DNA of 64,000 nucleotides, taken from contig NZ_FXAY01000003.1 in NCBI RefSeq assembly GCF_900177685.1, positions 310,001-374,000 on the forward strand, in the 5' to 3' direction. The number at the start of each line of letters is the position of its first letter. Positions within the stretch are counted from its first letter, which is position 1. The DNA comes from Agreia pratensis. Its GTDB lineage: Bacteria > Actinomycetota > Actinomycetes > Actinomycetales > Microbacteriaceae. The notes beneath the pieces were generated by a model. The model was not told the origin of the DNA and did not search any database. It was given only the letters and a program-made list of their open reading frames with translations. Positions 1-64,000 of this stretch are shown here, one piece after another. The position numbers were made by a program, and so were the translations under genes.

Positions 1-126
1 AGCGGGATCAGCGGATCGTGGGATGCATCGCGCACGATCGCGCTATCGGACTGCCGCCACTCTCGAAGGCGTACGTGCTCTCCACGCAGCGTGGGGAGAT
101 GCAATGGCACGGCGTTCATACGTTCG
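1..126. other. No gene recognised at window edge
   Basis: I see no convincing coding region, RNA gene or repeat here. The short open frames on the plus strand continue into the antisense of the following gene and have no recognisable homology. The segment is probably intergenic. Confidence 0.4.
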
Positions 127-657
127 TCACGCCCTCAGCAACTCCGGAAGCGATGCCAGCGTCTGCAGCATGCGGTTCTCGGCGTCGATATCGCCCGCGG
201 CAGCGTAAAGCGCTGCTGCCTCTTCGAGCCTCAGCTGCGCCTGCAGCCCGTAGCCGTCTTTGATGGCGTGGCCTGCGAGGAGGGTTGCCGCCCGGGCGCA
301 CCAGAGGCCGTCGCGCTCTTCGTCTGACGAGGTGCGCAGCACCTGCGCGATGGCCTGACCGCCCGATCGATCGGCTTCGTCGAACTCGTCTGTGGCCGTG
401 CTGTAGAGCCGGTCGCGCAGCGATTCAAGCACGGCGTCGAACGGCGTCTCGATGTCGCCCAGCGACGACGTTCGGATGCCTCGGCCCGACACCGTCTCGA
501 GCTGCCACGTGCCTGCCGCGGCCGCGAGCCGCACGGAGTAGGGTGCTGCGACGTCGAACTCGATCGACTCATCACCGACTCGCTGCCAGGCAAGGGGGGC
601 CGCGTTCTCAGCCGCCCAGCGCATCAATTCGGCTACCGCGTGCGCGTCGTTCATCAT
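127..657 (-). CDS. Hypothetical protein, 176 aa
   Basis: I do not recognise a family for this protein. The frame is open further upstream (to 723), but the ATG at 657 follows a good ribosome binding site (GGAG, 6 nt spacing) and gives a 176-residue product. The N-terminal half is a mixed alpha/beta region. The C-terminal third is alanine- and leucine-rich helix (around LRLEEAAALYAAAGDIDAEN) that resembles a TPR-like helical pair, but one pair is too little to assign the fold. No signal peptide or membrane segment is visible. It lies downstream of a methyltransferase gene on the same strand and may be co-transcribed with it. Confidence 0.6.
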   Translation of the reverse strand: MMNDAHAVAELMRWAAENAAPLAWQRVGDESIEFDVAAPYSVRLAAAAGTWQLETVSGRGIRTSSLGDIETPFDAVLESLRDRLYSTATDEFDEADRSGGQAIAQVLRTSSDEERDGLWCARAATLLAGHAIKDGYGLQAQLRLEEAAALYAAAGDIDAENRMLQTLASLPELLRA

Positions 658-732
658 GGTGTTCTCCCGTTGTCCGCCCCCAGCAATCGACGATAGCGAG
701 AGCCCCCGACAGCGGGACGTCACGACACCACC

Positions 733-1374
733 TCACACTGAGACAGCGCGTCTCAACGTGAGCACTGCGTCGGTCATAACGACCGGTTCGCCCGACGGAG
801 ACACGGCGTCGCGGTCGACCATGGCGCTCGTCAGCACGGTCCACTCAGCCACCGGCAGGGCAAGACTCGTCAACACCGCGTCAGGCCCGGGCAGCGGAGG
901 GCCTTCGTGTCGATGCGTCGACCACGGGGGAAAGGCACCGTGTCCGACGATGAGGAGCACTCCGGAGGGAGCCACGGCCGACGCCGCACGCCGCAGAATC
1001 GCCTCTCGCGGAAGCTCTACGGGGGAGTGCAAGAAGTGCGCCGACACGAGATCGAACTCTCCGTCAGGAATCCATGTTGCGAGGTCCGCCTCGACCCACG
1101 AGATCCGCTCGCCCAACCCCGCGTAATCGGCCGCAGCGCGCCCTCGTTCCAACGCCGTAGGCGAGATGTCCACCGCGGTCACCCTCCACCCGCGGGACGC
1201 CAGCCACAACGCGTCACCGCCCTCGCCGCTGCCGAGGTCGAGTGCCCTGCCAGGAGCCAGGTCGACGGCTTCCCGCTCGAGCGCCGCGTTCGCGCGTCCG
1301 CTCCAGGCCCTGTCGGCCTCCCGGTAACGCGATTCCCAGAAAGACGCCGGCGACTGCTGCTCGTGATCGGTCAT
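733..1374 (-). CDS. Class I SAM-dependent methyltransferase
   Basis: This 213-residue protein has a Rossmann-type methyltransferase fold. Motif I is visible as ALDLGSGEGGDALWLA near residues 45-60, followed by the acidic end of strand 2 (VTAVDISPTALERGRA) and motif IV-like FDLVSAHFLHS. The layout resembles small TehB/UbiE-like methyltransferases, but the substrate cannot be predicted. It is transcribed divergently from the Nif3-like gene at 1501. The hexamer CATCGT lies 6 nt before the ATG, so it may be leaderless, although the first base departs from the TAnnnT pattern seen elsewhere in this window. Confidence 0.85.
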   Translation of the reverse strand: MTDHEQQSPASFWESRYREADRAWSGRANAALEREAVDLAPGRALDLGSGEGGDALWLASRGWRVTAVDISPTALERGRAAADYAGLGERISWVEADLATWIPDGEFDLVSAHFLHSPVELPREAILRRAASAVAPSGVLLIVGHGAFPPWSTHRHEGPPLPGPDAVLTSLALPVAEWTVLTSAMVDRDAVSPSGEPVVMTDAVLTLRRAVSV

Positions 1375-1488
1375 GACTCAACGATGGGTCGAGCGCGTCG
1401 CCGGTGCAACTCCCCGTGCTGCTTCGGCAAGACGGATGCCGTGGGTCGCGCCAGGTGCGGGTGCCGGAGTCACACAGGCCCCCGCCGG

Positions 1489-1494
1489 TAGGCT
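1489..1494 (+). promoter_or_regulatory. -10 hexamer TAGGCT, leaderless start of the Nif3-like gene
   Basis: TAGGCT ends 6 nt before the GTG at 1501 and no Shine-Dalgarno sequence is present. Transcription should begin at or next to the start codon. Confidence 0.6.
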
Positions 1495-1500
1495 GGGCGG

Positions 1501-2319
1501 GTGATGCACACGCTCCAGGATTTCGAAGCCGCCGTCGAACGACTCTGGCCTTCGCGCTTCGCCGAAGACTGGGATCGTCCGGGCGTCAGCACCGGAGATG
1601 CGACGCAGTCGGCAATGCGCGTTCACCTCGCCGTCGATGCCGTCGCCGAGACCGTCGATGAGGCGATCGAACTCGGGGCTGACGTGCTGTTCGTTCATCA
1701 CCCCCTTCTGCTCCGCGGAATCACCTCCGTCGCCTCCGACCGCTACAAGGGCGCCCTGCTCACGCGGCTCATTCGCTCGGGCTGTGCCCTGGTCGCAGCC
1801 CACACCAACGCCGACATCGTCGACGATGGAACCTCGTCGGTTCTCGCGAAGCGTCTCGGGCTGATTCAGTCCGAACCGATCGTGGTCGGCGAGCGTTCTG
1901 GTACCGGTATCGGTCGGGTCGGAGACCTTGCCGAGCCGACGACTCTCGGCCGACTGGCACTCGCCCTCGGCGAGATCCTCCCGGCGACGGCCACGGGCAT
2001 CCGGGTGTCAGGCGATTACGACCAGCAGATCGCTCGTGTGGCCCTCTGCGCGGGTGCCGGCGACTCTCTCTTGGCCGACCCCGCGGTCACCTCGGCCGAT
2101 GTGTACATCACGAGCGATCTGCGTCACCATCCCGCATCGGAGTCCAGGCAGCAGTCGATGCTGTCGGCCGGTCCCGCTCTCATCGACGTATCGCACTGGG
2201 CCAGCGAGTGGCTCTGGCTCGACTCCGCCGCCGAAGCGCTCGCCGCCGAATTGCCGGGCGCCGCATTCACGGTGAGCGAGTTGCGAACCGACCCGTGGGA
2301 CTTCGTCGTCACCCAATAA
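1501..2319 (+). CDS. Nif3-like dinuclear metal center hexameric protein (DUF34)
   Basis: The 272-residue product matches the Nif3/DUF34 family, proteins that form hexameric rings with a two-metal site. The metal-binding signature is visible in DVLFVHHPLLLRGI (about residues 62-75) and in the later AAHTNAD motif. Some databases call the family GTP cyclohydrolase I type 2, but its physiological role is unsettled and I would not assign that activity. The start is GTG directly followed by ATG; either could serve. There is no ribosome binding site and a -10-like hexamer sits 6 nt upstream, so a leaderless message is likely. The DUF164 gene follows 56 nt downstream on the same strand, the usual pairing in actinobacteria. 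Confidence 0.9.
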   Translation: MMHTLQDFEAAVERLWPSRFAEDWDRPGVSTGDATQSAMRVHLAVDAVAETVDEAIELGADVLFVHHPLLLRGITSVASDRYKGALLTRLIRSGCALVAAHTNADIVDDGTSSVLAKRLGLIQSEPIVVGERSGTGIGRVGDLAEPTTLGRLALALGEILPATATGIRVSGDYDQQIARVALCAGAGDSLLADPAVTSADVYITSDLRHHPASESRQQSMLSAGPALIDVSHWASEWLWLDSAAEALAAELPGAAFTVSELRTDPWDFVVTQ

Positions 2320-2375
2320 TCTCGTCCGACTCGCCGTCATACGGCATCCACAACGCTCAGCCAAGGAAGGCACCC

Positions 2376-3110
2376 ATGAAGGCACCGATCACCGAGCAGC
2401 GAGCACTTCTCGATCTGCAGGCTGCAGACACGCGACTCGACCAGCTAGCGCACACCGCCAAGACGCTTCCGCAGTCACTCGCACTCGCAGAGCTCGCCAA
2501 AGATGTCGCCCGTTCGCGGGCTCTCTCCGCGTCCATTCGCGGCGAGCTCGAAGACACCAAGGTCGAGATCGGCCGAGTCGAATCCGATATCGAGGTCGTG
2601 GCAGCACGTATCGCACGAGACAGGGAGCGGCTCGCGATCAGCTCGTCGCCGAAAGACATCCAGGGGCTCGAACACGAGTTGGCGTCGCTGCTGAATCGCC
2701 AGTCCGACCTCGAAGACATCGAACTCACCGTCATGGAGCGCCAAGAGGAGATCGACGCGCGTTTTCAGGCCGCGTCCGCACGGCTCGACGAGCTCGTGGT
2801 CACAGAGAAAGAGCTGACCGCCGACCGTGACGACAAGCTCGAACAGATCAACGCCGAAATCGCGCAGGTGACCGAGCGACGAGCCCGCATCGCCTCGGCG
2901 ATCAGCGCCGAGCTCGTCGCGCTGTACGACAAGCAGCGTTCACGATACGGAATCGGTGCGGCCCTGCTGACCCGCGGAGTCTCCGGGGGAAGCCACGTCA
3001 AGCTCCACGAGTCCGATCTCGCTGTCATCCGAGCCGCAGCTCCAGACGATGTCGTTCTCGACCCCGACAGCAACTGCATCCTCGTACGCACGGAGGAGTC
3101 CGGCCTGTGA
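2376..3110 (+). CDS. DUF164/CT398-type coiled-coil protein with degenerate C4 zinc ribbon
   Basis: The 244-residue protein has the layout of the C4-type zinc-ribbon (DUF164) family: a long N-terminal coiled coil (about residues 15-180) and a short C-terminal domain ending in ILVRTEESGL. The ATG at 2376 is chosen because AAGGAAGG lies 5 nt upstream; the frame is open further back but without support. Family members normally carry two CxxC pairs in the last 50 residues. Here the first pair is replaced by RGVSGGSHVKL, and the second by LDPDSNCIL, leaving one cysteine. The domain probably cannot bind zinc. The family's function is unknown. It sits between the Nif3-like gene and rnpB. Confidence 0.85.
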   Translation: MKAPITEQRALLDLQAADTRLDQLAHTAKTLPQSLALAELAKDVARSRALSASIRGELEDTKVEIGRVESDIEVVAARIARDRERLAISSSPKDIQGLEHELASLLNRQSDLEDIELTVMERQEEIDARFQAASARLDELVVTEKELTADRDDKLEQINAEIAQVTERRARIASAISAELVALYDKQRSRYGIGAALLTRGVSGGSHVKLHESDLAVIRAAAPDDVVLDPDSNCILVRTEESGL

Positions 3111-3130
3111 TCCGCCGCGGCGTTCTGCCG

Positions 3131-3136
3131 TAGACT
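3131..3136 (+). promoter_or_regulatory. -10 hexamer of rnpB (TAGACT)
   Basis: TAGACT lies about 8 nt before the predicted 5' end of the RNase P RNA at 3144. No good -35 hexamer is visible; the expected position overlaps the stop codon of the previous gene. Confidence 0.6.
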
Positions 3137-3143
3137 TCCACAC

Positions 3144-3533
3144 GAATGGGTCGGTGAGACGGTCGCGTCAGTCATGCATCTTCGGATGCTCGGCTGCCGA
3201 GGAACGTCCGGGCTCCACAGAGCAGGGCGGTGGGTAACACCCACCCGGGGCAACCCGCGAGACAGTGCCACAGAAAACAGACCGCCGCAGGCGTAAGCCT
3301 TGCGGTAAGGGTGAAACGGTGGTGTAAGAGACCACCAGAGGCCAGGGTGACCTGGTTTGCTTGGTAAACCTCGCCCGGAGCAAGGTCAGACAGGGAACGA
3401 TCGAGACGGCTCGTCGAGTTCCCGGGTAGACCGCTAGAGGGCTGCGGCAACGTAGTCCCGAGATAGATGGCCGTCACGGGTCCGCGGCAACGCGGATCCG
3501 GACAGAACCCGGCGTACGGCCGGCCCATTCACC
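3144..3533 (+). ncRNA. rnpB: RNase P RNA (type A)
   Basis: This is the catalytic RNA of RNase P, which trims the 5' leader from tRNA precursors. The conserved core block GAGGAACGTCCGGGCTCC is present near 3200-3217, and the other conserved blocks follow in order, including the ACAGAAAACAGACCGCC region, GGGTGAAACGGTGG, and the 3' ACAGAACCCGGCGTACGG segment. Helix P1 pairs GAATGGGTCGG at the 5' end with CCGGCCCATTC at 3520-3530, which sets the ends within a few bases. The A-type architecture is normal for actinobacteria. It has its own -10 element and lies between DUF164 and the convergent ppgK. Confidence 0.97.
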
Positions 3534-3568
3534 CTCTCCGCCCAGCGGGCGCAGAACGCCGGGTCGCG

Positions 3569-4387
3569 CTAGAGCGCGGCGGCCGGATGCTCCTGGGGCG
3601 ACTCCTCGGTGCCCGCGACCACGCGGGGCTGGGATGCGAGGGCTGCTGCCCCGAGGATGCCCGCGTTGTTACGCAACACGGCCGGCACGATCTCGGTCGT
3701 CAGGTTGAGTAGCGGCAGGAACTCCTGATAGTTCTTCGAGACGCCGCCGCCCACGATGAAGAGGTCGGGGGAGAGCAGCTTCTCGAGCTCGGAATAGTAC
3801 TTCTGCAGACGTTCGGTCCACTTGGACCAGGACAGGTCCTCACGCTCCTTGGCCGAGTACGCCGCCTTCAGTTCGTAGTCGCCGCCGTCGATCTGCAGGT
3901 GCCCGAGCTCGGCGTTCGGCACGAGCACTCCGTTGTAGATGATCGCCGTGCCGATTCCGGTGCCCAGGGTGGTCATCATGACCAGACCCGACCGGTCTCG
4001 AGCCGCTCCGAATCGCACCTCGGCATAGCCCGCGGCATCCGCGTCGTTGACGAAGAAGATGTCTCGCCCCAGAGCGTCTTCGAAGAGCTTCTCGGCCTCG
4101 AGGCCGATCCATTTCTTCGAGACGTTGGCGGCCGACATCGTGCGTCCGTTCCGCACGACGGCGGGAAAACAGATTCCGATGGGCGCGTCGTCGGGAGCAT
4201 CTGTGAGCTTCTCGAGGATCTTCGTGACGGTGCCGACGATGTCTTTCGGCTTGCCGCCCTCGGGTGTCGAGAGCTTCACCCGGTCGCTCAGCAACTCACC
4301 GGAGTCGAGATCGACGATCGCCCCTTTGATGCCGGTGCCACCGATATCGATGCCGATGGCCACGTTGGATGCGGTTGGGGTGCTCAT
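3569..4387 (-). CDS. ppgK: Polyphosphate glucokinase
   Basis: The protein phosphorylates glucose with inorganic polyphosphate (and usually ATP), feeding cytosolic glucose 6-phosphate. It is a ROK-fold kinase of 272 residues. The N-terminal phosphate-binding loop IGIDIGGTGIKGAIVD is near residues 11-26, the catalytic ND pair is in FFVNDADAAGYAE, the second glycine motif is TTLGTGIGTAII, and LGHLQIDGGDYE is typical of the polyphosphate-using branch rather than of Glk repressors. A GGAG ribosome binding site precedes the ATG at 4387. PpgK near sigA and dut is a conserved actinobacterial neighbourhood. The gene converges with rnpB and is divergent from the small SPOR-type gene. Confidence 0.95.
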   Translation of the reverse strand: MSTPTASNVAIGIDIGGTGIKGAIVDLDSGELLSDRVKLSTPEGGKPKDIVGTVTKILEKLTDAPDDAPIGICFPAVVRNGRTMSAANVSKKWIGLEAEKLFEDALGRDIFFVNDADAAGYAEVRFGAARDRSGLVMMTTLGTGIGTAIIYNGVLVPNAELGHLQIDGGDYELKAAYSAKEREDLSWSKWTERLQKYYSELEKLLSPDLFIVGGGVSKNYQEFLPLLNLTTEIVPAVLRNNAGILGAAALASQPRVVAGTEESPQEHPAAAL

Positions 4388-4554
4388 GGTCGGTCTCCTC
4401 GAACTATCGCCGTCGACGCGTCGGGCGCGCCTGTGCGTTCGGTATCGAGCCTAAGGCAGACGAGGCATCTGCGGCGTTCGCGAGACTGGGCCTAGGATTT
4501 GACGTAGCCGAAGCCTGGACCATCGGAGGTCTGCGCGAGATCCCGGGAGTTGAC

Positions 4555-4743
4555 ATGTCGGAAGACGCCTCGAAGCAGTACTGGTACAACATGAAGACCG
4601 GCAAGGTGGAGCACGGCTACGAATCCTCGGTCGTCGATCGAGTGGGGCCCTTCGCCACAGAGGCGGAAGCATCGCACGCGCTCGAGAAACTCCGCGCCAA
4701 CAGCGCGAAGTGGGCCGAAGAAGAGGCCGACGAGCAGCGCTGA
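4555..4743 (+). CDS. Small SPOR-domain-like protein, 62 aa
   Basis: This short protein (KQYWYNMKTGKVEHG, then RVGPFATEAEASHALEKL) belongs to a family of roughly 60-residue actinobacterial proteins annotated as SPOR-domain-containing. The YxxxTGxVExG start and the VGPFxTxxEAxxAL helix are the conserved parts. The ATG at 4555 is preceded by CGGGAGTTGAC, a reasonable ribosome binding site; the frame is open further upstream without support. No signal peptide is present, so the protein is cytosolic and is unlikely to bind peptidoglycan as classical SPOR domains do. Function is unknown. Confidence 0.75.
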   Translation: MSEDASKQYWYNMKTGKVEHGYESSVVDRVGPFATEAEASHALEKLRANSAKWAEEEADEQR

Positions 4744-4767
4744 ATCAGCGCCGGCTATGGCACCAGA

Positions 4768-5601
4768 TCAGTCGTAGGAATTCTCTGGGCCGGGGTAGCT
4801 GTGGTCCGCGACGTCTGAGCGGAACCGGGTCACGGCATCCGTCAGCACCCCGCGGAGATCGGCGTACTGCTTCACGAATTTCGGAATGCGTCCGGTCGAG
4901 AATCCCGCGAAATCGGTCCATACGAGGAGTTGGCCGTCGACGTGCGGGCCTGCGCCCACTCCGATCGTGGGGATGCGCAGCTTCTCGGTGACGAGTCGTG
5001 CCGCCTCGCTCGGAACCATCTCGAGAACCACAGCGAACGCACCAGCCTCCTCCACGGCGAGAGCGTCGGCCATCAGCTGCTCCAGACCGTCGCCTCGCCC
5101 CTGGATGATGTGGCCGCCAAGTCCGTGCTCGCTCTGCGGCGTGAATCCGATGTGCGCCATCACCGGGATGCCTGCGCCGACGATGCGCCGAATCTGTTCG
5201 ACGCTGCGTACTCCGCCCTCGAGCTTGACGGCGTGAGCATGCGTCTCTTTCATAAAGCGCACCGCGGTGTGCAGGGCCTCGAGCGGGCCGCTCTCATAAG
5301 AGCCGAAGGGCATGTCTGCGACGACGAAGGCCCTCTGCGCTGCCAGGGCAACGGCGCGGGTCAGCGGAATCAACTCGTCGATCGTGACCGGGAGAGTGGT
5401 GTCGTAGCCGAAAACCGTGTTGCCCGCGGAGTCGCCGACGAGAAGAAAATCGATGCCGGCCTCGTCGAAGATTCGGGCAGACAGCTGGTCGTAGCTCGTC
5501 AGCCCGGTGATCGGTGTTCCGGCAGCCTTCGCGTTCTGGAAATGGCGTGTGCGGACGCGCTTCGGAGTGGAAGGGGGTACTGACGGCGGCGTCTCTGACA
5601 T
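4768..5601 (-). CDS. panB: 3-methyl-2-oxobutanoate hydroxymethyltransferase
   Basis: PanB makes ketopantoate from 2-oxoisovalerate and 5,10-methylene-tetrahydrofolate, the first committed step toward pantothenate and coenzyme A. The 277-residue protein has the family layout: an extra N-terminal segment, then the TIM-barrel motif FLLVGDSAGNTVFGYDTTLPV with the metal-binding Asp, AVKLEGG, IPVMAHIGFTPQ, and the catalytic Glu region VVLEMVPSEAARLVTEKL. IPTIGVGAGPHVDGQLLVW near the C terminus is diagnostic. The ATG at 5601 lies 6 nt after TAGACT with no ribosome binding site, so it is probably leaderless. The other pan genes are not adjacent. Confidence 0.96.
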   Translation of the reverse strand: MSETPPSVPPSTPKRVRTRHFQNAKAAGTPITGLTSYDQLSARIFDEAGIDFLLVGDSAGNTVFGYDTTLPVTIDELIPLTRAVALAAQRAFVVADMPFGSYESGPLEALHTAVRFMKETHAHAVKLEGGVRSVEQIRRIVGAGIPVMAHIGFTPQSEHGLGGHIIQGRGDGLEQLMADALAVEEAGAFAVVLEMVPSEAARLVTEKLRIPTIGVGAGPHVDGQLLVWTDFAGFSTGRIPKFVKQYADLRGVLTDAVTRFRSDVADHSYPGPENSYD

Positions 5602-5607
5602 CGTGCC

Positions 5608-5613
5608 AGTCTA
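5608..5613 (-). promoter_or_regulatory. -10 hexamer TAGACT, leaderless start of panB
   Basis: Read on the minus strand, TAGACT ends 6 nt before the panB ATG and there is no Shine-Dalgarno sequence. Confidence 0.6.
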
Positions 5614-5706
5614 TCGACGGAGACGGAAACACCCTGCGGGGCGCAGCCTGTCGAAGCGATCGATCACGGTATCGTTTGGCTGACTCGATAGTGACGGTGA
5701 TGTGTA

Positions 5707-7644
5707 GTGATAAAGACAAGTCGGCTGCGAATGCCGTTCATCGCCCTTGTGGCCGGCCTGGTGCTGGCCCTCAGTGCGCCCAGTGCCGCGACGGCTGCAG
5801 GCAGCGACGGATGCCCGAACCCGTCGAGCGGAGATGCCACGTGCGGCGTTCTCACGGTTCCCGAGAACCGACTGAACCCCGCCAGCCGTACCATCGACAT
5901 CCCTTATGCGGTAATACCTGCGAGTGTGCAGCCGGCCACGGGCACTCCCATGGTCGTTATGGCCCCCGGTCTCGGACAGTCTGCCGCCGCTGTCGGCCAG
6001 CACCTGTCTCGTGACCTCGGTTTCGGCACCCACAGAGATGTCGTCGTGCTCGAGCAGCGCGGCGGGACGGCCTCAACTCCGAATCTGAACTGTCCCGGAG
6101 CCACGAACGCATGGATCGATTCCTTCACGTCGACCGATGACACCGTCGAGGCCGAGGGAACCGCTGTCGGAATCGCGCTCTCAGACTGCCTGGCGGATTT
6201 CATCGAGGCCGGCGGAGACCCGAATGGTTACACGATCGCCCAGACCGCGGCCGACGTGGTCGACCTGCGGAACAAGCTTCAGATTCCGACCTGGACCCTC
6301 TTCGGGTCTGACTGGTCCTCGAAGGTGATGACTGCTGTCGCCGGGCTCGACGCCGCCGGAAGCGACGCCGTACTCCTCGATTCGTACAGCCCGGCTGCCG
6401 CCGATATCAAGGGCGAGGCGTATGCCGGGCTCAAGACGTCGCTCGCCGAACTCTCCGCCCGATCCGGCGTCGAAGGAACCGACTACGCAGCAACGGTCGC
6501 CCAACTCGCATCCAACCTCGATGACGATCCCTTCAAAGGCCCCGTCACCAACCCTTTCACCGGCAATCAACGTTTTGTCGAGCTCGAGGGCAACGACTTC
6601 GTGAGCCTCGTTCAGCAACTGCTGACCGATCCTGCTGTCGCCAGCACGCTTCCGCTGCTGTTCGATCGCCTCGAAGCCGGAGACACCGGGGCGTTGGCCC
6701 CCTTTGTGGCGCTCGGCGCCGATGCGGTGGGGACAACGAACTGGGGGCAGTACCTCACTTCGACCTGCCTCGATCAGAAGGCCAACTGGTCGGCCGATCC
6801 TGCGGCGCCCGCGGCAGCGACGCCCGCCGAGGGTGAAGAACCGGTCGTGCCCGTCGAGCCACCCCTGCTCGTCACCTATTCGCTCACCGATGCCGTGTGC
6901 GCGCAGGCTGGTATCACCGCGGCCAGCACCGAACTGAGGGTGCCTCCGACGTTCACTCAGCCCACCTTGATCCTTGCCGGATCGAACGACCCGATCTCGC
7001 CCGCGGCGACAGCACAGGCTGCCGCGGGATCGATTGCGGGAAGTCAGTTCGTCACGTTCACCGGTGCGGGCCACGAGGTGCTCGGCACGAGCGCCTGCGC
7101 AGCACAGACGGCTGTCGCCTGGCTCGACAAGCCCGGCGAAGATGTCTCGTCTGTCTGCGACCACGATGACGCGACGACTCCGTTCGTCACGGCGTCGTCT
7201 ATTCATGAGACGTCCCGAGCCGCGTCGGTCGTTCGCGCCGTAGACGAGGTGAACTGGTTCGAACTGTTGATCCCGATCATCTTCTTCGGATTCTGCGCTC
7301 TCTGGTTCGTCGGCTGGGTCATCACCCTCATCGTGCGCGGCATCCAGCGTGAGCGGCTCGGTCTGCTCATCGCATCCGGAATCTCGCCCGTCTCGGGCCT
7401 CGTCTTCGGTGCGATTCTGGCGCTCGGCATGGCCTCGGCGACGGCTGAGCAACCCGCGCTCGCCCTAGTAGGAGTTCCCTCGTACTTCCCCTACCTCGGG
7501 ATTCTGCTCGCCGTCGGACTCTTCGCACTGATCGTCGTCTGGAAGCTCGGCAGCAGAGGTGCGGCCCTCCTCGCCTCGACCGGTGTCATCGTCTGGCTCG
7601 GCATGCTGGCCTGGTTCGCGTGGATCGTCCTCGTTCCCAGCTGA
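5707..7644 (+). CDS. Secreted/membrane alpha/beta-hydrolase with Asp in the nucleophile position
   Basis: The 645-residue protein begins with a signal peptide (residues about 8-31, ending SAATAA). It continues with an alpha/beta-hydrolase domain of the TAP/prolyl-aminopeptidase-like (S33-related) class and ends with four hydrophobic segments (first near 517-540, the rest to about 640). In this class the nucleophile elbow is usually GxSYG. Here it reads LFGSDWSSK, putting Asp at 202 where Ser is expected. The other triad members look intact: Asp428 in AGSNDPIS and His456 in GAGHEV. A DW nucleophile elbow is known from epoxide hydrolases and haloalkane dehalogenases, so an altered activity is possible, as is loss of catalysis. 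The GTG start is weakly supported; ATG at 5731 is an alternative. Confidence 0.75.
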   Translation: MIKTSRLRMPFIALVAGLVLALSAPSAATAAGSDGCPNPSSGDATCGVLTVPENRLNPASRTIDIPYAVIPASVQPATGTPMVVMAPGLGQSAAAVGQHLSRDLGFGTHRDVVVLEQRGGTASTPNLNCPGATNAWIDSFTSTDDTVEAEGTAVGIALSDCLADFIEAGGDPNGYTIAQTAADVVDLRNKLQIPTWTLFGSDWSSKVMTAVAGLDAAGSDAVLLDSYSPAAADIKGEAYAGLKTSLAELSARSGVEGTDYAATVAQLASNLDDDPFKGPVTNPFTGNQRFVELEGNDFVSLVQQLLTDPAVASTLPLLFDRLEAGDTGALAPFVALGADAVGTTNWGQYLTSTCLDQKANWSADPAAPAAATPAEGEEPVVPVEPPLLVTYSLTDAVCAQAGITAASTELRVPPTFTQPTLILAGSNDPISPAATAQAAAGSIAGSQFVTFTGAGHEVLGTSACAAQTAVAWLDKPGEDVSSVCDHDDATTPFVTASSIHETSRAASVVRAVDEVNWFELLIPIIFFGFCALWFVGWVITLIVRGIQRERLGLLIASGISPVSGLVFGAILALGMASATAEQPALALVGVPSYFPYLGILLAVGLFALIVVWKLGSRGAALLASTGVIVWLGMLAWFAWIVLVPS

Positions 7645-7667
7645 CCCGTCAGATCGAGGGCGTGCAC

Positions 7668-7673
7668 TAACCT
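7668..7673 (+). promoter_or_regulatory. Candidate -10 hexamer of glnA2 (TAACCT)
   Basis: TAACCT lies 42 nt before the glnA2 ATG in the 71-nt gap after the hydrolase gene. No four-element GlnR box is visible upstream of it, unlike glnA1 and amt. Confidence 0.35.
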
Positions 7674-7715
7674 GTAACTGGTTGAAAGACCCCGTTCGAA
7701 AGAGAGTCCCCATAG

Positions 7716-9053
7716 ATGGATAAGCAGCGTGACTTCGTTCTTCGCACCATTGAGGAACGCGGCATCAAATTCATCAGGCTCTGGTTCACCGACGTGGTCG
7801 GAACCCTGAAATCAGTAGCCATCGCCCCAGCCGAGGTCGAAGGGGCCTTCACTGAGGGTCTCGGATTCGACGGTTCGGCGATCGAGGGGCTCACGAGGTC
7901 GTACGAGGCCGATGTGCTCGCTCATCCCGATCCCACGACGTTCCAGATCCTTCCGTGGCGAGGCGAGATCGACCCGACCGCTCGCATGTTCTGCGACATC
8001 ACCACACCGGATGGCCTGCCGGCTGTAGCCGATCCTCGCAACGTGTTGAAGCGCACCCTGGCGAAGGCCGCCGACCGGGGCTTCACGTTCTACACGCATC
8101 CGGAGATCGAGTTCTATCTGCTGAAGTCGTCTCAGTACGGCGCTGCCGGTCCTGAGCCCGTGGACTCCGCCGGCTACTTCGACAACGTGCCCGGAGGCAC
8201 CGCGCACGACTTCCGCCGCCGATCCGTTCGTATGCTCGAAGACCTCGGCATCTCGGTCGAATTCAGCCATCACGAAGCCGGTCCCGGCCAGAACGAGATC
8301 GACCTGCGGTACGCCGACGCGCTGACCACGGCAGACAACATCATGACGTTCCGCACCGTGATCAAAGAGGTCGCCATCGAGCAGGGCGTCTACGCCACGT
8401 TTATGCCGAAGCCTCTCGCGGGCCACCCCGGGTCGGGAATGCACACCCACCTCTCGCTCTTCGAGGGCGACGGTAATGCATTCTACGAAGCCGGGGCCGA
8501 GTACCAGCTCTCGAAGATCGGACGCCAGTTCATCGCCGGGCTGCTGCACCACGCTCCGGAGATCACGGCCGTCACGAACCAGTTCGTCAACTCGTACAAG
8601 CGCCTGTGGGGTGGCGACGAGGCACCGAGCTTCGTGTGCTGGGGCCACAACAACCGTTCTGCGCTCGTGCGCGTGCCGCTCTATAAGCCCAACAAGGGTC
8701 AGAGTTCGCGCATCGAGTATCGGGCGATCGACTCGGCCGCCAACCCGTACCTCGCGTACTCGCTGCTTCTCGCCGCGGGCATGAAGGGCATCGAGGAGGG
8801 CTACGAACTGCCGCCGGAGGCCGAAGACAACGTGTGGAGCCTCAGCGAGGCCGAGCGCCGTGCCTTGGGCTACAACCCGCTTCCCGCCAGCCTCGATCGA
8901 GCCATCACATTGATGGAAGGATCCGAGTTGGTCGCGGAGACGCTCGGCGAGCACGTGTTCGACTACGTGCTGCGCAACAAGCGTCAGGAATGGCAGGCCT
9001 ACCGTGCCCAGGTGACGCCGTTCGAGCTCAAGAGCAATCTGGAGATGCTCTAA
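7716..9053 (+). CDS. glnA2: Glutamine synthetase, GlnA2 type
   Basis: Makes glutamine from glutamate, ammonia and ATP. The 445-residue length and the lack of the NLYDLPPEE adenylylation loop place it with the shorter actinobacterial GlnA2-type enzymes. Catalytic motifs are intact: GFDGSAIEG near 48-56, YTHPEIEFYLL, the metal-ligand region EAGPGQNEIDLRY, the ATP signature KPLAGHPGSGMHTHLSL, and the NxNRSALVRVP segment. The region that carries the regulatory Tyr in GlnA1 reads ELPPEAEDNVWSLS here, so GlnE should not modify it. glnE follows 54 nt downstream, separated by a hairpin. GlnA1 is 5 kb away on the other strand. Confidence 0.93.
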   Translation: MDKQRDFVLRTIEERGIKFIRLWFTDVVGTLKSVAIAPAEVEGAFTEGLGFDGSAIEGLTRSYEADVLAHPDPTTFQILPWRGEIDPTARMFCDITTPDGLPAVADPRNVLKRTLAKAADRGFTFYTHPEIEFYLLKSSQYGAAGPEPVDSAGYFDNVPGGTAHDFRRRSVRMLEDLGISVEFSHHEAGPGQNEIDLRYADALTTADNIMTFRTVIKEVAIEQGVYATFMPKPLAGHPGSGMHTHLSLFEGDGNAFYEAGAEYQLSKIGRQFIAGLLHHAPEITAVTNQFVNSYKRLWGGDEAPSFVCWGHNNRSALVRVPLYKPNKGQSSRIEYRAIDSAANPYLAYSLLLAAGMKGIEEGYELPPEAEDNVWSLSEAERRALGYNPLPASLDRAITLMEGSELVAETLGEHVFDYVLRNKRQEWQAYRAQVTPFELKSNLEML

Positions 9054-9066
9054 CACCAGGCTGAAG

Positions 9067-9094
9067 AGGGATGCGACGGGGTCGTCGCATCCCT
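9067..9094 (+). terminator. Hairpin between glnA2 and glnE (terminator or attenuator)
   Basis: An 11-bp perfect stem (AGGGATGCGAC with GTCGCATCCCT, 6-nt loop) is followed by only TTCCC and then directly by the glnE ribosome binding site GGAGG. The weak T tract suggests partial termination, lowering glnE relative to glnA2. Confidence 0.55.
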
Positions 9095-9107
9095 TTCCCG
9101 GAGGATC

Positions 9108-12095
9108 ATGCGCGAATCGAGATCACTCAGCTATCTGGCCAGGATGGGCTTCGCAGACCTTGAGTGGGCAGACGAACAGCTCCGTGTCGTCGCCTCTCTG
9201 GCGAGCCTCGACGTCGACGATCTGATCGCGGCGATTCCCTCCGCGGCCGATCCCGATCAAGCGCTGTCGCTTCTGGCGATCCTTCTGCGCCGGTCTCCGG
9301 AGGACGTCTCCGCGATTCTGGCCGAGGAGCGTTATCGTATCCGTCTCGTGCGCGTGCTCGGCGCATCCAAAGGGCTCGGGGACTTCTTCTCTCGCCATCC
9401 GGCAGAGCTGGCGGTTCTCGCCGATCCGCGACTCGTGCTGCCCACCGCGGAGGAGGCACGGACGGCTCTACTCGACGCGGTTGGAGGTCATGCCGGCTTC
9501 GCGTCGTTCTCGGGCGAAGAGGCGTGGACGGCGCTTCGAGTGCGTTACCGGCGCCTGCTTGCCAGAGTCGCCGCCTACGACCTCGAGCAGGCGGATCCTG
9601 TGGCTGGGCTCGACCGCATTGCCGCGGTGCTCGCCGACCTGGCTGCGGCCGCCCTCGAAGCGTCGCTCAGCGTTGCCCGCACGACGCTGTCGACCAAGGG
9701 ACTCGGCCTCTGGTTCTTCGATCGCGAGAGCGTCGCCGCGACCCGACTGGCCATCATCGGAATGGGCAAGGCGGGAGCGCGAGAGCTCAACTATGTGAGT
9801 GACGTCGACGTGATCTTCGTGGGAGAGGCGCAGCCCGACAGCGAACTGACGCCCGAGCGCGCGATCGAGATCGCAACGCGGCTGGCCATGCTCACGATGC
9901 GTGGCATCAACGAGTCAGGCCTCGAGCCGGGCCTCTGGGAGGTCGATCCGAACCTCCGCCCTGAGGGCAAGGACGGCGCGCTGGTACGCTCCCTCGACTC
10001 GCACATCGCTTACTACGATCGCTGGGCCAAGAGCTGGGAGTTCCAGGCCCTTCTCAAGGCCAGGCCGCTCGCCGGCGACGTGGAGCTCGGCTTGGAATAC
10101 GTCGCGGCCACGGCGCCGCGCGTCTGGTCCAGCGCCTCGCGCGAAGGATTCGTCGAGTCAGCACAGAAGATGCGCGAGCGCGTCACCCAGCACATTCCCG
10201 CAGACGACGTTCACTATCAGATCAAGCTCGGCCCTGGCGGTCTTCGCGACATCGAGTTCACGGTTCAGCTTCTACAGCTGGTTCACGGGCAGACAGACGA
10301 CGAGATCCACCAGACCGGCACGATCGCCGCGTTGACGGCCCTCGCCGACCGAGGCTACATCGGTCGGGCCGAGCAGATCGAGTTCGCGGAGGATTACCGC
10401 ATCCTTCGCCTTCTCGAGCACCGTCTGCAGTTGCGCTTTCTCAAACGCACCCACCTGATGCCCCGCGACGAACTCGGTCAGCGAGTACTCGCCCGCGCCA
10501 CCGACCTCGAGCCGTCTGCGGCGCAGCTCATCGAGCGGTGGAACGGTATCAAACACCGGGTACGCAACCTTCACGTCAGACTCTTCTACCGCCCTTTGCT
10601 CGCAGCGGTGGCCGGCCTTTCGGCCGACGAGGTGGCACTCACCAGCCTTCAGGCGGAGGCGCGGCTCGCAGCCATCGGGTTCATCGACCCGCGGGGAGCG
10701 CTGAAGCATATCGAGGCCATGACATCGGGGGTGTCTCGAAAAGCGAACATTCAGAGGCACCTCCTGCCCGTGATGCTGCAGTGGTTCGCCGACGGCGCCG
10801 ATCCCGACTACGGCCTGCTCGCGTTCCGGCGTCTCAGCGACTCTCTCGGCGACACCTACTGGTTCTTGCGGATGCTGCGCGATTCATCCGGAGCGGCTTC
10901 GAGGCTCACTCACGTGCTGTCGGCGTCTCGCTACGTCGGGCAATTGCTCCAGAACATACCCGAGGCCGCGGCATGGCTCGAGAACGAAGACGAGTTGCGA
11001 CCGCGTCCTCGCGCTGTACTCGATGAGGAGATGCGCGCCATCATCGCGCGCCACGATGCGAAGGATGCCGCGGCGAGTGCGCTGCGTGCGGCCCGACGAC
11101 GAGAGGTGCTGCGGCTCGCGATCTCGTCGATTCTCGGCATCATCACCGTCGACGAACTCGCCCGCGGGCTGACCGACGTCACGACCGTTCTGCTGACGGG
11201 CATCACGACCATCGTGCGGAAGCCGATGTCGAGTGGGGCCGACGGGATCGACTTCGCGATCATCGGAATGGGCAGGCTCGGTGGCCGCGAGGTCGGATTC
11301 GGATCCGACACAGACGTGATGTACGTCTACCGTGCACGTTCGGCCGACAATCAGACGGCCGCGTCGGATGCTCTCGCCATCGCCACCGAGATCAAGCGCC
11401 TCACCGAAGACAATCGACTTCCGCTCGACATCGACATCGATCTGCGGCCCGAAGGCAAGAACGGCGCCGTGGTGCGCTCGCTCGATTCGTATCGGGCGTA
11501 TTACGCGAGATGGTCGCTCACATGGGAGGCGCAGGCGCTTCTTCGAGCCCGAGGCCTGGTGGGCGACGAGTCGCTCATAGACGACTTCGAGCAGCTCGCC
11601 GACACTGTTCGCTTCCCCACCGAGATTGCTGAGAAGGAGGTTCGCGAGGTCAAGAGGATCAAGGCCCGGGTTGAAAACGAGCGCTTGCCACAGGGCACCG
11701 ACCCGCTTCGACACCTCAAGTTGGGCCGGGGCAGTCTCAGCGACGTCGAGTGGCTCGTGCAGCTGACTCAGCTGCAATGGGGCAGCCGCATTCCGTCTCT
11801 GCGCACCACGTCGACGCTCGAGGCTCTGGATGCCGCTGTCGCGGCCGACCTCGTCACAGCGGCCGACGCATCCACTCTTCGAGCCGCCTGGGTCTTCGCG
11901 TCACGCGCACGATCTGCGGTGACCCTGTGGGCCAATAAGAACTCGGATGTGCTGCCCAGCGACCGCAAGGCTCTCGACGGCATCGCGCGTCTGCTCGAAT
12001 ACCCTCCGGGTTCGGCCACGACCTTGGAAGAGGACTACCTCGGGGTCACTCGGCGCGCCAGGGCCGTGTTCGAGCGGTTGTTCTACGGCTCCTAG
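9108..12095 (+). CDS. glnE: Bifunctional glutamine-synthetase adenylyltransferase/deadenylase
   Basis: GlnE adds AMP to, and removes it from, a tyrosine of GlnA1 and so tunes its activity to nitrogen status. At 995 residues it has the full two-domain length. Each half carries a nucleotidyltransferase core: first IIGMGKAGARELNYVSDVDVIF (deadenylase half, near residues 215-240) and later IIGMGRLGGREVGFGSDTDVMY (transferase half, near 720-745), each with its GS/SD-x-D metal motif. Each half also has the partner motif, DPNLRPEGKDGALVRSL and DIDLRPEGKNGAVVRSL. A GGAGG site sits 3 nt before the ATG. Its target GlnA1 is encoded at 14224-15648 and carries the matching Tyr. Confidence 0.97.
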   Translation: MRESRSLSYLARMGFADLEWADEQLRVVASLASLDVDDLIAAIPSAADPDQALSLLAILLRRSPEDVSAILAEERYRIRLVRVLGASKGLGDFFSRHPAELAVLADPRLVLPTAEEARTALLDAVGGHAGFASFSGEEAWTALRVRYRRLLARVAAYDLEQADPVAGLDRIAAVLADLAAAALEASLSVARTTLSTKGLGLWFFDRESVAATRLAIIGMGKAGARELNYVSDVDVIFVGEAQPDSELTPERAIEIATRLAMLTMRGINESGLEPGLWEVDPNLRPEGKDGALVRSLDSHIAYYDRWAKSWEFQALLKARPLAGDVELGLEYVAATAPRVWSSASREGFVESAQKMRERVTQHIPADDVHYQIKLGPGGLRDIEFTVQLLQLVHGQTDDEIHQTGTIAALTALADRGYIGRAEQIEFAEDYRILRLLEHRLQLRFLKRTHLMPRDELGQRVLARATDLEPSAAQLIERWNGIKHRVRNLHVRLFYRPLLAAVAGLSADEVALTSLQAEARLAAIGFIDPRGALKHIEAMTSGVSRKANIQRHLLPVMLQWFADGADPDYGLLAFRRLSDSLGDTYWFLRMLRDSSGAASRLTHVLSASRYVGQLLQNIPEAAAWLENEDELRPRPRAVLDEEMRAIIARHDAKDAAASALRAARRREVLRLAISSILGIITVDELARGLTDVTTVLLTGITTIVRKPMSSGADGIDFAIIGMGRLGGREVGFGSDTDVMYVYRARSADNQTAASDALAIATEIKRLTEDNRLPLDIDIDLRPEGKNGAVVRSLDSYRAYYARWSLTWEAQALLRARGLVGDESLIDDFEQLADTVRFPTEIAEKEVREVKRIKARVENERLPQGTDPLRHLKLGRGSLSDVEWLVQLTQLQWGSRIPSLRTTSTLEALDAAVAADLVTAADASTLRAAWVFASRARSAVTLWANKNSDVLPSDRKALDGIARLLEYPPGSATTLEEDYLGVTRRARAVFERLFYGS

Positions 12096-12146
12096 ATTTT
12101 CTGCGAACGGCCACGCGGGCGCGGACGATTGGCACCGGGTTGCCCG

Positions 12147-12152
12147 TACCCT
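12147..12152 (+). promoter_or_regulatory. -10 hexamer TACCCT, leaderless start of the ThrE-like gene
   Basis: TACCCT ends 6 nt before the GTG at 12159. No ribosome binding site is present. Confidence 0.6.
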
Positions 12153-12158
12153 TGACCA

Positions 12159-13607
12159 GTGAGTGATGGCATCAACGACCGGCAGAGCGTGCACCGACGA
12201 CGGGTGAGACAGTCGCTCATCGAGCTGGCGGGTGGTGCCATCCGAGGAGCTGGCACTCCCACGCAGATCATCTCGGTTGTCGGGGGAGACGACGCACTGT
12301 CGCAGCGTCACGCCCGCCTGGTCATCGACCTCTGTCTGAGGGCGGGCGAGTCGATGCTCGCCACCGGAGCATCGGCGTCCGATGTGGTCGCGACAGTACT
12401 GCGAATCAGCGACGCTTATGGAATCAGCGCGATGCACGTCGACATCACTTTCACCTCGATAACGGTGTCTATCCATCGCGGAATGAACGAGGACCCGCTC
12501 TCGGTCATGCGCATCGTGAGAGTGCGCACCACCGACTACACGCGCCTGCAGGCGGTCTATCTGCTCATCGATGAGATCGCGGGGCAGGAGGAGCCGCTGG
12601 ACGTCGAGACGGCCAGGGATCGTCTGACGGCGATTCTGGCGAGTCCGCATCCCTACCGGCACTGGGTCGTGGCCGCGGGCCAAGCCGTACTGGCCAGCGG
12701 CGTCGTCGTGATGTTCGATGTAAGTATCGTGCTGGTGCTCGCTACGGCGATCACCGCGGCCTCCTCTCATCTCATCGTGCGCCGGCTCAGCAAGTGGTCG
12801 GTTCCCGGATTCTTCGCCCAGATGGCAGCGGCCATCGCCACGACGACCATCGCCGTCTTCATCTTCTGGTTGCGTTCGGTAGGAATCGATCTGCCTGGCT
12901 CGAACAGCCCTACGGTGATCGTCATCGCCGGGATCATCACCCTTCTCTCCGGTGTCGGACTGACCGCATCGGCCAGGGACGCCATCGACGGGTACTACGT
13001 GACCGCGACGGCGCGAGGGATGGAAGTCCTCATGCTCACACTCGGCCTCGCAGTCGGCATCTCCCTCGTTCTCGGGTTTGCCCTGAGAATCGGAATTCCC
13101 GTGACCATCGCCACGTCGCTGGGGGATCGAATCGGCCTCGTTTCGGGGACCGTAGGTGCGATGCTCATCGGCGTCGGCTTCGCGCTCACCTCGTATGTGC
13201 GCCTTCGACTCGTGTTGCTGATGGCCGTGGCCGCGGGCGGGATCTTCGCCGTCTACTCGGCGGTGCTTCCGTTTGCCACGCAGCCCGGGCTGGCTCCCGG
13301 CATCGCAGGAACGGTGGCGGGAGTCGTCGGGTACCTCGCCTACCGCTGGGTCAAGGTTCCGGAAGGGGCCGTGACTATGGCGGGAATCATCTCCCTCATC
13401 CCCGGCCTCGCCGTGTATCGCGCACTGTACGGATTCATGGATGCCGAGTTCGCCGCGGCGGACACTCTGCCCCCGGTGGTGATGGCCTTGGCCACGGGAA
13501 TCGGCCTCGCGGCGGGCACGACCATCGGAGGATTCGGCGCCCGTCGTCTCTTCGGCTTCGACCGACAGGCCAAGCTGGCGAGTCAGCGCTCACGCGCGCC
13601 GCGCTAG
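12159..13607 (+). CDS. Threonine/serine exporter family protein (ThrE-like)
   Basis: This 482-residue membrane protein has the ThrE fold: a cytosolic N-terminal domain of about 170 residues (DUF1212, with LCLRAGESMLATGASASDVV) followed by about ten hydrophobic segments and a second ThrE-type half near the C terminus (YRWVKVPEGAVTMAGIISLIPGLAVYRALYGF). ThrE of Corynebacterium exports threonine and serine by proton antiport; the same role is plausible here, but the substrate is not proven. The GTG start is supported by the leaderless arrangement. The next gene begins 18 nt after its stop with its own leaderless promoter, which overlaps the end of this gene. Confidence 0.85.
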   Translation: MSDGINDRQSVHRRRVRQSLIELAGGAIRGAGTPTQIISVVGGDDALSQRHARLVIDLCLRAGESMLATGASASDVVATVLRISDAYGISAMHVDITFTSITVSIHRGMNEDPLSVMRIVRVRTTDYTRLQAVYLLIDEIAGQEEPLDVETARDRLTAILASPHPYRHWVVAAGQAVLASGVVVMFDVSIVLVLATAITAASSHLIVRRLSKWSVPGFFAQMAAAIATTTIAVFIFWLRSVGIDLPGSNSPTVIVIAGIITLLSGVGLTASARDAIDGYYVTATARGMEVLMLTLGLAVGISLVLGFALRIGIPVTIATSLGDRIGLVSGTVGAMLIGVGFALTSYVRLRLVLLMAVAAGGIFAVYSAVLPFATQPGLAPGIAGTVAGVVGYLAYRWVKVPEGAVTMAGIISLIPGLAVYRALYGFMDAEFAAADTLPPVVMALATGIGLAAGTTIGGFGARRLFGFDRQAKLASQRSRAPR

Positions 13608-13613
13608 CGGACA

Positions 13614-13619
13614 TACGCT
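13614..13619 (+). promoter_or_regulatory. -10 hexamer TACGCT, leaderless start of the luciferase-domain gene
   Basis: TACGCT ends 6 nt before the ATG at 13626, in the short gap after the ThrE-like gene. Confidence 0.55.
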
Positions 13620-13625
13620 TGAGCG

Positions 13626-14084
13626 ATGCACCACACACGATCACGAGAAGGCGCGAAACCCCTTGTCTCGACCGAGGGACCGCAACGTCAGCTCAGCCAG
13701 CGATCGACACCCGAGATCTGGGGACGCCTCGTCGCAGAGATCTTCGCCCTACCCGGCGTCCTCGAAGGCCATAGTGCCGTGTCGCCGCCGAGCTCTCGTG
13801 CCGTGCACCTCGAAGAGCAGTCGGTCGAGCTCCGCCCAGAGACATCGCTGGCACCCGGCCATCGACTCGAACCGGTGCACGTTCACGGGGTGTCAGACAC
13901 CAGCATCCACGCCTGTCTGCCCGCGCACCGCGGCGCCGAGCTGACCGAGCTCGGCTGGGCCGAACCGCATCAATATGAGGACTTCGGAACGGAGTTCCTG
14001 CTTTACGCACCGCGAACGATCGACGAAGTGGGGATCGTGGTCTCGTTCGTCGAGGAGAGTATCCGTTTCGCCCGTGGTGACTGA
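13626..14084 (+). CDS. Luciferase-domain (DUF5519-type) protein
   Basis: The 152-residue product resembles the small luciferase-domain/DUF5519 proteins, which share a helix-bundle-like domain with Renilla-type annotations but have no demonstrated light-producing role. Recognisable parts are EIFALPGVLEGHS, the VHVHGVSD region, and GWAEPHQYEDFGTEFLLYAPRT toward the C terminus. No signal peptide or membrane segment is visible. The family is often found as a small cytosolic protein in actinobacteria. I am moderately sure of the family and have no view on its function. It ends opposite glnA1, with a large inverted repeat between the two. Confidence 0.6.
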   Translation: MHHTRSREGAKPLVSTEGPQRQLSQRSTPEIWGRLVAEIFALPGVLEGHSAVSPPSSRAVHLEEQSVELRPETSLAPGHRLEPVHVHGVSDTSIHACLPAHRGAELTELGWAEPHQYEDFGTEFLLYAPRTIDEVGIVVSFVEESIRFARGD

Positions 14085-14120
14085 GCCGGATTCGGGTCCG
14101 CATGCCCCCGGGCAAAGCAA

Positions 14121-14180
14121 ACGAGTCCGCAGGAGTGGCCCTTTCGGTCACGGATGACCGGGTCACTCCTGCGGACTCGT
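14121..14180. terminator. Bidirectional terminator, 17-bp perfect inverted repeat
   Basis: Arms ACGAGTCCGCAGGAGTG (14121-14137) and its exact complement (14164-14180) enclose a second small hairpin (CGGTCA-CGGA-TGACCG). It lies between the converging luciferase-domain gene and glnA1. There is no clear T tract on either side. Confidence 0.75.
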
Positions 14181-14223
14181 TGCAGATCGGATGGGGTCAG
14201 AAGCCCACGATCATGGTGTCTCG

Positions 14224-15648
14224 TTACACGCCGTAGTACAGCTCGAACTCGAACGGGTGCGGACGCTGCTGGAGCGGCTTGATCTCGTTCTCGCGCTTGT
14301 AGCTGATCCAGTTCTCGATCAGGTCGATCGTGAACACGTTGCCCTGCAGCAGGAACTCGTGGTCTGCCTCGAGCGCGTCGAGAGCCTCGCCGAGGGATGC
14401 CGGACCCTGGGGGATGAGCTTCGCCTCTTCGGGCGGAAGCTCGTAGAGGTCCTTGTCGACCGGTTCGTGCGGCTCGATGCGGTTCACGATTCCGTCGAGG
14501 CCAGCCATGAGCTGAGCCGCGAATGCCAGGTACGGGTTACCCGAGGCATCCGGCGTGCGGAACTCGATGCGCTTGGCCTTCGGGTTCGTGCCCGTGATCG
14601 GGATGCGGATCGACGCCGAGCGGTTACCGGCCGAGTAGACAAGGTTGACCGGGGCTTCGAAGCCGGGGACCAGGCGGTGATAGCTGTTGACCGACGGGTT
14701 CGTGAAGGCGTAGACGGCGGGGGCGTGAGCGAGGATTCCACCGATGTACCAGCGCGCGATGTCGCTGAGTCCGCCGTAGCCGGCCTCGTCGTAGAACAAC
14801 GGCGCACCGTCGTTCCAGAGCGACTGGTGGGTGTGCATACCCGAGCCGTTGTCGCCGAAGAGCGGCTTGGGCATGAACGTGGCCGTCTTGCCCCAGCGCT
14901 CGGCGACGTTCTTGACGATGTACTTGAACTTCAGGATGTCGTCGGCCGCGTGCACCATTGTGTCGAACTTGTAGTTGATCTCACCCTGGCCAGCAGTGCC
15001 GACCTCGTGGTGGCCACGCTCGACCTCGAGCCCGGCAGCCATCAACTCGAGCACGATGTCGTCGCGCAGGTCGGCGTGCTTGTCGACCGGGCTGACGGGG
15101 AAGTAACCGCCCTTGTAAGGCGTCTTGTTGGCGAGGTTTCCGCCCTCTTCGGTGCGGCCGGAGTTCCAGGCTGCCTCGTCGGAGTCGACGGAATAGGAGC
15201 TCGAGTGCTGGTTCACTTCGTACTTCACATCGTCGAAGATGTAGAACTCGGCCTCGGGGGCGAAGAACGCGGTGTCGGCGATGCCGGTCGAGGCGAGGTA
15301 CTTCTCGGCCTTCTTGGCCACCTGGCGCGGGTCACGGTGGTAGATCTCGCCGTTGCGCGGGTTGTAGATGTCGAAGATCATGATCAGCGTGCGGTTGACG
15401 CGGAACGGATCGATGTAGGCCGTCGACACGTCAGGGATGATCTGCATGTCCGACTCGTGGATCGACGCGAAACCGCGAATCGACGATCCGTCGAACATCT
15501 GCCCGACGGTGAAGAACGACTCGTCGACCGTCGATGCGGGGATGGTGATGTGCTGCTGGACACCGGGAAGATCGGTGAACCGAATATCAAGGAACTTTAC
15601 GTCCGTGTCCTTGATGAACTTGAGCACCTCGGAAGAATCACTGAACAT
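14224..15648 (-). CDS. glnA1: Glutamine synthetase type I, adenylylated form
   Basis: The main glutamine synthetase, 474 residues, forming dodecamers. Catalytic and binding motifs are complete: [20 protein letters not shown] near 50-59, [11 protein letters not shown], the metal ligands in [17 protein letters not shown], the ATP signature [18 protein letters not shown], and NRSASIRIP. Tyr402 in [11 protein letters not shown] is the equivalent of E. coli Tyr397, the residue that GlnE adenylylates, and glnE is encoded 2 kb away. A GGAG site precedes the ATG. Upstream, at 15721-15758, is a full GlnR-type box 10 nt from a -10 hexamer, so transcription is probably activated by GlnR under nitrogen limitation. 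Confidence 0.97.
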
Positions 15649-15704
15649 GTGAGAGACTCCAAATGGCTTGGTACAGAGGAACAGCTGCGAACGCAGCCGT
15701 CACG

Positions 15705-15710
15705 AGCCTA
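15705..15710 (-). promoter_or_regulatory. -10 hexamer of glnA1 (TAGGCT)
   Basis: TAGGCT on the minus strand lies 56 nt upstream of the glnA1 ATG and exactly 10 nt downstream of the GlnR-type box. Confidence 0.6.
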
Positions 15711-15720
15711 CGGGGAAGCG

Positions 15721-15758
15721 GTTACCCAGCAGTGACGCATTTGTTTCGGGCATGTTAC
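15721..15758 (-). promoter_or_regulatory. GlnR-type binding site upstream of glnA1
   Basis: Read on the minus strand, four 5-mers are spaced by exactly 6 nt: GTAAC, GAAAC, GTCAC, GTAAC. This matches the known actinobacterial GlnR layout (GTnAC and GAAAC alternating every 11 bp). The box sits immediately upstream of the -10 hexamer, where an activator replacing the -35 contact would bind. Confidence 0.75.
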
Positions 15759-15791
15759 GGCTTGCCTCAAATGCCCTCATCGCAGCGGTCG

Positions 15792-15797
15792 TAAACT
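15792..15797 (+). promoter_or_regulatory. -10 hexamer TAAACT, leaderless start of the RDD gene
   Basis: TAAACT ends 6 nt before the GTG at 15804. It lies 33 nt from the glnA1 GlnR-type box, in the divergent direction. Confidence 0.6.
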
Positions 15798-15803
15798 CGT
15801 CTG

Positions 15804-16232
15804 GTGCCAACTTCGCCCGCGTCCTCATCGTCCCAAGGGGCTCCGCCCAGCAACTGGCCGGGGGAGCGGATGGGCTTTCCTCGAACCGGCGTCGGATCCG
15901 TTGCCCGCAGCGGTCGTCGACTTGCTGCGATCTTCATCGACTTCGCCGCGTGCTACGTCGTCTATTTCGCGTTCTTCTTCGGCAGCGACTGGGCCAGCCT
16001 GGTCATCTTCGCCGTCGAGCAGGTCGTCTTGCTTTCGACTCTGGGGAGTGGTCTCGGCCACTTCATTCTCGGAATCCGCATCGTCAAGGTCGACGGCAGC
16101 TATGCGGGTGTCTGGCGTCCTGCACTTCGCACCGGCCTCTTGCTGCTTCTCATCCCCGCGTTGATCTGGGATTCGGATCAGCGCGGCCTGCACGACGTGT
16201 TCGCCGGCACGGTACTCGTTATGCGCCGCTGA
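15804..16232 (+). CDS. RDD family membrane protein
   Basis: A 142-residue membrane protein with a proline- and serine-rich cytosolic N terminus, then the RDD domain: RRLAAIFIDFAACYVVYF (conserved Arg and Asp in the first helix), two more hydrophobic segments, the conserved LGHFILGIRIVKVDG loop, and the closing DQRGLHDVFAGTVLV motif with the second conserved Asp. RDD proteins have been linked to sodium or lithium export in some bacteria, but most are uncharacterised. It is divergent from glnA1 and converges closely (6 nt) with the DUF4191 gene. The start is fixed by the leaderless promoter. Confidence 0.85.
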   Translation: MPTSPASSSSQGAPPSNWPGERMGFPRTGVGSVARSGRRLAAIFIDFAACYVVYFAFFFGSDWASLVIFAVEQVVLLSTLGSGLGHFILGIRIVKVDGSYAGVWRPALRTGLLLLLIPALIWDSDQRGLHDVFAGTVLVMRR

Positions 16233-16238
16233 CGCGGG

Positions 16239-16958
16239 TCAACGGCCGCGCTGGGGACGAACCTTGAAGGGGTCGACGCCCTTCGGAATCGGCATCCCTG
16301 TGGAACCGAGGGACGTGAGTCGATTGCTCACGGCCATGACCTCGGCTTTGTTCAGAGCGGGCTTGACCTTGGCCATACGGCTGGCGACCTTGTGCAGGGG
16401 AACCGCCTCAGGGTCATGGGAATCGACGTACAGGAAAGTGACCGGCACGTTGGGGAGAACACGCAGCACCTTGCGACGCTCTTCTTCGAGCATCCGCGTC
16501 GTGCGCGTCTTCGAGCCTTCGCTGATCAGCACGACGCCACCGCGACCGACGGCGCGGTAGACCGCATCCTGAGTCTTGCCGTTCACAGCGACCGGCATCT
16601 CGCTGCCTCGCCAACTGCGCTTGAGGCTCGACCGGAGAACAGCGCCTACTGCGCCGGGCTGGCCGGCGATCTGGCCGTAGGCCGCACGCTCCGCACGGCG
16701 ACCGAGAATGATCAGCGCAACCAGGAAGCCCGCGAGAACCCCTGCGATGATCCACATGGCCATTGCGAAGCCGTTGCCATCAGACAGCAGGAGGGCGACA
16801 ACGAGGCCGGCTGCGATGGGAAGGAGGAACCCGAGAGCCATGATCCAGACGACGTTCTTGTCGTAGCGGCGGGTCATGTTGAAGACCTGCCACATCTGCT
16901 TGATGCGACCCGGTTCTTTGGGGGCCTTCGGGGTGGATTTCTCAGACTTGCGTGCCAT
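16239..16958 (-). CDS. DUF4191 family membrane protein
   Basis: A 239-residue protein with a basic, Lys/Pro-rich N terminus, two close transmembrane segments (about residues 38-59 and 66-85), and a long cytosolic C-terminal domain containing GQPGAVGAVLRSSLKRSWR and VYRAVGRGGVVLISEGSKTRT. This matches the actinobacterial DUF4191 family, regularly found beside glnA and the lipoate or 2-oxo acid dehydrogenase genes. No function is established. The ATG at 16958 is 6 nt after TATCCT and lacks a ribosome binding site, so it is probably leaderless. Confidence 0.88.
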   Translation of the reverse strand: MARKSEKSTPKAPKEPGRIKQMWQVFNMTRRYDKNVVWIMALGFLLPIAAGLVVALLLSDGNGFAMAMWIIAGVLAGFLVALIILGRRAERAAYGQIAGQPGAVGAVLRSSLKRSWRGSEMPVAVNGKTQDAVYRAVGRGGVVLISEGSKTRTTRMLEEERRKVLRVLPNVPVTFLYVDSHDPEAVPLHKVASRMAKVKPALNKAEVMAVSNRLTSLGSTGMPIPKGVDPFKVRPQRGR

Positions 16959-16964
16959 GCGTCA

Positions 16965-16970
16965 AGGATA
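16965..16970 (-). promoter_or_regulatory. -10 hexamer TATCCT, leaderless start of the DUF4191 gene
   Basis: On the minus strand TATCCT ends 6 nt before the ATG at 16958. Confidence 0.6.
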
Positions 16971-17107
16971 CCGAGTCGAATTCGTTCATGCCGACCAGTT
17001 CGCTCACGGCAGCCTCACCGCTCCTGCACAAATGCATCGGGCTCCGAGAACTGCACAGATGGCGCTGTTCGTTCATGGCGCCCTACTCGTCGACTCACAA
17101 TCGGTGT

Positions 17108-18736
17108 ATGACCCGCCGCCACCGAACGACTCACCATGGACCGCAGGCCGCACCTGCAGAAAGTGCTCTGGACGCGTCGAGGCTCGACGATGTCGCGGGC
17201 CACAAGATCGTGCGACGCCTTGCTGTGGGAACCAGGGCGACGCTCCTGCTGGCTCATGCGTCAGCTAATGGAGAGAGCCATGGCCCCAGTTCTCGAGTAT
17301 TGAAAGTCTTCCGCGCCGATACATCCGCTGCCTCCATCGACGTGGAACTCGCAGCCCTGACTGCTGTCGCGGCACCTCATGTCGTTCGCCTTCTCGACGT
17401 GGCCAGCATCAACGAGGGGGCAGCCCCGTGCTTCGTCTTGGAGAGACTTCCTGGCCCGTCCCTCTCCTCATACCTGGGGCGGACGAGTTCGCTGAGTGCA
17501 GGCCAAGCGGTCACTGTGCTCGCGCCTCTGTGCTCGGCGCTCCAGGCTCTTCACAACGCAGGCGTCACCCACGGCGCGCTCCATCTGCGCCGGATAGTCT
17601 TCGACCATCGCGGATCGCCGACTCTCACAGGCTTCGGCCGCGGAGCGCTCCGTCAGTCGCCGAAAGCCCTCCACTCGGCAGCGTGGCCTGGCGCCCAGGG
17701 GCGAAACAGCGATCCGACTCAATCGAGAGAGACGCTGTGGCGAGACGCCGTCGTCGCGGATCATCACGGTCTGCTCGAGGTCGTCGATGAGGTCCTGAGC
17801 CGCATCGACGGCGAACGGATGCCGACAGGCTTCGACCTGGCGCGATTGTCGCGGGCGATCACCGAAGCACCGAGTAGAGAGTTCTTGCCCCAGCTTGAAC
17901 GGGCCCTCTTCGCCATCGCCCCGGCGCAGGTCGTGTCCCTCGCTGCAGCGGGCTCGGAGCCCGAATCGAAGACTCAAATGCGCCTCGACGTGGCGACGTA
18001 TGAGCCCGCTGCTGCCCGAGCAGCGAGCACCGAATACGACTGGTCACCATCGACGCCCGACCCCGCACCGGCCCAGAGCGAGAACCGTCTGGTCGCGGCA
18101 TTGCGCGTTCTCGGAGTGTCGTCGACAGGCCTCGAGTTCGCCGCGTCGGTGATCGATATCGCAGCCCGCCTCTCGAAAAGACACCGCCCGCGGCCCGAGA
18201 CCCCGATGGCAGAAGAAGACGCTGGAGCCGGCGGTGGTGGACGGAAACCCTGGCAACGTAAGCCACTGCTCGTCGCGGCCTCGTGCGCCGCGATCGCCAC
18301 GACTGCGCTTCTGATGGTTCTTCCGTCACCGACCGACGGCGCTCAGGCTGGCGGGGAGAAGACCTCGACGACGCGTACTCCGGCGTCTGCCGCTCCGTCT
18401 GGCGACGCCGCCCCGCCTGCGCAGCCCGAAGCCGAGTCCGCAGCGGCACATGACGATCCCGTCGTAGCGCTCCAGGTCTTGTCGCGGGTCACCGACGCGT
18501 GTGCTGCTGCCGCCGAGCCCGAGGGCTGTCTGACAACGGTGTTTCAGGAGGACTACTTGGAGTCGCAGCCGGTCGACGATCCATTGCCTGTGATCGAGGC
18601 CGACGATGCCGTCATGACCGGCTCATGGGGCGGGTCAGCTCTCGTCGCAGCACGGTTAAACGGCCAACCGGCCTCATTCCTTCTGCTGAAGGGCGAGGCC
18701 GGCTGGCGAGTTCGAGATGTCTTTACGAGCGATTAG
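17108..18736 (+). CDS. Transmembrane Ser/Thr pseudokinase
   Basis: The 542-residue protein has a protein-kinase-like N-terminal domain, a linker, one transmembrane helix (about residues 385-408, LLVAASCAAIATTALLMVL), and an extracytoplasmic domain of about 130 residues. Kinase subdomains can be followed. The ATP-site Lys66 (RVLKVFRAD) and the helix-C Glu (DVELAALTA) are kept. The glycine loop is blurred, the catalytic HRDxxxxN motif reads HGALHLRR from residue 155, and DFG reads GFG (175-177). The catalytic Asp, Asn and metal-binding Asp are therefore all missing. It should be a pseudokinase that senses or scaffolds. The ATG at 17108 is preceded by CACAAT at 6 nt, but this start is uncertain. 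It converges with the E2 gene, overlapping by 4 nt. Confidence 0.75.
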   Translation: MTRRHRTTHHGPQAAPAESALDASRLDDVAGHKIVRRLAVGTRATLLLAHASANGESHGPSSRVLKVFRADTSAASIDVELAALTAVAAPHVVRLLDVASINEGAAPCFVLERLPGPSLSSYLGRTSSLSAGQAVTVLAPLCSALQALHNAGVTHGALHLRRIVFDHRGSPTLTGFGRGALRQSPKALHSAAWPGAQGRNSDPTQSRETLWRDAVVADHHGLLEVVDEVLSRIDGERMPTGFDLARLSRAITEAPSREFLPQLERALFAIAPAQVVSLAAAGSEPESKTQMRLDVATYEPAAARAASTEYDWSPSTPDPAPAQSENRLVAALRVLGVSSTGLEFAASVIDIAARLSKRHRPRPETPMAEEDAGAGGGGRKPWQRKPLLVAASCAAIATTALLMVLPSPTDGAQAGGEKTSTTRTPASAAPSGDAAPPAQPEAESAAAHDDPVVALQVLSRVTDACAAAAEPEGCLTTVFQEDYLESQPVDDPLPVIEADDAVMTGSWGGSALVAARLNGQPASFLLLKGEAGWRVRDVFTSD

Positions 18737-20202
18737 TAGCCCAGGTTGCCCTCGAACGCGCCCTCTTCGAGGCGGTTCTTCACGGCTACGAGGAATCGGG
18801 CCGCGTCGGCCCCATCGACGATGCGGTGGTCGTAGCTCAGAGCCAGGTAGACCGTCGAACGGATGGCGATGGCTTCGCCCTCGCTCGTCTTGACCACAAG
18901 AGGCTTGCGCGACACGATACCGGTGCCGAGAATCGCGACCTGCGGAAGGAAGACCACGGGAGTGTCGAAGAGCGCACCGCGCGAACCCGTGTTCGTGAGT
19001 GTGAACGTGCCGCCGGCCAGCTCATCGGGCTTGAGCTTGTTGTCGCGCGTACGCGTCGCCAGGTCGGCGATCTCGCGCGCGAACCCCGCGAGGTCGAGTT
19101 CGCCGGCGTTCTTGACGACGGGCGTCAGCAAGCCGCGCTCGGTGTCGACCGCGATGCTTACGTTCTCGTGATCGGGGTAGACGATGCTGTCGCCGTCGAC
19201 CGTCGCGTTGATGATCGGGTACGCCTTGAGGGCCTCCGTCGCAGCGAGCGCGAAGAAGGGAAGGAAGCTCAGCTTGTTGCCGGTCTTCTCCTGGAACGTG
19301 GCCTTCACCTTGTCGCGCAGGGCGGCGACGCGGGTCACGTCGACCTCGACCACGCTGGTCAGCTGAGCCGTCGACTGCATCGACTCGACCGCGCGCTGCG
19401 CGACGACCTTGCGCAGACGCGACATCGGCTGAGTGGTGCCTCGAAGGTCGGAGACGGGGAGCGTCGTGGCCACGGCCGCCGGGGTTCCGGCGGATGCCTG
19501 CGCAGCCGGTGCTTTGGCTGCTTCTGCAGCGGCAACGACGTCTTCCTTGCGGATTCGTCCGCCCACGCCACTGCCCGTGATGGTCGAGAGGTCGATGCCG
19601 TTGTCGCCCGCGAGCTTGCGGACCAGGGGAGTGACATAGCCGGCGTTCGCTGCACGGAACGAGTCGTCAGATGCAGGCGTGGCGGCCGGAGTCGCCGCGG
19701 GAGCGGGCGAAGCGGCCGGGGCAGGCGCCGCAGCGGCAGGAGCCGGAGCGGGAGCCGTTGCGGCGGCCGGTGCTGGCGTAGCAGGTGCGGGCGTGGCTGC
19801 GGGCGCCGGCTCGGCGGCAGGAGCCGCCGGAGCTGCAGGCGCTTCCTCGGGCTCGGGAGCGGGTGCAGGAGCTTCAGCCTCGGTCTCGGCCTCGACGGAC
19901 GGCTCCTCGGCGGGAATCTCTTCTGCCGCGGGCTCTGCAGGTGCCTCGGACGACGCAGCGGAACTGCCGTCTCCGATGCGCACGAGCGCCGTTCCGACCT
20001 CGACGGTCTCGTCCTCCTGAACCAGAATCTCCTCGATCACACCGGCAACGGGTGACGGGATCTCTGTGTCTACCTTGTCCGTTGACACTTCGAGCAGGGG
20101 TTCGTCGACCTCGACGCGGTCTCCCACACTCTTGAGCCAGCGGGTTACCGTTCCCTCTGTGACACTCTCACCGAGTGCTGGAAGGTTGACGGATTCGCTC
20201 AT
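18733..20202 (-). CDS. sucB: Dihydrolipoamide acyltransferase (E2)
   Basis: This is the E2 core of a 2-oxo acid dehydrogenase complex, moving acyl groups on a lipoyl arm to coenzyme A. Order of domains: one lipoyl domain with the lipoylated Lys43 in STDKVDTEIPSP; a long Ala/Pro/Glu linker (about residues 85-205); the E3-binding domain (VTPLVRKLAGDNGIDLSTI); and the catalytic domain with the HxxxDG signature in ALSYDHRIVDGADAARF. In actinobacteria this protein usually carries the symbol sucB but serves pyruvate dehydrogenase and shares E3, since the oxoglutarate E1 has its own acyltransferase domain. A strong AAAGGAG site precedes the ATG. It is the last gene of pepA-lpdA-sucB. Confidence 0.93.
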   Translation of the reverse strand: MSESVNLPALGESVTEGTVTRWLKSVGDRVEVDEPLLEVSTDKVDTEIPSPVAGVIEEILVQEDETVEVGTALVRIGDGSSAASSEAPAEPAAEEIPAEEPSVEAETEAEAPAPAPEPEEAPAAPAAPAAEPAPAATPAPATPAPAAATAPAPAPAAAAPAPAASPAPAATPAATPASDDSFRAANAGYVTPLVRKLAGDNGIDLSTITGSGVGGRIRKEDVVAAAEAAKAPAAQASAGTPAAVATTLPVSDLRGTTQPMSRLRKVVAQRAVESMQSTAQLTSVVEVDVTRVAALRDKVKATFQEKTGNKLSFLPFFALAATEALKAYPIINATVDGDSIVYPDHENVSIAVDTERGLLTPVVKNAGELDLAGFAREIADLATRTRDNKLKPDELAGGTFTLTNTGSRGALFDTPVVFLPQVAILGTGIVSRKPLVVKTSEGEAIAIRSTVYLALSYDHRIVDGADAARFLVAVKNRLEEGAFEGNLGY

Positions 20203-20275
20203 TAGCTTGTCTCCTTTAGAAACCGATCGTGGTTTTTAGCTTACTTGTATTGGGTATGTGGGTGACGCGGTCTGG

Positions 20276-21649
20276 CTAGAGCGCGTGCAGGGGCTTGCCT
20301 GCCAGAGCAAGGTGTGCCTCGCCCAGGGCTTCGTTCTGCGTGGGATGCGCGTGCACCAACTGCGCGACATCCTCCGGGTACGCTTCCCAGTTCACGATGA
20401 GCTGAGCCTCGCCGATGAGTTCACCGACGCGAGCACCGATCATGTGGATTCCGACGACAGGCCCGTCGGCGACGCGCACGACCTTGACCGAGCCGGTCGT
20501 GCCGATGATGTGGCTCTTGCCGTTGCCGCCAAGGCTGTAGTCATAGGACGTGACGCGATCCTGGCCATACTCGGCGATGGCTCGCGCCTCGGTCAGACCG
20601 ACGGAGGCCACCTCCGGGTCTGAATAGGTGACCTTGGGGATGTTCACGTCGTCGACGATCTGCGGCGCCAGGCCTGCGATCTCCTCGGCGACGAAGATGC
20701 CGTGTTGGAATCCGCGATGTGCGAGCTGGAGTCCTGGAACGATGTCGCCCACCGCGTACAGACCGGGGATGTTGGTTTCGAGTCGCTCGTTCGTGATGAC
20801 GAAGCCGCGATCGATCTCCACTCCGACCTCTTCGAACCCGAGGCCCTGGGTCGACGGACCGCGCCCAACGGCGACCAGGAGGAGTTCCGCCTCGATCTTC
20901 CGACCGTCTTCGAGCGTCACCACGATTCCGTCGTCGTTCTGGTCGACGGACTGGAATCGCGTGCCGAGCGAGAATTCGATCCCGCGCTTGCGGAACGCGC
21001 GCTCGAACTGCTTGCTGATCGACTCTTCTTCGTTGGGCACGAGATGGGGGAGAGCCTCGATGATCGTGACCTCCGACCCGAACGACCTCCACACGCTGGC
21101 GAATTCGACGCCGATCACACCGCCGCCGAGGATGGCGACCTTCTTGGGCACGAAGTCGAGCTCCAGCGCCTGCTCGCTCGTGATGACGCGCCCGCCGATC
21201 TCGAGGCCGGGCAGAGACCGTGCGTAGGACCCCGTCGCAAGGACGACGTTCTTGCCCTCGATGACGTCGTCGCCCACCTGCACCCGAGTGGGAGAGACCA
21301 GACGGCCCTCGCCCCGGATCACCGTGATCTTGCGAGCCTTGATGAGTCCCTCGAGGCCCTTGAACTTGCTCGAGACGATACCTTCGCGATAGGCGGTCAC
21401 TCCGGCGATGTCTACACCGTCGAAGGTAGTCGAGATGCCGTACTTCGACGCTCCACGAGCGGCATCGGCGACCTCTGCAGAATGCAGAAGGGCCTTGGTG
21501 GGAATGCAGCCGCGGTGCAGGCAGGTGCCGCCGAGCTTGTCTTTTTCGATCAGTGCCACGGTGAGCCCCAGAAGGCTGGCTCGAAGGGCTGCCGCGTAGC
21601 CACCGCTTCCGCCGCCGAGAACGACCAGGTCGAAATTCTGTTCAGACAC
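20276..21649 (-). CDS. lpdA: Dihydrolipoyl dehydrogenase (E3)
   Basis: A flavoprotein of 457 residues that reoxidises dihydrolipoyl groups of E2 with NAD. The FAD-binding GGGSGGYAAALRA is at the N terminus, the redox-active disulfide is in GGTCLHRGCIPTKAL, the NAD-binding loop is ILGGGVIGVEFASV, the second FAD motif is GLYAVGDIVPG, and the catalytic His-Glu pair is in VHAHPTQNEALGEA. I chose the GTG at 21649 (VSEQNFDLVV), preceded by AGGGAG; the frame is open 45 nt further but those residues are not part of the fold. sucB follows 73 nt downstream, and pepA lies upstream on the same strand. Confidence 0.95.
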   Translation of the reverse strand: MSEQNFDLVVLGGGSGGYAAALRASLLGLTVALIEKDKLGGTCLHRGCIPTKALLHSAEVADAARGASKYGISTTFDGVDIAGVTAYREGIVSSKFKGLEGLIKARKITVIRGEGRLVSPTRVQVGDDVIEGKNVVLATGSYARSLPGLEIGGRVITSEQALELDFVPKKVAILGGGVIGVEFASVWRSFGSEVTIIEALPHLVPNEEESISKQFERAFRKRGIEFSLGTRFQSVDQNDDGIVVTLEDGRKIEAELLLVAVGRGPSTQGLGFEEVGVEIDRGFVITNERLETNIPGLYAVGDIVPGLQLAHRGFQHGIFVAEEIAGLAPQIVDDVNIPKVTYSDPEVASVGLTEARAIAEYGQDRVTSYDYSLGGNGKSHIIGTTGSVKVVRVADGPVVGIHMIGARVGELIGEAQLIVNWEAYPEDVAQLVHAHPTQNEALGEAHLALAGKPLHAL

Positions 21650-21757
21650 CCGCGGTGACTCCCTCGTGAGAATTCGTGCTCGCCCGCGCTCCACGGATGA
21701 GTGGAACGGGCTGTGCTGGCGTGTTTTTGCGCCCTGTCGAGCCTACTACGGCCGACT

Positions 21758-23275
21758 TCACTCGGTCCGCGCGGGTGCCGATGAGGCCGCCAGGGCGAGC
21801 AGTGTGCGCACAGTGACGCCAGTCGGTCCTTTTCCTGTGTACCCGTACAGCGAGTCCTTGTTCGTGCCCGCACCGGCGATATCGAGGTGCACCCACGGAA
21901 TGCGCGCAGATCCGTCGGCCGAGGTGCCGATGAACTCGCTGAGGAAGACGGCGGCGATGAGCATGCCTCCCGCTGTGTTGCCGGGCTTGATATTCGCGAT
22001 ATCCGCGATGTCCGACGCCAGCATGGGCCGGAACTCCTCGCCCAGCGGCATATGCCAGAGCAGCTCGCCAGCCGATTCGGCCGTGCCGAGAACCTCTGCG
22101 ACGAGCGGGGAGCTTCCCAGCGTGCCCACGTAGCGGTTGCCGAGCGCGACGCTCGCAGCGCCGGTCAGAGTCGCCACGTCGATGATCGCGTCGGGAAACT
22201 CCTCACTCGCCGCGACCAGACCGTCCGCCAGCACGAGACGGCCCTCGGCGTCGGTGTTCAACACCTCGACCGTCTTGCCACCCCGGATTCGAAGCACATC
22301 GCCCGGTCGGATCGCTGTGGCCGACGGCATGTTCTCCGCCAAGCAGAGCCAGGCGGTGACCCGTGTGGGCAGGGCGAGCCGCGCCGCGGCGAGAACGACC
22401 GACAGCACCGTGGCGGCACCGGCCATGTCGTACTTCATGCCGATCATCGAGGCGGCGGGCTTCAGAGAGAGACCGCCGGAATCGAAGGTGATGCCTTTTC
22501 CGACAAGGGCGATGTGCCGCGCGTCGGCCGCGTTCTCGGGGGAGTAGCTGACCTTCACCAGCCGAGGCGGCCGCGACGAGCCCTGCCCGACACCCAGAAT
22601 TCCCCCGAAACCCTCGTCAGCCAGTCGCGACTCGTCCCAGACGGTTACCTCGACGCCGGGAATGCTGCCCAGTTCGGCTGCACGCTCGGCGAACGTCTGC
22701 GGGTAGAGATCGAGCGGCGACTCGTTCACGAGGTCGCGAACGAGGTGGATGGCGCGTCCCACCTCGGTCGCGTATGCGACGGTCTCGGGAGACACGGAGA
22801 TCGGGGTGACGAGCGTGAACGACTCGGCAGGACGCGACTTCGCGGATCCGCCATCAGCACGATATTCGGTGTACTCATAGGCGCCGAGCAGGCATCCCTC
22901 GAGCACAGCCCGCGCTTGAGACTCGTCGTCGACGGGCAGCGACATGGCGATCGAGGAGACCCCGAGCATCCGTCGTGCGGCCGACCCCGCGGCGTATCGG
23001 AGGTCGTCGGCGCTCGGCGTGGCCGAGGCCAGTCCGACGAGGGCTATGGCTCGAGCGGCGATCCCTGCGGGAGCAGGCACGCGCACGAGGTCGTCTTTCG
23101 AGCCTGTTACGCCGAGCACCGAGAGATCGGCGAACGCCGGGTCGGTGCCGAGCAAGGATGCCGCCGAGCCGACGAGAACGGGCCCGTCGTCGGTGCGGGT
23201 CACGCCCAGTACGAGAACGTCGGCGGCGACATCGCCGGCGTCGGATGAGGAGATGGCAAGAGAGGCGAGAGTCAT
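21758..23275 (-). CDS. pepA: Leucyl aminopeptidase (M17)
   Basis: A cytosolic two-metal aminopeptidase of 505 residues that removes N-terminal residues from peptides. The C-terminal catalytic domain has the metal-binding stretch LVGKGITFDSGGLSLKPA, KYDMAGAATV, and the family signature NTDAEGRLVLADGL. The N-terminal domain is the less conserved, regulatory one. It heads the minus-strand run with lpdA and sucB, 108 nt upstream of lpdA, and is divergent from the PAC2 gene. Confidence 0.95.
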   Translation of the reverse strand: MTLASLAISSSDAGDVAADVLVLGVTRTDDGPVLVGSAASLLGTDPAFADLSVLGVTGSKDDLVRVPAPAGIAARAIALVGLASATPSADDLRYAAGSAARRMLGVSSIAMSLPVDDESQARAVLEGCLLGAYEYTEYRADGGSAKSRPAESFTLVTPISVSPETVAYATEVGRAIHLVRDLVNESPLDLYPQTFAERAAELGSIPGVEVTVWDESRLADEGFGGILGVGQGSSRPPRLVKVSYSPENAADARHIALVGKGITFDSGGLSLKPAASMIGMKYDMAGAATVLSVVLAAARLALPTRVTAWLCLAENMPSATAIRPGDVLRIRGGKTVEVLNTDAEGRLVLADGLVAASEEFPDAIIDVATLTGAASVALGNRYVGTLGSSPLVAEVLGTAESAGELLWHMPLGEEFRPMLASDIADIANIKPGNTAGGMLIAAVFLSEFIGTSADGSARIPWVHLDIAGAGTNKDSLYGYTGKGPTGVTVRTLLALAASSAPARTE

Positions 23276-23346
23276 GGTTCAACCCTATGGCGCGGATGTT
23301 CGCTCTCGGCATGCCGCGCCAGCCCGGTCGCACCAGTCGCCGCGAT

Positions 23347-23352
23347 TAGAGT
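23347..23352 (+). promoter_or_regulatory. -10 hexamer TAGAGT, leaderless start of the PAC2 gene
   Basis: TAGAGT ends 7 nt before the ATG at 23360 and no ribosome binding site is visible. Confidence 0.55.
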
Positions 23353-23359
23353 TGAATTC

Positions 23360-24295
23360 ATGACGGATTCGAGCGAGCTGTACGAGATCACCGGCGAGCT
23401 CGGCAATATTCCCGAAGGACTCGACCTGGTCGTGGCTCTTACCGGCTTCACCGATGCGGGCGGAGCGGTCGCGCAGGTCGGCGACTACATTCTCGAGAAC
23501 CTCAGCAACCGCGTCATCGCCGAGTTCGACACCGATGCCCTCCTCGACTACCGCGCCCGTCGGCCCGTGATCTACTTCGACCAGGATCACCTGAGCGACT
23601 ACCAGCCGCCCGTCCTGCGCCTCTATCTGATGCAAGACGAACTGAACCAGCCGTTCCTCTTTCTCAACGGATTCGAGCCCGATTTCCGGTGGGAGGGGTT
23701 CACGAAGTCCGTCATCGATCTCATCGGGATCCTGAAGATCAAGACCACGACATCGGTCCACGCGATTCCTATGCCCGTTCCGCACACTCGGCCCCTCCGG
23801 GTGACGGTGAGCGGCAATCGCCTCGAACTCATCGACGCCCTCTCGGTGTGGAAGCCGCACACCCAGGTGCCCGCCAACGCGATGCATCTGGTGGAGTTCC
23901 GTCTTCAGGAGCTGACCCACCCCGTCGCGGGTTTCGCACTCCTGATTCCGCACTATCTCGCCGACACCGAGTTCCCGCTCGCAGCGCTTGCCGGTCTCGA
24001 GAGCATCAGCGCAGCCACCGGACTGATCTTTCCCACCGACAAGCTCCGTGAAGAGGGGCGTGTCTTCCTCTCGAAGATCGACGAGCAGGTCGGCACCAAC
24101 GGCGACCTCGAGAAGCTCGTCGGAACGCTCGAGGAGCGTCACGACGCTTACATGCAGGGCACACCTCTCAAGTCACCACTCACCGACGAAGACGGCGAGC
24201 TGCCGTCAGCAGACGAGATCGCGGAAGAGCTCGAGAAGTTCCTCGCCATCCGTCGCGCGGGCGACGATGATTCGGGTCCGTCGCTCGGCCTCTGA
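23360..24295 (+). CDS. PAC2 family protein
   Basis: The 311-residue protein belongs to the PAC2 family, related to eukaryotic proteasome assembly chaperones. Family hallmarks are LVVALTGFTDAGGAVAQVGDY near residues 22-42 and the FDTDALLDYRARRPVIYF segment, followed by a mixed alpha/beta core and a charged C terminus. PAC2 proteins occur in many actinobacteria, including ones without a 20S proteasome, so a role other than proteasome assembly is likely. It is divergent from pepA and followed by an MFS gene with its own promoter. Confidence 0.9.
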   Translation: MTDSSELYEITGELGNIPEGLDLVVALTGFTDAGGAVAQVGDYILENLSNRVIAEFDTDALLDYRARRPVIYFDQDHLSDYQPPVLRLYLMQDELNQPFLFLNGFEPDFRWEGFTKSVIDLIGILKIKTTTSVHAIPMPVPHTRPLRVTVSGNRLELIDALSVWKPHTQVPANAMHLVEFRLQELTHPVAGFALLIPHYLADTEFPLAALAGLESISAATGLIFPTDKLREEGRVFLSKIDEQVGTNGDLEKLVGTLEERHDAYMQGTPLKSPLTDEDGELPSADEIAEELEKFLAIRRAGDDDSGPSLGL

Positions 24296-24347
24296 TCTAG
24301 AGGCGGGGATCTCGCTCCGGGCGTCACATTCCGCCCGGATGGGGTCG

Positions 24348-24353
24348 TAACAT
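24348..24353 (+). promoter_or_regulatory. -10 hexamer TAACAT, leaderless start of the MFS gene
   Basis: TAACAT ends 7 nt before the GTG at 24361. The ATG at 24352 overlaps the hexamer itself, which argues against using it as the start. Confidence 0.5.
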
Positions 24354-24360
24354 GAAGCAC

Positions 24361-25677
24361 GTGAATTCCCGACGCGCTTGGCTCGTTTTCGGCGTCGGCG
24401 TCTTCGCCTATATGACGGCGGTGATGCAGCGGACGACACTCGGCGTTGCCGGAGTCGATGCCGCGGCACGGTTCGACTCGTCGGCCGCCCTTCTGTCGAC
24501 GCTGGCGGTCGTGCAGCTCATCGTCTACGCGGGGCTCCAGATCCCCGTCGGAATCCTGATCGACAGGGTGGGGCCGAAGTGGCTGATCTCGATCGGGTGC
24601 ACGCTGATGGTCGCGGGTCAGCTCGTCCTGTCTTTCGCACCGGATATCCCGACAGCCGTCCTCGGTCGTGTGTTCGTCGGAGCGGGCGACGCGGCCGTCT
24701 TCATCTCGGTCATCCGGCTCGTCAATTCCTGGTTCGCCGGACCGATCGTGCCGCAACTCAGCCAGTGGGTCGGCAACATCGGGCAGCTCGGGCAGGTGCT
24801 CTCTGCTTTGCCCTTCGCTTGGGTTCTGCACACGTTCGGGTGGTCGCCCGCGTTCTCGGTCGCCGCTGCCGTGTCGTTCAGCGCTCTTGTGCTCTCGATC
24901 GTCTTTCTGAGCAATCGGCCCCCCGAAGCCCATGGCGACGCGCGCGTCGCCAGCATGCGCGAGGCGATCCGGATGCTGGGACCCACCTTGCGCAGGCCGG
25001 GAACCCAGTTGGGCTTCTGGTCGCATTTCGTGAGTCAGTCATCGGGAACGGTCTTCACGATTTTCTGGGGGTTCCCGTTCCTCGTCTCCGCTGTGGGACT
25101 CGACCGCGGTGCAGCCGCAGCCTTCCTCGTCGTCATCGTGATCTCCGGCATGGTGGCCGGACCGATCCTCGGAATCCTGAGCGCTCGGTTCCCGCTGCGA
25201 CGGTCGAATCTCGTGCTGGGGATCACCGCAGCTCTGGGGTTCGTGTGGGCCGGCGTTCTCCTCTGGCCGGGCGTTCCTCCGATCTGGCTCATCGCGATTC
25301 TCACCGTGACCCTCGGTATCGGCGGCCCGGGCTCCCTGATCGGATTCGACTTTGCCCGGTCGTTCAACCCCGCCCGGTCTCTCGGCTCCGCCAACGGTGT
25401 CGTGAACGTAGGCGGATTCATGGCCAGCTTCGTCATGCTGTTCTTGATCGGGGTTATCCTCGATGTCCAGTACGACGCCGGCCTGAGCACGGCCCTCTAC
25501 TCGATGGACGCCTTCAGACTGGCGTTCTCGATTCAATATGTAGTGATCGGCGGAGGTGTCCTTTTTCTTCTGCGCGCCCGCCGCCGCACGCGACGACGGC
25601 TTCAGGAGGACGAGGGAATATCTGTGGCCCCCTTATGGGTTGCACTGGTAGGAAGGTGGAAGCGCCGACGCCCATAG
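24361..25677 (+). CDS. MFS transporter
   Basis: A 438-residue major facilitator with twelve predicted membrane helices. The loop 2-3 signature is present as GILIDRVGPKW near residues 60-70, and the central cytosolic loop is around 190-205. The closest recognisable class is the nitrate/nitrite-like or sugar-phosphate-like antiporter group, but the substrate cannot be predicted. The C terminus is basic. I chose the GTG at 24361 because a -10 hexamer lies 7 nt upstream; ATG at 24352, three codons earlier, is the alternative. It lies between PAC2 and sigA. Confidence 0.85.
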   Translation: MNSRRAWLVFGVGVFAYMTAVMQRTTLGVAGVDAAARFDSSAALLSTLAVVQLIVYAGLQIPVGILIDRVGPKWLISIGCTLMVAGQLVLSFAPDIPTAVLGRVFVGAGDAAVFISVIRLVNSWFAGPIVPQLSQWVGNIGQLGQVLSALPFAWVLHTFGWSPAFSVAAAVSFSALVLSIVFLSNRPPEAHGDARVASMREAIRMLGPTLRRPGTQLGFWSHFVSQSSGTVFTIFWGFPFLVSAVGLDRGAAAAFLVVIVISGMVAGPILGILSARFPLRRSNLVLGITAALGFVWAGVLLWPGVPPIWLIAILTVTLGIGGPGSLIGFDFARSFNPARSLGSANGVVNVGGFMASFVMLFLIGVILDVQYDAGLSTALYSMDAFRLAFSIQYVVIGGGVLFLLRARRRTRRRLQEDEGISVAPLWVALVGRWKRRRP

Positions 25678-25875
25678 GCGGAAGGTCAGCTCTGCAATCC
25701 GTGCAATAATTGAGAATCGAGACCCGTTCTTGTGCAGGGTGTCTGGTGATCCAGACACGAAAATCCAGCACTTGACATGGGTCTTAGTAATGTCAGAAAA
25801 CAACTCCAGCCTCCAATTGGCATCGGCTCGTGAGAGTCGAATCCACCCGGTGAGACCGGCGTGAAAGGTGATCGT
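25678..25875. other. Intergenic region upstream of sigA with a perfect hairpin
   Basis: This 198-nt gap holds an 8-bp perfect inverted repeat, GTGTCTGG-TGAT-CCAGACAC (25739-25758), and a TTGACA at 25772-25777. No convincing -10 lies at the right distance from the TTGACA. The hairpin has no T tract, so it may be an operator or a leader structure rather than a terminator of the MFS gene. Confidence 0.4.
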
Positions 25876-27216
25876 ATGGCCACCCGCAAATCAACCACAA
25901 CACTCGAACCCGTCGCTGACGAGCCTGCTGCAGCAGCAGCAAAGCCGGTGACGAAGGCCGCCGCCGCAAAGGCCGCTGCCGCCAAGACCACCGCGACGAA
26001 GGCTCCCGCAGCCAAAGCGGCGAAGGCTCCGACGAAGGCAGCCGCAGCGAAGACTGCTGCCGCTGCGAAGAAGGCCAAGTCCGCGGCAGAAGCCGACGGT
26101 CCCGGCGCCGACGATGACGACGCCGAAGCAGGCGCTGTAGTCGAGGTCGTCGTCGACGAAGACGAGACCACGACCGACGACGAGTCCGACGACGGATCGC
26201 CCAAGCCCGCGGCGGAGATCGTTCTGCCCGCCGGAGCGTTGGTCATCTCCGATGCCGACGACGACAGCGATGTTCCGGTCTACTCGACCGCGATCACCGG
26301 CGCAACCGCCGACCCGGTCAAGGACTACCTGAAGCAGATCGGCAAGGTCGCGCTTCTGAACGCGGCCGAAGAAGTCGAACTCGCCATGCGCATCGAGGCG
26401 GGACTCTTCGCCGAAGACACCATGTCGACGATGAGCGAAGCCGAGAAGAAGTCGGCCTACGGTCGTGAACTGCAGTGGGTCGCCCGCGACGGTGCTCGCG
26501 CCAAGAGCCACCTGCTCGGCGCCAACCTGCGTCTCGTCGTCAGCCTGGCAAAGCGCTACACGGGTCGCGGAATGCAGTTCCTCGACCTCATCCAGGAGGG
26601 AAACCTGGGCCTCATCCGTGCAGTCGAGAAGTTCGACTACACGAAGGGCTTCAAGTTCTCGACCTACGCGACCTGGTGGATCAGACAGGCGATCACCCGG
26701 GCCATGGCCGACCAGGCTCGCACGATCCGCATCCCCGTGCACATGGTCGAGGTCATCAACAAGCTCGCCCGCGTGCAGCGCCAGATGCTCCAGGATCTGG
26801 GACGCGAGCCTACGCCCGAAGAACTGTCGCGTGAACTCGACATGACCCCTGAGAAGGTCGTCGAGGTGCAGAAATACGGCCGCGAGCCCATCTCGCTGCA
26901 CACTCCTCTGGGTGAAGACGGCGACAGCGAGTTCGGCGATCTGATCGAAGACACCGAGGCGGTCGTTCCGGCCGACGCGGTGGGCTTCACGATGCTGCAG
27001 AAGCAGCTCGAGTCGCTGCTCGATTCTCTCTCCGAGCGCGAAGCGGGCGTCATCCGCATGCGGTTCGGCCTCGGCGACGGAATGCCGAAGACGCTCGACC
27101 AGATCGGTGACACCTTCGGCGTCACCCGTGAGCGCATCCGGCAAATCGAGTCGAAGACGATGGCGAAACTCCGTCACCCGTCGCGTTCGCAGTCTCTGCG
27201 CGACTACCTCGAGTAG
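25876..27216 (+). CDS. sigA: Primary RNA polymerase sigma factor
   Basis: The housekeeping sigma-70 factor, 446 residues. After a short start comes an Ala/Lys-rich tail resembling histone H1 (about residues 18-72), then a very acidic stretch (about 73-112), and then the conserved core. The core contains region 1.2 ([20 protein letters not shown]), region 2 ([20 protein letters not shown] and [17 protein letters not shown] for -10 recognition), region 3, and region 4 with the -35-binding helix [20 protein letters not shown]. The ATG at 25876 is used because AAAGGTG lies 7 nt upstream; a GTG 15 nt earlier is possible. A MurT-like gene begins 7 nt after the stop, so the cell-wall-like cluster is probably partly co-transcribed with sigA. 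Confidence 0.97.
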
Positions 27217-27223
27217 GCCGCTG

Positions 27224-28504
27224 ATGCGTTATATCGCGCCCGTTATCGTCGGTCGCGCGGTCCGGGCTGTCACCCGGGCCCGCGGCGGCGGATCGGCGCT
27301 GCCCGGCTACATCGTCAACAAGATGGCGCCGGGGTTCATCAAGAATGTGGTCGCCCAGTTCGAGTACGGCATCGTCTTTGTTCTCGGATCCAATGGCAAG
27401 TCGACGACCACCCACATGCTCACCGAGGTTCTCCGTGGGCACGGCCTGACGGTGTTCACGAACCCGTCCGGGGCGAACCTGCCACAGGGCATCTCGTCGG
27501 CGCTGTTGTCTGAAGTGGGCGTCACCGGAAAGTTGAAAGCAGACATCGGCATCCTCGAAGTCGATGAGGCATTCGCGCTCGAGTTATCGAAGACCCTGTT
27601 GCCATCGACCATTCTGATGCTCAATGTGCAGGTCGACCAGCTCTATCGGTTCTTCGAGACAGAGGTCGTCGCCGACATGATGCTCGACACGGCAGCGGTG
27701 GCGACACAGCACGTCATCAGCAATCGTGACGACGCCTATCTGTCGAAGATCGGCGAGATCCTGTCGAAGAAGGGTGCGGTCGTTCCTGACGTCACGTACT
27801 TCGGGGCGGCTCCGAAGCTCGTCGCCGACTCGGCGCACGGCCTCTTCAACGCGGCCAATCACCGCGAAGAAGCCTCGACTGCACCCATCGATGCACTCGC
27901 CGAACTCGAGTCGTGGGACAGCACCGGGGCCCGCATCCGAGTCGGGGGAGCGTTGGCCGACATCGCACTTCCTGCAAAGGGACTGCACTACGGCATCGAT
28001 GCTGCAGCGGCGCTCGCTACCGCCGCACAGGTGCTCGGCACCGAATTCGACCTCGCGAAAGCATCGGCAGCGTTCTCGTCGATGACACCGGCCTATGGGC
28101 GCGGCGAGCTGCTCGACTTCGGAAACGAGAAGGTGGAGTTCGTGATGTTCAAAAACGCCGCGAGCCTCCAACTCAACCTCGACGCGCTTCCCGCAGCGCC
28201 CGAGCAGGTCATGGTCGCCATCGACGAGGGAACTCCCGACGTCTCCTGGCTCTACGACATCGATTTTGCGCAGCTCGACCACGTCGACGTGCTCACGGGT
28301 GCGAAAGCCTGGCAGTTCGCACTCCGACTCGAGCACGAGGGGATTCCGGTCGGAACGATCGAACCCGACCTCAAGAAGGCCATCGAACTGATGCGTGCCC
28401 TCCCTGCACCCGCGACGGGTCACAAGACGTGGGTCGTCAACTACGAGCAGATGATGCTCGCGAGAAAGATCATCGGTTACGGCGACATGGAGGTCTCGTT
28501 TTGA
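27224..28504 (+). CDS. murT: MurT-like Mur ligase family protein lacking the zinc ribbon
   Basis: The 426-residue protein is a Mur-ligase-type ATPase of the MurT (DUF1727) group. In standard MurT/GatD the complex amidates the D-Glu alpha-carboxyl of lipid II, with MurT activating the carboxyl by phosphorylation. The P-loop VLGSNGKSTTTHML is intact near residues 53-66, and the C-terminal MurT-specific DVSWLYDIDF is recognisable. Known MurTs carry a four-cysteine zinc ribbon in the middle domain; this protein contains no cysteine at all. The usual NPxGxN motif is also blurred (FKNAASLQLN). It starts 7 nt after sigA and overlaps gatD by 4 nt. Carboxyl activation could survive, but the ammonia-dependent reaction is doubtful because its partner is altered too. 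Confidence 0.85.
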   Translation: MRYIAPVIVGRAVRAVTRARGGGSALPGYIVNKMAPGFIKNVVAQFEYGIVFVLGSNGKSTTTHMLTEVLRGHGLTVFTNPSGANLPQGISSALLSEVGVTGKLKADIGILEVDEAFALELSKTLLPSTILMLNVQVDQLYRFFETEVVADMMLDTAAVATQHVISNRDDAYLSKIGEILSKKGAVVPDVTYFGAAPKLVADSAHGLFNAANHREEASTAPIDALAELESWDSTGARIRVGGALADIALPAKGLHYGIDAAAALATAAQVLGTEFDLAKASAAFSSMTPAYGRGELLDFGNEKVEFVMFKNAASLQLNLDALPAAPEQVMVAIDEGTPDVSWLYDIDFAQLDHVDVLTGAKAWQFALRLEHEGIPVGTIEPDLKKAIELMRALPAPATGHKTWVVNYEQMMLARKIIGYGDMEVSF

Positions 28505-29250
28505 GTTCGTCATCCGCACACTCGGTCTCGATTCTGGAGCTGTACCCCGAACACCTCGAGGCAAGCGGTGAGCGTGGCAATGTCACAGCGCTGCGGGCGC
28601 GTCTCGAACGCGCGGGCCACCGGGTCGACGTCGTGCAGCACACCATCGGTCGACGCCTTCCGAAAGACTCCGACATCGTCGTGATCGGAAACGGTCCTGT
28701 CTCGGCTGTTCGTTCCGTCTACGCCGATCTCATGGAGAATGCAGCCGCTCTGCGTTCACTGGCAGACGACGGGGTTCCGTTCTTCGCTGTCGGCGCCGGG
28801 GCCGAACTTCTCGGCGGCGGCATCACACTTACCGATGGCACCGCCCTCACCGGGGTTGGGATCTTCCCGTTCTCGGCTCGACGCGGGGTGCCACGACAGG
28901 TCGGATACATCGTCGTCGAATCCGCGCACGGAACCGTCGTGGGCTTCGAAGACAACGCCTCGGAGTGGAACCTCGATTCGGGTGCCGTGCCCCTCGGTGT
29001 CGTCACCTCCGGTGGCGGCAATGGCAACGGTCGCGAGGGCGTCATCGCGGGCTCGTCCATCGCGACCCAGACGAAGGGGCCGGTTCTGCCGTTGAACCCT
29101 TCGCTCAGCGACGCCGTCATCCGGGCCGCGTTGGAACGCCGCGATGTCGCGTATGCGCCGTCGACAGCACACGCCGAGCTCGATCGTCTGGCCGCCAAGT
29201 CACGAGAAGTGATCGTTGCGAACGTCAAGAGCGTCTTCACCACGATCTAG
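28501..29250 (+). CDS. gatD: GatD-like glutamine amidotransferase homologue lacking Cys and His
   Basis: A 249-residue homologue of GatD, the glutaminase partner of MurT. The fold is clear: LELYPEHLEASGERGNVTAL at the N terminus, the IGNGP region, GFEDNASEW, and PVLPLNPSLSD near the end. In active GatD the nucleophile is a Cys in AVCGGYQLLG (Cys94 in S. aureus); here the segment reads AVGAGAELLG with Gly98 in its place. The catalytic His of the YLHGPLLPKNP motif (His189) is Lys192 here (QTKGPVLPLNP). Glutamine hydrolysis should be impossible. The start is TTG at 28501, overlapping the murT stop, with GGAGG 7 nt upstream. The protein may be a structural or substrate-binding partner of the MurT-like ligase. 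Confidence 0.85.
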   Translation: MSSSSAHSVSILELYPEHLEASGERGNVTALRARLERAGHRVDVVQHTIGRRLPKDSDIVVIGNGPVSAVRSVYADLMENAAALRSLADDGVPFFAVGAGAELLGGGITLTDGTALTGVGIFPFSARRGVPRQVGYIVVESAHGTVVGFEDNASEWNLDSGAVPLGVVTSGGGNGNGREGVIAGSSIATQTKGPVLPLNPSLSDAVIRAALERRDVAYAPSTAHAELDRLAAKSREVIVANVKSVFTTI

Positions 29251-29252
29251 TG

Positions 29253-29999
29253 ATGTCGCCAGCACTCACGAGTCCTCCGCCGCGCCGCGCCATGATCGAT
29301 CTCGAGATCGTGCGCAGCAACGCCCGCATCCTGATCGCTGACGCCTCACCCAACAGAATCGTCGTCGATCTTCGCGGCGACGCCTACGGCCACGGGGCAG
29401 CGGCTGTCGCGGCGTCCCTCGGCGCAGAGGCGGTCGATGCTTTTCTGGTGTCTCACGACGAGGCCGCACACGCCATTCGTGCGTCAGGCGTCTCGATTCC
29501 CGCCATCCAGAGCTTTCAGGCAGACCTCGCCGACGCAAGCCTCATCGGGCCAGAGATCTTCGGACTCGACACAGCGTCGGTTCCGGATCCCCGCGGTCTC
29601 GGTCTGCTGCCCGCTATGACTCTCTCCGCCCGCGTGCTCTCGACCAAGAAGGTCGGCGCCGACGAGGGCGTCTCCTACGGCTACGTGTACCGCACACAAA
29701 CTGCGACCAGGCTCGCCATGGTGTGCCTCGGCTACAGCGACGGCATCGACCGACACGCCTGCAATGGAGCCCGAGCGTGGTTCGCCGGCTCCACCCACCC
29801 TGTCGCCGGACGGGTTGCCATGGACGTCTTCATGCTCGACGTCGGTGACGATCCGGTCTCGCCGGGCGACGAGGTCGTGCTCTTCGGAGACGAAGCGAAG
29901 GGGTATCCGTCTCCGGTCGCGTGGGCCGCGAGCGTGGGAAAGTCCGCGGCGGAGGTCACGGCGTCGCTGGGCGACAGAATCGTTCGGAGTTACGTATGA
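29253..29999 (+). CDS. Short alanine-racemase-like subunit with Arg replacing the PLP lysine
   Basis: A 248-residue relative of alanine racemase (Alr normally 360-390). The N-terminal barrel is cut to roughly 120 residues and lacks the TGxxRxG and ANSA-type PLP-binding stretches. The lysine that binds PLP (VVKADAYGHG in Alr) is Arg41 here (DLRGDAYGHG). By contrast the C-terminal domain is well preserved: Tyr142 in GVSYGYVYRT (the Tyr265 equivalent), LGYSDGIDRH, and the Met190 loop GRVAMDVFMLDV. It cannot be a racemase alone, but it could supply the Tyr half of an active site to the next gene's product. It begins 2 nt after the gatD stop, and its stop overlaps the next start (ATGA). It is not a frameshift remnant, since both parts of the fold are present. 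Confidence 0.85.
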   Translation: MSPALTSPPPRRAMIDLEIVRSNARILIADASPNRIVVDLRGDAYGHGAAAVAASLGAEAVDAFLVSHDEAAHAIRASGVSIPAIQSFQADLADASLIGPEIFGLDTASVPDPRGLGLLPAMTLSARVLSTKKVGADEGVSYGYVYRTQTATRLAMVCLGYSDGIDRHACNGARAWFAGSTHPVAGRVAMDVFMLDVGDDPVSPGDEVVLFGDEAKGYPSPVAWAASVGKSAAEVTASLGDRIVRSYV

Positions 30000-31069
30000 C
30001 GATCTCACGAGGCGAGCTTCTCATCGATCTCGAGGCGCTGCGCCACAACCTCGATGTGCTGACAGCGCAGGTGGCGCCGTCTCAGGTGATGGTCGTGGTG
30101 AAGAACGACGCCTATGGGCACGGACTGGTCGATGTGACGAAAGCTGCCGTCGAATCGGGAATCTGCTGGATCGGTGCTCTCGACGTGCCCACTTCGCTGT
30201 CACTGCGCGAGGCCGGCATCTCGTCGCCCACGCGGATCTTCGCATGGCTGCTCGACCCCGCCGAAGACCTCGAGCCCGCGATCTCGGCATCGATCGACCT
30301 GGGTATTTCGACCGTCGAGCAGCTGAACACCATCGCTGCTTCGTCGGCTGCGACCCCCGCTCGAGTTCACCTCAAGATCGACACAGGGCTGCACCGCAAC
30401 GGCGCGACACCGGAAGACTGGCCTGAACTCGTGGCCCGTGCGCGGGCCTTGGAGGATCAGGGCACCCTCGAGATCGTCGCTGTGTGGACCCACATCGCGG
30501 AGGCCGACGACCACGAGGACTCGCTCTCGATCGCCCGCTTCGAAGAGGCCGTGGCCGTGGCTCATGATCTGGGCGTGCCGTCGCCTCTGCGACACCTGGC
30601 GGCCAGCGCTGCCGGCTTCGCCCGATCCGACGCACGGTTCGACCTTGTACGCTTCGGCGCGTTCGTCTACGGACTGCCGCCCGGCGACGGGCCCAGCGCC
30701 GAGAGCATGGGTCTGCGTCAGGTGATGACGCTCAGCGCGCCCGTCTCGGTCGTCGAGACGCTTCCGGATGGCCGCCGCCGGGCATCCATCGACCTCGGCT
30801 TCGCCGATGGTCTCTCGACCCTGGCGCCCGGGCGCATCGGCGTCGCCGTTCACGGCCGACGGCATCCGCTCATCGACCCGCTGGAGGTCGACAGGGCCTG
30901 GTTCGACCTTGCCGACGATAACGAGGTCGCCGTCGGCGATCTGGTGACTGTGTGGGGCGATGGCAGCGCGGGGGAGCCGACCCTTCAGGAGTGGGGCGAC
31001 GCCACCGGAACGATGTCTGAGGAACTGGTCGTGCGGCTGAGCCCACGCATTCCTCGACGCGTCATCTGA
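29996..31069 (+). CDS. Alanine-racemase-like subunit with the PLP lysine but no catalytic tyrosine segment
   Basis: A 357-residue alanine racemase homologue with a full PLP barrel: Lys36 in VVVKNDAYGHG, the Arg-containing HLKIDTGLHRNG, the His in WTHIAEAD, ASAAGFARS, and the DLVRFGAFVYG motif whose Arg contacts the PLP ring nitrogen. In the C-terminal domain the stretch that normally carries the catalytic Tyr (GxxVSYGxxW/Y) is missing: VVETLPDGRRRASIDLGFADG runs straight across residues 252-271. The Met loop GRVSMDQ reads DPLEVDR. This is the mirror image of the defect in the preceding protein. Alr forms one active site from Lys of one subunit and Tyr of the other, so a heterodimer is likely. 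Start and stop overlap by 4 nt with the upstream gene, favouring equal production. Confidence 0.85.
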   Translation: MTISRGELLIDLEALRHNLDVLTAQVAPSQVMVVVKNDAYGHGLVDVTKAAVESGICWIGALDVPTSLSLREAGISSPTRIFAWLLDPAEDLEPAISASIDLGISTVEQLNTIAASSAATPARVHLKIDTGLHRNGATPEDWPELVARARALEDQGTLEIVAVWTHIAEADDHEDSLSIARFEEAVAVAHDLGVPSPLRHLAASAAGFARSDARFDLVRFGAFVYGLPPGDGPSAESMGLRQVMTLSAPVSVVETLPDGRRRASIDLGFADGLSTLAPGRIGVAVHGRRHPLIDPLEVDRAWFDLADDNEVAVGDLVTVWGDGSAGEPTLQEWGDATGTMSEELVVRLSPRIPRRVI

Positions 31070-31100
31070 GCAGGGTCGCTGGTCGCTGGTGTGGCGCCGA

Positions 31101-33185
31101 TCAGGTGTCGATGCGCTCTCGCGACATGCCCTCTGAACCGGCGATGATGAACTCCTTGCGTGGGGCCACGTCGTCTCCCATCAAGAGGTCGAACGTGCGC
31201 TCGGCACGCTCCGCGTCGCTGACCCCCACCCGGCGCAGGGTGCGATGGCGCTTGTCCATCGTGGTCGTCGCGAGCTGATCGGCATCCATCTCGCCGAGAC
31301 CTTTGTAGCGCTGAATCGGGTCCTGGTAGCGCTTCTTAGCCTTGTCGAGCTGGGCGAGCAGCGTGTGCAGTTCGGCCTCTGAATAGGTGTAGATCGTCTC
31401 GTTGGGCTTCGTTCCCGGGTTCATGATCACGACGCGGTGCAGCGGAGGCACGGCGGCGTACACCCGACCGTCCTCAACGAGCGGCCTCATGTACCGGAAG
31501 AACAGGGTAAGCAGCAGGGTCCTGATGTGCGCGCCATCGACGTCGGCGTCGCTCATCAGGATGATCTTGCCGTAGCGGGCAGTCGACAGGTCGAACGACC
31601 GCCCCGACCCAGCTCCGATGACCTGGATGATCGAGGCGCACTCGGTGTTGCCGAGCATGTCCGATACAGATGCCTTCTGAACATTGAGGATCTTGCCTCG
31701 AATCGGCAGAAGCGCCTGGAACTCGCTGTTGCGGGCAAGCTTCGCCGTTCCCAGCGCCGAGTCTCCCTCGACGATCATCAACTCGCTGAGGGCGACATCG
31801 TTGGAGCGGCAATCGACCAGCTTCGCAGGCAATGACGACGACTCGAGGGCATTCTTGCGGCGCTGAGTCTCTTTGTGCGCCCGAGCGGAGATGCGCGACT
31901 TCATCTCGGCGACGACCTTGTCGAGCACCAGCGCGGTCTGAGCCTTGTCGTCGCGCTTCGTCGACTCGAATCTCTCCTTCAGGCCTTTCGTGACGACCTG
32001 AGACACGATGTTGCGCACGGCGGGCGTTCCGAGAATCTCCTTCGTCTGGCCCTCGAACTGCGGCTCGGGCAGGCGCACGGTGAGAACAGCGGTCAGCCCT
32101 GCGAGGACATCGTCTTTCTCGAGCTTGTCGGTGCCTGCCTTGAGCCTGCGCGCATTTGCCTCGACGGTCTGTCGCAGGAACTTCAGAAGACCCGCTTCGA
32201 AACCGGCCTGATGCGTTCCGCCCTTCGGCGTCGCGATGATGTTCACAAAACTGCGGAACGTCGTCTCGTAGCCTGTTCCCCAGCGCAGGGCCAGGTCGAC
32301 CTCGCACTCCCGACTGAGCTCCGTCGGCACCATGGCGCCCTGGGGTGAGAGCACGGGAACCGTCTCGGTGAACGATCCGCTTCCCTGGAGCCGCCACGTC
32401 TCGGTGACTCCGGAATCCGTCGCGAGGTGTTCGACGAACTCCGCGATCCCTCCGTCGAACCGGAAAGCATCGCGGCGCACTTCGTCGCCGCGTTCGTCGG
32501 TGATGCCGATCGACAGGCCCGGCACGAGGAACGCGGTCTGGCGGGCTCGATCGAAGAGCTCTTCTGTCTGGAAGCGCGCTGTCGAGCTGAAGATCTGCCG
32601 GTCGGCCCAATAGCGGATGCGCGTTCCCGTGACGCCGCGCTTGACCTTGCCGACGATGCGGAGTTCGCTGCCGTTCTCGAACGGGGTGAACGGTGCGTCC
32701 GGTGTCGGTGTCGAACCGGAGTCGTCGAAGACGCCCGGCTCTCCGCGATGAAACGACATGGCGTAGGTCTTGCCGTCTCGGTCGACCTCGACATCGAGGC
32801 GCTCCGACAGAGCGTTGACGACAGACGCACCGACGCCGTGCAGACCACCGGATGCCGCATACGATCCCGAGCCGAACTTTCCGCCGGCGTGCAGCTTGGT
32901 GAAGACGACCTCGACGCCGGACAGGCCGGTTTTCGGCTCGATGTCGACGGGGATGCCGCGTGCGCGGTCACGAACCTCGACGCTCGAATCGGCGTGCAGC
33001 TGGATTTCGATCTCCGAGCCGTGGCCACCCAGAGCCTCGTCGACGGAATTGTCGATGATCTCCCAGACGCAGTGCATCAGACCGCGGGAATCCGTGGATC
33101 CGATGTACATGCCAGGGCGCTTGCGCACAGCCTCGAGACCCTCGAGTACAGACAGGTGCCGTGCGGAATAGTCGGCCGATGCCAC
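31101..33185 (-). CDS. parE: DNA topoisomerase IV subunit B
   Basis: The ATPase subunit of a type IIA topoisomerase, 694 residues. It has the GHKL ATPase motifs (EIIDNSVDEALGGHG with the catalytic Glu/Asn helix, and DRARGIPVDI, SGGLHGVGASVVNALS), the transducer domain, and a TOPRIM domain with MIVEGDSALGTAK and DADVDGAHIRTLLLT. It is shorter than proteobacterial GyrB inserts allow and pairs with the ParC-like gene 0.5 kb away; actinobacterial gyrB/gyrA normally sit at the replication origin, so topoisomerase IV is the better call. I chose the GTG at 33185 because GGGAG lies 6 nt upstream, over the TTG at 33197. Confidence 0.9.
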   Translation of the reverse strand: MASADYSARHLSVLEGLEAVRKRPGMYIGSTDSRGLMHCVWEIIDNSVDEALGGHGSEIEIQLHADSSVEVRDRARGIPVDIEPKTGLSGVEVVFTKLHAGGKFGSGSYAASGGLHGVGASVVNALSERLDVEVDRDGKTYAMSFHRGEPGVFDDSGSTPTPDAPFTPFENGSELRIVGKVKRGVTGTRIRYWADRQIFSSTARFQTEELFDRARQTAFLVPGLSIGITDERGDEVRRDAFRFDGGIAEFVEHLATDSGVTETWRLQGSGSFTETVPVLSPQGAMVPTELSRECEVDLALRWGTGYETTFRSFVNIIATPKGGTHQAGFEAGLLKFLRQTVEANARRLKAGTDKLEKDDVLAGLTAVLTVRLPEPQFEGQTKEILGTPAVRNIVSQVVTKGLKERFESTKRDDKAQTALVLDKVVAEMKSRISARAHKETQRRKNALESSSLPAKLVDCRSNDVALSELMIVEGDSALGTAKLARNSEFQALLPIRGKILNVQKASVSDMLGNTECASIIQVIGAGSGRSFDLSTARYGKIILMSDADVDGAHIRTLLLTLFFRYMRPLVEDGRVYAAVPPLHRVVIMNPGTKPNETIYTYSEAELHTLLAQLDKAKKRYQDPIQRYKGLGEMDADQLATTTMDKRHRTLRRVGVSDAERAERTFDLLMGDDVAPRKEFIIAGSEGMSRERIDT

Positions 33186-33393
33186 GTGTTCTCCCAAATA
33201 AGCGTCGGGCCTATTCGATCAGGGCCCAGCGATCAACTGTAGTTTCCCCCCGGGGCGGGCCGGTCCACCGACACGGAAGAGCCGATTCGACGTACGCGCA
33301 GAGCGAAACACGGGCGAAAGCGGCACCCGCAAAACCTACCCGTGATTTGATAACTAGATCGGTTGTCGAGCAGCGAGGCGTGAGGAGCATCAC
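33186..33393. promoter_or_regulatory. Divergent promoter region between parE and the DUF7455 gene
   Basis: On the minus strand TTGATC, a 17-nt spacer and TAGGCC form a candidate parE promoter (about 33238 to 33209). On the plus strand the AT-rich TTTGATAACTAG near 33346-33357 is a candidate -10 region for the DUF7455 gene. Nothing else is recognised. Confidence 0.4.
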
Positions 33394-33621
33394 ATGCACA
33401 CAACAGCAACGGAAAACGGCACCATCACCGAAGAGCCCACCTACCAACTGACCGGCGCTGACCGCTGCGACAGCTGCGGCGCTCAGGCATACGTTCGAGT
33501 AGAGATGGAGTCCGGCAGCGAACTCTTCTTCTGCTCGCACCACGGCAAGAAGTTCCACGACAAGCTTTCGCCGCTCGCCAAGAGCTGGCTCGACGAATCG
33601 GCCCGACTTCTCGAGAAGTAG
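33394..33621 (+). CDS. DUF7455 small zinc-binding protein
   Basis: A 75-residue protein with the layout of the actinobacterial DUF7455 family: RCDSCGAQAYVRVEM (CxxC) followed by LFFCSHHGKKF (CxxH), together a probable zinc site, and a basic and hydrophobic tail. These small proteins are usually found near sigA or topoisomerase genes. No function is known; DNA or RNA polymerase association would be a guess. GAGGAG lies 7 nt before the ATG. A strong hairpin follows the stop. Confidence 0.85.
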   Translation: MHTTATENGTITEEPTYQLTGADRCDSCGAQAYVRVEMESGSELFFCSHHGKKFHDKLSPLAKSWLDESARLLEK

Positions 33622-33643
33622 GCCGCGGCAGCGGGTCTGAGAT

Positions 33644-33682
33644 ACGAGAGAGGCCGTTCCCCCTGGGAACGGCCTCTCTCGT
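33644..33682. terminator. Intrinsic terminator after the DUF7455 gene
   Basis: A perfect 17-bp stem (ACGAGAGAGGCCGTTCC and its complement, 5-nt loop) is followed by CTTTT on the plus strand. It lies 4 nt from the end of the convergent parC and may serve both genes. Confidence 0.85.
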
Positions 33683-33686
33683 CTTT

Positions 33687-36188
33687 TCAGTCTGCGCTCG
33701 GCGCGGAGTCGGACGGCATCCGGGAGGCCATCGTGGCGCCGATCGAACCGACGATAGCGTCGAGCGGCGTGCCGGAGGCATCGCGACGGGCACCGCCGTC
33801 AGGCAGCTGGCGGATCGAGCCGTCTGTGCCGACCGCGAGTGCCGGCTGCGGTCCCACCCACGCCTGGAGCATGATGTCTTCGCCCTTCAAGAACCGCTGA
33901 GCGCGGACTCCGCCGGTCGCACGGCCCTTGGCGGGGAACTCAGAGAAGTCGGACACCTTGGCACTACCGGGATCGGTGCCGGGGAGCATAGAGGTGCTGC
34001 CTGCGACAGTCGCGACGACGGCGCTGTCCTCTGCCGAAACCGCTCCGAAGAAGATGCAACGGGCTCCGGGCGACAGCTTCATGCCTGCCATGCCTCCCGC
34101 TGTGCGGCCCTGCGGCCGCACGGAACTCACCGAGAACCGTAGCAGTTGCGCGTCCGAGGCCGCGAAGACCAGTTCGCTCTGCTCGGCGGGCTGGGCTACA
34201 CCGACGACTTGGTCGCCCTGCTTGAGCGCGATGATCTCGAAGTCGGGCTTGTTCGCGTAGTCCTGAGGAATGAGCCGCTTCACCACGCCGCTGATGGTGC
34301 CGAGAGCGATCGGTACAGGAGAGTCGAGCGAGACGAGGCCGACCACGCGCTCTTTCTTCGTATCGAGCCCCAGGTATTCCGCGATGCGCACTCCGGCGGC
34401 GAGCTGCACCGAGTTGATCGGCACGACGGGCAGATCGAGCACCGGCATCCGGATGAGCCTGCCGAGTGTGGTGACGGCACCGACCTCGCTGCGGCTCGTG
34501 GTGCTCACCAGCGACAGCACGGCATCGTGACGCGCCCGACGGGCCCCCGCACCGGGAAGCGGCGCGGCATCCGTGCCTTCGGGGTAGTCGATGCGGATGG
34601 CCCTGCCCGTTGTGCTCAGAACGATCACGCACGCTGTGTCGGCGAGCTCGAGCACGACGGGCTGCGCCCGACGTGAAGACGGCGCAGCACCGGGCTTCGC
34701 CTCGGTGAGCAGAGTTCGGCGAGGAGTGCCGAGCTTCTCTGCAACGGCATCCAGTTCGGTCGATACCGCACGGCGGATCAACGCGGGGGAGCCGAGAAGA
34801 GCGGTGAGTTCTTCGATCTCTTTGCGGAGGGAATCCCGCTCGGCCTCGAGCTCGATGCGCGAGAACTTGGTGAGCCGTCGAAGACGCAGTTCGAGAATGT
34901 AGTCCGCCTGAAGCACGCTCAGCTCGAACACGTCGATCAGTCGAACGCGCGCGGCCTCGGTGTCGTCGCTCGCCCTGATCACCTGGATGACCTCGTCGAT
35001 GTCGAGGATCGCGATGAGCAGACCCTCGACGAGGTGCAGCCTCTCGGTTCGGCGGGCCAGACGGAAACGCGTACGCCGCGTGATCACCTCGATGCGGTGG
35101 TCGATGTAGACCTGCAGCAGATCACGCAGACCGAGAGTCTGGGGCTCGCCTCGCACCAGGGCGACGTTGTTGATGTTGAACGACTCTTCGAGGGGTGTGT
35201 AGCGGTAGAGCTGCTCGAGCACGGCGTCGGGACTGAAGCCGGTCTTGATGCCGATGACCAACCGCAGACCGTGGGTGCGGTCGGTGAGGTCGGTGACGTC
35301 GGAGATGCCGGCGAGCTTCTTGCTCGTCACACCGTCTTTGATCTTCGAGATCACCTTCTCGGTTCCCACGAGATAGGGCAGCTCGGTGACGACGAGACCG
35401 ACCTTGCGCGCGGTGAGGTTCTCGATACTCACCCGAGCCCGTGTCTTGAAGCTTCCCCGGCCGGTCGTATACGCATCTCGAATTCCCGCCAGCCCGACGA
35501 TCGTTCCGCCCCCGGGCAGATCCGGGCCGGGAATGAACGACATCAGGTCATCGATCGACGCGTCGGGGTTCTCGATCAGGTAGCGCGCCCCGGCGACGAC
35601 CTCGACGAGATTGTGGGGAGCCATATTCGTGGCCATTCCCACCGCGATCCCAGCCGCGCCGTTGACGAGCAGGTTGGGAAACGCCGCAGGAAGGACGTCG
35701 GGCTGAGTCAACTGGTTGTCGTAGTTGGGAACGAAGTCCACGACGTCTTCGTCGAGTCCGTCAGTCATTGCGAGGGCAGCAGCTGCGAGGCGCGCCTCGG
35801 TGTATCGCGGCGCGGCGGGACCATCGTCGGGGGAACCGAAGTTGCCGTGCCCGTCGATCAGAGGAACCCGCAGAGTCCACGACTGGGCCATGCGCACGAG
35901 CGCGTCATAGATGGCCGTGTCGCCGTGAGGGTGCAGTTTGCCCATGACCTCGCCCACCACACGGGCGCTCTTGACGTGCCCTCGGTCGGGGCGGAGTCCC
36001 ATGTCGCTCATCTGGTAGAGGATCCGTCGCTGCACAGGCTTGAGACCGTCGCGAGCGTCAGGCAGGGCGCGGGAGTAGATCACCGAGTAGGCGTACTCGA
36101 GGAACGAATCCTGCATCTCGGTCGAGACGTCGACGTCGAGAATCTTCTCGGGCGTCTCAGGGGCGGCGTCTGGTGTCTGAGGTGTCAT
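33687..36188 (-). CDS. parC: DNA topoisomerase IV subunit A
   Basis: The DNA-breaking subunit of a type IIA topoisomerase, 833 residues. The catalytic Tyr129 is in [10 protein letters not shown]. The quinolone-resistance region reads [17 protein letters not shown], with Thr91 at the position of E. coli GyrA Ser83 and Asp95 at Asp87. After the coiled-coil gate region comes a C-terminal DNA-wrapping domain with degenerate GyrA-box-like repeats ([10 protein letters not shown]). Location next to parE and away from an origin supports ParC over GyrA. The start at 36188 overlaps only weak ribosome-binding sequence. Confidence 0.9.
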
Positions 36189-36302
36189 ACCTGAATGGGG
36201 CTTTCTTCGAAGAAAGGCGGCACACCGCTTCGGGATCGGTGGACGCTCGGTTCGTGATCGGGACGAGAGATCCTGCCGTCACGTGTGCCAGACTTGGCCC
36301 CG

Positions 36303-37445
36303 ATGCCCCCTATGCTACCGGCGACCCGATCCGACGAGCCTCGTCTGTCGGACGTGTTGCCCAGTTGCCTCGCGGCCGTGACATCCGAAGACAACCGCCT
36401 CGGGCTCCCGGCCGTGTCGAAAACCGTCGTCGTGCTTGTCGACGGGCTCGGCGCATCCGCCCTGCGCCAGCGAGCCGGGCACGCCCGATTTCTGACCTCG
36501 CGCTTTTTCAAGAAAGCGACGCTCGTCAGCGGCTTCCCCACGACGACGGCTGCGGCACTCACCTCCCTCACGACGGGAGCATCGCCGGGGCAGCACGGAC
36601 TGGTCGGCTACTCCGCACTGATCCCGGCTTCTCAGCGGGTGGCGAATCAGTTGACCGGATGGGCTCCCGATATGGAACCCTCCCTGTGGCAGAGGCGCAG
36701 CACCGTGTTCGAGCACGCTACGGCCGCAGGAATCGATGCCACGGCCGTCGGACCGCGGAGATACGAATCCTCGGGCTTCACTCATGCGGTGCTGCGTGGC
36801 GCAGAGTATCTGGCCGCCGATTCGATCTCTGACAGATTCGAGGCGGCTCGTTCGGTGCTCGACCGCGATTCCCGTTCGATCTCATACGTGTACGTTCCCG
36901 AACTCGATATGACGGCCCATGCCCACGGGTGGCAGTCCGACCGGTGGACGCATCTGCTCGAGGAACTCGACTCGGCTATGCAGTCGTTCGTGCGCACTGT
37001 ACGCGCAGACGAAGGGGTCCTGCTCACGGCAGACCACGGCGTCATCGATGTGCCCGAGACATCCCACGTGCTCTTCGGAGGGGACGAGCACATGGCGGGG
37101 GTCATCCATATTGCCGGAGATCCCCGGTGCCTGCAGCTGCACCTCGACCCCACGCTCTCGGCAGAGGCGCGGCAGGCGGTTCTGGATGCCTGGCGCGAGT
37201 CAGAAGGCGAGCGCGCGTGGGTGCTCACCAGACACGAGGCGATCGAGGCAGGATGGTTCGGCGCGGTCGACGATGCCGTTGTGCCTCGCATAGGCGACAT
37301 CATCGTCGCCGCGGCGAAGAACATCGTCTACTACGACGCGCGTAAGCCTCATGACCCGTCACGCCGAATGGTCGGTCAACACGGATCCTGGAATTCGGAC
37401 GAGTTGATGGTTCCGCTGCTCAGATTCGGTGCGTTCGAGCGCTGA
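36303..37445 (+). CDS. Alkaline-phosphatase-superfamily phosphodiesterase/pyrophosphatase
   Basis: A 380-residue, probably cytosolic member of the type I phosphodiesterase/nucleotide pyrophosphatase family. The metal site starts with VVVLVDGLGASALRQR, the nucleophile Thr is in SGFPTTTAAALTSLTTG, and further ligands appear in VYVPELDMTAHAHGW and LLTADHGVIDVP. Such proteins occur between parC and sepH in many actinobacteria; the substrate is not known. I chose ATG 36303, preceded by CAGACT at 8 nt, giving a typical start; GTG 36285 and ATG 36312 are alternatives. It converges with sepH, 9 nt apart. Confidence 0.85.
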   Translation: MPPMLPATRSDEPRLSDVLPSCLAAVTSEDNRLGLPAVSKTVVVLVDGLGASALRQRAGHARFLTSRFFKKATLVSGFPTTTAAALTSLTTGASPGQHGLVGYSALIPASQRVANQLTGWAPDMEPSLWQRRSTVFEHATAAGIDATAVGPRRYESSGFTHAVLRGAEYLAADSISDRFEAARSVLDRDSRSISYVYVPELDMTAHAHGWQSDRWTHLLEELDSAMQSFVRTVRADEGVLLTADHGVIDVPETSHVLFGGDEHMAGVIHIAGDPRCLQLHLDPTLSAEARQAVLDAWRESEGERAWVLTRHEAIEAGWFGAVDDAVVPRIGDIIVAAAKNIVYYDARKPHDPSRRMVGQHGSWNSDELMVPLLRFGAFER

Positions 37446-37454
37446 GATCGTGGT

Positions 37455-38594
37455 TCAGGCGAGATCGTCGTCGGTGCGAGCGCCGAAGACGATCTCATCC
37501 CAGCTCGGCATCGCAGCTCGGCTGCGGCGCGGCGGCTTCGGCTGAGACGCCGTGGGAGCGGGTGCGTCCGACTCAGGCGTGTCGATGCCGTCGAGCGTGT
37601 CAGTTCGCGCGGCCGATGCCCAGATCGACGAGGTGAGAGTCGGTCGCGACTCCGAGTCGCGCTTCTCGCGCGGTGACTCGGTGGGCCGCTCGGAAGCGGC
37701 TCCCGCGGCCGACGGACCGGGGGAGGATCCGCTGTCGTCGAAGTCGTCGACGAAGACGGCTGCCTCGCGTTCGCCCCGTCGACGACGGAGCGCCTCGAGA
37801 AGGTCTGCCGTCTGGTTCAGGTTCTCTGCGGGACGTTCTTCGGAACGGGAGATCGCGGCAGAGGTGGCTGCAGCCGATGACTCCGCCGACGACGTGCTCC
37901 GACCGTAAGGAATCACCTCGGGGTTGGGAGCAGTGTCGTTCGTGGTGGTCGGTACTGCGGCGGGCCCGGTCTCCGACTCTTCCGCCTCGACGCGTGGTGA
38001 CACGACGCGGAGTCTGGGAATCAGCCCCTCGGTGATCTCACCGTTCTGCGACAGCGTGACCGCTTCGGTATTCAGAGGAACGAGGGCGTGACGCTTGGGG
38101 TCGTACTGCCACCGTGCATCGTGCTCGATGTCGTTCGCCGTGAACGACAGCTTGACGATCCAGCCGGATTCGTCCTTCCAGCTCGCCCATCGCTCGTCGG
38201 ATGCGCCGAGTCCTTCCAGGCGCTCCTGAATCGCATCGCCGAAGGTCGAGGTCGGTTCCTCGCCCAATGGGTCGAGTGCGGAGTCGATCTGCACCGCCAC
38301 CTTGAGTGCCGAGTTCACCACGTAGGCGCGCTCTGCGAGCACTGGACCCTCGAATCGTTCGACGTAGTCGAGGTCGGCTCCCGTGAGGCGACTCACCTCC
38401 TCGGCGGACAAGCCAGAACGAATATGACCCTGGATCTCGCGGGGCGAGACGCGCTTGCCCGTGTTCGACGGCGTCAGGGTCTGCCTGATCCGGCTCTGAA
38501 GCACGTCGTCGATAGCGATGCGGTATCGCTCGCCGGCGTCGGATGCAACAAGGAGGGCGCCGTCTTCGACGCCGATTACTGTCAATTCCTGCAT
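37455..38594 (-). CDS. sepH: Septation protein SepH
   Basis: SepH (DUF3071) promotes FtsZ assembly during actinobacterial cell division. The 379-residue protein has the conserved N-terminal domain: MQELTVIGVEDGALLVASD, then a helix-turn-helix-like part (VSPREIQGHIRSGLSAEEVSRLTG, residues near 52-75) and AYVVNSALKVAVQID. The C-terminal half is long, acidic, Ser/Pro-rich and probably disordered, ending in SWDEIVFGARTDDDLA, a conserved tail. ATG 38594 has GGAGG upstream and gives the standard family start; the frame is open further back without support. It is divergent from the DUF4193 gene. Confidence 0.92.
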   Translation of the reverse strand: MQELTVIGVEDGALLVASDAGERYRIAIDDVLQSRIRQTLTPSNTGKRVSPREIQGHIRSGLSAEEVSRLTGADLDYVERFEGPVLAERAYVVNSALKVAVQIDSALDPLGEEPTSTFGDAIQERLEGLGASDERWASWKDESGWIVKLSFTANDIEHDARWQYDPKRHALVPLNTEAVTLSQNGEITEGLIPRLRVVSPRVEAEESETGPAAVPTTTNDTAPNPEVIPYGRSTSSAESSAAATSAAISRSEERPAENLNQTADLLEALRRRRGEREAAVFVDDFDDSGSSPGPSAAGAASERPTESPREKRDSESRPTLTSSIWASAARTDTLDGIDTPESDAPAPTASQPKPPRRSRAAMPSWDEIVFGARTDDDLA

Positions 38595-38793
38595 GGTGAA
38601 GGGGCCTCCAGCGGTCACTGTTGGTACGACCATGCCACGTTCTCGGCCGAATATCGGGAATGTAATGGGCGTGCCGCAAGTTGATGGCGTCGATGGGCGA
38701 TGCGGACTCGAATCCGAATTGCTATTCCGGTGGCTTTCGTGCAAACTAACGCCGCCGATTTGGTTTTATCAATCTCCTCAGAAGTGGATGGGC

Positions 38794-39087
38794 ATGGCAA
38801 CTGATTACGACGCTCCGCGCAAGAACGACGACGATTCGGAGTCGATTGAAGCGCTCAAAGAGCGCGTTCCAGACAAGATGTCTGGTGTCGTAGATGTTGA
38901 CGATGCCGACAACCCCGGTGGCTTCGAACTGCCGGGAGCCGATCTCTCGGACCTCGATCTCGACGTCGTCGTCCTGCCCCCACAGGCCGACGAATTCACC
39001 TGCGTCAACTGCTTCCTCGTGAAGCACCGCTCGCAGATCGATCACGAAGAGAAGCTCGGTCCGATCTGCGTGGAGTGCGCTGCCTGA
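38794..39087 (+). CDS. DUF4193 family protein
   Basis: A 97-residue protein starting MATDYDAPR, with an acidic middle part (ELPGADLSDLDLDVVVLPPQ) and a C-terminal four-cysteine site, FTCVNCFLVKHRS and ICVECAA, that should bind zinc. It matches the actinobacterial DUF4193 family, homologous to M. tuberculosis Rv2699c, and keeps the same neighbours (DUF3093, dut, DUF3710). Function is unknown. The ATG at 38794 matches the family start; an ATG 6 nt earlier is possible. Confidence 0.92.
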   Translation: MATDYDAPRKNDDDSESIEALKERVPDKMSGVVDVDDADNPGGFELPGADLSDLDLDVVVLPPQADEFTCVNCFLVKHRSQIDHEEKLGPICVECAA

Positions 39088-39117
39088 CGCAGAGCACCCC
39101 GCGCACGGTACCGCCGG

Positions 39118-39549
39118 CTAGGCGGACAGAGCAGCCGTCAACCCCTCAGGATTCCGGGACGACACGAGCCAATACGGCGTCGGGTCGTCCGGATCCTCGA
39201 GGGGTATTTTTACGACCGGGTCCACCCATCCGCGCAGGCAGAGCCATGCGCGAGCATCCAGACGCTGGCCGCGCTGAAGAGTCGCCGCGCCGCCCCTGAA
39301 TATCGACGGTGTGCCGACGAGCTCGACGGGGATCCGAGCCTTGCCCGCGATCAACATGCCGTCTTTCACCTCGATCACAGGCGCGAGGACGATGAAGATT
39401 CCCGCCAGCCCCACGAAGAGAACGCCGGCTGCGATGACGCCGGCGACGATGTTCACCGGTGCGAGCACGAGAATGCTCGCCGGTATGACGAGTGCGGTGG
39501 CGAGGTAGATCCAGATTGAGGGCCAGAGCCGCTCACGATACGAAGACAT
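39118..39549 (-). CDS. DUF3093 membrane protein
   Basis: A 143-residue protein with two close transmembrane helices (about residues 11-32 and 34-55) and a cytosolic or extracytoplasmic beta-rich domain (VKDGMLIAGKARIPVELVG, ARAWLCLRGWVDPVVKIPL, then TPYWLVSSRNPEGLTAAL). This is the DUF3093 family, conserved next to dut in actinobacteria. Function is unknown. It lies on the minus strand between two plus-strand genes, as its homologue does in mycobacteria. Confidence 0.88.
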   Translation of the reverse strand: MSSYRERLWPSIWIYLATALVIPASILVLAPVNIVAGVIAAGVLFVGLAGIFIVLAPVIEVKDGMLIAGKARIPVELVGTPSIFRGGAATLQRGQRLDARAWLCLRGWVDPVVKIPLEDPDDPTPYWLVSSRNPEGLTAALSA

Positions 39550-39576
39550 GCACCTATTCGATCAGACAAACTGCAC

Positions 39577-39582
39577 TACCCT
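39577..39582 (+). promoter_or_regulatory. -10 hexamer TACCCT, leaderless start of dut
   Basis: TACCCT ends 7 nt before the GTG at 39590, which gives the normal N terminus for Dut. Confidence 0.6.
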
Positions 39583-39589
39583 CGACTGC

Positions 39590-40078
39590 GTGACCCAGTC
39601 AGTCGAAGTTCTCATTCAGGCCACCGATATTCCCAGCTACTCCCACCCTGGCGACGCGGGAGCCGATCTCACGTCGACGGAGGCGCTGACCCTGGCCCCC
39701 GGGGAGCGTCGACTCGTCGGCACCGGCGTGAGCATCGCTCTTCCCGACGGTTTCGCCGCGTTCGTTGTTCCGCGCAGTGGGCTCGCCGCCAAGCACGGCA
39801 TCACGATCGTGAACTCTCCGGGAACAGTCGATGCGGGATACCGAGGTGAGATCAAGGTCGCTCTCCTGAACACGGACAGCACCGTGCCGTACGATATCGG
39901 CGTCGGGGATCGAATCGCCCAGCTCATCGTCATGCCGGTTTCCCGTGCCGTCTTCATTCCCGTCGAGACTCTTCCCGGCAGCGACAGGGGCGAAGGAGGA
40001 TTCGGGTCGACCGGATACTCCACGTCTCCGTCGATCACCGGGCCCACAGCATCCGAATCACAAGGAGAGAACGCATGA
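39590..40078 (+). CDS. dut: dUTP diphosphatase
   Basis: Hydrolyses dUTP to dUMP, keeping uracil out of DNA and feeding thymidylate synthesis. The 162-residue protein has the five trimeric-Dut motifs: HPGDAGADLTS, PRSGLAAKHG, the VNSPGTVDAGYRGE substrate loop with its catalytic Asp, GDRIAQLIVMPV, and the C-terminal GRGEGGFGSTG-like segment seen here as DRGEGGFGSTGYS. The GTG at 39590 gives the family's usual N terminus and fits a leaderless promoter; an earlier in-frame start at 39548 is not supported. The stop overlaps the DUF3710 start (ATGA). Confidence 0.95.
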   Translation: MTQSVEVLIQATDIPSYSHPGDAGADLTSTEALTLAPGERRLVGTGVSIALPDGFAAFVVPRSGLAAKHGITIVNSPGTVDAGYRGEIKVALLNTDSTVPYDIGVGDRIAQLIVMPVSRAVFIPVETLPGSDRGEGGFGSTGYSTSPSITGPTASESQGENA

Positions 40079-40743
40079 GCGATCTGCAGAAGCCGAACGA
40101 CGACGCAGGCGTAGAGGCGATCGACGACGTCGACGACCAGACGCCGCTCGACACGAAGTCGGCACCGGAGAATCGCGCGGAAGAAGGGCCCTTCGACGCG
40201 GATGAGGCCAACCCCGCTCGCCCCTATGTCGATCTCGGTGGTCTCAAGATCCTCCCTCGCGAAGGGCTGCACCTGCGGCTCGAGGTCGAAGAGGGAACCA
40301 ACCGCGTTGTCGCCGTCGGTCTCGACTACGCCGGATCCACCCTTCAGGTGCAGGCGTTCGCCGCTCCGCGGTCCACGGGACTCTGGCACGAGATCCGCGC
40401 TCAGATCGAAGACCAGATCATCAAGCAGGGCGGAAAGAGCACGGCTCGCGAGGGTGCCTTCGGGCCAGAACTGGTGGGAGAGGTGCCTGTCGCGGCAGGC
40501 CCGTCAGCCGACTCCTCATCGTCGCGTCTGGCACGCTTCGTCGGCGTCGACGGACCCCGGTGGTTCCTTCGGGGCGTCATCGCTGGTGAGGCACTGACCA
40601 ACCCGGCCGCCGAACTCGCGATCGAAGAGCTCTTCAGAAGCGTGGTCGTGGTGCGAGGAACGCAGCCCATGCCGCCGCGCGACCTCATTCCTCTCAACAT
40701 GCCGAAGACCGCCGCAACGGCCACGCCTCCGACGAGCGCCTGA
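40075..40743 (+). CDS. DUF3710 family protein
   Basis: A 222-residue soluble protein with an acidic N terminus (about 50 residues), then a conserved domain: YVDLGGLKILPREGLHLRLEV, LQVQAFAAPRSTGLWHEIR, and the end motif ALTNPAAELAIEELFRSVVVVRG. This is the DUF3710 family (Rv2696c homologue), conserved downstream of dut. Function is unknown. It overlaps dut by 4 nt and the DUF3159 gene by 1 nt, so dut-DUF3710-DUF3159 form one operon. Confidence 0.92.
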   Translation: MSDLQKPNDDAGVEAIDDVDDQTPLDTKSAPENRAEEGPFDADEANPARPYVDLGGLKILPREGLHLRLEVEEGTNRVVAVGLDYAGSTLQVQAFAAPRSTGLWHEIRAQIEDQIIKQGGKSTAREGAFGPELVGEVPVAAGPSADSSSSRLARFVGVDGPRWFLRGVIAGEALTNPAAELAIEELFRSVVVVRGTQPMPPRDLIPLNMPKTAATATPPTSA

Positions 40744-41468
40744 TGTCGGAGCCGCAGCCCGACGACCGCACGCCTGCTCCCAGCCTCTCGCAGACATTCG
40801 CGGATGCGGCACGACGTGCGGGTATCGGCCAGGTGACGCCGGGCGAGACTCCCACGGCCGCGTCGCTCATTCGGGCGATCGGGGGAGTGCGCGGGCTCAT
40901 CGAATCGCTTCTCCCCGGGCTCGCGTTCCTCGTCATCTATACCGTGACGAGCGATCTCACACCGAGCGTTCTCGCCCCCGTCATCGTGGCGGTCGGCTTC
41001 ATCGTCGTCAGAGCAGTCACACGAAGCCCTGTCATGCCCGCGGTCACCGGCCTGCTCGGTGTGGCGATCTCGGCGGCTCTCGCGCTCTTCACCGGGCGGG
41101 CAGAAGACAACTTCCTTCCCGGGCTCATCATCAATGCGGTCAGCATCGTGGTGCTGCTGGTCTCGATCATCGTTCGCTGGCCACTCATCGGCATCATCGT
41201 CGGACTGCTCACCGGAGATTCGACCGGATGGCGTTCCGATCGGGCGAAGTTCCGGGTCGTGCTCGTCGCGACATGGTGCTGGGTCGGCCTCTTCGCGCTG
41301 CGGCTCGGCGTCGAGGGTCCCCTCTACCTCACTAGTCAGGCGGCCGCCCTCGGATCAGTCAAATTGATCCTCGGGGTGCCGCTCTATGCCGCCATGCTGT
41401 GGGTGACCTGGCTTCTGGTGCGCACGGCGTTCGGTCACGGCAAGAGCGACGCCGACGCTCGCTCATAA
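40743..41468 (+). CDS. DUF3159 family membrane protein
   Basis: A 241-residue integral membrane protein with a soluble N-terminal 55 residues, LIRAIGGVRGLIESLLPGL as the amphipathic lead-in, and about five to six membrane helices. GLLTGDSTGWRSDRAKFRV between two helices is the conserved loop of the DUF3159 family. The function is unknown. It is the last gene of the dut operon, with a stop-start overlap (TGATG) at 40743. Confidence 0.9.
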   Translation: MSEPQPDDRTPAPSLSQTFADAARRAGIGQVTPGETPTAASLIRAIGGVRGLIESLLPGLAFLVIYTVTSDLTPSVLAPVIVAVGFIVVRAVTRSPVMPAVTGLLGVAISAALALFTGRAEDNFLPGLIINAVSIVVLLVSIIVRWPLIGIIVGLLTGDSTGWRSDRAKFRVVLVATWCWVGLFALRLGVEGPLYLTSQAAALGSVKLILGVPLYAAMLWVTWLLVRTAFGHGKSDADARS

Positions 41469-41500
41469 AGAGCGGCCTCGACCAAGCAGGTGTTACGATT

Positions 41501-41518
41501 TATCTTGACGTCAAGATA
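41501..41518. promoter_or_regulatory. 18-bp perfect palindrome upstream of acnA
   Basis: TATCTTGACGTCAAGATA is a perfect palindrome 117 nt before the acnA start. Its form suits a dimeric repressor of TetR or similar type. An AcnR-like regulator is a reasonable guess. Confidence 0.6.
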
Positions 41519-41558
41519 GATTGGGGCTCTCGCCCGGAGGCCCCGCCCGGCATTGCGG

Positions 41559-41577
41559 TTAGGTTAGCCTTGCTAGC
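41559..41577 (+). promoter_or_regulatory. DtxR/IdeR-like iron box overlapping the acnA promoter
   Basis: TTAGGTTAGCCTTGCTAGC matches the first half of the actinobacterial iron box (TTAGGTTAGSCTAACCTAA) exactly and the second half poorly, 13 of 19 positions in total. TAGGTT and TAGCCT inside it both fit a -10 hexamer, so the site would overlap the promoter of this iron-sulfur enzyme. Confidence 0.45.
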
Positions 41578-41634
41578 CCTGGAGCGTTCCCGGGGACAAA
41601 GATTGACTTCAGGAGCTCGAAGGAGAAGGCGACG

Positions 41635-44454
<2,820 letters not shown>

Positions 44455-44464
44455 TCGACACGAG

Positions 44465-44501
44465 CGCCCTCGCTGGATGCGTCATAGCATCCCCGAGGGC
44501 G
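44465..44501 (+). terminator. Terminator after acnA
   Basis: An 8-bp outer stem (CGCCCTCG/CGAGGGCG) encloses a 6-bp inner stem (GGATGC/GCATCC) with a 6-nt loop. It lies 10 nt after the acnA stop and is followed by TTCCGTCGTTCC, a weak T-rich tract. Confidence 0.65.
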
Positions 44502-44589
44502 TTCCGTCGTTCCGAGCGGCGGTCGGAACGATCCGTCATAGACTCGAACGAGGGGCCGGCCGGCCCTCACGAACGGAAGGGCCGTCTGC

Positions 44590-46527
44590 ATGAGCCTGCT
44601 GGAGAACATCTCGGGTCCCCGGGATCTCGACGCTCTCAGTCAGGAGCAGCTCGTTCAGCTCGCTGCCGAGATCCGCCAGTTCCTCGTCGCCGAGGTATCG
44701 AAGACCGGGGGACACCTCGGGCCGAACCTGGGCGTGGTCGAGACGACCTTGGCCATTCACCGCGTGTTCGATTCGCCCCGTGACGCGATCGTCTTCGACA
44801 CCGGCCACCAGTCTTATGTGCACAAGCTACTCACGGGTAGACAGGACTTCTCCCGACTCCGCCAGCAGGGCGGTCTGGCGGGCTACCCTCAGCGCTCCGA
44901 GAGCGAGCACGACGTGGTCGAGAGTTCGCATGCATCGAGCTCTCTGTCGTGGGCCGACGGCATCTCCCGCGCGTTCGAGATGACGGGCCAGAGCGACCGG
45001 CACGTCATCGCGGTGGTGGGCGATGGCGCTCTCACCGGTGGCATGACCTGGGAAGCGCTCAACAACATCAGTGACGACAACACCCGCAAACTGGTGATCG
45101 TCGTGAACGACAACGGCCGTTCCTACGCTCCGACCATCGGAGGAATGGCTCGCTACCTCAACTCCGTTCGCACGAACACCAAGTATCGAAACCTGCATCA
45201 ATCGTCACGCGAGCTCTTCGATCGATTCGGAGGGCCTGGCCGGGCCATCTACCGCGGTATACGCGGAGGCACCCACGGATTCCTCAGTCGTTTCTCGAAC
45301 AACGAGGCGCTGTACTCCAACCTCGATATCAAGTACATCGGTCCGATCCACGGACACGATCTGCAGGCGATGCAAGAAGCCCTGCTGCAGGCGAAGCGAT
45401 ACGCCCAGCCGGTGATCGTGCATGCCATCACCGAGAAGGGGCGCGGTTACGAGCCAGCTCTGAGCGACGTCGCCGACCAATTCCATGCCGTCGGGCAGAT
45501 CGATCCCGAAACCGGCGAGGCGTTGGGCGGACCGAGCGCGCCGTCATGGACGGGCGTATTCAGCGATGAGATCGTGGCACTGGCGGAAAAGGATCCCACC
45601 ATCGTGGGCATCACCGCGGCGATGCTGCGGCCGACCGGCCTGCACAAGCTGGCCGAACGCTTCCCCGCCCGGGTCTTCGACGTCGGCATCGCCGAACAGC
45701 ATGCCGTCACCTCCGCCGCCGGCCTGGCCTTCGGGGGCCTCCATCCGGTGGTCGCCGTCTACGCCACGTTCATCAACAGGGCGTTCGACCAGGTGCTGAT
45801 GGATGTCGCGCTGCACCGTGCCGGGGTGACGTTCGTTCTCGACAGAGCCGGCGTCACGGGCCCAGACGGGCCGAGCCACCATGGCATGTGGGATCTCGCG
45901 ATCCTGCAGGTCGTTCCGAACATCCGCCTCAGCGCTCCACGTGACGCCGAGAGGCTGCGCGAGGAGCTGGGTGAGGCTGTGGCCGTCTCGGACGGCCCGA
46001 CGGTCGTACGGTTCCCCAAGGGCAGCGTGGGCGAGGAGATCAGGGCCGTACGGCGACTCGACGACGGCGTCGACGTGCTCGTCGAGCACGAACGCAAAGA
46101 CGTTCTGATCGTCACCGTCGGCCCGATGGCCAAGACGGGTCTCGAGGTAGCCGAGCGGCTCGCAGCGCAGGGTATCGGCTCGACGGTGATCGATCCGCGC
46201 TGGGTAGTTCCCGTGCCGCGAAGCGTGCTCGACCTGGCTGCCGAGCACCGCATCGTCATCTCTATCGAAGACGGTATCCGCGTCGGCGGTGTCGGCACGC
46301 GGATTCGGCAGGATCTTCGCGAGGCGGGTATCGATACGGCGGTGACCGAACTGGGGCTGCCCGACGAATTCTTGGATCATGCCGAGCGCGCGCAGATCAT
46401 GGAGCGCGTGGGACTGACTCCTCAGCACATCGCCCGCGATGTGGTGGCCCAGGTTCTCGGGAGCAAGATCCCGATAGCGCGTCCACTCGAGGGCGAGAGC
46501 GAGAACGAGCGGCGCATCACCCGCTAG
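44590..46527 (+). CDS. dxs: 1-deoxy-D-xylulose-5-phosphate synthase
   Basis: Condenses pyruvate and glyceraldehyde 3-phosphate, the first step of the MEP isoprenoid pathway, using thiamine diphosphate. The 645-residue length is typical. Motifs: TGGHLGPNLGVVE near residues 38-50, DTGHQSYVHKLLTGR, the thiamine-binding GDGALTGGMTWEALNNI, and the transketolase-type DVGIAEQHAVTSAAGLA with the catalytic Glu. GGAAGGG lies 8 nt upstream of the ATG. The end overlaps the convergent AICAR formyltransferase gene by 11 nt. Confidence 0.96.
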   Translation: MSLLENISGPRDLDALSQEQLVQLAAEIRQFLVAEVSKTGGHLGPNLGVVETTLAIHRVFDSPRDAIVFDTGHQSYVHKLLTGRQDFSRLRQQGGLAGYPQRSESEHDVVESSHASSSLSWADGISRAFEMTGQSDRHVIAVVGDGALTGGMTWEALNNISDDNTRKLVIVVNDNGRSYAPTIGGMARYLNSVRTNTKYRNLHQSSRELFDRFGGPGRAIYRGIRGGTHGFLSRFSNNEALYSNLDIKYIGPIHGHDLQAMQEALLQAKRYAQPVIVHAITEKGRGYEPALSDVADQFHAVGQIDPETGEALGGPSAPSWTGVFSDEIVALAEKDPTIVGITAAMLRPTGLHKLAERFPARVFDVGIAEQHAVTSAAGLAFGGLHPVVAVYATFINRAFDQVLMDVALHRAGVTFVLDRAGVTGPDGPSHHGMWDLAILQVVPNIRLSAPRDAERLREELGEAVAVSDGPTVVRFPKGSVGEEIRAVRRLDDGVDVLVEHERKDVLIVTVGPMAKTGLEVAERLAAQGIGSTVIDPRWVVPVPRSVLDLAAEHRIVISIEDGIRVGGVGTRIRQDLREAGIDTAVTELGLPDEFLDHAERAQIMERVGLTPQHIARDVVAQVLGSKIPIARPLEGESENERRITR

Positions 46528-47704
46528 TCGTCGCGAGGCCCCTGGCAGAGACCACGACGGCGGCGTGCCGAGTCCAGTGGCGGAAGAGCCGCAATCCCGT
46601 CTGCACGTGGGTTATTCCGTGCTCGCGGGCCGCATCCACGACCTCGCCCGTGCGGGCGGAGCCACCGGGCTCGATGATGGTCGCGACGCCGTACTCAGCG
46701 GCATGCTCGACATTGTCGCGAAAGGGTAGATACCCGTCCGAGACGAGAGTCACACCGTGCAACTTGTCAGTCCATGTCTGGCGCCATGAAGGCTCGTCGT
46801 ACAGCTCCCGTGCTCCACGACCGAACAGCCCGCAGAACGTATCACGTTGGCCACGGGTCATCTCGTGGCCGGCGAAGCGAATCTGCCAGTTCAGCCGGTC
46901 CTGCCGCCTCATCCCCGCGATCACCGGCAGCTCCCGCACAGACGGATGGCGGCGCAGCCACCACACCCCCACCTTGGACCCCGCCAGGCGAACGCAGTCG
47001 ACCCGCCTCTGCTGCCCGGCCCCGATGCCGATCGCGGCCCCGTCCTTGACAGCCACGACAGAATTGGACTGTGTGTAGCGGGCGGCCGCCATCCCCAGCA
47101 GCGCGTCCTCGCGAGTCCGGCCGGCAAGCAAGGGATTGGCCGGGAGCGCAGCGGCAAGATCCGCCGCATCGCGGTCCTGCACGATCGTCGCACCGAGAAC
47201 ATTGCGCTGCTCGCGCGCAGGCGGCTGCATCGTCGAGTCTGCCTCGAATACGAGGAAGCGGCCGGACTTCTTCTGCCTCAGCAGCTCGAGCACGCCCGGC
47301 TCGAACCCGGGAGCGATGACCGCATCGCAGATCACGGTGCGCAAGAAGTCGGCGGTCTCACCGTCTACCGGACGCGACAGCGCCACCACATCACCGAATG
47401 ACGACTTCGGATCTGCATCACGCGCCCGCAGATACGCAGCCAGCACCGAGTCATCCGCCGGCACCCGCACACCCCACGTCTCGGCCGTCGTCGCGTCTAT
47501 CTCGCCCGCAAGCGCAGCTCCGGCTGGCGAGACATGTTTGAACGACGCCGCCGCCGCGCGGCCTGTCAACGCGTCGGCCTCGCGAACCAACGCGAACGCG
47601 TTGAGCGCGTCGAGGTAGTTGATAAGCGACGGCTCACCGCTCAGAACTGTCGGTCCGCCGGCGATCAGCTCAGCGGCCTGGTGCGGGTTGGTCCCGTAGC
47701 GCAT
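46517..47704 (-). CDS. Stand-alone AICAR formyltransferase
   Basis: Transfers a formyl group from 10-formyl-tetrahydrofolate to AICAR (ZMP) in purine synthesis. The 395-residue protein corresponds to the C-terminal AICARFT half of PurH and lacks the IMP-cyclohydrolase half. It has RYGTNPHQAAEL at the start, the catalytic Lys-His pair in SFKHVSPAG, VLGATIVQDRD, YTQSNSVVAVKDG, GIGAGQQRRVDC, and SDGYLPFRDNVEHAAEYGV. The ATG at 47704 is chosen over in-frame starts at 47716 and 47737 because those lie inside the riboswitch expression platform. A ZTP riboswitch precedes it, which senses this enzyme's own substrate. IMP cyclohydrolase activity must be encoded elsewhere. Confidence 0.9.
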   Translation of the reverse strand: MRYGTNPHQAAELIAGGPTVLSGEPSLINYLDALNAFALVREADALTGRAAAASFKHVSPAGAALAGEIDATTAETWGVRVPADDSVLAAYLRARDADPKSSFGDVVALSRPVDGETADFLRTVICDAVIAPGFEPGVLELLRQKKSGRFLVFEADSTMQPPAREQRNVLGATIVQDRDAADLAAALPANPLLAGRTREDALLGMAAARYTQSNSVVAVKDGAAIGIGAGQQRRVDCVRLAGSKVGVWWLRRHPSVRELPVIAGMRRQDRLNWQIRFAGHEMTRGQRDTFCGLFGRGARELYDEPSWRQTWTDKLHGVTLVSDGYLPFRDNVEHAAEYGVATIIEPGGSARTGEVVDAAREHGITHVQTGLRLFRHWTRHAAVVVSARGLATTSG

Positions 47705-47711
47705 GTGTTGT

Positions 47712-47800
47712 CCCATCTCATTGAAGAAGATGGGCACCCAGGCGGTCGATGCCGTTCACACGCTCCCTGCCGGTGATCCCGGCCACGCCAGTCGCCCCAG
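47712..47800 (-). promoter_or_regulatory. ZTP riboswitch (pfl motif) with expression platform
   Basis: Read on the minus strand, the leader has the ZTP/ZMP riboswitch core in order: GGGGCGACTGGCG (47797-47785), a small hairpin around GGCCGGGATCACCGGC, GGGAGCG, and the second conserved block CGACCGCCTGGGTGCCC (47748-47732). GGCG of the first block can pair with CGCC of the second, the family pseudoknot. After it, CCCATCT (47733-47727) can pair with AGATGGG (47718-47712), just before the start codon. The same CCC can instead pair with the 5' GGGG, so ligand binding should free the translation start. A TAGTCT hexamer at about 47802-47807 is a candidate -10. Confidence 0.85.
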
Positions 47801-47807
47801 CAGACTA

Positions 47808-47946
47808 GCTTCCTCAGCTGGGGGGCGCCGCGAATCAAGCAGCAGTGTCACTGACTCGGGCGATCACCCCGTCGAGGGCGCTCGCTACCCGGCACTGCAA
47901 GGTCATGGCCTCACAGACCGGAGCGAGCCCCCCGACGCCGGTACAG
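47808..47946. other. Intergenic region between fadB and the riboswitch
   Basis: No gene is seen. GCCCCAGC (47794-47801) and GCTGGGGGGC nearby (about 47817-47826) could form a weak hairpin that helps end the fadAB transcript, but it overlaps the putative promoter of the riboswitch and is not convincing. Confidence 0.3.
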
Positions 47947-50091
47947 CTAGTCGGTACCAGCGATTGGCGGGTGGTGGAACGTGTCTCCGAACACCCGCTC
48001 GCTCGCGCCCACTCGATCGAGGTACGGCGTCGCACCGCCCATCTGGAATGGGTAACCCGCACCGAGGATGAGGCAGAGGTCGATGTCTTCTGCCGCGTGT
48101 ACGACATCGTCATCGAGCATCCGCTTGATTTCGTCAGCGAGTCCGTCCTCCACTCGGCGAAGGAGTTCTGCCTCGGTGAGGGCGGTTCCTCCCGGCCCGC
48201 CATCGGCAACGATCTTCACGGCCTTCTTGTCGAAGCCCTTGATCGCGCCCTTCGAGTCGCGATCGAAGATCTTGCCGTGCTCCGCGAGCCTATGCAGATT
48301 CGAGCTCTCGAAGAATCGATCGGGGAACGCCGCGTGGTGAGTGTCGAGCACGTGCGCACCCACCTTGAGGCCCACGAGCTCGAGCAGTTCGAACGGCGTC
48401 ATCGGTAGCCCGAAAGGCTTCAGAGCGTTGTCGACCACCTCGAAGGGGGTTCCCGTGTCGACAGCGTGCATCGCTTCGCCCAGCAGCTTCGCCAGAATAC
48501 GGTTCACGACGAAGCCTGGAGTGTCGCGGGTGATGACCGCGTTCTTCCGCAGCTTCGCAGCGATGACCATCGCTGTGCTCAACGTCGCCTCATCAGTGGA
48601 GGGAGTGTTGACGACCTCGATCAGTGGCATCACCGCGACGGGGTTGAAGAAGTGGAACCCGACGAGACGCTCCGGGTGAGCCAGCTTCGCTCCGATCTGC
48701 TCGACTGACAGCGACGATGTATTGGTCGCGAGCACAGCCGTGTCTGAGACGTACTTCTCGACGTCGGCGAAGACATCCTGCTTGACGCCGAGCTCTTCGA
48801 AGACGGCCTCGATGACCCAGTCGGCGTCGGCGAAATCGGCCTTGTCCGTTGTGCCCGACACCAGGGCGCTGAGCCGGTTGGCCTCGTCCGCACCGATGCG
48901 GCCTTTTTCTTTCAGAGTGGCGATCTCATCGCGGATGTAGGCAAGACCCTTGTCGACCCGTGCCTGGTCGAGGTCGGTGATCACGACGGGAACGCGGAGT
49001 CGACGGACGAAGAGCAGCGCGAACTGGCTCGCCATGAGCCCGGCGCCGATGACACCGACTTTGGTGACCGGTTTCGCCAGGGTCTTATCCGGCGCGCCCG
49101 CGGGCCGCTTCGCCCTCTTCTGCACGAGGTTGAACGAGTAGATGCTCGCGCGGAACTGATCACCTGAGATGAGGTCGGCGAGTGCCTCGTCTTCACGCGC
49201 GAATCCGTCTTCAGCAGAACCCGACTTCGCTGCTTTCAGCAGGTCGAGTGCCGCGTACGGCGACGCGGCCACTGTTCCGATCTTCGACTCGAGCATCTTG
49301 CGCGCGATCGAGATCGCCGCATCCCACTTCACGAGACGCTCGAGTTTGCCCGGTGCGTTCGGACGCGAGACCGTGATGCGACCGGTGAGGACTCCATCGG
49401 CCCAGACGAGGGACTGTTCGAGGTAGGACGCCGGGGGGAAGATCGCGTCGGCGATACCGAGATCGAAGGCCTGTTGGCCTTTCAGCGTGCGGTTGTTCTT
49501 CAGCGGGTTCTCGACGACGACCTTGAGGGCGTTCTCGATGCCGATGAGATTGGGCAGCAGGTACGCGCCGCCCCAGCCCGGAATGATGCCGAGGAATACC
49601 TCAGGGAGGGCCAGAGCGGGAATCGACGAGTCGATCGTGCGGTAGTCGGCGGCCAGCGCCACCTCCACACCGCCGCCCAGCGCCAGTCCGTTGATGAAGG
49701 CGAACGTGGGCACGCCGATGGCTGCCATCTTGCCGAAGGTGTAGTGCCCGAGCTGAGCCATCTGCTTGGCCAACTCGCGGCTCGGGATGTCGCCGACCTT
49801 CGACAGATCAGCTCCGGCCGCGAGGATATACGGTTTGCCCGTGACGGCGACGGCCTGAATCTCACCGGCGGATGCCCGCACGGCGAGGGCGTCGAGCACG
49901 GCTCCATACTCGAGCAGCGAGTTGGGCCCGAGAGTGGACGGACGCGTGTGATCGCGATCGTTGTCGAGTGTGATCAGTGCCAGCACCTTGCCGCTGGGAA
50001 GCGGGATGTCGCGAACGTAGGCGTGGGTCACGACCTCGTCTGCCGACAGTTCTGCCAGAGAAGAGAAGTCGATCGTGGAGTAGTCGGTCAT
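47947..50091 (-). CDS. fadB: 3-hydroxyacyl-CoA dehydrogenase/enoyl-CoA hydratase
   Basis: The 714-residue bifunctional enzyme carries out the hydration and NAD-dependent oxidation steps of fatty-acid beta-oxidation. N-terminal crotonase domain: AAGADLSKVGDI and INGLALGGGVEVALAADYR (oxyanion loops), PEVFLGIIPGWGG. The NAD domain begins near residue 325 with VGVIGAGLMASQFAL, and the dehydrogenase part has TNTSSLSVEQI, VGFHFFNPVAVMPLIEVV and DTPGFVVNRILAKLL. The ATG at 50091 overlaps the fadA stop (ATGA); the frame is open 78 nt further, but that part lies inside fadA. It acts with the thiolase encoded upstream. Confidence 0.94.
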   Translation of the reverse strand: MTDYSTIDFSSLAELSADEVVTHAYVRDIPLPSGKVLALITLDNDRDHTRPSTLGPNSLLEYGAVLDALAVRASAGEIQAVAVTGKPYILAAGADLSKVGDIPSRELAKQMAQLGHYTFGKMAAIGVPTFAFINGLALGGGVEVALAADYRTIDSSIPALALPEVFLGIIPGWGGAYLLPNLIGIENALKVVVENPLKNNRTLKGQQAFDLGIADAIFPPASYLEQSLVWADGVLTGRITVSRPNAPGKLERLVKWDAAISIARKMLESKIGTVAASPYAALDLLKAAKSGSAEDGFAREDEALADLISGDQFRASIYSFNLVQKRAKRPAGAPDKTLAKPVTKVGVIGAGLMASQFALLFVRRLRVPVVITDLDQARVDKGLAYIRDEIATLKEKGRIGADEANRLSALVSGTTDKADFADADWVIEAVFEELGVKQDVFADVEKYVSDTAVLATNTSSLSVEQIGAKLAHPERLVGFHFFNPVAVMPLIEVVNTPSTDEATLSTAMVIAAKLRKNAVITRDTPGFVVNRILAKLLGEAMHAVDTGTPFEVVDNALKPFGLPMTPFELLELVGLKVGAHVLDTHHAAFPDRFFESSNLHRLAEHGKIFDRDSKGAIKGFDKKAVKIVADGGPGGTALTEAELLRRVEDGLADEIKRMLDDDVVHAAEDIDLCLILGAGYPFQMGGATPYLDRVGASERVFGDTFHHPPIAGTD

Positions 50092-51299
50092 CGCTTCGCT
50101 GCCTTCGCCTTCTTGTTGTAGTGAGGGTTCTCCCAGATGACGGTGCCGCCCTGGCCGAGGCCGATGCACATGGCGGTGAGGCCGTAACGCACCTCGGGGT
50201 GCTCCTCGAACTGGCGGGCGAGCTGGTTCATCAGACGCACGCCCGACGAGGCGAGCGGGTGGCCGATGGCGATGGCGCCGCCGTACTCGTTGACGCGGGG
50301 ATCGTCGTCGTCGATGCCGAAGTGGTCGAGGAACGACAGCACCTGCACCGCGAACGCCTCGTTCAGTTCGAACAGTCCGATATCGGTGATCGAGAGCCCT
50401 GCCTTGCGCAGTGCCTTCTCGGTCGAGGGCACCGGGCCGATTCCCATGATCTCGGGCTCCACGCCCGCGAAGGCGAAGCTGACGAGCTTCATCTTCGTCG
50501 TGAGGCCGAGTTCTTTCGCGGTTGCGCCGCTCGCGAGCAGACAGGCGGTGGCACCATCATTCAGGCCCGAAGAGTTTCCGGCGGTGACGCGGCCATGCGG
50601 CCTGAACGGCGTGCGCAGGCCTGCGAGACCTTCCATGGTGGTTTCGGGCCGAGGAGCCTCGTCACGGGTGGCCAGTCCCCATCCAGCGGCGCTGCGCGTC
50701 GCGACAGGAATGAGGTCGGGCTGAATCTTGCCGGCCTCGTAGGCGGCGGCGACCTTCTGCTGACTGCGAAGCGCGTAGCGATCGGAGCGCTCTTTCGTGA
50801 GCGAGGGAAACCGGTCGTGGATGCGCTCCGCCGTCGATCCCATGTTCAGGGCTTCTTCCGAGACCAGCTTCTCGGCGAGGAATCGGGGGTTGGGGTCGGC
50901 ATTGAATCCCATGGGGTGACGGCCCATGTGCTCGACACCACCAGCGATGGCGAGGTCATACGCGCCGAAGCCGATCCCGCTGCCCAGGGTGGTGACGCTC
51001 GTCATGGCGCCGGCGCACATCCGATCGATGGCGAAGCCCGGAACGGACTGGGGGAGTCCTGCCAGCAGGGCCGCAGTACGGCCGAGCGTGAGTCCCTGAT
51101 CTCCCTGCTGAGTGGTCGCGGCAATGGCGACCTCATCGATACGTTCTTTGGGAACAGACGGGTTTCGCTCCAGCAAGCCGATGATCGCTTTCACGACCAG
51201 GTCGTCTGCACGGGTCTGCCAGTACATGCCCTTTTCACCCGCACGCCCGAAGGGTGTGCGCACCCCATCAACAAATACGACTTCGGCTATTTCGGCCAC
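50088..51299 (-). CDS. fadA: Acetyl-CoA C-acyltransferase (thiolase)
   Basis: The 403-residue thiolase cleaves 3-ketoacyl-CoA, completing a turn of beta-oxidation. The acylated Cys95 is in IDRMCAGAMTS, the catalytic His-containing loop is FELNEAFAVQ, the other His is in GGAIAIGHPLASSGVR, and the second Cys is in TAMCIGLGQGG. A perfect AAGGAGG lies 5 nt before the GTG start. It forms an operon with fadB, with a 4-nt overlap. On the minus strand TAGGAT about 34 nt upstream, with TTCGAC 18 nt before it, is a candidate promoter. Confidence 0.95.
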   Translation of the reverse strand: MAEIAEVVFVDGVRTPFGRAGEKGMYWQTRADDLVVKAIIGLLERNPSVPKERIDEVAIAATTQQGDQGLTLGRTAALLAGLPQSVPGFAIDRMCAGAMTSVTTLGSGIGFGAYDLAIAGGVEHMGRHPMGFNADPNPRFLAEKLVSEEALNMGSTAERIHDRFPSLTKERSDRYALRSQQKVAAAYEAGKIQPDLIPVATRSAAGWGLATRDEAPRPETTMEGLAGLRTPFRPHGRVTAGNSSGLNDGATACLLASGATAKELGLTTKMKLVSFAFAGVEPEIMGIGPVPSTEKALRKAGLSITDIGLFELNEAFAVQVLSFLDHFGIDDDDPRVNEYGGAIAIGHPLASSGVRLMNQLARQFEEHPEVRYGLTAMCIGLGQGGTVIWENPHYNKKAKAAKR

Positions 51300-51374
51300 T
51301 TTGCCTCCTTCTGGTTGAGAACCGAGACGATCCTAGAAGGGGGATCAAGAGCGGTCGAAATCCTTTGACTGTTC

Positions 51375-52640
51375 CTACGACGAGGCTTCGGGCTCGTTCT
51401 CTGCCTTTTGGTGGGCATCGACAAAGGCTTGGGCGATCGGCTGTGCAGTTAGTTCAAGCTGCCAGGGGCGCGCGCCGAGTTCTGAGAGGGACGCCGCGAT
51501 TGCCGCGGCGGTCGTCGGCTCGGGCGGGGTCCACGCTACACGGCGCAGAATCTCGGGAGTGAGGAGATTCTCGACAGGGATGTTGACGAACTCCGACAGC
51601 TCCGCGAGGGCCGCTCGAGCCGCCTTCAGACGAGAATCGGCCTCGGGGTTGCGGTCAGACCAGCTGCGCGGAGGAGGCAGGGTGTCTTCGCTTCGGCGGT
51701 TGACCGGCAGATCGGTGGCCGCCTTGCCTTCTTCGAGGGCGGCCCACCACCGGTCGATCTCTGTCCGGCTCGCCCGGCCCGAGAATTCCTTCAGCGCGGC
51801 GAGTTCTCGTTTCGACTCGGGAAGAACACGTGCCGCCGCGACGAGGCTCGAATCGGGAACCAACCGGCCGGGCGACACATCGATCTCTCGGGCGAGCGCG
51901 TCTCGCGCCATCCAGAGCGACCTCGCCACGGCGACATTGCGCGGGTTGCGAAGCGAATGGACGCCCGTGAGCCGACGCCACGGCTCGGCGGCGACCGGTT
52001 TGGGCTCTTTCACCCTCGTCGCCTCGAACTCCTGGGCCGCGATCACAGCTTTGGAGTTCTCGATCAGAAGCTCCGCCAACTTGTCACGCAGGTCGGGGAG
52101 GAGTTCGACGTCGAGAGCCGCGTATTCGAGCCAGGACTCGGGCAGGGGCCTGCGAGACCAGTCCGCCGCGGAGTGCTCTTTCTTGAGGTGGATGCCGAGG
52201 AACTCCTCGACGACGCTGCCGAGTCCGACCCTCGGAATGCCCAATAACCGGGCGGCGAGTTCGGTGTCGAAGATGACACGCGGGTCGAGACCCACCTCGC
52301 GAAGACAGGCCAGATCTTGACTCGCGGCGTGGAGTATCCACTCCTCGCGCGAGATCGCATCGTTCAGCTCGGTGAATGAACCGATCGCCGGCGGATCGAA
52401 GAGGAAGCTGCCCGCTCCACGTCGGTACAGCTGGATCAAGTACGCGCGTTGCGAGAACTTGAAACCGGATGCCCGCTCCGCGTCGACCGCGATCGGGCCG
52501 TGCCCGGCGGCGATGATGTCGACGGCCTCGAGATAGGCCTCCCGGGTATCGATGACAGTGAGCGCGAGCGTGCGGGGTGCCGACTCCGGCGACGCCTGGG
52601 TCGTGCCGTTGTCGGGGATGGTCTCGTTGTCGTCAGTCAC
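51375..52640 (-). CDS. rnd: Ribonuclease D-like 3'-5' exonuclease with HRDC domain
   Basis: A 421-residue DEDD-family exonuclease. The catalytic acids appear in GPIAVDAERASGFKF (Exo I, with Asp and Glu), LHAASQDLACLREVG (Exo II) and EYAALDVELLPDL (Exo III). An HRDC nucleic-acid-binding domain follows (about residues 225-300) and a C-terminal extension typical of actinobacteria. The ATG 18 nt upstream (52658) is possible, but GTG 52640 leaves a shorter overlap with the DUF3000 gene. RNase D trims tRNA and other RNA 3' ends; the same is expected here. It lies upstream of fadA on the same strand. Confidence 0.9.
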   Translation of the reverse strand: MTDDNETIPDNGTTQASPESAPRTLALTVIDTREAYLEAVDIIAAGHGPIAVDAERASGFKFSQRAYLIQLYRRGAGSFLFDPPAIGSFTELNDAISREEWILHAASQDLACLREVGLDPRVIFDTELAARLLGIPRVGLGSVVEEFLGIHLKKEHSAADWSRRPLPESWLEYAALDVELLPDLRDKLAELLIENSKAVIAAQEFEATRVKEPKPVAAEPWRRLTGVHSLRNPRNVAVARSLWMARDALAREIDVSPGRLVPDSSLVAAARVLPESKRELAALKEFSGRASRTEIDRWWAALEEGKAATDLPVNRRSEDTLPPPRSWSDRNPEADSRLKAARAALAELSEFVNIPVENLLTPEILRRVAWTPPEPTTAAAIAASLSELGARPWQLELTAQPIAQAFVDAHQKAENEPEASS

Positions 52641-53229
52641 GCCCGAAGCGCCTCGCATTCAATTGTGTGACTCCGTCGATCGCAGGGGGAAGACCGGCGA
52701 GCATGCAGAGCAATTCCCCCCAGCCTTCCACATGCGCTGTCACGTCGAAATCGTCGGGTGTCCACGATGCGCGGAGTTCGATCTGTGCGCCGTCGCCCTG
52801 CGACTTCAGCTCACCGAATCCGCTGGAGATGATCTTGGTGGCTGTTCCTGACGCGGCCGAGTACCGTGCGCCGCGCGTGTTGAGCGCGTCCACCAGCCAC
52901 GACCAGGTGACGTCGGCAAGAAAAGGGTCGAGTCCGATCTCGGTCTCGAGCGGCGCCTGCGCGAAGCAGACGACGCGGAACGCACCGCCCCATGCCTCTG
53001 GCTCATCTGGATCGTGAAGAAGAATGAAGCGACCCGTGCCGAGCTCCGAATCCGAACCGTGGCGCTCGGGATTCACGTCTGCGGCCAGCGCGAGCGAATA
53101 CGGAGCGAGGTTGGCCGGCGAAGGAATCTCGGAGACGACGAGTTCGGGTCTGGTCGCAGCTGCACGGACCGCCGCCACGGCAGCCTCGAAGGCAGCAGGG
53201 AGTTCGGACGTGATTGGAGTGTCGGACAC
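52633..53229 (-). CDS. DUF3000 family protein
   Basis: A 198-residue soluble protein of the actinobacterial DUF3000 family. Recognisable segments are the N-terminal helix FEAAVAAVRAAATRPELVVSE, IPSPANLAPYSLALAADV, GRFILLHDPDEPEAWGG, and the C-terminal ELRASWTPDDFDVTAHVEGW. Its function is unknown, but it is regularly found directly before the RNase D gene, as here, overlapping its start. GTG 53229 is 6 nt after TAGTCT, with no ribosome binding site, so leaderless translation is likely. Confidence 0.9.
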   Translation of the reverse strand: MSDTPITSELPAAFEAAVAAVRAAATRPELVVSEIPSPANLAPYSLALAADVNPERHGSDSELGTGRFILLHDPDEPEAWGGAFRVVCFAQAPLETEIGLDPFLADVTWSWLVDALNTRGARYSAASGTATKIISSGFGELKSQGDGAQIELRASWTPDDFDVTAHVEGWGELLCMLAGLPPAIDGVTQLNARRFGRD

Positions 53230-53235
53230 GTCTGC

Positions 53236-53241
53236 AGACTA
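53236..53241 (-). promoter_or_regulatory. -10 hexamer TAGTCT, leaderless start of the DUF3000 gene
   Basis: Read on the minus strand, TAGTCT ends 6 nt before the GTG at 53229. Confidence 0.6.
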
Positions 53242-53341
53242 GAGTTTCCCGCATGCTGCGCGCCGCAGGCACGCCGATGACGACCATTGCGGGCGGGCTC
53301 CGGCCTGCCTTCGGCGTCGACGACAGGGAGACCACACCGCT

Positions 53342-54517
53342 ATGACCGCACCCGACGACCGCCGACCCGTGCCGAGCTGGGCCATCGCCACCATCGTGGC
53401 GGGAGCGCTGGCCGCTGCGACGGCCGCGGCTGCCGCCGTTCTCACGACGCTCGTCTCTCGCTCGGTCGTCGTACCTCCGAAGAATCCGTCGGAGGACGCG
53501 ACCATCGAGTCGGTCGACCTCGAGGCCGGAACGATCACTCTGCGTGCGACGGCCGACACGCTCCTGCCCGGTCGATACAGTCTCTGGTTCGATCGCAGCG
53601 GCGGGCACGCGCGGATCGGCGAGATCATCGCCGTGCACGGTGGGGCCGTGACCCGTTCTCTCCTCGAGATCGACTTCGGCGACCTCGAACAGGCATCGAC
53701 AGGGCGAATCAGCGGCTGGTACTTCCTGCACCCGCGCGAGTTCCCTTTCGGCTATCGCAATGTGTCCATCGCCACACCCGTCGGGGATGCTCCGGCATGG
53801 CTCATTCCCGCGGCAGATCCCGACTCGACGAAATGGGTCATCCAGGTTCACGGTCGTGCCGTGAGGCGCGCCGAGACCCTTCGCGCGAGCAGAGTCTTCC
53901 ACGAGGCGGGGTACACATCGCTTCTCGTCTCGTACCGCAACGACGGGGATGCGCCACGAAGCGCAGACGGTCGGTTCCGGCTGGGAGAGACGGAGTGGGA
54001 GGACGTCGACGCCGCTCTGGCCTACGCGGTCGCATCCGGCGCGACGAGTGTAATTTTGATGGGCTGGTCGATGGGCGGTGCGATCGTGCTTCAGGTCGCG
54101 TCGCAATCGCAGATGAGGCACGTCATCGAAGGCATCGTGCTCGATTCACCGGTGATCGATTGGCACGAGACGCTCCGGTACCGCAGCACGGACATGCGCA
54201 TTCCTGCGCCCGTGCAGACGGCCGCCTTGGCCACGCTGACACACGAGTGGGGCAATGTCGTCACCGGCCTCGAGAAGTCGGTCGATCTCGACCGCCTCGA
54301 TTTCGTGGCCCGCAGCAGCGAACTCGACACGCGCATCCTGCTGCTGCACAGCGACGACGATGGATACGTGTCGAGCGTATCGAGCAGAAAGCTCGCCGAA
54401 CTCCGGCCCGACATTGTGACATTCGCGCCCTTCTCGATCGCGCGCCACACGAAGCTGTGGAACTACGATCCGGAGCGCTGGAACGAAGCGATCAGGTCCT
54501 GGCTTCAGGGGGCGTGA
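53342..54517 (+). CDS. Membrane-anchored alpha/beta-hydrolase
   Basis: A 391-residue protein with one N-terminal transmembrane segment (about residues 12-38, AIATIVAGALAAATAAAAAVLTT-like) and an extracytoplasmic alpha/beta-hydrolase domain. The nucleophile Ser243 is in LMGWSMGGAIVLQ, the acid is in LLHSDDDGYVS and the His in ARHTKLWNY. The region between the anchor and the core (about 45-160) is beta-rich. The substrate is unknown. Unlike the hydrolase at 5707, its catalytic triad is complete. It converges with the SufE gene, 1 nt apart. Confidence 0.85.
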   Translation: MTAPDDRRPVPSWAIATIVAGALAAATAAAAAVLTTLVSRSVVVPPKNPSEDATIESVDLEAGTITLRATADTLLPGRYSLWFDRSGGHARIGEIIAVHGGAVTRSLLEIDFGDLEQASTGRISGWYFLHPREFPFGYRNVSIATPVGDAPAWLIPAADPDSTKWVIQVHGRAVRRAETLRASRVFHEAGYTSLLVSYRNDGDAPRSADGRFRLGETEWEDVDAALAYAVASGATSVILMGWSMGGAIVLQVASQSQMRHVIEGIVLDSPVIDWHETLRYRSTDMRIPAPVQTAALATLTHEWGNVVTGLEKSVDLDRLDFVARSSELDTRILLLHSDDDGYVSSVSSRKLAELRPDIVTFAPFSIARHTKLWNYDPERWNEAIRSWLQGA

Positions 54518-54518
54518 C

Positions 54519-54956
54519 TCAGGCTGCGCGCTGGCGCACCTGGCGCTTGATGCGCGCGAGCATCGCCGTCATTCCCCGGATGCGCAGGGGCGAGACCGCG
54601 GCGGTGAGTCCGAGCATGCTCGGGTAGTCGTCGGCCAGTCCGAGTACCTGCGAGACCGAGAGCCCCTCGATGCCCTGAACGAGGATAGAGGCGAAGCCAC
54701 GGGTGGTCGGAGCCTCGGCCGGGGCAGTGGCGAACAGATGAACCGCCTGGTCCGAGTCGACCTCGACGACGATGAAGATCGGCGACTGGCACTCCTCGAC
54801 GCGCTCGAACAGGTCGGGATGATCCTGATAGCGCTCGGGCAGCTGCGGCAGCTCATTCGAGAACTCGAGCAGAAGCTGCAGCCGCTCCTTGACGTCGAGA
54901 TCGAGAAAGTCGTCGCGGATCTCCGCAAGGGAGTCGGGAAGTTCTGTCGCATTCAT
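54519..54956 (-). CDS. SufE-like cysteine desulfurase accessory protein
   Basis: A 145-residue SufE family protein, which accepts sulfur from a cysteine desulfurase. The acceptor Cys is in VEECQSPIFIVVEV (near residue 52), and further family marks are ATAPAEAPTTRGFASILVQG and the C-terminal LGLTAAVSPLRIRGM. It lies 32 nt downstream of a rhodanese gene on the same strand, a common pairing in actinobacteria. GATAAT lies 8 nt before the ATG, so a leaderless or very short leader is also possible. Confidence 0.92.
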   Translation of the reverse strand: MNATELPDSLAEIRDDFLDLDVKERLQLLLEFSNELPQLPERYQDHPDLFERVEECQSPIFIVVEVDSDQAVHLFATAPAEAPTTRGFASILVQGIEGLSVSQVLGLADDYPSMLGLTAAVSPLRIRGMTAMLARIKRQVRQRAA

Positions 54957-54988
54957 GTCTATGGATTATCGCCTATCCGAGAGCCCTT

Positions 54989-55888
54989 CTACCGAGCCGG
55001 GGCCGCTCCCGGAGCATCTCCGGTGGCGATAGGCACACGCACCGCACTTCCCCATTCCGTCCACGACCCGTCGTAGTTGCGCACCGAATCGAAGCCGAGA
55101 AGGTGGGTGAGCACGAACCACGTGTGGCTCGATCTCTCGCCGATGCGGCAGTACGCGATGACCTCGTCACCGTCGACGAGGCCGGCACCCACGCGGTAGA
55201 TCTCGTTCAGCTCGTCGATACCGCGGAACCTGCCGTCCGGTGCCGCTGCCCGCGCCCACGGAACATTCTGCGCAGTCGGAATGTGGCCGGCCCGCAGGGA
55301 GCCCTCCTCCGGATAGGCGGGTGCCGTGGTGCGCTGCCCGGTGTACTCCTCGGGCGAGCGCACGTCGATGAGCGGGCTGCCCAGATGATCGAGCACGTCT
55401 TCTTTGAACGCCCTGATGGCGGTGTCATCGCGTTCCACGATCGGATACGACGCAGCGACCACGTCGGACTCATCCGTCGTGATGGCCCTGCCCTCGGCGA
55501 TCCAGGCGTCCCGACCGCCGTCGAGCAGGCGCACGTCGGTGTGGCCGAAGAGCGTGAACACCCACAGGGCGTACGCCGCCCACCAGTTGTTCTTGTCGCC
55601 GTAGATCACGACCGTGCTGTCTCGGGAGATGCCCTTCGACCCCGCCAACGCCGCGAACTGCTCGCCCGAGATGTAGTCGCGCACCACCGGGTCGTTGAGA
55701 TCGGTGTGCCAGTCGATCTTGACGGCCCCCGGAATGTGCCCGATCTCGTAGAGCAGCACGTCTTCGTCGGACTCGACCACGACGAGGCCCGGTTCTCCGA
55801 GATGCGACTGCAGCCAGTCGGTGCTCACGAGGCGTTCCGGATGCGCGAACTCGGCGAAACGGGGCGACGGATCGGCGGCGACGGTCAT
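54989..55888 (-). CDS. sseA: Thiosulfate sulfurtransferase (two-domain rhodanese)
   Basis: A 299-residue tandem rhodanese. The N-terminal domain (about 15-150) is non-catalytic but conserved ([20 protein letters not shown]), and the C-terminal domain has the active-site loop [16 protein letters not shown] with the sulfur-carrying Cys near residue 248. It probably moves sulfane sulfur to acceptors such as thiols or cyanide; the true acceptor is not known. SufE follows downstream, suggesting a sulfur-transfer pair. AGGAGG precedes the ATG by 9 nt. Confidence 0.93.
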
Positions 55889-56049
55889 GGGTGGGTTCCT
55901 CCTGGGAGTGCACGCCGGTCGGAGACCGGTTCGGCGGTGTCGGCGGTTTAGTCTGGAGACACTTGTCTCCCCTCGAATCTATGCCGTTCCAGTGATCGTT
56001 CTCCCGGAAACGTCTCGGTTCGACACAAACTCTCTGGAAGAGCTCCGTC

Positions 56050-57090
56050 ATGGCGTCGTCCATCCCCACCACACTCGTTCGACTCGTCGATCGAGCCCCC
56101 AGCCTCTCCGGAGCCGAGATGGCAGCGGTGCTCGTGCCGCCGCGGCAGTTCGACACCGCGTCGTTCGACTCGTATCGACCTGACCCCGACTACTCCTCGC
56201 AGACCGACGCCCTCGAGATCGTGCGGACCTTCTCGACGTCGTGGGCGCCGACAACGCGCTCGGGCGGATTCTTCTCACGAGCGAAGAAGGCGCCAGCCGG
56301 GCCGACAGGCATCTACCTCGACGGTGGTTTCGGCGTCGGTAAGACACACCTCCTCGCCGCGCTCTGGCACGCGGCTCCTGGGCCGAAGTACTTCGGTACT
56401 TTCATCGAGTACACCGCGATCGTCGGGGCCATGGGGTACGCCGCAGCGGTGAAGCTCTTCACCGGCGCCAAGCTCATCGCCATCGACGAGTTCGAACTCG
56501 ACGACCCGGGCGACACGATGATGATGACCCGGCTGCTCACCGACCTGAGCGCATCCGGAACCCGTCTCGCCGCCACCAGCAACACGCCGCCCAACGCGCT
56601 GGGGGAGGGACGATTCGCGGCCGCGGACTTCCTCCGCGAGATCCAGTCGCTCTCCGACCGTTTCGACACCGTGCGGATCGACGGCCTCGACTACCGTCGC
56701 CGCGACATCGAGGGTCACGCCCGGGTGCTCGACGACGCTGGAATCGATAGCGCAGTCTCCGCCGTTCTCGAGAAGGCGAGCTCGGCATCCGTCTCGCGCG
56801 ACGACTTCGGCGCGCTCATCGCCCACCTCGGCACCATCCACCCCTCGAAGTTCGTCAAGCTCATCGAGGGCATCGATGCGATCGTGCTCGACGGCGTCAC
56901 GCCCCTGCACGGTCAGACAGACGCGCTGCGTTTCGTCGCGTTCATCGACCGGGTCTACGACGCGCAGATTCCTATCTTCGCGTCGGGCAGCCCGCTCGAC
57001 GAGGTCTTCGCCGGCGACATGATGTCGGGCGGATACCGCAAGAAGTACCTCAGAGCGGTGTCCAGACTCATCGCGTCGACCCAGTACTGA
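56050..57090 (+). CDS. zapE: Cell division protein ZapE / AFG1-like ATPase
   Basis: A 346-residue AAA+-type ATPase of the AFG1/ZapE family. Walker A is GGFGVGKTHLLAALWH (near residues 98-112), Walker B is LIAIDEFELDDPGD, and the sensor part is LAATSNTPPNALGEGRF; IPIFASGSPLDEVF follows near the C terminus. E. coli ZapE acts at the Z ring, and mitochondrial AFG1 in protein quality control; the role in actinobacteria is not settled. The divergent neighbour is sseA. There is a weak GGAAGAG ribosome binding site. Confidence 0.9.
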   Translation: MASSIPTTLVRLVDRAPSLSGAEMAAVLVPPRQFDTASFDSYRPDPDYSSQTDALEIVRTFSTSWAPTTRSGGFFSRAKKAPAGPTGIYLDGGFGVGKTHLLAALWHAAPGPKYFGTFIEYTAIVGAMGYAAAVKLFTGAKLIAIDEFELDDPGDTMMMTRLLTDLSASGTRLAATSNTPPNALGEGRFAAADFLREIQSLSDRFDTVRIDGLDYRRRDIEGHARVLDDAGIDSAVSAVLEKASSASVSRDDFGALIAHLGTIHPSKFVKLIEGIDAIVLDGVTPLHGQTDALRFVAFIDRVYDAQIPIFASGSPLDEVFAGDMMSGGYRKKYLRAVSRLIASTQY

Positions 57091-57168
57091 TCGGCCGGCT
57101 CGTCTCGCAGCCCCTTTGCGCGATTCCGCAGCGACGCGAAACACAGTTTTTACAATTGCCGCGCGAGC

Positions 57169-57206
57169 GTTACGTGCCGGAAACATTGGCGCGCACGTTT
57201 TGAAAC
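57169..57206 (+). promoter_or_regulatory. GlnR-type binding site upstream of amt
   Basis: Four 5-mers spaced by exactly 6 nt: GTTAC, GAAAC, GCGCA, GAAAC. Three fit the GlnR layout and the third is degenerate. The distance to the candidate -10 hexamer is 10 nt, identical to the glnA1 promoter. Confidence 0.65.
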
Positions 57207-57216
57207 TTCGTCACAC

Positions 57217-57222
57217 GATAGT
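57217..57222 (+). promoter_or_regulatory. Candidate -10 hexamer of amt (GATAGT)
   Basis: GATAGT starts 10 nt after the GlnR-type box and leaves a leader of about 98 nt before the amt ATG. The leader shows no known riboswitch. Confidence 0.45.
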
Positions 57223-57326
57223 TGGGCATACCCGAGTGAGGCGCGCGCGCTGGTTTCCTTCTAACGGCATCCCCGTTCGTCATCATCTCTCGGTGCACCT
57301 TGCAACAACTAAGAGAGGTAATTTCA

Positions 57327-58601
57327 ATGGACCAGGGCAATACCGCCTTTTTGCTCATAGCAGCAGCCCTCGTACTTCTGATGACGCCGGGACTTGCGTT
57401 CTTCTACGGAGGACTCGTCAAGGCCAAGAGCGTCATCAGCATGATGATGCTGAGCTTCGGAGCCATGGGGCTCATCGGCGTTCTCTGGGTTCTGTATGGA
57501 TACGCCATCACGTTCTCGAACGCGGGCGTCGGCAACTTCGTGGGCATCGACGGCTTCCTCGGAATCGACCTCGACCAGCTCGGTCTGCAGGGTGCGTTCA
57601 ACGAGGCCACGAGCGGTGACATCACGGCCGCATACCCGACTCTCGCCTTCGCCGCGTTCCAGGCGACGTTCGCCATCATCACGGTCGCCCTCATCTCGGG
57701 TGCCATCGCGGACCGGGCCAAGTTCGGCGCATGGATGGTCTTCGCCGGCGTTTGGGCCACGGTCGTGTACTTCCCGGTCGCCAGCTGGGTCTTCAACTTC
57801 ACCGTCACCGACGGCAAGGTCAGTGACGGCGGATGGATCGCCTACATCATCGGCGCGAACGACTTCGCCGGCGGAACGGCTGTTCACATCAACGCCGGTG
57901 CCGCGGCTCTGGCATTGGCCCTCGTCCTCGGCAAGCGAGTGAACTTCGCCAAGGGTGTGCACAAGCCGCACAACCCGCCCTTCGTGCTCCTCGGAGCCGG
58001 TCTGCTCTGGTTCGGCTGGTTCGGCTTCAACGCGGGCAGCGAGCTGGCGGCTGATGGCATCGCTGCTGTCGCATTCCTCAACACGATCGCCGCTCCTGCA
58101 GCCGCGATTCTCGGTTGGCTCGTCGTCGAGAAGATCAAGGATGGCAAGCCCACCTCGGTCGGTGCTGCATCGGGTGCCGTCGCCGGTCTGGTCGCCATCA
58201 CCCCCGCGTGTAACATCCTGACGCCGTTCTGGGCCATCGTTCTGGGTATTCTCGTCGGTGCCGTCTGCGCCGTCGCCATCGACCTCAAGTTCAAGCTCGG
58301 ATTCGACGACTCGCTCGACGTCGTGGGCATCCACCTCGTCGGCGGCATCATCGGAACGCTCTACATCGGTCTGCTCGGCAACAACGTCGGCCTCTTCTTC
58401 GGCTTCGGTGCAGAGCAGCTCGGCAAGCAGGCCATCGCAGCGTTCGCCGTTCTCATCTACTCGTTCGTGCTCTCGTACATCATCGGACTCATCATCGAGA
58501 AGACGATGGGCTTCCGAGTCAAGAACGAAGACGAGATCGCCGGCATCGACACCGTGGTTCACGGCGAAGAGGGATACATCCTCCTCGAAGAGACCCGCTA
58601 A
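57327..58601 (+). CDS. amt: Ammonium transporter
   Basis: The 424-residue protein is an AmtB-type channel taking up ammonium, with eleven membrane helices. The family signature DFAGGTAVHINAGAAALALAL contains the first pore His, and the second pore His is in VVGIHLVGGIIGTLYIGL. The N-terminal half opens with TPGLAFFYGGLVKAKS. The ATG at 57327 is preceded by AGAGAGG and gives the normal N terminus; a start 27 nt earlier is unsupported. A GlnR-type box upstream ties it to nitrogen limitation. No glnK or glnD follows; dps lies beyond a strong terminator. Confidence 0.95.
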   Translation: MDQGNTAFLLIAAALVLLMTPGLAFFYGGLVKAKSVISMMMLSFGAMGLIGVLWVLYGYAITFSNAGVGNFVGIDGFLGIDLDQLGLQGAFNEATSGDITAAYPTLAFAAFQATFAIITVALISGAIADRAKFGAWMVFAGVWATVVYFPVASWVFNFTVTDGKVSDGGWIAYIIGANDFAGGTAVHINAGAAALALALVLGKRVNFAKGVHKPHNPPFVLLGAGLLWFGWFGFNAGSELAADGIAAVAFLNTIAAPAAAILGWLVVEKIKDGKPTSVGAASGAVAGLVAITPACNILTPFWAIVLGILVGAVCAVAIDLKFKLGFDDSLDVVGIHLVGGIIGTLYIGLLGNNVGLFFGFGAEQLGKQAIAAFAVLIYSFVLSYIIGLIIEKTMGFRVKNEDEIAGIDTVVHGEEGYILLEETR

Positions 58602-58627
58602 CAGCTCTTCCGCATCACCCCACACAG

Positions 58628-58674
58628 CGAAGAACGGCGTGTCGCTCCCACAGGGAGCGGCACGCCGTTCTTCG
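58628..58674. terminator. Bidirectional terminator between amt and dps
   Basis: A 22-bp stem with a single G-U pair and a 3-nt loop (CGAAGAACGGCGTGTCGCTC and its complement). It sits between the convergent amt and dps genes and carries TTCTTCG on both outer sides. Confidence 0.85.
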
Positions 58675-58689
58675 TCGTCGGGAAAGGGC

Positions 58690-59235
58690 CTAGGACTTCT
58701 TCGTGGCCGTGCGGTTCTCGGCGGAGACCATCCAGGCGTACTGCTCGAGCTTCTCGATGATGCCGTGCAGGATGTCGGCGCTGGTGGGGTCGGCGTCGTC
58801 GACCTCGTCGTGCACATCGCGCATGGTTCCCACCACGGCTTCGATGCGGACGGTGATCAGATCGACGGTCTCGGCCGTGTCGACTTCACCATTCGGGTAC
58901 TCGGGCAGCGTGGTCGTCGCTGCCACCGTGTCGCTGCGCCCGTCTGGAACAGCGTGAAGAGCTCGGAGTCGCTCCGCGACGGTGTCGCTGAATTCGCGGG
59001 CGGCGTCGATGACCTCGTCGAGCTGCAGGTGCAGGTCACGGAAGTTCTTGCCGACCACGTTCCAGTGCGCCTGCTTTCCCTGGAGGTGCAGCTCGATGAG
59101 GTCGACCAGAACCTTCTGCAGGCTGTCTGTGAGTGACTTCGAGGCTTTGAAGCCACGTTCGGCATTCTGTCGACGGGTGCTCTTGGCTCCCGCGTCACTC
59201 GGTGCACTCGTGGGTCGTTCGATCGTTGTTGTCAT
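58690..59235 (-). CDS. dps: DNA starvation/stationary phase protection protein (Dps)
   Basis: A 181-residue ferritin-like Dps protein that stores iron, removes peroxide and can coat DNA. The inter-subunit ferroxidase ligands are in LHLQGKQAHWNVVGKNF and HLQLDEVIDAAREFSD (His, then Asp and Glu). The N-terminal 30 residues (TSAPSDAGAKSTRRQNAERG) are basic and probably flexible, as in Dps proteins that bind DNA. ATG 59235 is 7 nt after TATCGT, favouring a leaderless start; the upstream in-frame ATG at 59259 lies before that hexamer. Confidence 0.93.
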   Translation of the reverse strand: MTTTIERPTSAPSDAGAKSTRRQNAERGFKASKSLTDSLQKVLVDLIELHLQGKQAHWNVVGKNFRDLHLQLDEVIDAAREFSDTVAERLRALHAVPDGRSDTVAATTTLPEYPNGEVDTAETVDLITVRIEAVVGTMRDVHDEVDDADPTSADILHGIIEKLEQYAWMVSAENRTATKKS

Positions 59236-59242
59236 GTCATCC

Positions 59243-59248
59243 ACGATA
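59243..59248 (-). promoter_or_regulatory. -10 hexamer TATCGT, leaderless start of dps
   Basis: On the minus strand TATCGT ends 7 nt before the ATG at 59235. Confidence 0.5.
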
Positions 59249-59314
59249 TGCATCGGCACCGACAGCGGACCGCGGGTTGCGCGTCGCGGAAAGTCGTGAT
59301 GGGATGCTGCCGAA

Positions 59315-61093
59315 CTACGACCGACCGGTGATCTCCTCGATCGTGATCGCCGCGTTGACCAACGCCAAGTGGCTCAGAGCCTGCGGAAGGTTGCCGAGGT
59401 AGGCGAGGTCGTCAGGATCGATCATCTCCGAGTAGATCCCGACGTCATTCGAGAGGTCGATCATGGCATCCATCTGGGCGACGGACTCGTCGATCCTTCC
59501 GACGCAGGCGAGGGCTTGAGCCATCCAGAACGAGCAGGCGACGAAGGCCCCCTCCTCGGAATCCGCTCCCGAGTAGCGGTAGAGCAACGGCCCGCGACCC
59601 AGTTCCTCACGCATGGCGTCGATGCTCTTCGACATGCGGTCGCCTCTGTCGAAGCCGCTCGATGCGTGCAAAAGCACCGATGTGTCAAGTTCGTCGGAGC
59701 CGGGGTATGCCACGTAGCTCTGCCTCTCCTCAGACCAGCAGTTCGTCTCGATCCACTCGCGTATGTGTTCGCGTTCCGCGATCCACCGAGCCGAGTCGCC
59801 CGGGATCTGGCCTTTCTCGCACAGCTCGACAGCGGCATCCAGGGCCTGCCAGCAGCCCATCTTGGCGGAGGTGTAATGCTGCACGTCCTCCAATTCCCAC
59901 ATGCCGGCGTCTTTCTGCCGCCACGCGTCGCAGGCGCGGTCGGCGACGGATGCCAGCAGTCGACCCGTTTCCGCATCCAGGATGTTGCCGGCCGACACGT
60001 AGAGCCGCATCACGTCGAACAGATCGCCGTAGACGCCGAGCTGCAACTGCCCGCTCGCGGGGTTGCCCGTCACGACCGGACCAGCACCGTTCCACCCCGG
60101 CGCATCCTGCATCGTGACCCCCGACGGCAGTGAGCCGTCGAGACGATAGAAGATGTGCAGCTCGGGCCCGTTCTTTCTGATGGTGGTGAGAAGCCAGGCG
60201 ACGGCGGCGTGTGTCTCTTCGCGGAGCCCGAATCGGATGAGCGCGTGCAGCGTGTACGCGACGTCGCGCACCCAAGCGAATCTGTAGTCCCAGTTCTTGC
60301 CCCCTCGCGGATTCTCGGGCAGGGATGTCGTTCCAGCGGCTGCGATGGCGCCCGTCGGGCTGAAGATGAGCAGCTTCAGCGCAAGGGCGCTGCGGTGAAC
60401 CTCGTCGGACCAGGGCCCGTCGTAGCTGAACTCACGAGACCAGAACTGCCAGTTCTCGATCGTGCGGTCGATGCCGCGATCGACATTGGCAGCGACCGGA
60501 AGGTGCAGAGGCTCGTTCGACGTTCCCACCACGGTGACCACATGACGCGAGTCCTTCTCGGTGGTGAACGACCCGGCGAGGGCGGCATCGCCTCCTCCAC
60601 GCGGGCCGTGGTCGAGTCCTCGCACGGCGACCGTCACACCGTCGACCCGGATGACCGGTCCGTGCGTCGTCTCCTGTTTCCAGGGAGACGCCGTCGAGAG
60701 GCAGGTTCCCGGGGCGACGCGCCAACGGAACCGCACCCGTCCCCGCGTACCGTCTACCCGTCGCGCGAGCTCGGTCCAGGGGAGCCGCCCTGCGATGCCG
60801 GTCACCAGGGCGTCGGTGAGAACAGCCTCGCCCGAGTCCGTCGTGAAGGTGGTCTCGAGCACGTTCGTGCCCTCGACGTATCGACGAGACACGGTGAAGT
60901 CCTCTACCGGCATCAGATCGATGGCGCCGCCGCCCTCTGCGTCGAGCAGGCGGCCGAAGACGGGGGTCGCATCCATGCTCGGCATCGGCAGCCAGTCGAC
61001 GCCCCCGTCCTCCGCGATCAGGGCGATCGTCCTCCCGTCGCCGATTACACCGTAGGAGCGAAGGGGGACAGTGCCGTCGGCGCGAATCGTCAT
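59315..61093 (-). CDS. Glycoside hydrolase family 15 protein (glucoamylase/trehalase-like)
   Basis: A 592-residue GH15 enzyme. The N-terminal beta-sandwich domain spans about residues 1-220 (SYGVIGDGRTIALIAEDGGVDWLPMPSMDATP is the standard start, here split for length). The (alpha/alpha)6 barrel follows with the signature NWDYRFAWVRD, EDVQHYTSAKMGCWQALD, and the catalytic Glu region in DSEEGAFVACSFWMAQAL. Bacterial members of this class include trehalases and glucoamylases; I cannot tell which. No signal peptide, so it is cytosolic. TAGACA lies 6 nt before the ATG, an imperfect leaderless arrangement. Confidence 0.88.
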   Translation of the reverse strand: MTIRADGTVPLRSYGVIGDGRTIALIAEDGGVDWLPMPSMDATPVFGRLLDAEGGGAIDLMPVEDFTVSRRYVEGTNVLETTFTTDSGEAVLTDALVTGIAGRLPWTELARRVDGTRGRVRFRWRVAPGTCLSTASPWKQETTHGPVIRVDGVTVAVRGLDHGPRGGGDAALAGSFTTEKDSRHVVTVVGTSNEPLHLPVAANVDRGIDRTIENWQFWSREFSYDGPWSDEVHRSALALKLLIFSPTGAIAAAGTTSLPENPRGGKNWDYRFAWVRDVAYTLHALIRFGLREETHAAVAWLLTTIRKNGPELHIFYRLDGSLPSGVTMQDAPGWNGAGPVVTGNPASGQLQLGVYGDLFDVMRLYVSAGNILDAETGRLLASVADRACDAWRQKDAGMWELEDVQHYTSAKMGCWQALDAAVELCEKGQIPGDSARWIAEREHIREWIETNCWSEERQSYVAYPGSDELDTSVLLHASSGFDRGDRMSKSIDAMREELGRGPLLYRYSGADSEEGAFVACSFWMAQALACVGRIDESVAQMDAMIDLSNDVGIYSEMIDPDDLAYLGNLPQALSHLALVNAAITIEEITGRS

Positions 61094-61145
61094 TGGTCCT
61101 GTCTAGCAACCGACCCTCCTGAACGGATGGGGATTGACGACGCGG

Positions 61146-61151
61146 TACGCT
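61146..61151 (+). promoter_or_regulatory. -10 hexamer TACGCT, leaderless start of the PemK-like gene
   Basis: TACGCT ends 7 nt before the ATG at 61159. Confidence 0.55.
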
Positions 61152-61158
61152 CGCCGTC

Positions 61159-61683
61159 ATGAGACTCCGGGCATTGACGAGGATCGTGACGAGGCTATTC
61201 TCCACGTTCGGCACACGCGAGCCGGCGAGATCCGATTCCGCTCGGGGCGGGGCCGTGAACCCGTCTCCGGGCCGGTCGGGAGCGAATCCGACGGTCGAGG
61301 TGGCGAGCGAAGCGCTCGGGCGACGTCGTATCGTGTTCGACCCCAGAGTCGACGGCAGGCCGGATCCGGGAGAGGTCGTCTGGACGTGGGTGCCCTACGA
61401 AGAGAACGACGGCCGAGGCAAGGATCGCCCCGTTTTGATCGTGGCGCGTGACTCCGCGCGGTCGGTGTTAGCGCTGCAACTGACGAGCAAGCCGCACGAT
61501 CGCGATGCACAGCGCTTCGTCTTCGTCGGACCGGGGCCTTGGGATTCGCAGGGCCGTCCGAGCTGGGTGCGTCTCGACCGGGTCTTCCGTGTCTTCGAGT
61601 CGGGGATGAGGCGTGAGGCCAGTTCGGTCAGCCGCACGCAATTCGCCGCGGTCTCTTCGGCGCTCACTGGCCGGCGCTCGTAA
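61159..61683 (+). CDS. PemK/MazF-fold protein without an antitoxin gene
   Basis: A 174-residue protein whose C-terminal 115 residues have the PemK/MazF fold: DPGEVVWTWVPYEENDGRGKDRPVLIVAR followed by SVLALQLTSKPHD and SWVRLDRVFRVF (motifs read across positions 70-155). True MazF toxins are about 110-120 residues and follow a small antitoxin gene. Here the N-terminal 60 residues are basic and Ser/Gly/Pro-rich, and no antitoxin frame precedes or follows. It is divergent from the GH15 gene and convergent with an MFS gene. It is more likely a settled chromosomal protein than an active toxin. Confidence 0.8.
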   Translation: MRLRALTRIVTRLFSTFGTREPARSDSARGGAVNPSPGRSGANPTVEVASEALGRRRIVFDPRVDGRPDPGEVVWTWVPYEENDGRGKDRPVLIVARDSARSVLALQLTSKPHDRDAQRFVFVGPGPWDSQGRPSWVRLDRVFRVFESGMRREASSVSRTQFAAVSSALTGRRS

Positions 61684-61692
61684 CGCAGGTGG

Positions 61693-63129
61693 CTAGGTCG
61701 CCGCTTCCACATGCTCCACGTCTTCGACGCGGGCCTGAGGCATCGCCAGTGCTGCGACCCCGGTGAACGCGGCGCATACGAGCACCGCCGCGAAGACAGC
61801 CCCCGACGCAGCGATCAGAACCGAGGGATCGGTCTCGCCCTTCGAGCTGGCACCGAAGATGCTGTTCGCTATGGCTCCGAACACGGCGACACCGACCGCG
61901 CTGCCGATCGAGCGGGAAAACAGATTCGTGCCCGTGACGACGCCGCGCTCGTTCCACGGCACACTCGACTGGGCTGCGATGAGGCTCGGTGTGGCGACCA
62001 GGCCGAGGCCGAGGCCCACCATGAAGCAGCTGATCGCCACGAGCACGATGTTCGCATTCGGGTAGACGACGATCAGAAGAACAGCGCCGAGGATGGCGAG
62101 GCCCGTGCCGATGAGCACGGTCGTTCGGAAGCCGAGGCGAAGGTAGAACCGACCCGACAGCGACGCCGAGATAGGCCAGCCGATAGTGAGAGCGGCGAGC
62201 GCCAATCCCGCAAGCAGCGGGGATGCTCCCGCGACGCCCTCGAGGAACGTCGGAACGTATGAGGTCAAGCCGATGAGGATAGCCCCGACGCCCAGTGAGA
62301 TGAGCGTCGTCGTGATGAGCAGTCGACGGGAGAACACCCAGAGCGGAAGTATCGGTTCGGCTGCGCGCCGCTCGACGAGAACGAACACCGCGAGCAGCGC
62401 CCCGCCGACCACGAAGGCCGCGATGCTGGGAACCGAGTCCCAGGCCCATGCCTGTCCGCCCTCCAGCACCGCGAGGATGACGAGGCTGAGCCCTGAGGTG
62501 AGAAGAACAGCTCCGGCGATGTCGAGCCGGTGCCTGCGTTTCTCGATCTTCTCGTGGAACCGGGTCACGAGCATCCAGCCTGCAACGAGGCAGAGAGGGA
62601 CATTGATGAAGAAGATCCACCGCCACGAGACGAACTCGGAGAACACCCCGCCGAGGGTGGGACCTGCGACGGAGCTGATGGCCCAGACGCTGGCGAGATA
62701 GCCCTGTACCTTGGCCCGCTCGGCCACCGTGTAGATGTCGCCGGCGATCGTGATCGCCATCGGCTGCACGGCTCCCGCGCCCAGGCCCTGCACCGCGCGG
62801 AACGCGATGAGCGCGGGCAGGCTCCACGCGAATCCGCACAGGATCGAGCCGAGGAGGAAGAGTCCGACACCGAGGAGGATGATCGGTTTTCGGCCGACCG
62901 TGTCGGAGAGCTTCGCATAGAGAGGCACCGACACGGCCTGGGCGAGCAGATAGATCGAGAACAACCACGGGAACTGGGCGAAGTCGCCGAGATCGTCGAC
63001 GATCGAGGGAACTGCTGTGGCGAGAATGGTCGCGTCGATCGCCACGAGCCCGGTCGTCACCATCAGCGCGATGAGAACCGGGCCGCGTTCGGATCGGAAG
63101 CCGACTCCGCTCGTGTCGACGGCCGTCAT
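61693..63129 (-). CDS. DHA2-family (14-helix) MFS drug/solute transporter
   Basis: A 478-residue major facilitator of the DHA2 (EmrB/QacA) type with about fourteen membrane helices. Motif A is seen as PLYAKLSDTVGRKPIILLG (near 72-90), motif C-like as SVWAISSVAGPTLGGVFSEF, and the first helix ends with the TTIVxxALPxI-like DATILATAVPSIVDDLG. Proton-driven drug export is typical of the family; the substrate is unknown. The start overlaps the stop of the flavin monooxygenase gene (ATGA), so the two are co-expressed. Confidence 0.88.
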   Translation of the reverse strand: MTAVDTSGVGFRSERGPVLIALMVTTGLVAIDATILATAVPSIVDDLGDFAQFPWLFSIYLLAQAVSVPLYAKLSDTVGRKPIILLGVGLFLLGSILCGFAWSLPALIAFRAVQGLGAGAVQPMAITIAGDIYTVAERAKVQGYLASVWAISSVAGPTLGGVFSEFVSWRWIFFINVPLCLVAGWMLVTRFHEKIEKRRHRLDIAGAVLLTSGLSLVILAVLEGGQAWAWDSVPSIAAFVVGGALLAVFVLVERRAAEPILPLWVFSRRLLITTTLISLGVGAILIGLTSYVPTFLEGVAGASPLLAGLALAALTIGWPISASLSGRFYLRLGFRTTVLIGTGLAILGAVLLIVVYPNANIVLVAISCFMVGLGLGLVATPSLIAAQSSVPWNERGVVTGTNLFSRSIGSAVGVAVFGAIANSIFGASSKGETDPSVLIAASGAVFAAVLVCAAFTGVAALAMPQARVEDVEHVEAAT

Positions 63130-64000
63130 TCGGCGAGCAGTTCGCGAACGCGCGGAATGACCACGGTTCCGTAGAGCTCTATGCAGGTCATCAGGAGATC
63201 GTGCGACAGGGGACCTGCGCTGTACTTGAGGTCGAAGCGGGTCGCGTCGATCGCGCGCACGGTCGACGCGATCTTCTGAGCAACCGTCTCCGGCGAACCC
63301 ACATACAGCGAACCGTGCGGGCCGGCTTCGCGGTCGAACTCCGATCGGGCCATGGGCGGCCAGCCGCGATCGGCGCCGATGCGGTCGCGCATCTTCTTGT
63401 ACTCGGGCCAGAACTGCTCGCGAGCCTCTTCATCGGTCGCGGCCACGAATCCGGGGGAGTGCACGCCGATGGGCAGTTCCGGGCTCTCGAGCTGCGCGAG
63501 GGCGCGACGGTACAGATCAGCGTACGGAGCGAAGCGCACGGGGTCTCCGCCGATGATGGCGAGCATCAGGGGGAGTCCGTATCTCGCGGCCCGCACGACC
63601 GATTCAGGACTTCCGCCGACTCCGATCCACGTCTTCAGCTTTCCGGATTCGGTGGTCGGGAACACGCGCTGGTCGACGAGAGCGGGGCGGGTGCTTCCCT
63701 GCCAGGTCACGGGCTTCTCCGTCAGCAGTCGCGTGAATATATCGAGCTTCTCTTCGAACAGCTCCTCGTACTGGCTGAGCTCGTAGCCGAACAGGGGGAA
63801 GGACTCGGTGAACGAGCCGCGGCCGAGGATGACCTCGGCACGACCGTTGGATGCCGCATCGAGGGTGGCGAAGCGCTGGAACACCCGCACGGGGTCGTCG
63901 GAACTCAGAACGGTGACCGCAGAACCCAGCCGGATGCGCGACGTCTGGCCGGCGATCGCGGCGAGAGCGACATCCGGCGCAGAGATCGCGAAGTCGTCTC
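63126..64000 (-). CDS. LLM class flavin-dependent oxidoreductase, cut by window end
   Basis: The frame runs off the window edge, so the N-terminal part of the protein is missing (about 290 residues are visible). It is a bacterial luciferase-like monooxygenase (F420- or FMN-dependent): the visible part begins DDFAISAPDVALAAIAGQTS and continues with IRLGSAVTVLSSDDPVRVFQ, LDAASNGRAEVILGRGS and PDSLLRAARYGL-like ESVVRAARYGLPLML, ending with VGSPETVAQKIAS. The short frame starting at 63890 is only part of it. It is upstream of and coupled to the MFS gene at 61693. The substrate is unknown. Confidence 0.88.
   Translation of the reverse strand, partial: DDFAISAPDVALAAIAGQTSRIRLGSAVTVLSSDDPVRVFQRFATLDAASNGRAEVILGRGSFTESFPLFGYELSQYEELFEEKLDIFTRLLTEKPVTWQGSTRPALVDQRVFPTTESGKLKTWIGVGGSPESVVRAARYGLPLMLAIIGGDPVRFAPYADLYRRALAQLESPELPIGVHSPGFVAATDEEAREQFWPEYKKMRDRIGADRGWPPMARSEFDREAGPHGSLYVGSPETVAQKIASTVRAIDATRFDLKYSAGPLSHDLLMTCIELYGTVVIPRVRELLAE

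Follow-up and report, generated by a model that had tools for sequence, protein, structure and literature searches.

Two alanine-racemase homologues with complementary losses in Agreia pratensis: a probable obligate heterodimer with a single active site

The window analysed here, a stretch of 64,000 nucleotides from Agreia pratensis (source genome of 3.58 Mb in 10 contigs, 99.88% complete), contains two adjacent genes for alanine-racemase homologues, recognized by Pfam and by alignments. They end a tight run of genes on the forward strand. A murT-like Mur ligase gene (27224-28504, its start codon being our choice) is overlapped over 4 nt by a gatD-like glutamine amidotransferase gene (28501-29250), which stops 2 nt before the first racemase homologue. 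The latter, hereafter B, is a short protein of 248 residues (29253-29999, forward strand), and the second, hereafter A, is a long protein of 357 residues with a full barrel (29996-31069, forward strand). The conserved flanks are an RpoD-type sigma factor gene on the left (25861-27216, forward strand) and a gene for a parE/gyrB-type topoisomerase subunit on the right (31101-33197, reverse strand), both named from sequence. Re-reading of the sequence gave the same coordinates and lengths for the two homologues as an earlier note on this DNA, and the 4-nt overlap that it described between B and A is borne out and reads ATGA.

The same note had depicted B as a racemase homologue with Arg41 in place of the PLP lysine, a retained catalytic tyrosine and methionine, and a barrel of about half the normal size, and each of these features is found. 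Arg41 is encoded at 29373-29375, Tyr142 of the GVSYG motif at 29676-29678 and Met190 at 29820-29822. The barrel stub covers positions 1-71 of the 220 of Pfam Ala_racemase_N, the first third of this profile, and the C-domain is whole (Ala_racemase_C 1-127 of 127). An AlphaFold model of B, computed from a 22-row alignment (pLDDT 91.3, pTM 0.88), has the S. lavendulae Alr 1vfh as its best PDB match, with a TM score of 0.87 normalised by B. The predicted fold of B is that of a racemase minus half its barrel. Two residues before the lost lysine, Asp39 is invariant in 16 aligned B proteins, in which the DAYGHG motif is also nearly invariant despite the halved barrel.

A was likewise correctly described as keeping the PLP lysine, Lys36 (codon 30101-30103), on a full barrel (Ala_racemase_N 1-220), and as lacking both the catalytic tyrosine segment (no VSYG) and the Met loop. 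Its C-domain matches Ala_racemase_C 30-126, the first 29 positions being gone, and Glu342 (31019-31021) occupies the position of BsAlr Tyr354. The Pfam domain coverage of the two proteins thus makes their lost pieces complementary, and by Pfam and the model of B neither of them is a single chain with a full barrel and a full C-domain, as in Alr. The TIGR00492 (alr) model gives A 192 bits, above its cut-off of 168, and B 118.2 bits, below it. This constitutes an annotation pitfall, as the NCBI alr model labels A alanine racemase though A alone would be half a site.

The check for a standard alr elsewhere in the genome, which the earlier note had proposed, revealed none but a second A-B pair instead. 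The source genome has four PF00842 matches, two in each pair, and the idea of a complete Alr elsewhere was therefore rejected; two further PF01168 matches (C1:24930 and C6:143672) have no PF00842 match. In the second pair, A1-B1 (C8:690488-692298), the long gene leads and the two genes once more overlap by 4 nt. It stands at the canonical place of alr, in the order glmS ... A1-B1-tsaE-tsaB-rimI-tsaD (gene names assigned from the sequences). The gene order is A-B at this glmS-tsaE locus, called locus 1, and B-A at the window-type locus, called locus 2. VVKANAYGHG is present and VSYG absent in A1, and B1 has VIDMTADAYGHG (no lysine), VSYGFVYRT and RIAMDQ. Both pairs were found in 7 of the 8 genomes of the genus, and in the eighth (G154, in 260 contigs) two complete Alr genes stand in tandem instead.

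To characterize the division of the active site between A and B, 191 Alr-like units from the fetched loci were aligned to S. lavendulae Alr, whose numbering is used for the counts, and their active-site residues were counted. Without three units of loci L171 (cut) and L173 (frameshifted), the counts cover 45 A, 45 B and 98 complete enzymes; the A genes of L111 and L114, cut by contig ends, were included. Since Lys, Tyr and Met served to assign the units to classes, the counts of these three residues are partly set by construction; the other residues are independent of the sorting. A keeps Lys38 and Arg136 in 45/45 units and Tyr42, Lys129, His168 and Arg224 in 44/45 each, with Met318' in 0/45, Arg295' in 2/45, Arg315' in 7/45 and Tyr270' in a single unit (L193), by eye a misalignment. 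B keeps Tyr270' and Met318' in 45/45, Arg295' in 44/45, Arg315' in 42/45, Asp319' in 41/45 and Tyr289' in 41/45, the other four having Phe. Arg136 is found in none of the 45 B units and neither is Lys38, at whose place there are 23 Arg, 6 Thr, 3 Ser, 3 Ala and 10 gaps. Complete enzymes have Lys38, Arg136, His168, Arg224, Tyr270', Arg295' and Met318' in 98/98 each. The split is imperfect, since Asp319' persists in 32 and Tyr289' in 18 of the 45 A units, and Tyr42 in 31 of the 45 B units. Units missing both sides of the active site were absent from those collected, a collection that such proteins might escape. Passages in two crystal papers (PMC3485190, PMC3245724) place Tyr265', Tyr284', Met312' and Arg290' of Alr in the partner subunit and Tyr43, Arg219 and Tyr354 in the lysine subunit, with Lys38, Tyr270' and Tyr361 (= Tyr354) as equivalents in S. 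lavendulae Alr. By these assignments and the residue counts, A represents the lysine side and B the tyrosine side, and the main losses of both fall on one and the same site of the homodimer.

Matches to the B profile that run from the barrel stub to the C-terminus were found in at least 74 of 398 genomes of the Microbacteriaceae (GTDB), a common family of soil and plant bacteria, and in at least 24 of its 85 genera, a lower bound that misses the shortest forms and in which the absence of the lysine was checked in the fetched loci only. An order-wide search, covering 198 genomes of which at least 14 are Microbacteriaceae, gave among the matches listed 15 genomes of other families at E<=1e-50, a threshold that weaker B forms would escape. 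These match only from position 55 of the profile on and, judged by sequence, look like complete Alr.

The earlier note had proposed a search for co-occurrence in Microbacteriaceae and had regarded the regular absence of one gene as contrary to its reading. In each of the 24 window-type neighbourhoods that were fetched, spread over 22 GTDB genera, the B gene immediately precedes A on the same strand and parE lies within the stretch; murT-gatD stands beside the pair in 16 of them, three of the other eight being cut by contig ends. Both A and B, or a fusion, were found in 30/30 census loci drawn from the B-profile search. A regular absence of one gene was not observed in the fetched loci, and no A without B was seen in the genomes tabulated from PF00842, a non-exhaustive set.

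In several lineages the two halves are joined. Single-frame A-B fusions occur in Gulosibacter macacae (G020) and others of the GTDB genus g21, and in g74, and both pairs of another genome (G238) are fused, as A-B at locus 1 (671-codon frame) and as B-A at locus 2 (832-codon frame). The AlphaFold model of the Gulosibacter macacae fusion reached a pLDDT of 75.2 and a pTM of 0.60 from an alignment of only 8 rows, too uncertain to speak for or against the expected arrangement. In g50, A is fused in one frame to a C-domain and TsaE, and Candidatus Agrococcus pullicola (a metagenome assembly), which groups with g50, has A followed by a separate protein made of the C-domain and TsaE. A tyrosine-bearing racemase C-domain joined to TsaE, the tRNA t6A ATPase (named from sequence), was observed at loci L131, L026 and L193. 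Neither Gulosibacter macacae nor Candidatus Agrococcus pullicola has a PF00842 match beyond the pair or fusion. In G015, a single contig of 927,303 bases that we take to be T. whipplei, the PF01168 matches at E<=0.001 are confined to a window-type pair. The Alr of Pseudolysinimonas kribbensis (L173:9647-11107), the only PF00842 match of its genome, lies in two frames, as if frameshifted.

These data bear on whether A could be active alone, for example as a homodimer using another acid/base residue, with B as a regulatory or chaperone-like pseudoenzyme. The whole PLP side is indeed kept in A, and the invariant Asp39 and nearly invariant DAYGHG of B could be a regulatory feature. However, a regulator would not need the catalytic residues that act in trans, which B retains almost without exception (Tyr270' in 45, Met318' in 45 and Arg295' in 44 of 45), and the fusions and the constant pairing also argue against independent action of A, which we thus consider very unlikely.

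We then examined the origins of the two proteins. The A tree was built from 97 lysine-bearing units of the 191; left out were the B units, the rows beyond L171 from outside the family (L193 excepted) and loci L018, L019, L111, L114, L136 (a good fusion), L171 and L173. The A of the window falls in a clade of 40 proteins (100/99) made of 28 A-type proteins and 12 complete Alr2 of tandem loci. The A1 of Agreia groups with the alr1 products of Subtercola, G007, G154 and G011 (100/96), and the A halves of fusions form a separate clade with the Agrococcus forms (99/99). As A-type units sit in three clades of the tree, A-type proteins would have arisen at least three times, provided that the lost tyrosine segment was never regained. 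The tree of the C-domain has 131 columns and many open forks. In it, the B1 of Agreia falls within the complete Alr2 of tandem loci (100/92), and another group (96/98) unites 26 of 28 window-type B with all 9 fusion-type B; the B proteins of G015 and L163 lie elsewhere, on long branches. A common origin of the family-wide B and the Agreia B1 was rejected, since B1 nests in Alr2, apart from most window-type B. Tandems of complete alr1-alr2 are present in Subtercola, Planctomonas, Curtobacterium and the Agreia-genus genome with two complete Alr genes (G154). As A1 joins alr1 and B1 joins Alr2 in the trees, A1-B1 of Agreia seems to derive from such a tandem, still complete in Subtercola.

Comparison of the window genome with five other Agreia-group genomes gave pairwise dN/dS values of 0.11-0.30 for A1, B1, A2 and B2 (Nei-Gojobori, 20 comparisons, dS up to 1.19). 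All four Agreia genes are under purifying selection. Pieces are missing from both proteins, as would be expected of decaying duplicates or of an assembly error, but the B profile is matched over its full length in at least 74 of 398 genomes and at least 24 of 85 genera, dN/dS stays within 0.11-0.30 and the kept residues are nearly invariant, which leaves this explanation a negligible probability. Decay was rejected on dN/dS, and chance on the residue counts and on the recurrence of the pattern, seen in 45 A and 45 B units.

A and B are thus very probably an obligate heterodimer with one active site. The earlier note had read the pair as a heterodimer with one hybrid site, and this reading is supported by the residue partition, the constant pairing, the fusions, purifying selection and the genomes whose PF00842 proteins all belong to pairs or fusions. 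A would bind PLP through Lys36 and provide the barrel side of the site, and B would contribute Tyr142, Tyr161, Arg167, Arg187 and Met190 from its C-terminal domain. The opposite site, formed by the barrel of B and the C-domain of A, would be dead and trimmed in both proteins, so that each dimer would work at a single site where the homodimer has two. That A and B assemble, bind PLP and act as a racemase is what we infer from these sequence features.

The pair might also assemble and bind PLP without being a racemase any longer, acting as a decarboxylase, a transaminase-like enzyme or a sensor, and the glutamate of the window A at the gating tyrosine position would fit such a change. Against this, both acid/base residues of racemases (Lys and Tyr) are retained across the pair. 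Agreia, Gulosibacter macacae, Candidatus Agrococcus pullicola and G015 should moreover all need D-alanine, and they have no PF00842 protein other than such pairs or fusions. A loss of racemase function therefore appears highly improbable.

With the heterodimeric racemase as the favoured reading, we addressed its substrate. According to PMC3485190, Tyr354 gates Alr for alanine, and racemases for lysine or of broad specificity have Thr or Ala in its place. This position is Asp or Glu in 40/40 proteins of the window clade, including 28/28 A-type proteins, and the gating tyrosine is kept in A1 and in the A part of fusions. Outside both loci, two full-length Alr-like proteins have His at this position (L030 and L040, in G139 and G040). 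The Asp or Glu of window-type A suggests that the substrate is perhaps not alanine; the acidic residue could bind a substrate with a basic side chain, and a new substrate, as the earlier note had envisaged, is plausible on this sequence feature. A1-B1, at the glmS-tsaE locus and with the gating tyrosine, is likely the alanine racemase of this genome, and the window pair, with its gating glutamate and its place beside murT-gatD, is likely a racemase of other or wider substrate range that serves peptidoglycan.

We compared the distribution of the window-type pair with the diamino acids of the cell wall. Statements in PMC5945732 give L-Dab connected to D-Orn for Agreia and DAB of type B2gamma for Subtercola, and a table of PMC7033078 gives Lys and Orn for Salinibacterium and L-DAB for Compostimonas. 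The window-type pair or a complete Alr2 is present in Agreia, Subtercola, Planctomonas and Curtobacterium and, by PF00842 pattern, also in Humibacter and three Microbacterium. By the same pattern, neither is present in two Salinibacterium, two Cryobacterium, Compostimonas, Rathayibacter, Leucobacter, Pseudolysinimonas, Gulosibacter and Agrococcus. The wall of Curtobacterium has D-Orn, and those of Cryobacterium, Rathayibacter and Leucobacter have D-Dab. A rule by which the window-type pair goes with a D-diamino acid in the wall gives mixed results on the named genomes, Curtobacterium fitting it and Cryobacterium, Rathayibacter, Leucobacter and Salinibacterium (Orn) not, and we keep it as a hypothesis only.

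This uneven mapping of window-type pairs and Alr2 on any one peptidoglycan diamino acid speaks for the window pair being a plain second alanine racemase with unchanged substrate. The same holds for G015, whose window-type pair has Asp at the gating position and, as the sole PF01168 match at E<=0.001, may have to supply D-Ala. Yet Asp or Glu replaces the gating tyrosine in all 40 proteins of the clade, Lyr and Bar are also without that tyrosine (Thr391 and Ala393; PMC3485190), and Agreia and the tandem genomes that were read have another Alr-type enzyme with the tyrosine. We give the unchanged substrate a substantial chance, short of an even one.

The neighbours of the window pair led us to consider its possible role in the cell wall. 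The GatD of the window has Gly and Lys at the positions of Cys94 and His189 of S. aureus GatD. Among 21 Microbacteriaceae rows (the window and the 20 of 31 loci examined that held GatD, five rows being Agreia), the cysteine is absent in 21/21, replaced by Gly, Ala or Ser, and the histidine is kept in 11. A second search gave the same absence in 3/3 further Microbacteriaceae genomes, with the histidine kept in 2. GatD is thus without the glutaminase cysteine in 24/24 Microbacteriaceae genes (window 28501-29250; L095-L120; L254-L281). Elsewhere in the order, 24/24 rows, from 23 genomes outside this family, keep both residues; some of these rows may be CobQ-like paralogues. MurT normally has a Cys-rich ribbon; the window MurT (27224-28504) contains no cysteine, and the ribbon is therefore absent. 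The alpha-carboxyl of D-Glu bears an amino acid, not an amide, in type-B peptidoglycan, and the loss of the GatD glutaminase makes sense in this light if MurT uses an amino acid. A tentative and rather doubtful proposal is thus that murT-gatD-B-A of Microbacteriaceae forms a type-B cross-bridge module, in which MurT ligates an amino acid and A-B makes a D-diamino acid. GatD would have lost its glutaminase nucleophile and MurT would have stopped amidating D-Glu with ammonia. MurT would instead make the bond that defines type-B peptidoglycan, joining an amino acid to the alpha-carboxyl of D-Glu, and the A-B racemase would supply the D-diamino acid, D-ornithine in Agreia. The parts of the literature that were searched yielded no candidate enzyme for the D-diamino acid of the type-B cross-bridge; if the window pair does make it, an enzyme would be named for this cross-bridge.

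Alr is essential for the cell wall, serves as an antibacterial target and is the classic case of a symmetric enzyme whose subunits share their active sites. On at least three occasions it seems to have given rise to an asymmetric heterodimer that is obligate and has a single site. The probable starting state, the tandem of complete alr1-alr2, survives beside the end states, which are the separate pair, the fusion and the C-domain only. The system thus offers a natural experiment in how complementary loss may lock two paralogues together.

Alr/DadX (EC 5.1.1.1, TIGR00492; 1VFH and Geobacillus 1SFT) shares with A-B the fold, the PLP side, both catalytic residues and sites shared between subunits. 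Known Alr are described in PMC3485190 as homodimers with two complete sites, whereas A-B would consist of unlike subunits with one complete site. Lyr (4DZA) and Bar (4DYJ) have the same fold and lack the Tyr354 equivalent, as does the window A, but passages of the same paper (PMC3485190) describe them as dimers of one protein, with Thr or Ala at that position where Asp or Glu stands here. We found no heterodimeric or split alanine racemase in the literature searched, outside which most subscription journals lay. Serine palmitoyltransferase (LCB1/LCB2) and glycine decarboxylase (GcvPA/GcvPB) are PLP enzymes with unlike subunits, one of which is without the PLP lysine; they differ from A-B in having the type I fold and in not being racemases. 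In the deoxyhypusine synthase of trypanosomes, an unrelated NAD enzyme, two complementary paralogues that are weak singly give a working enzyme.
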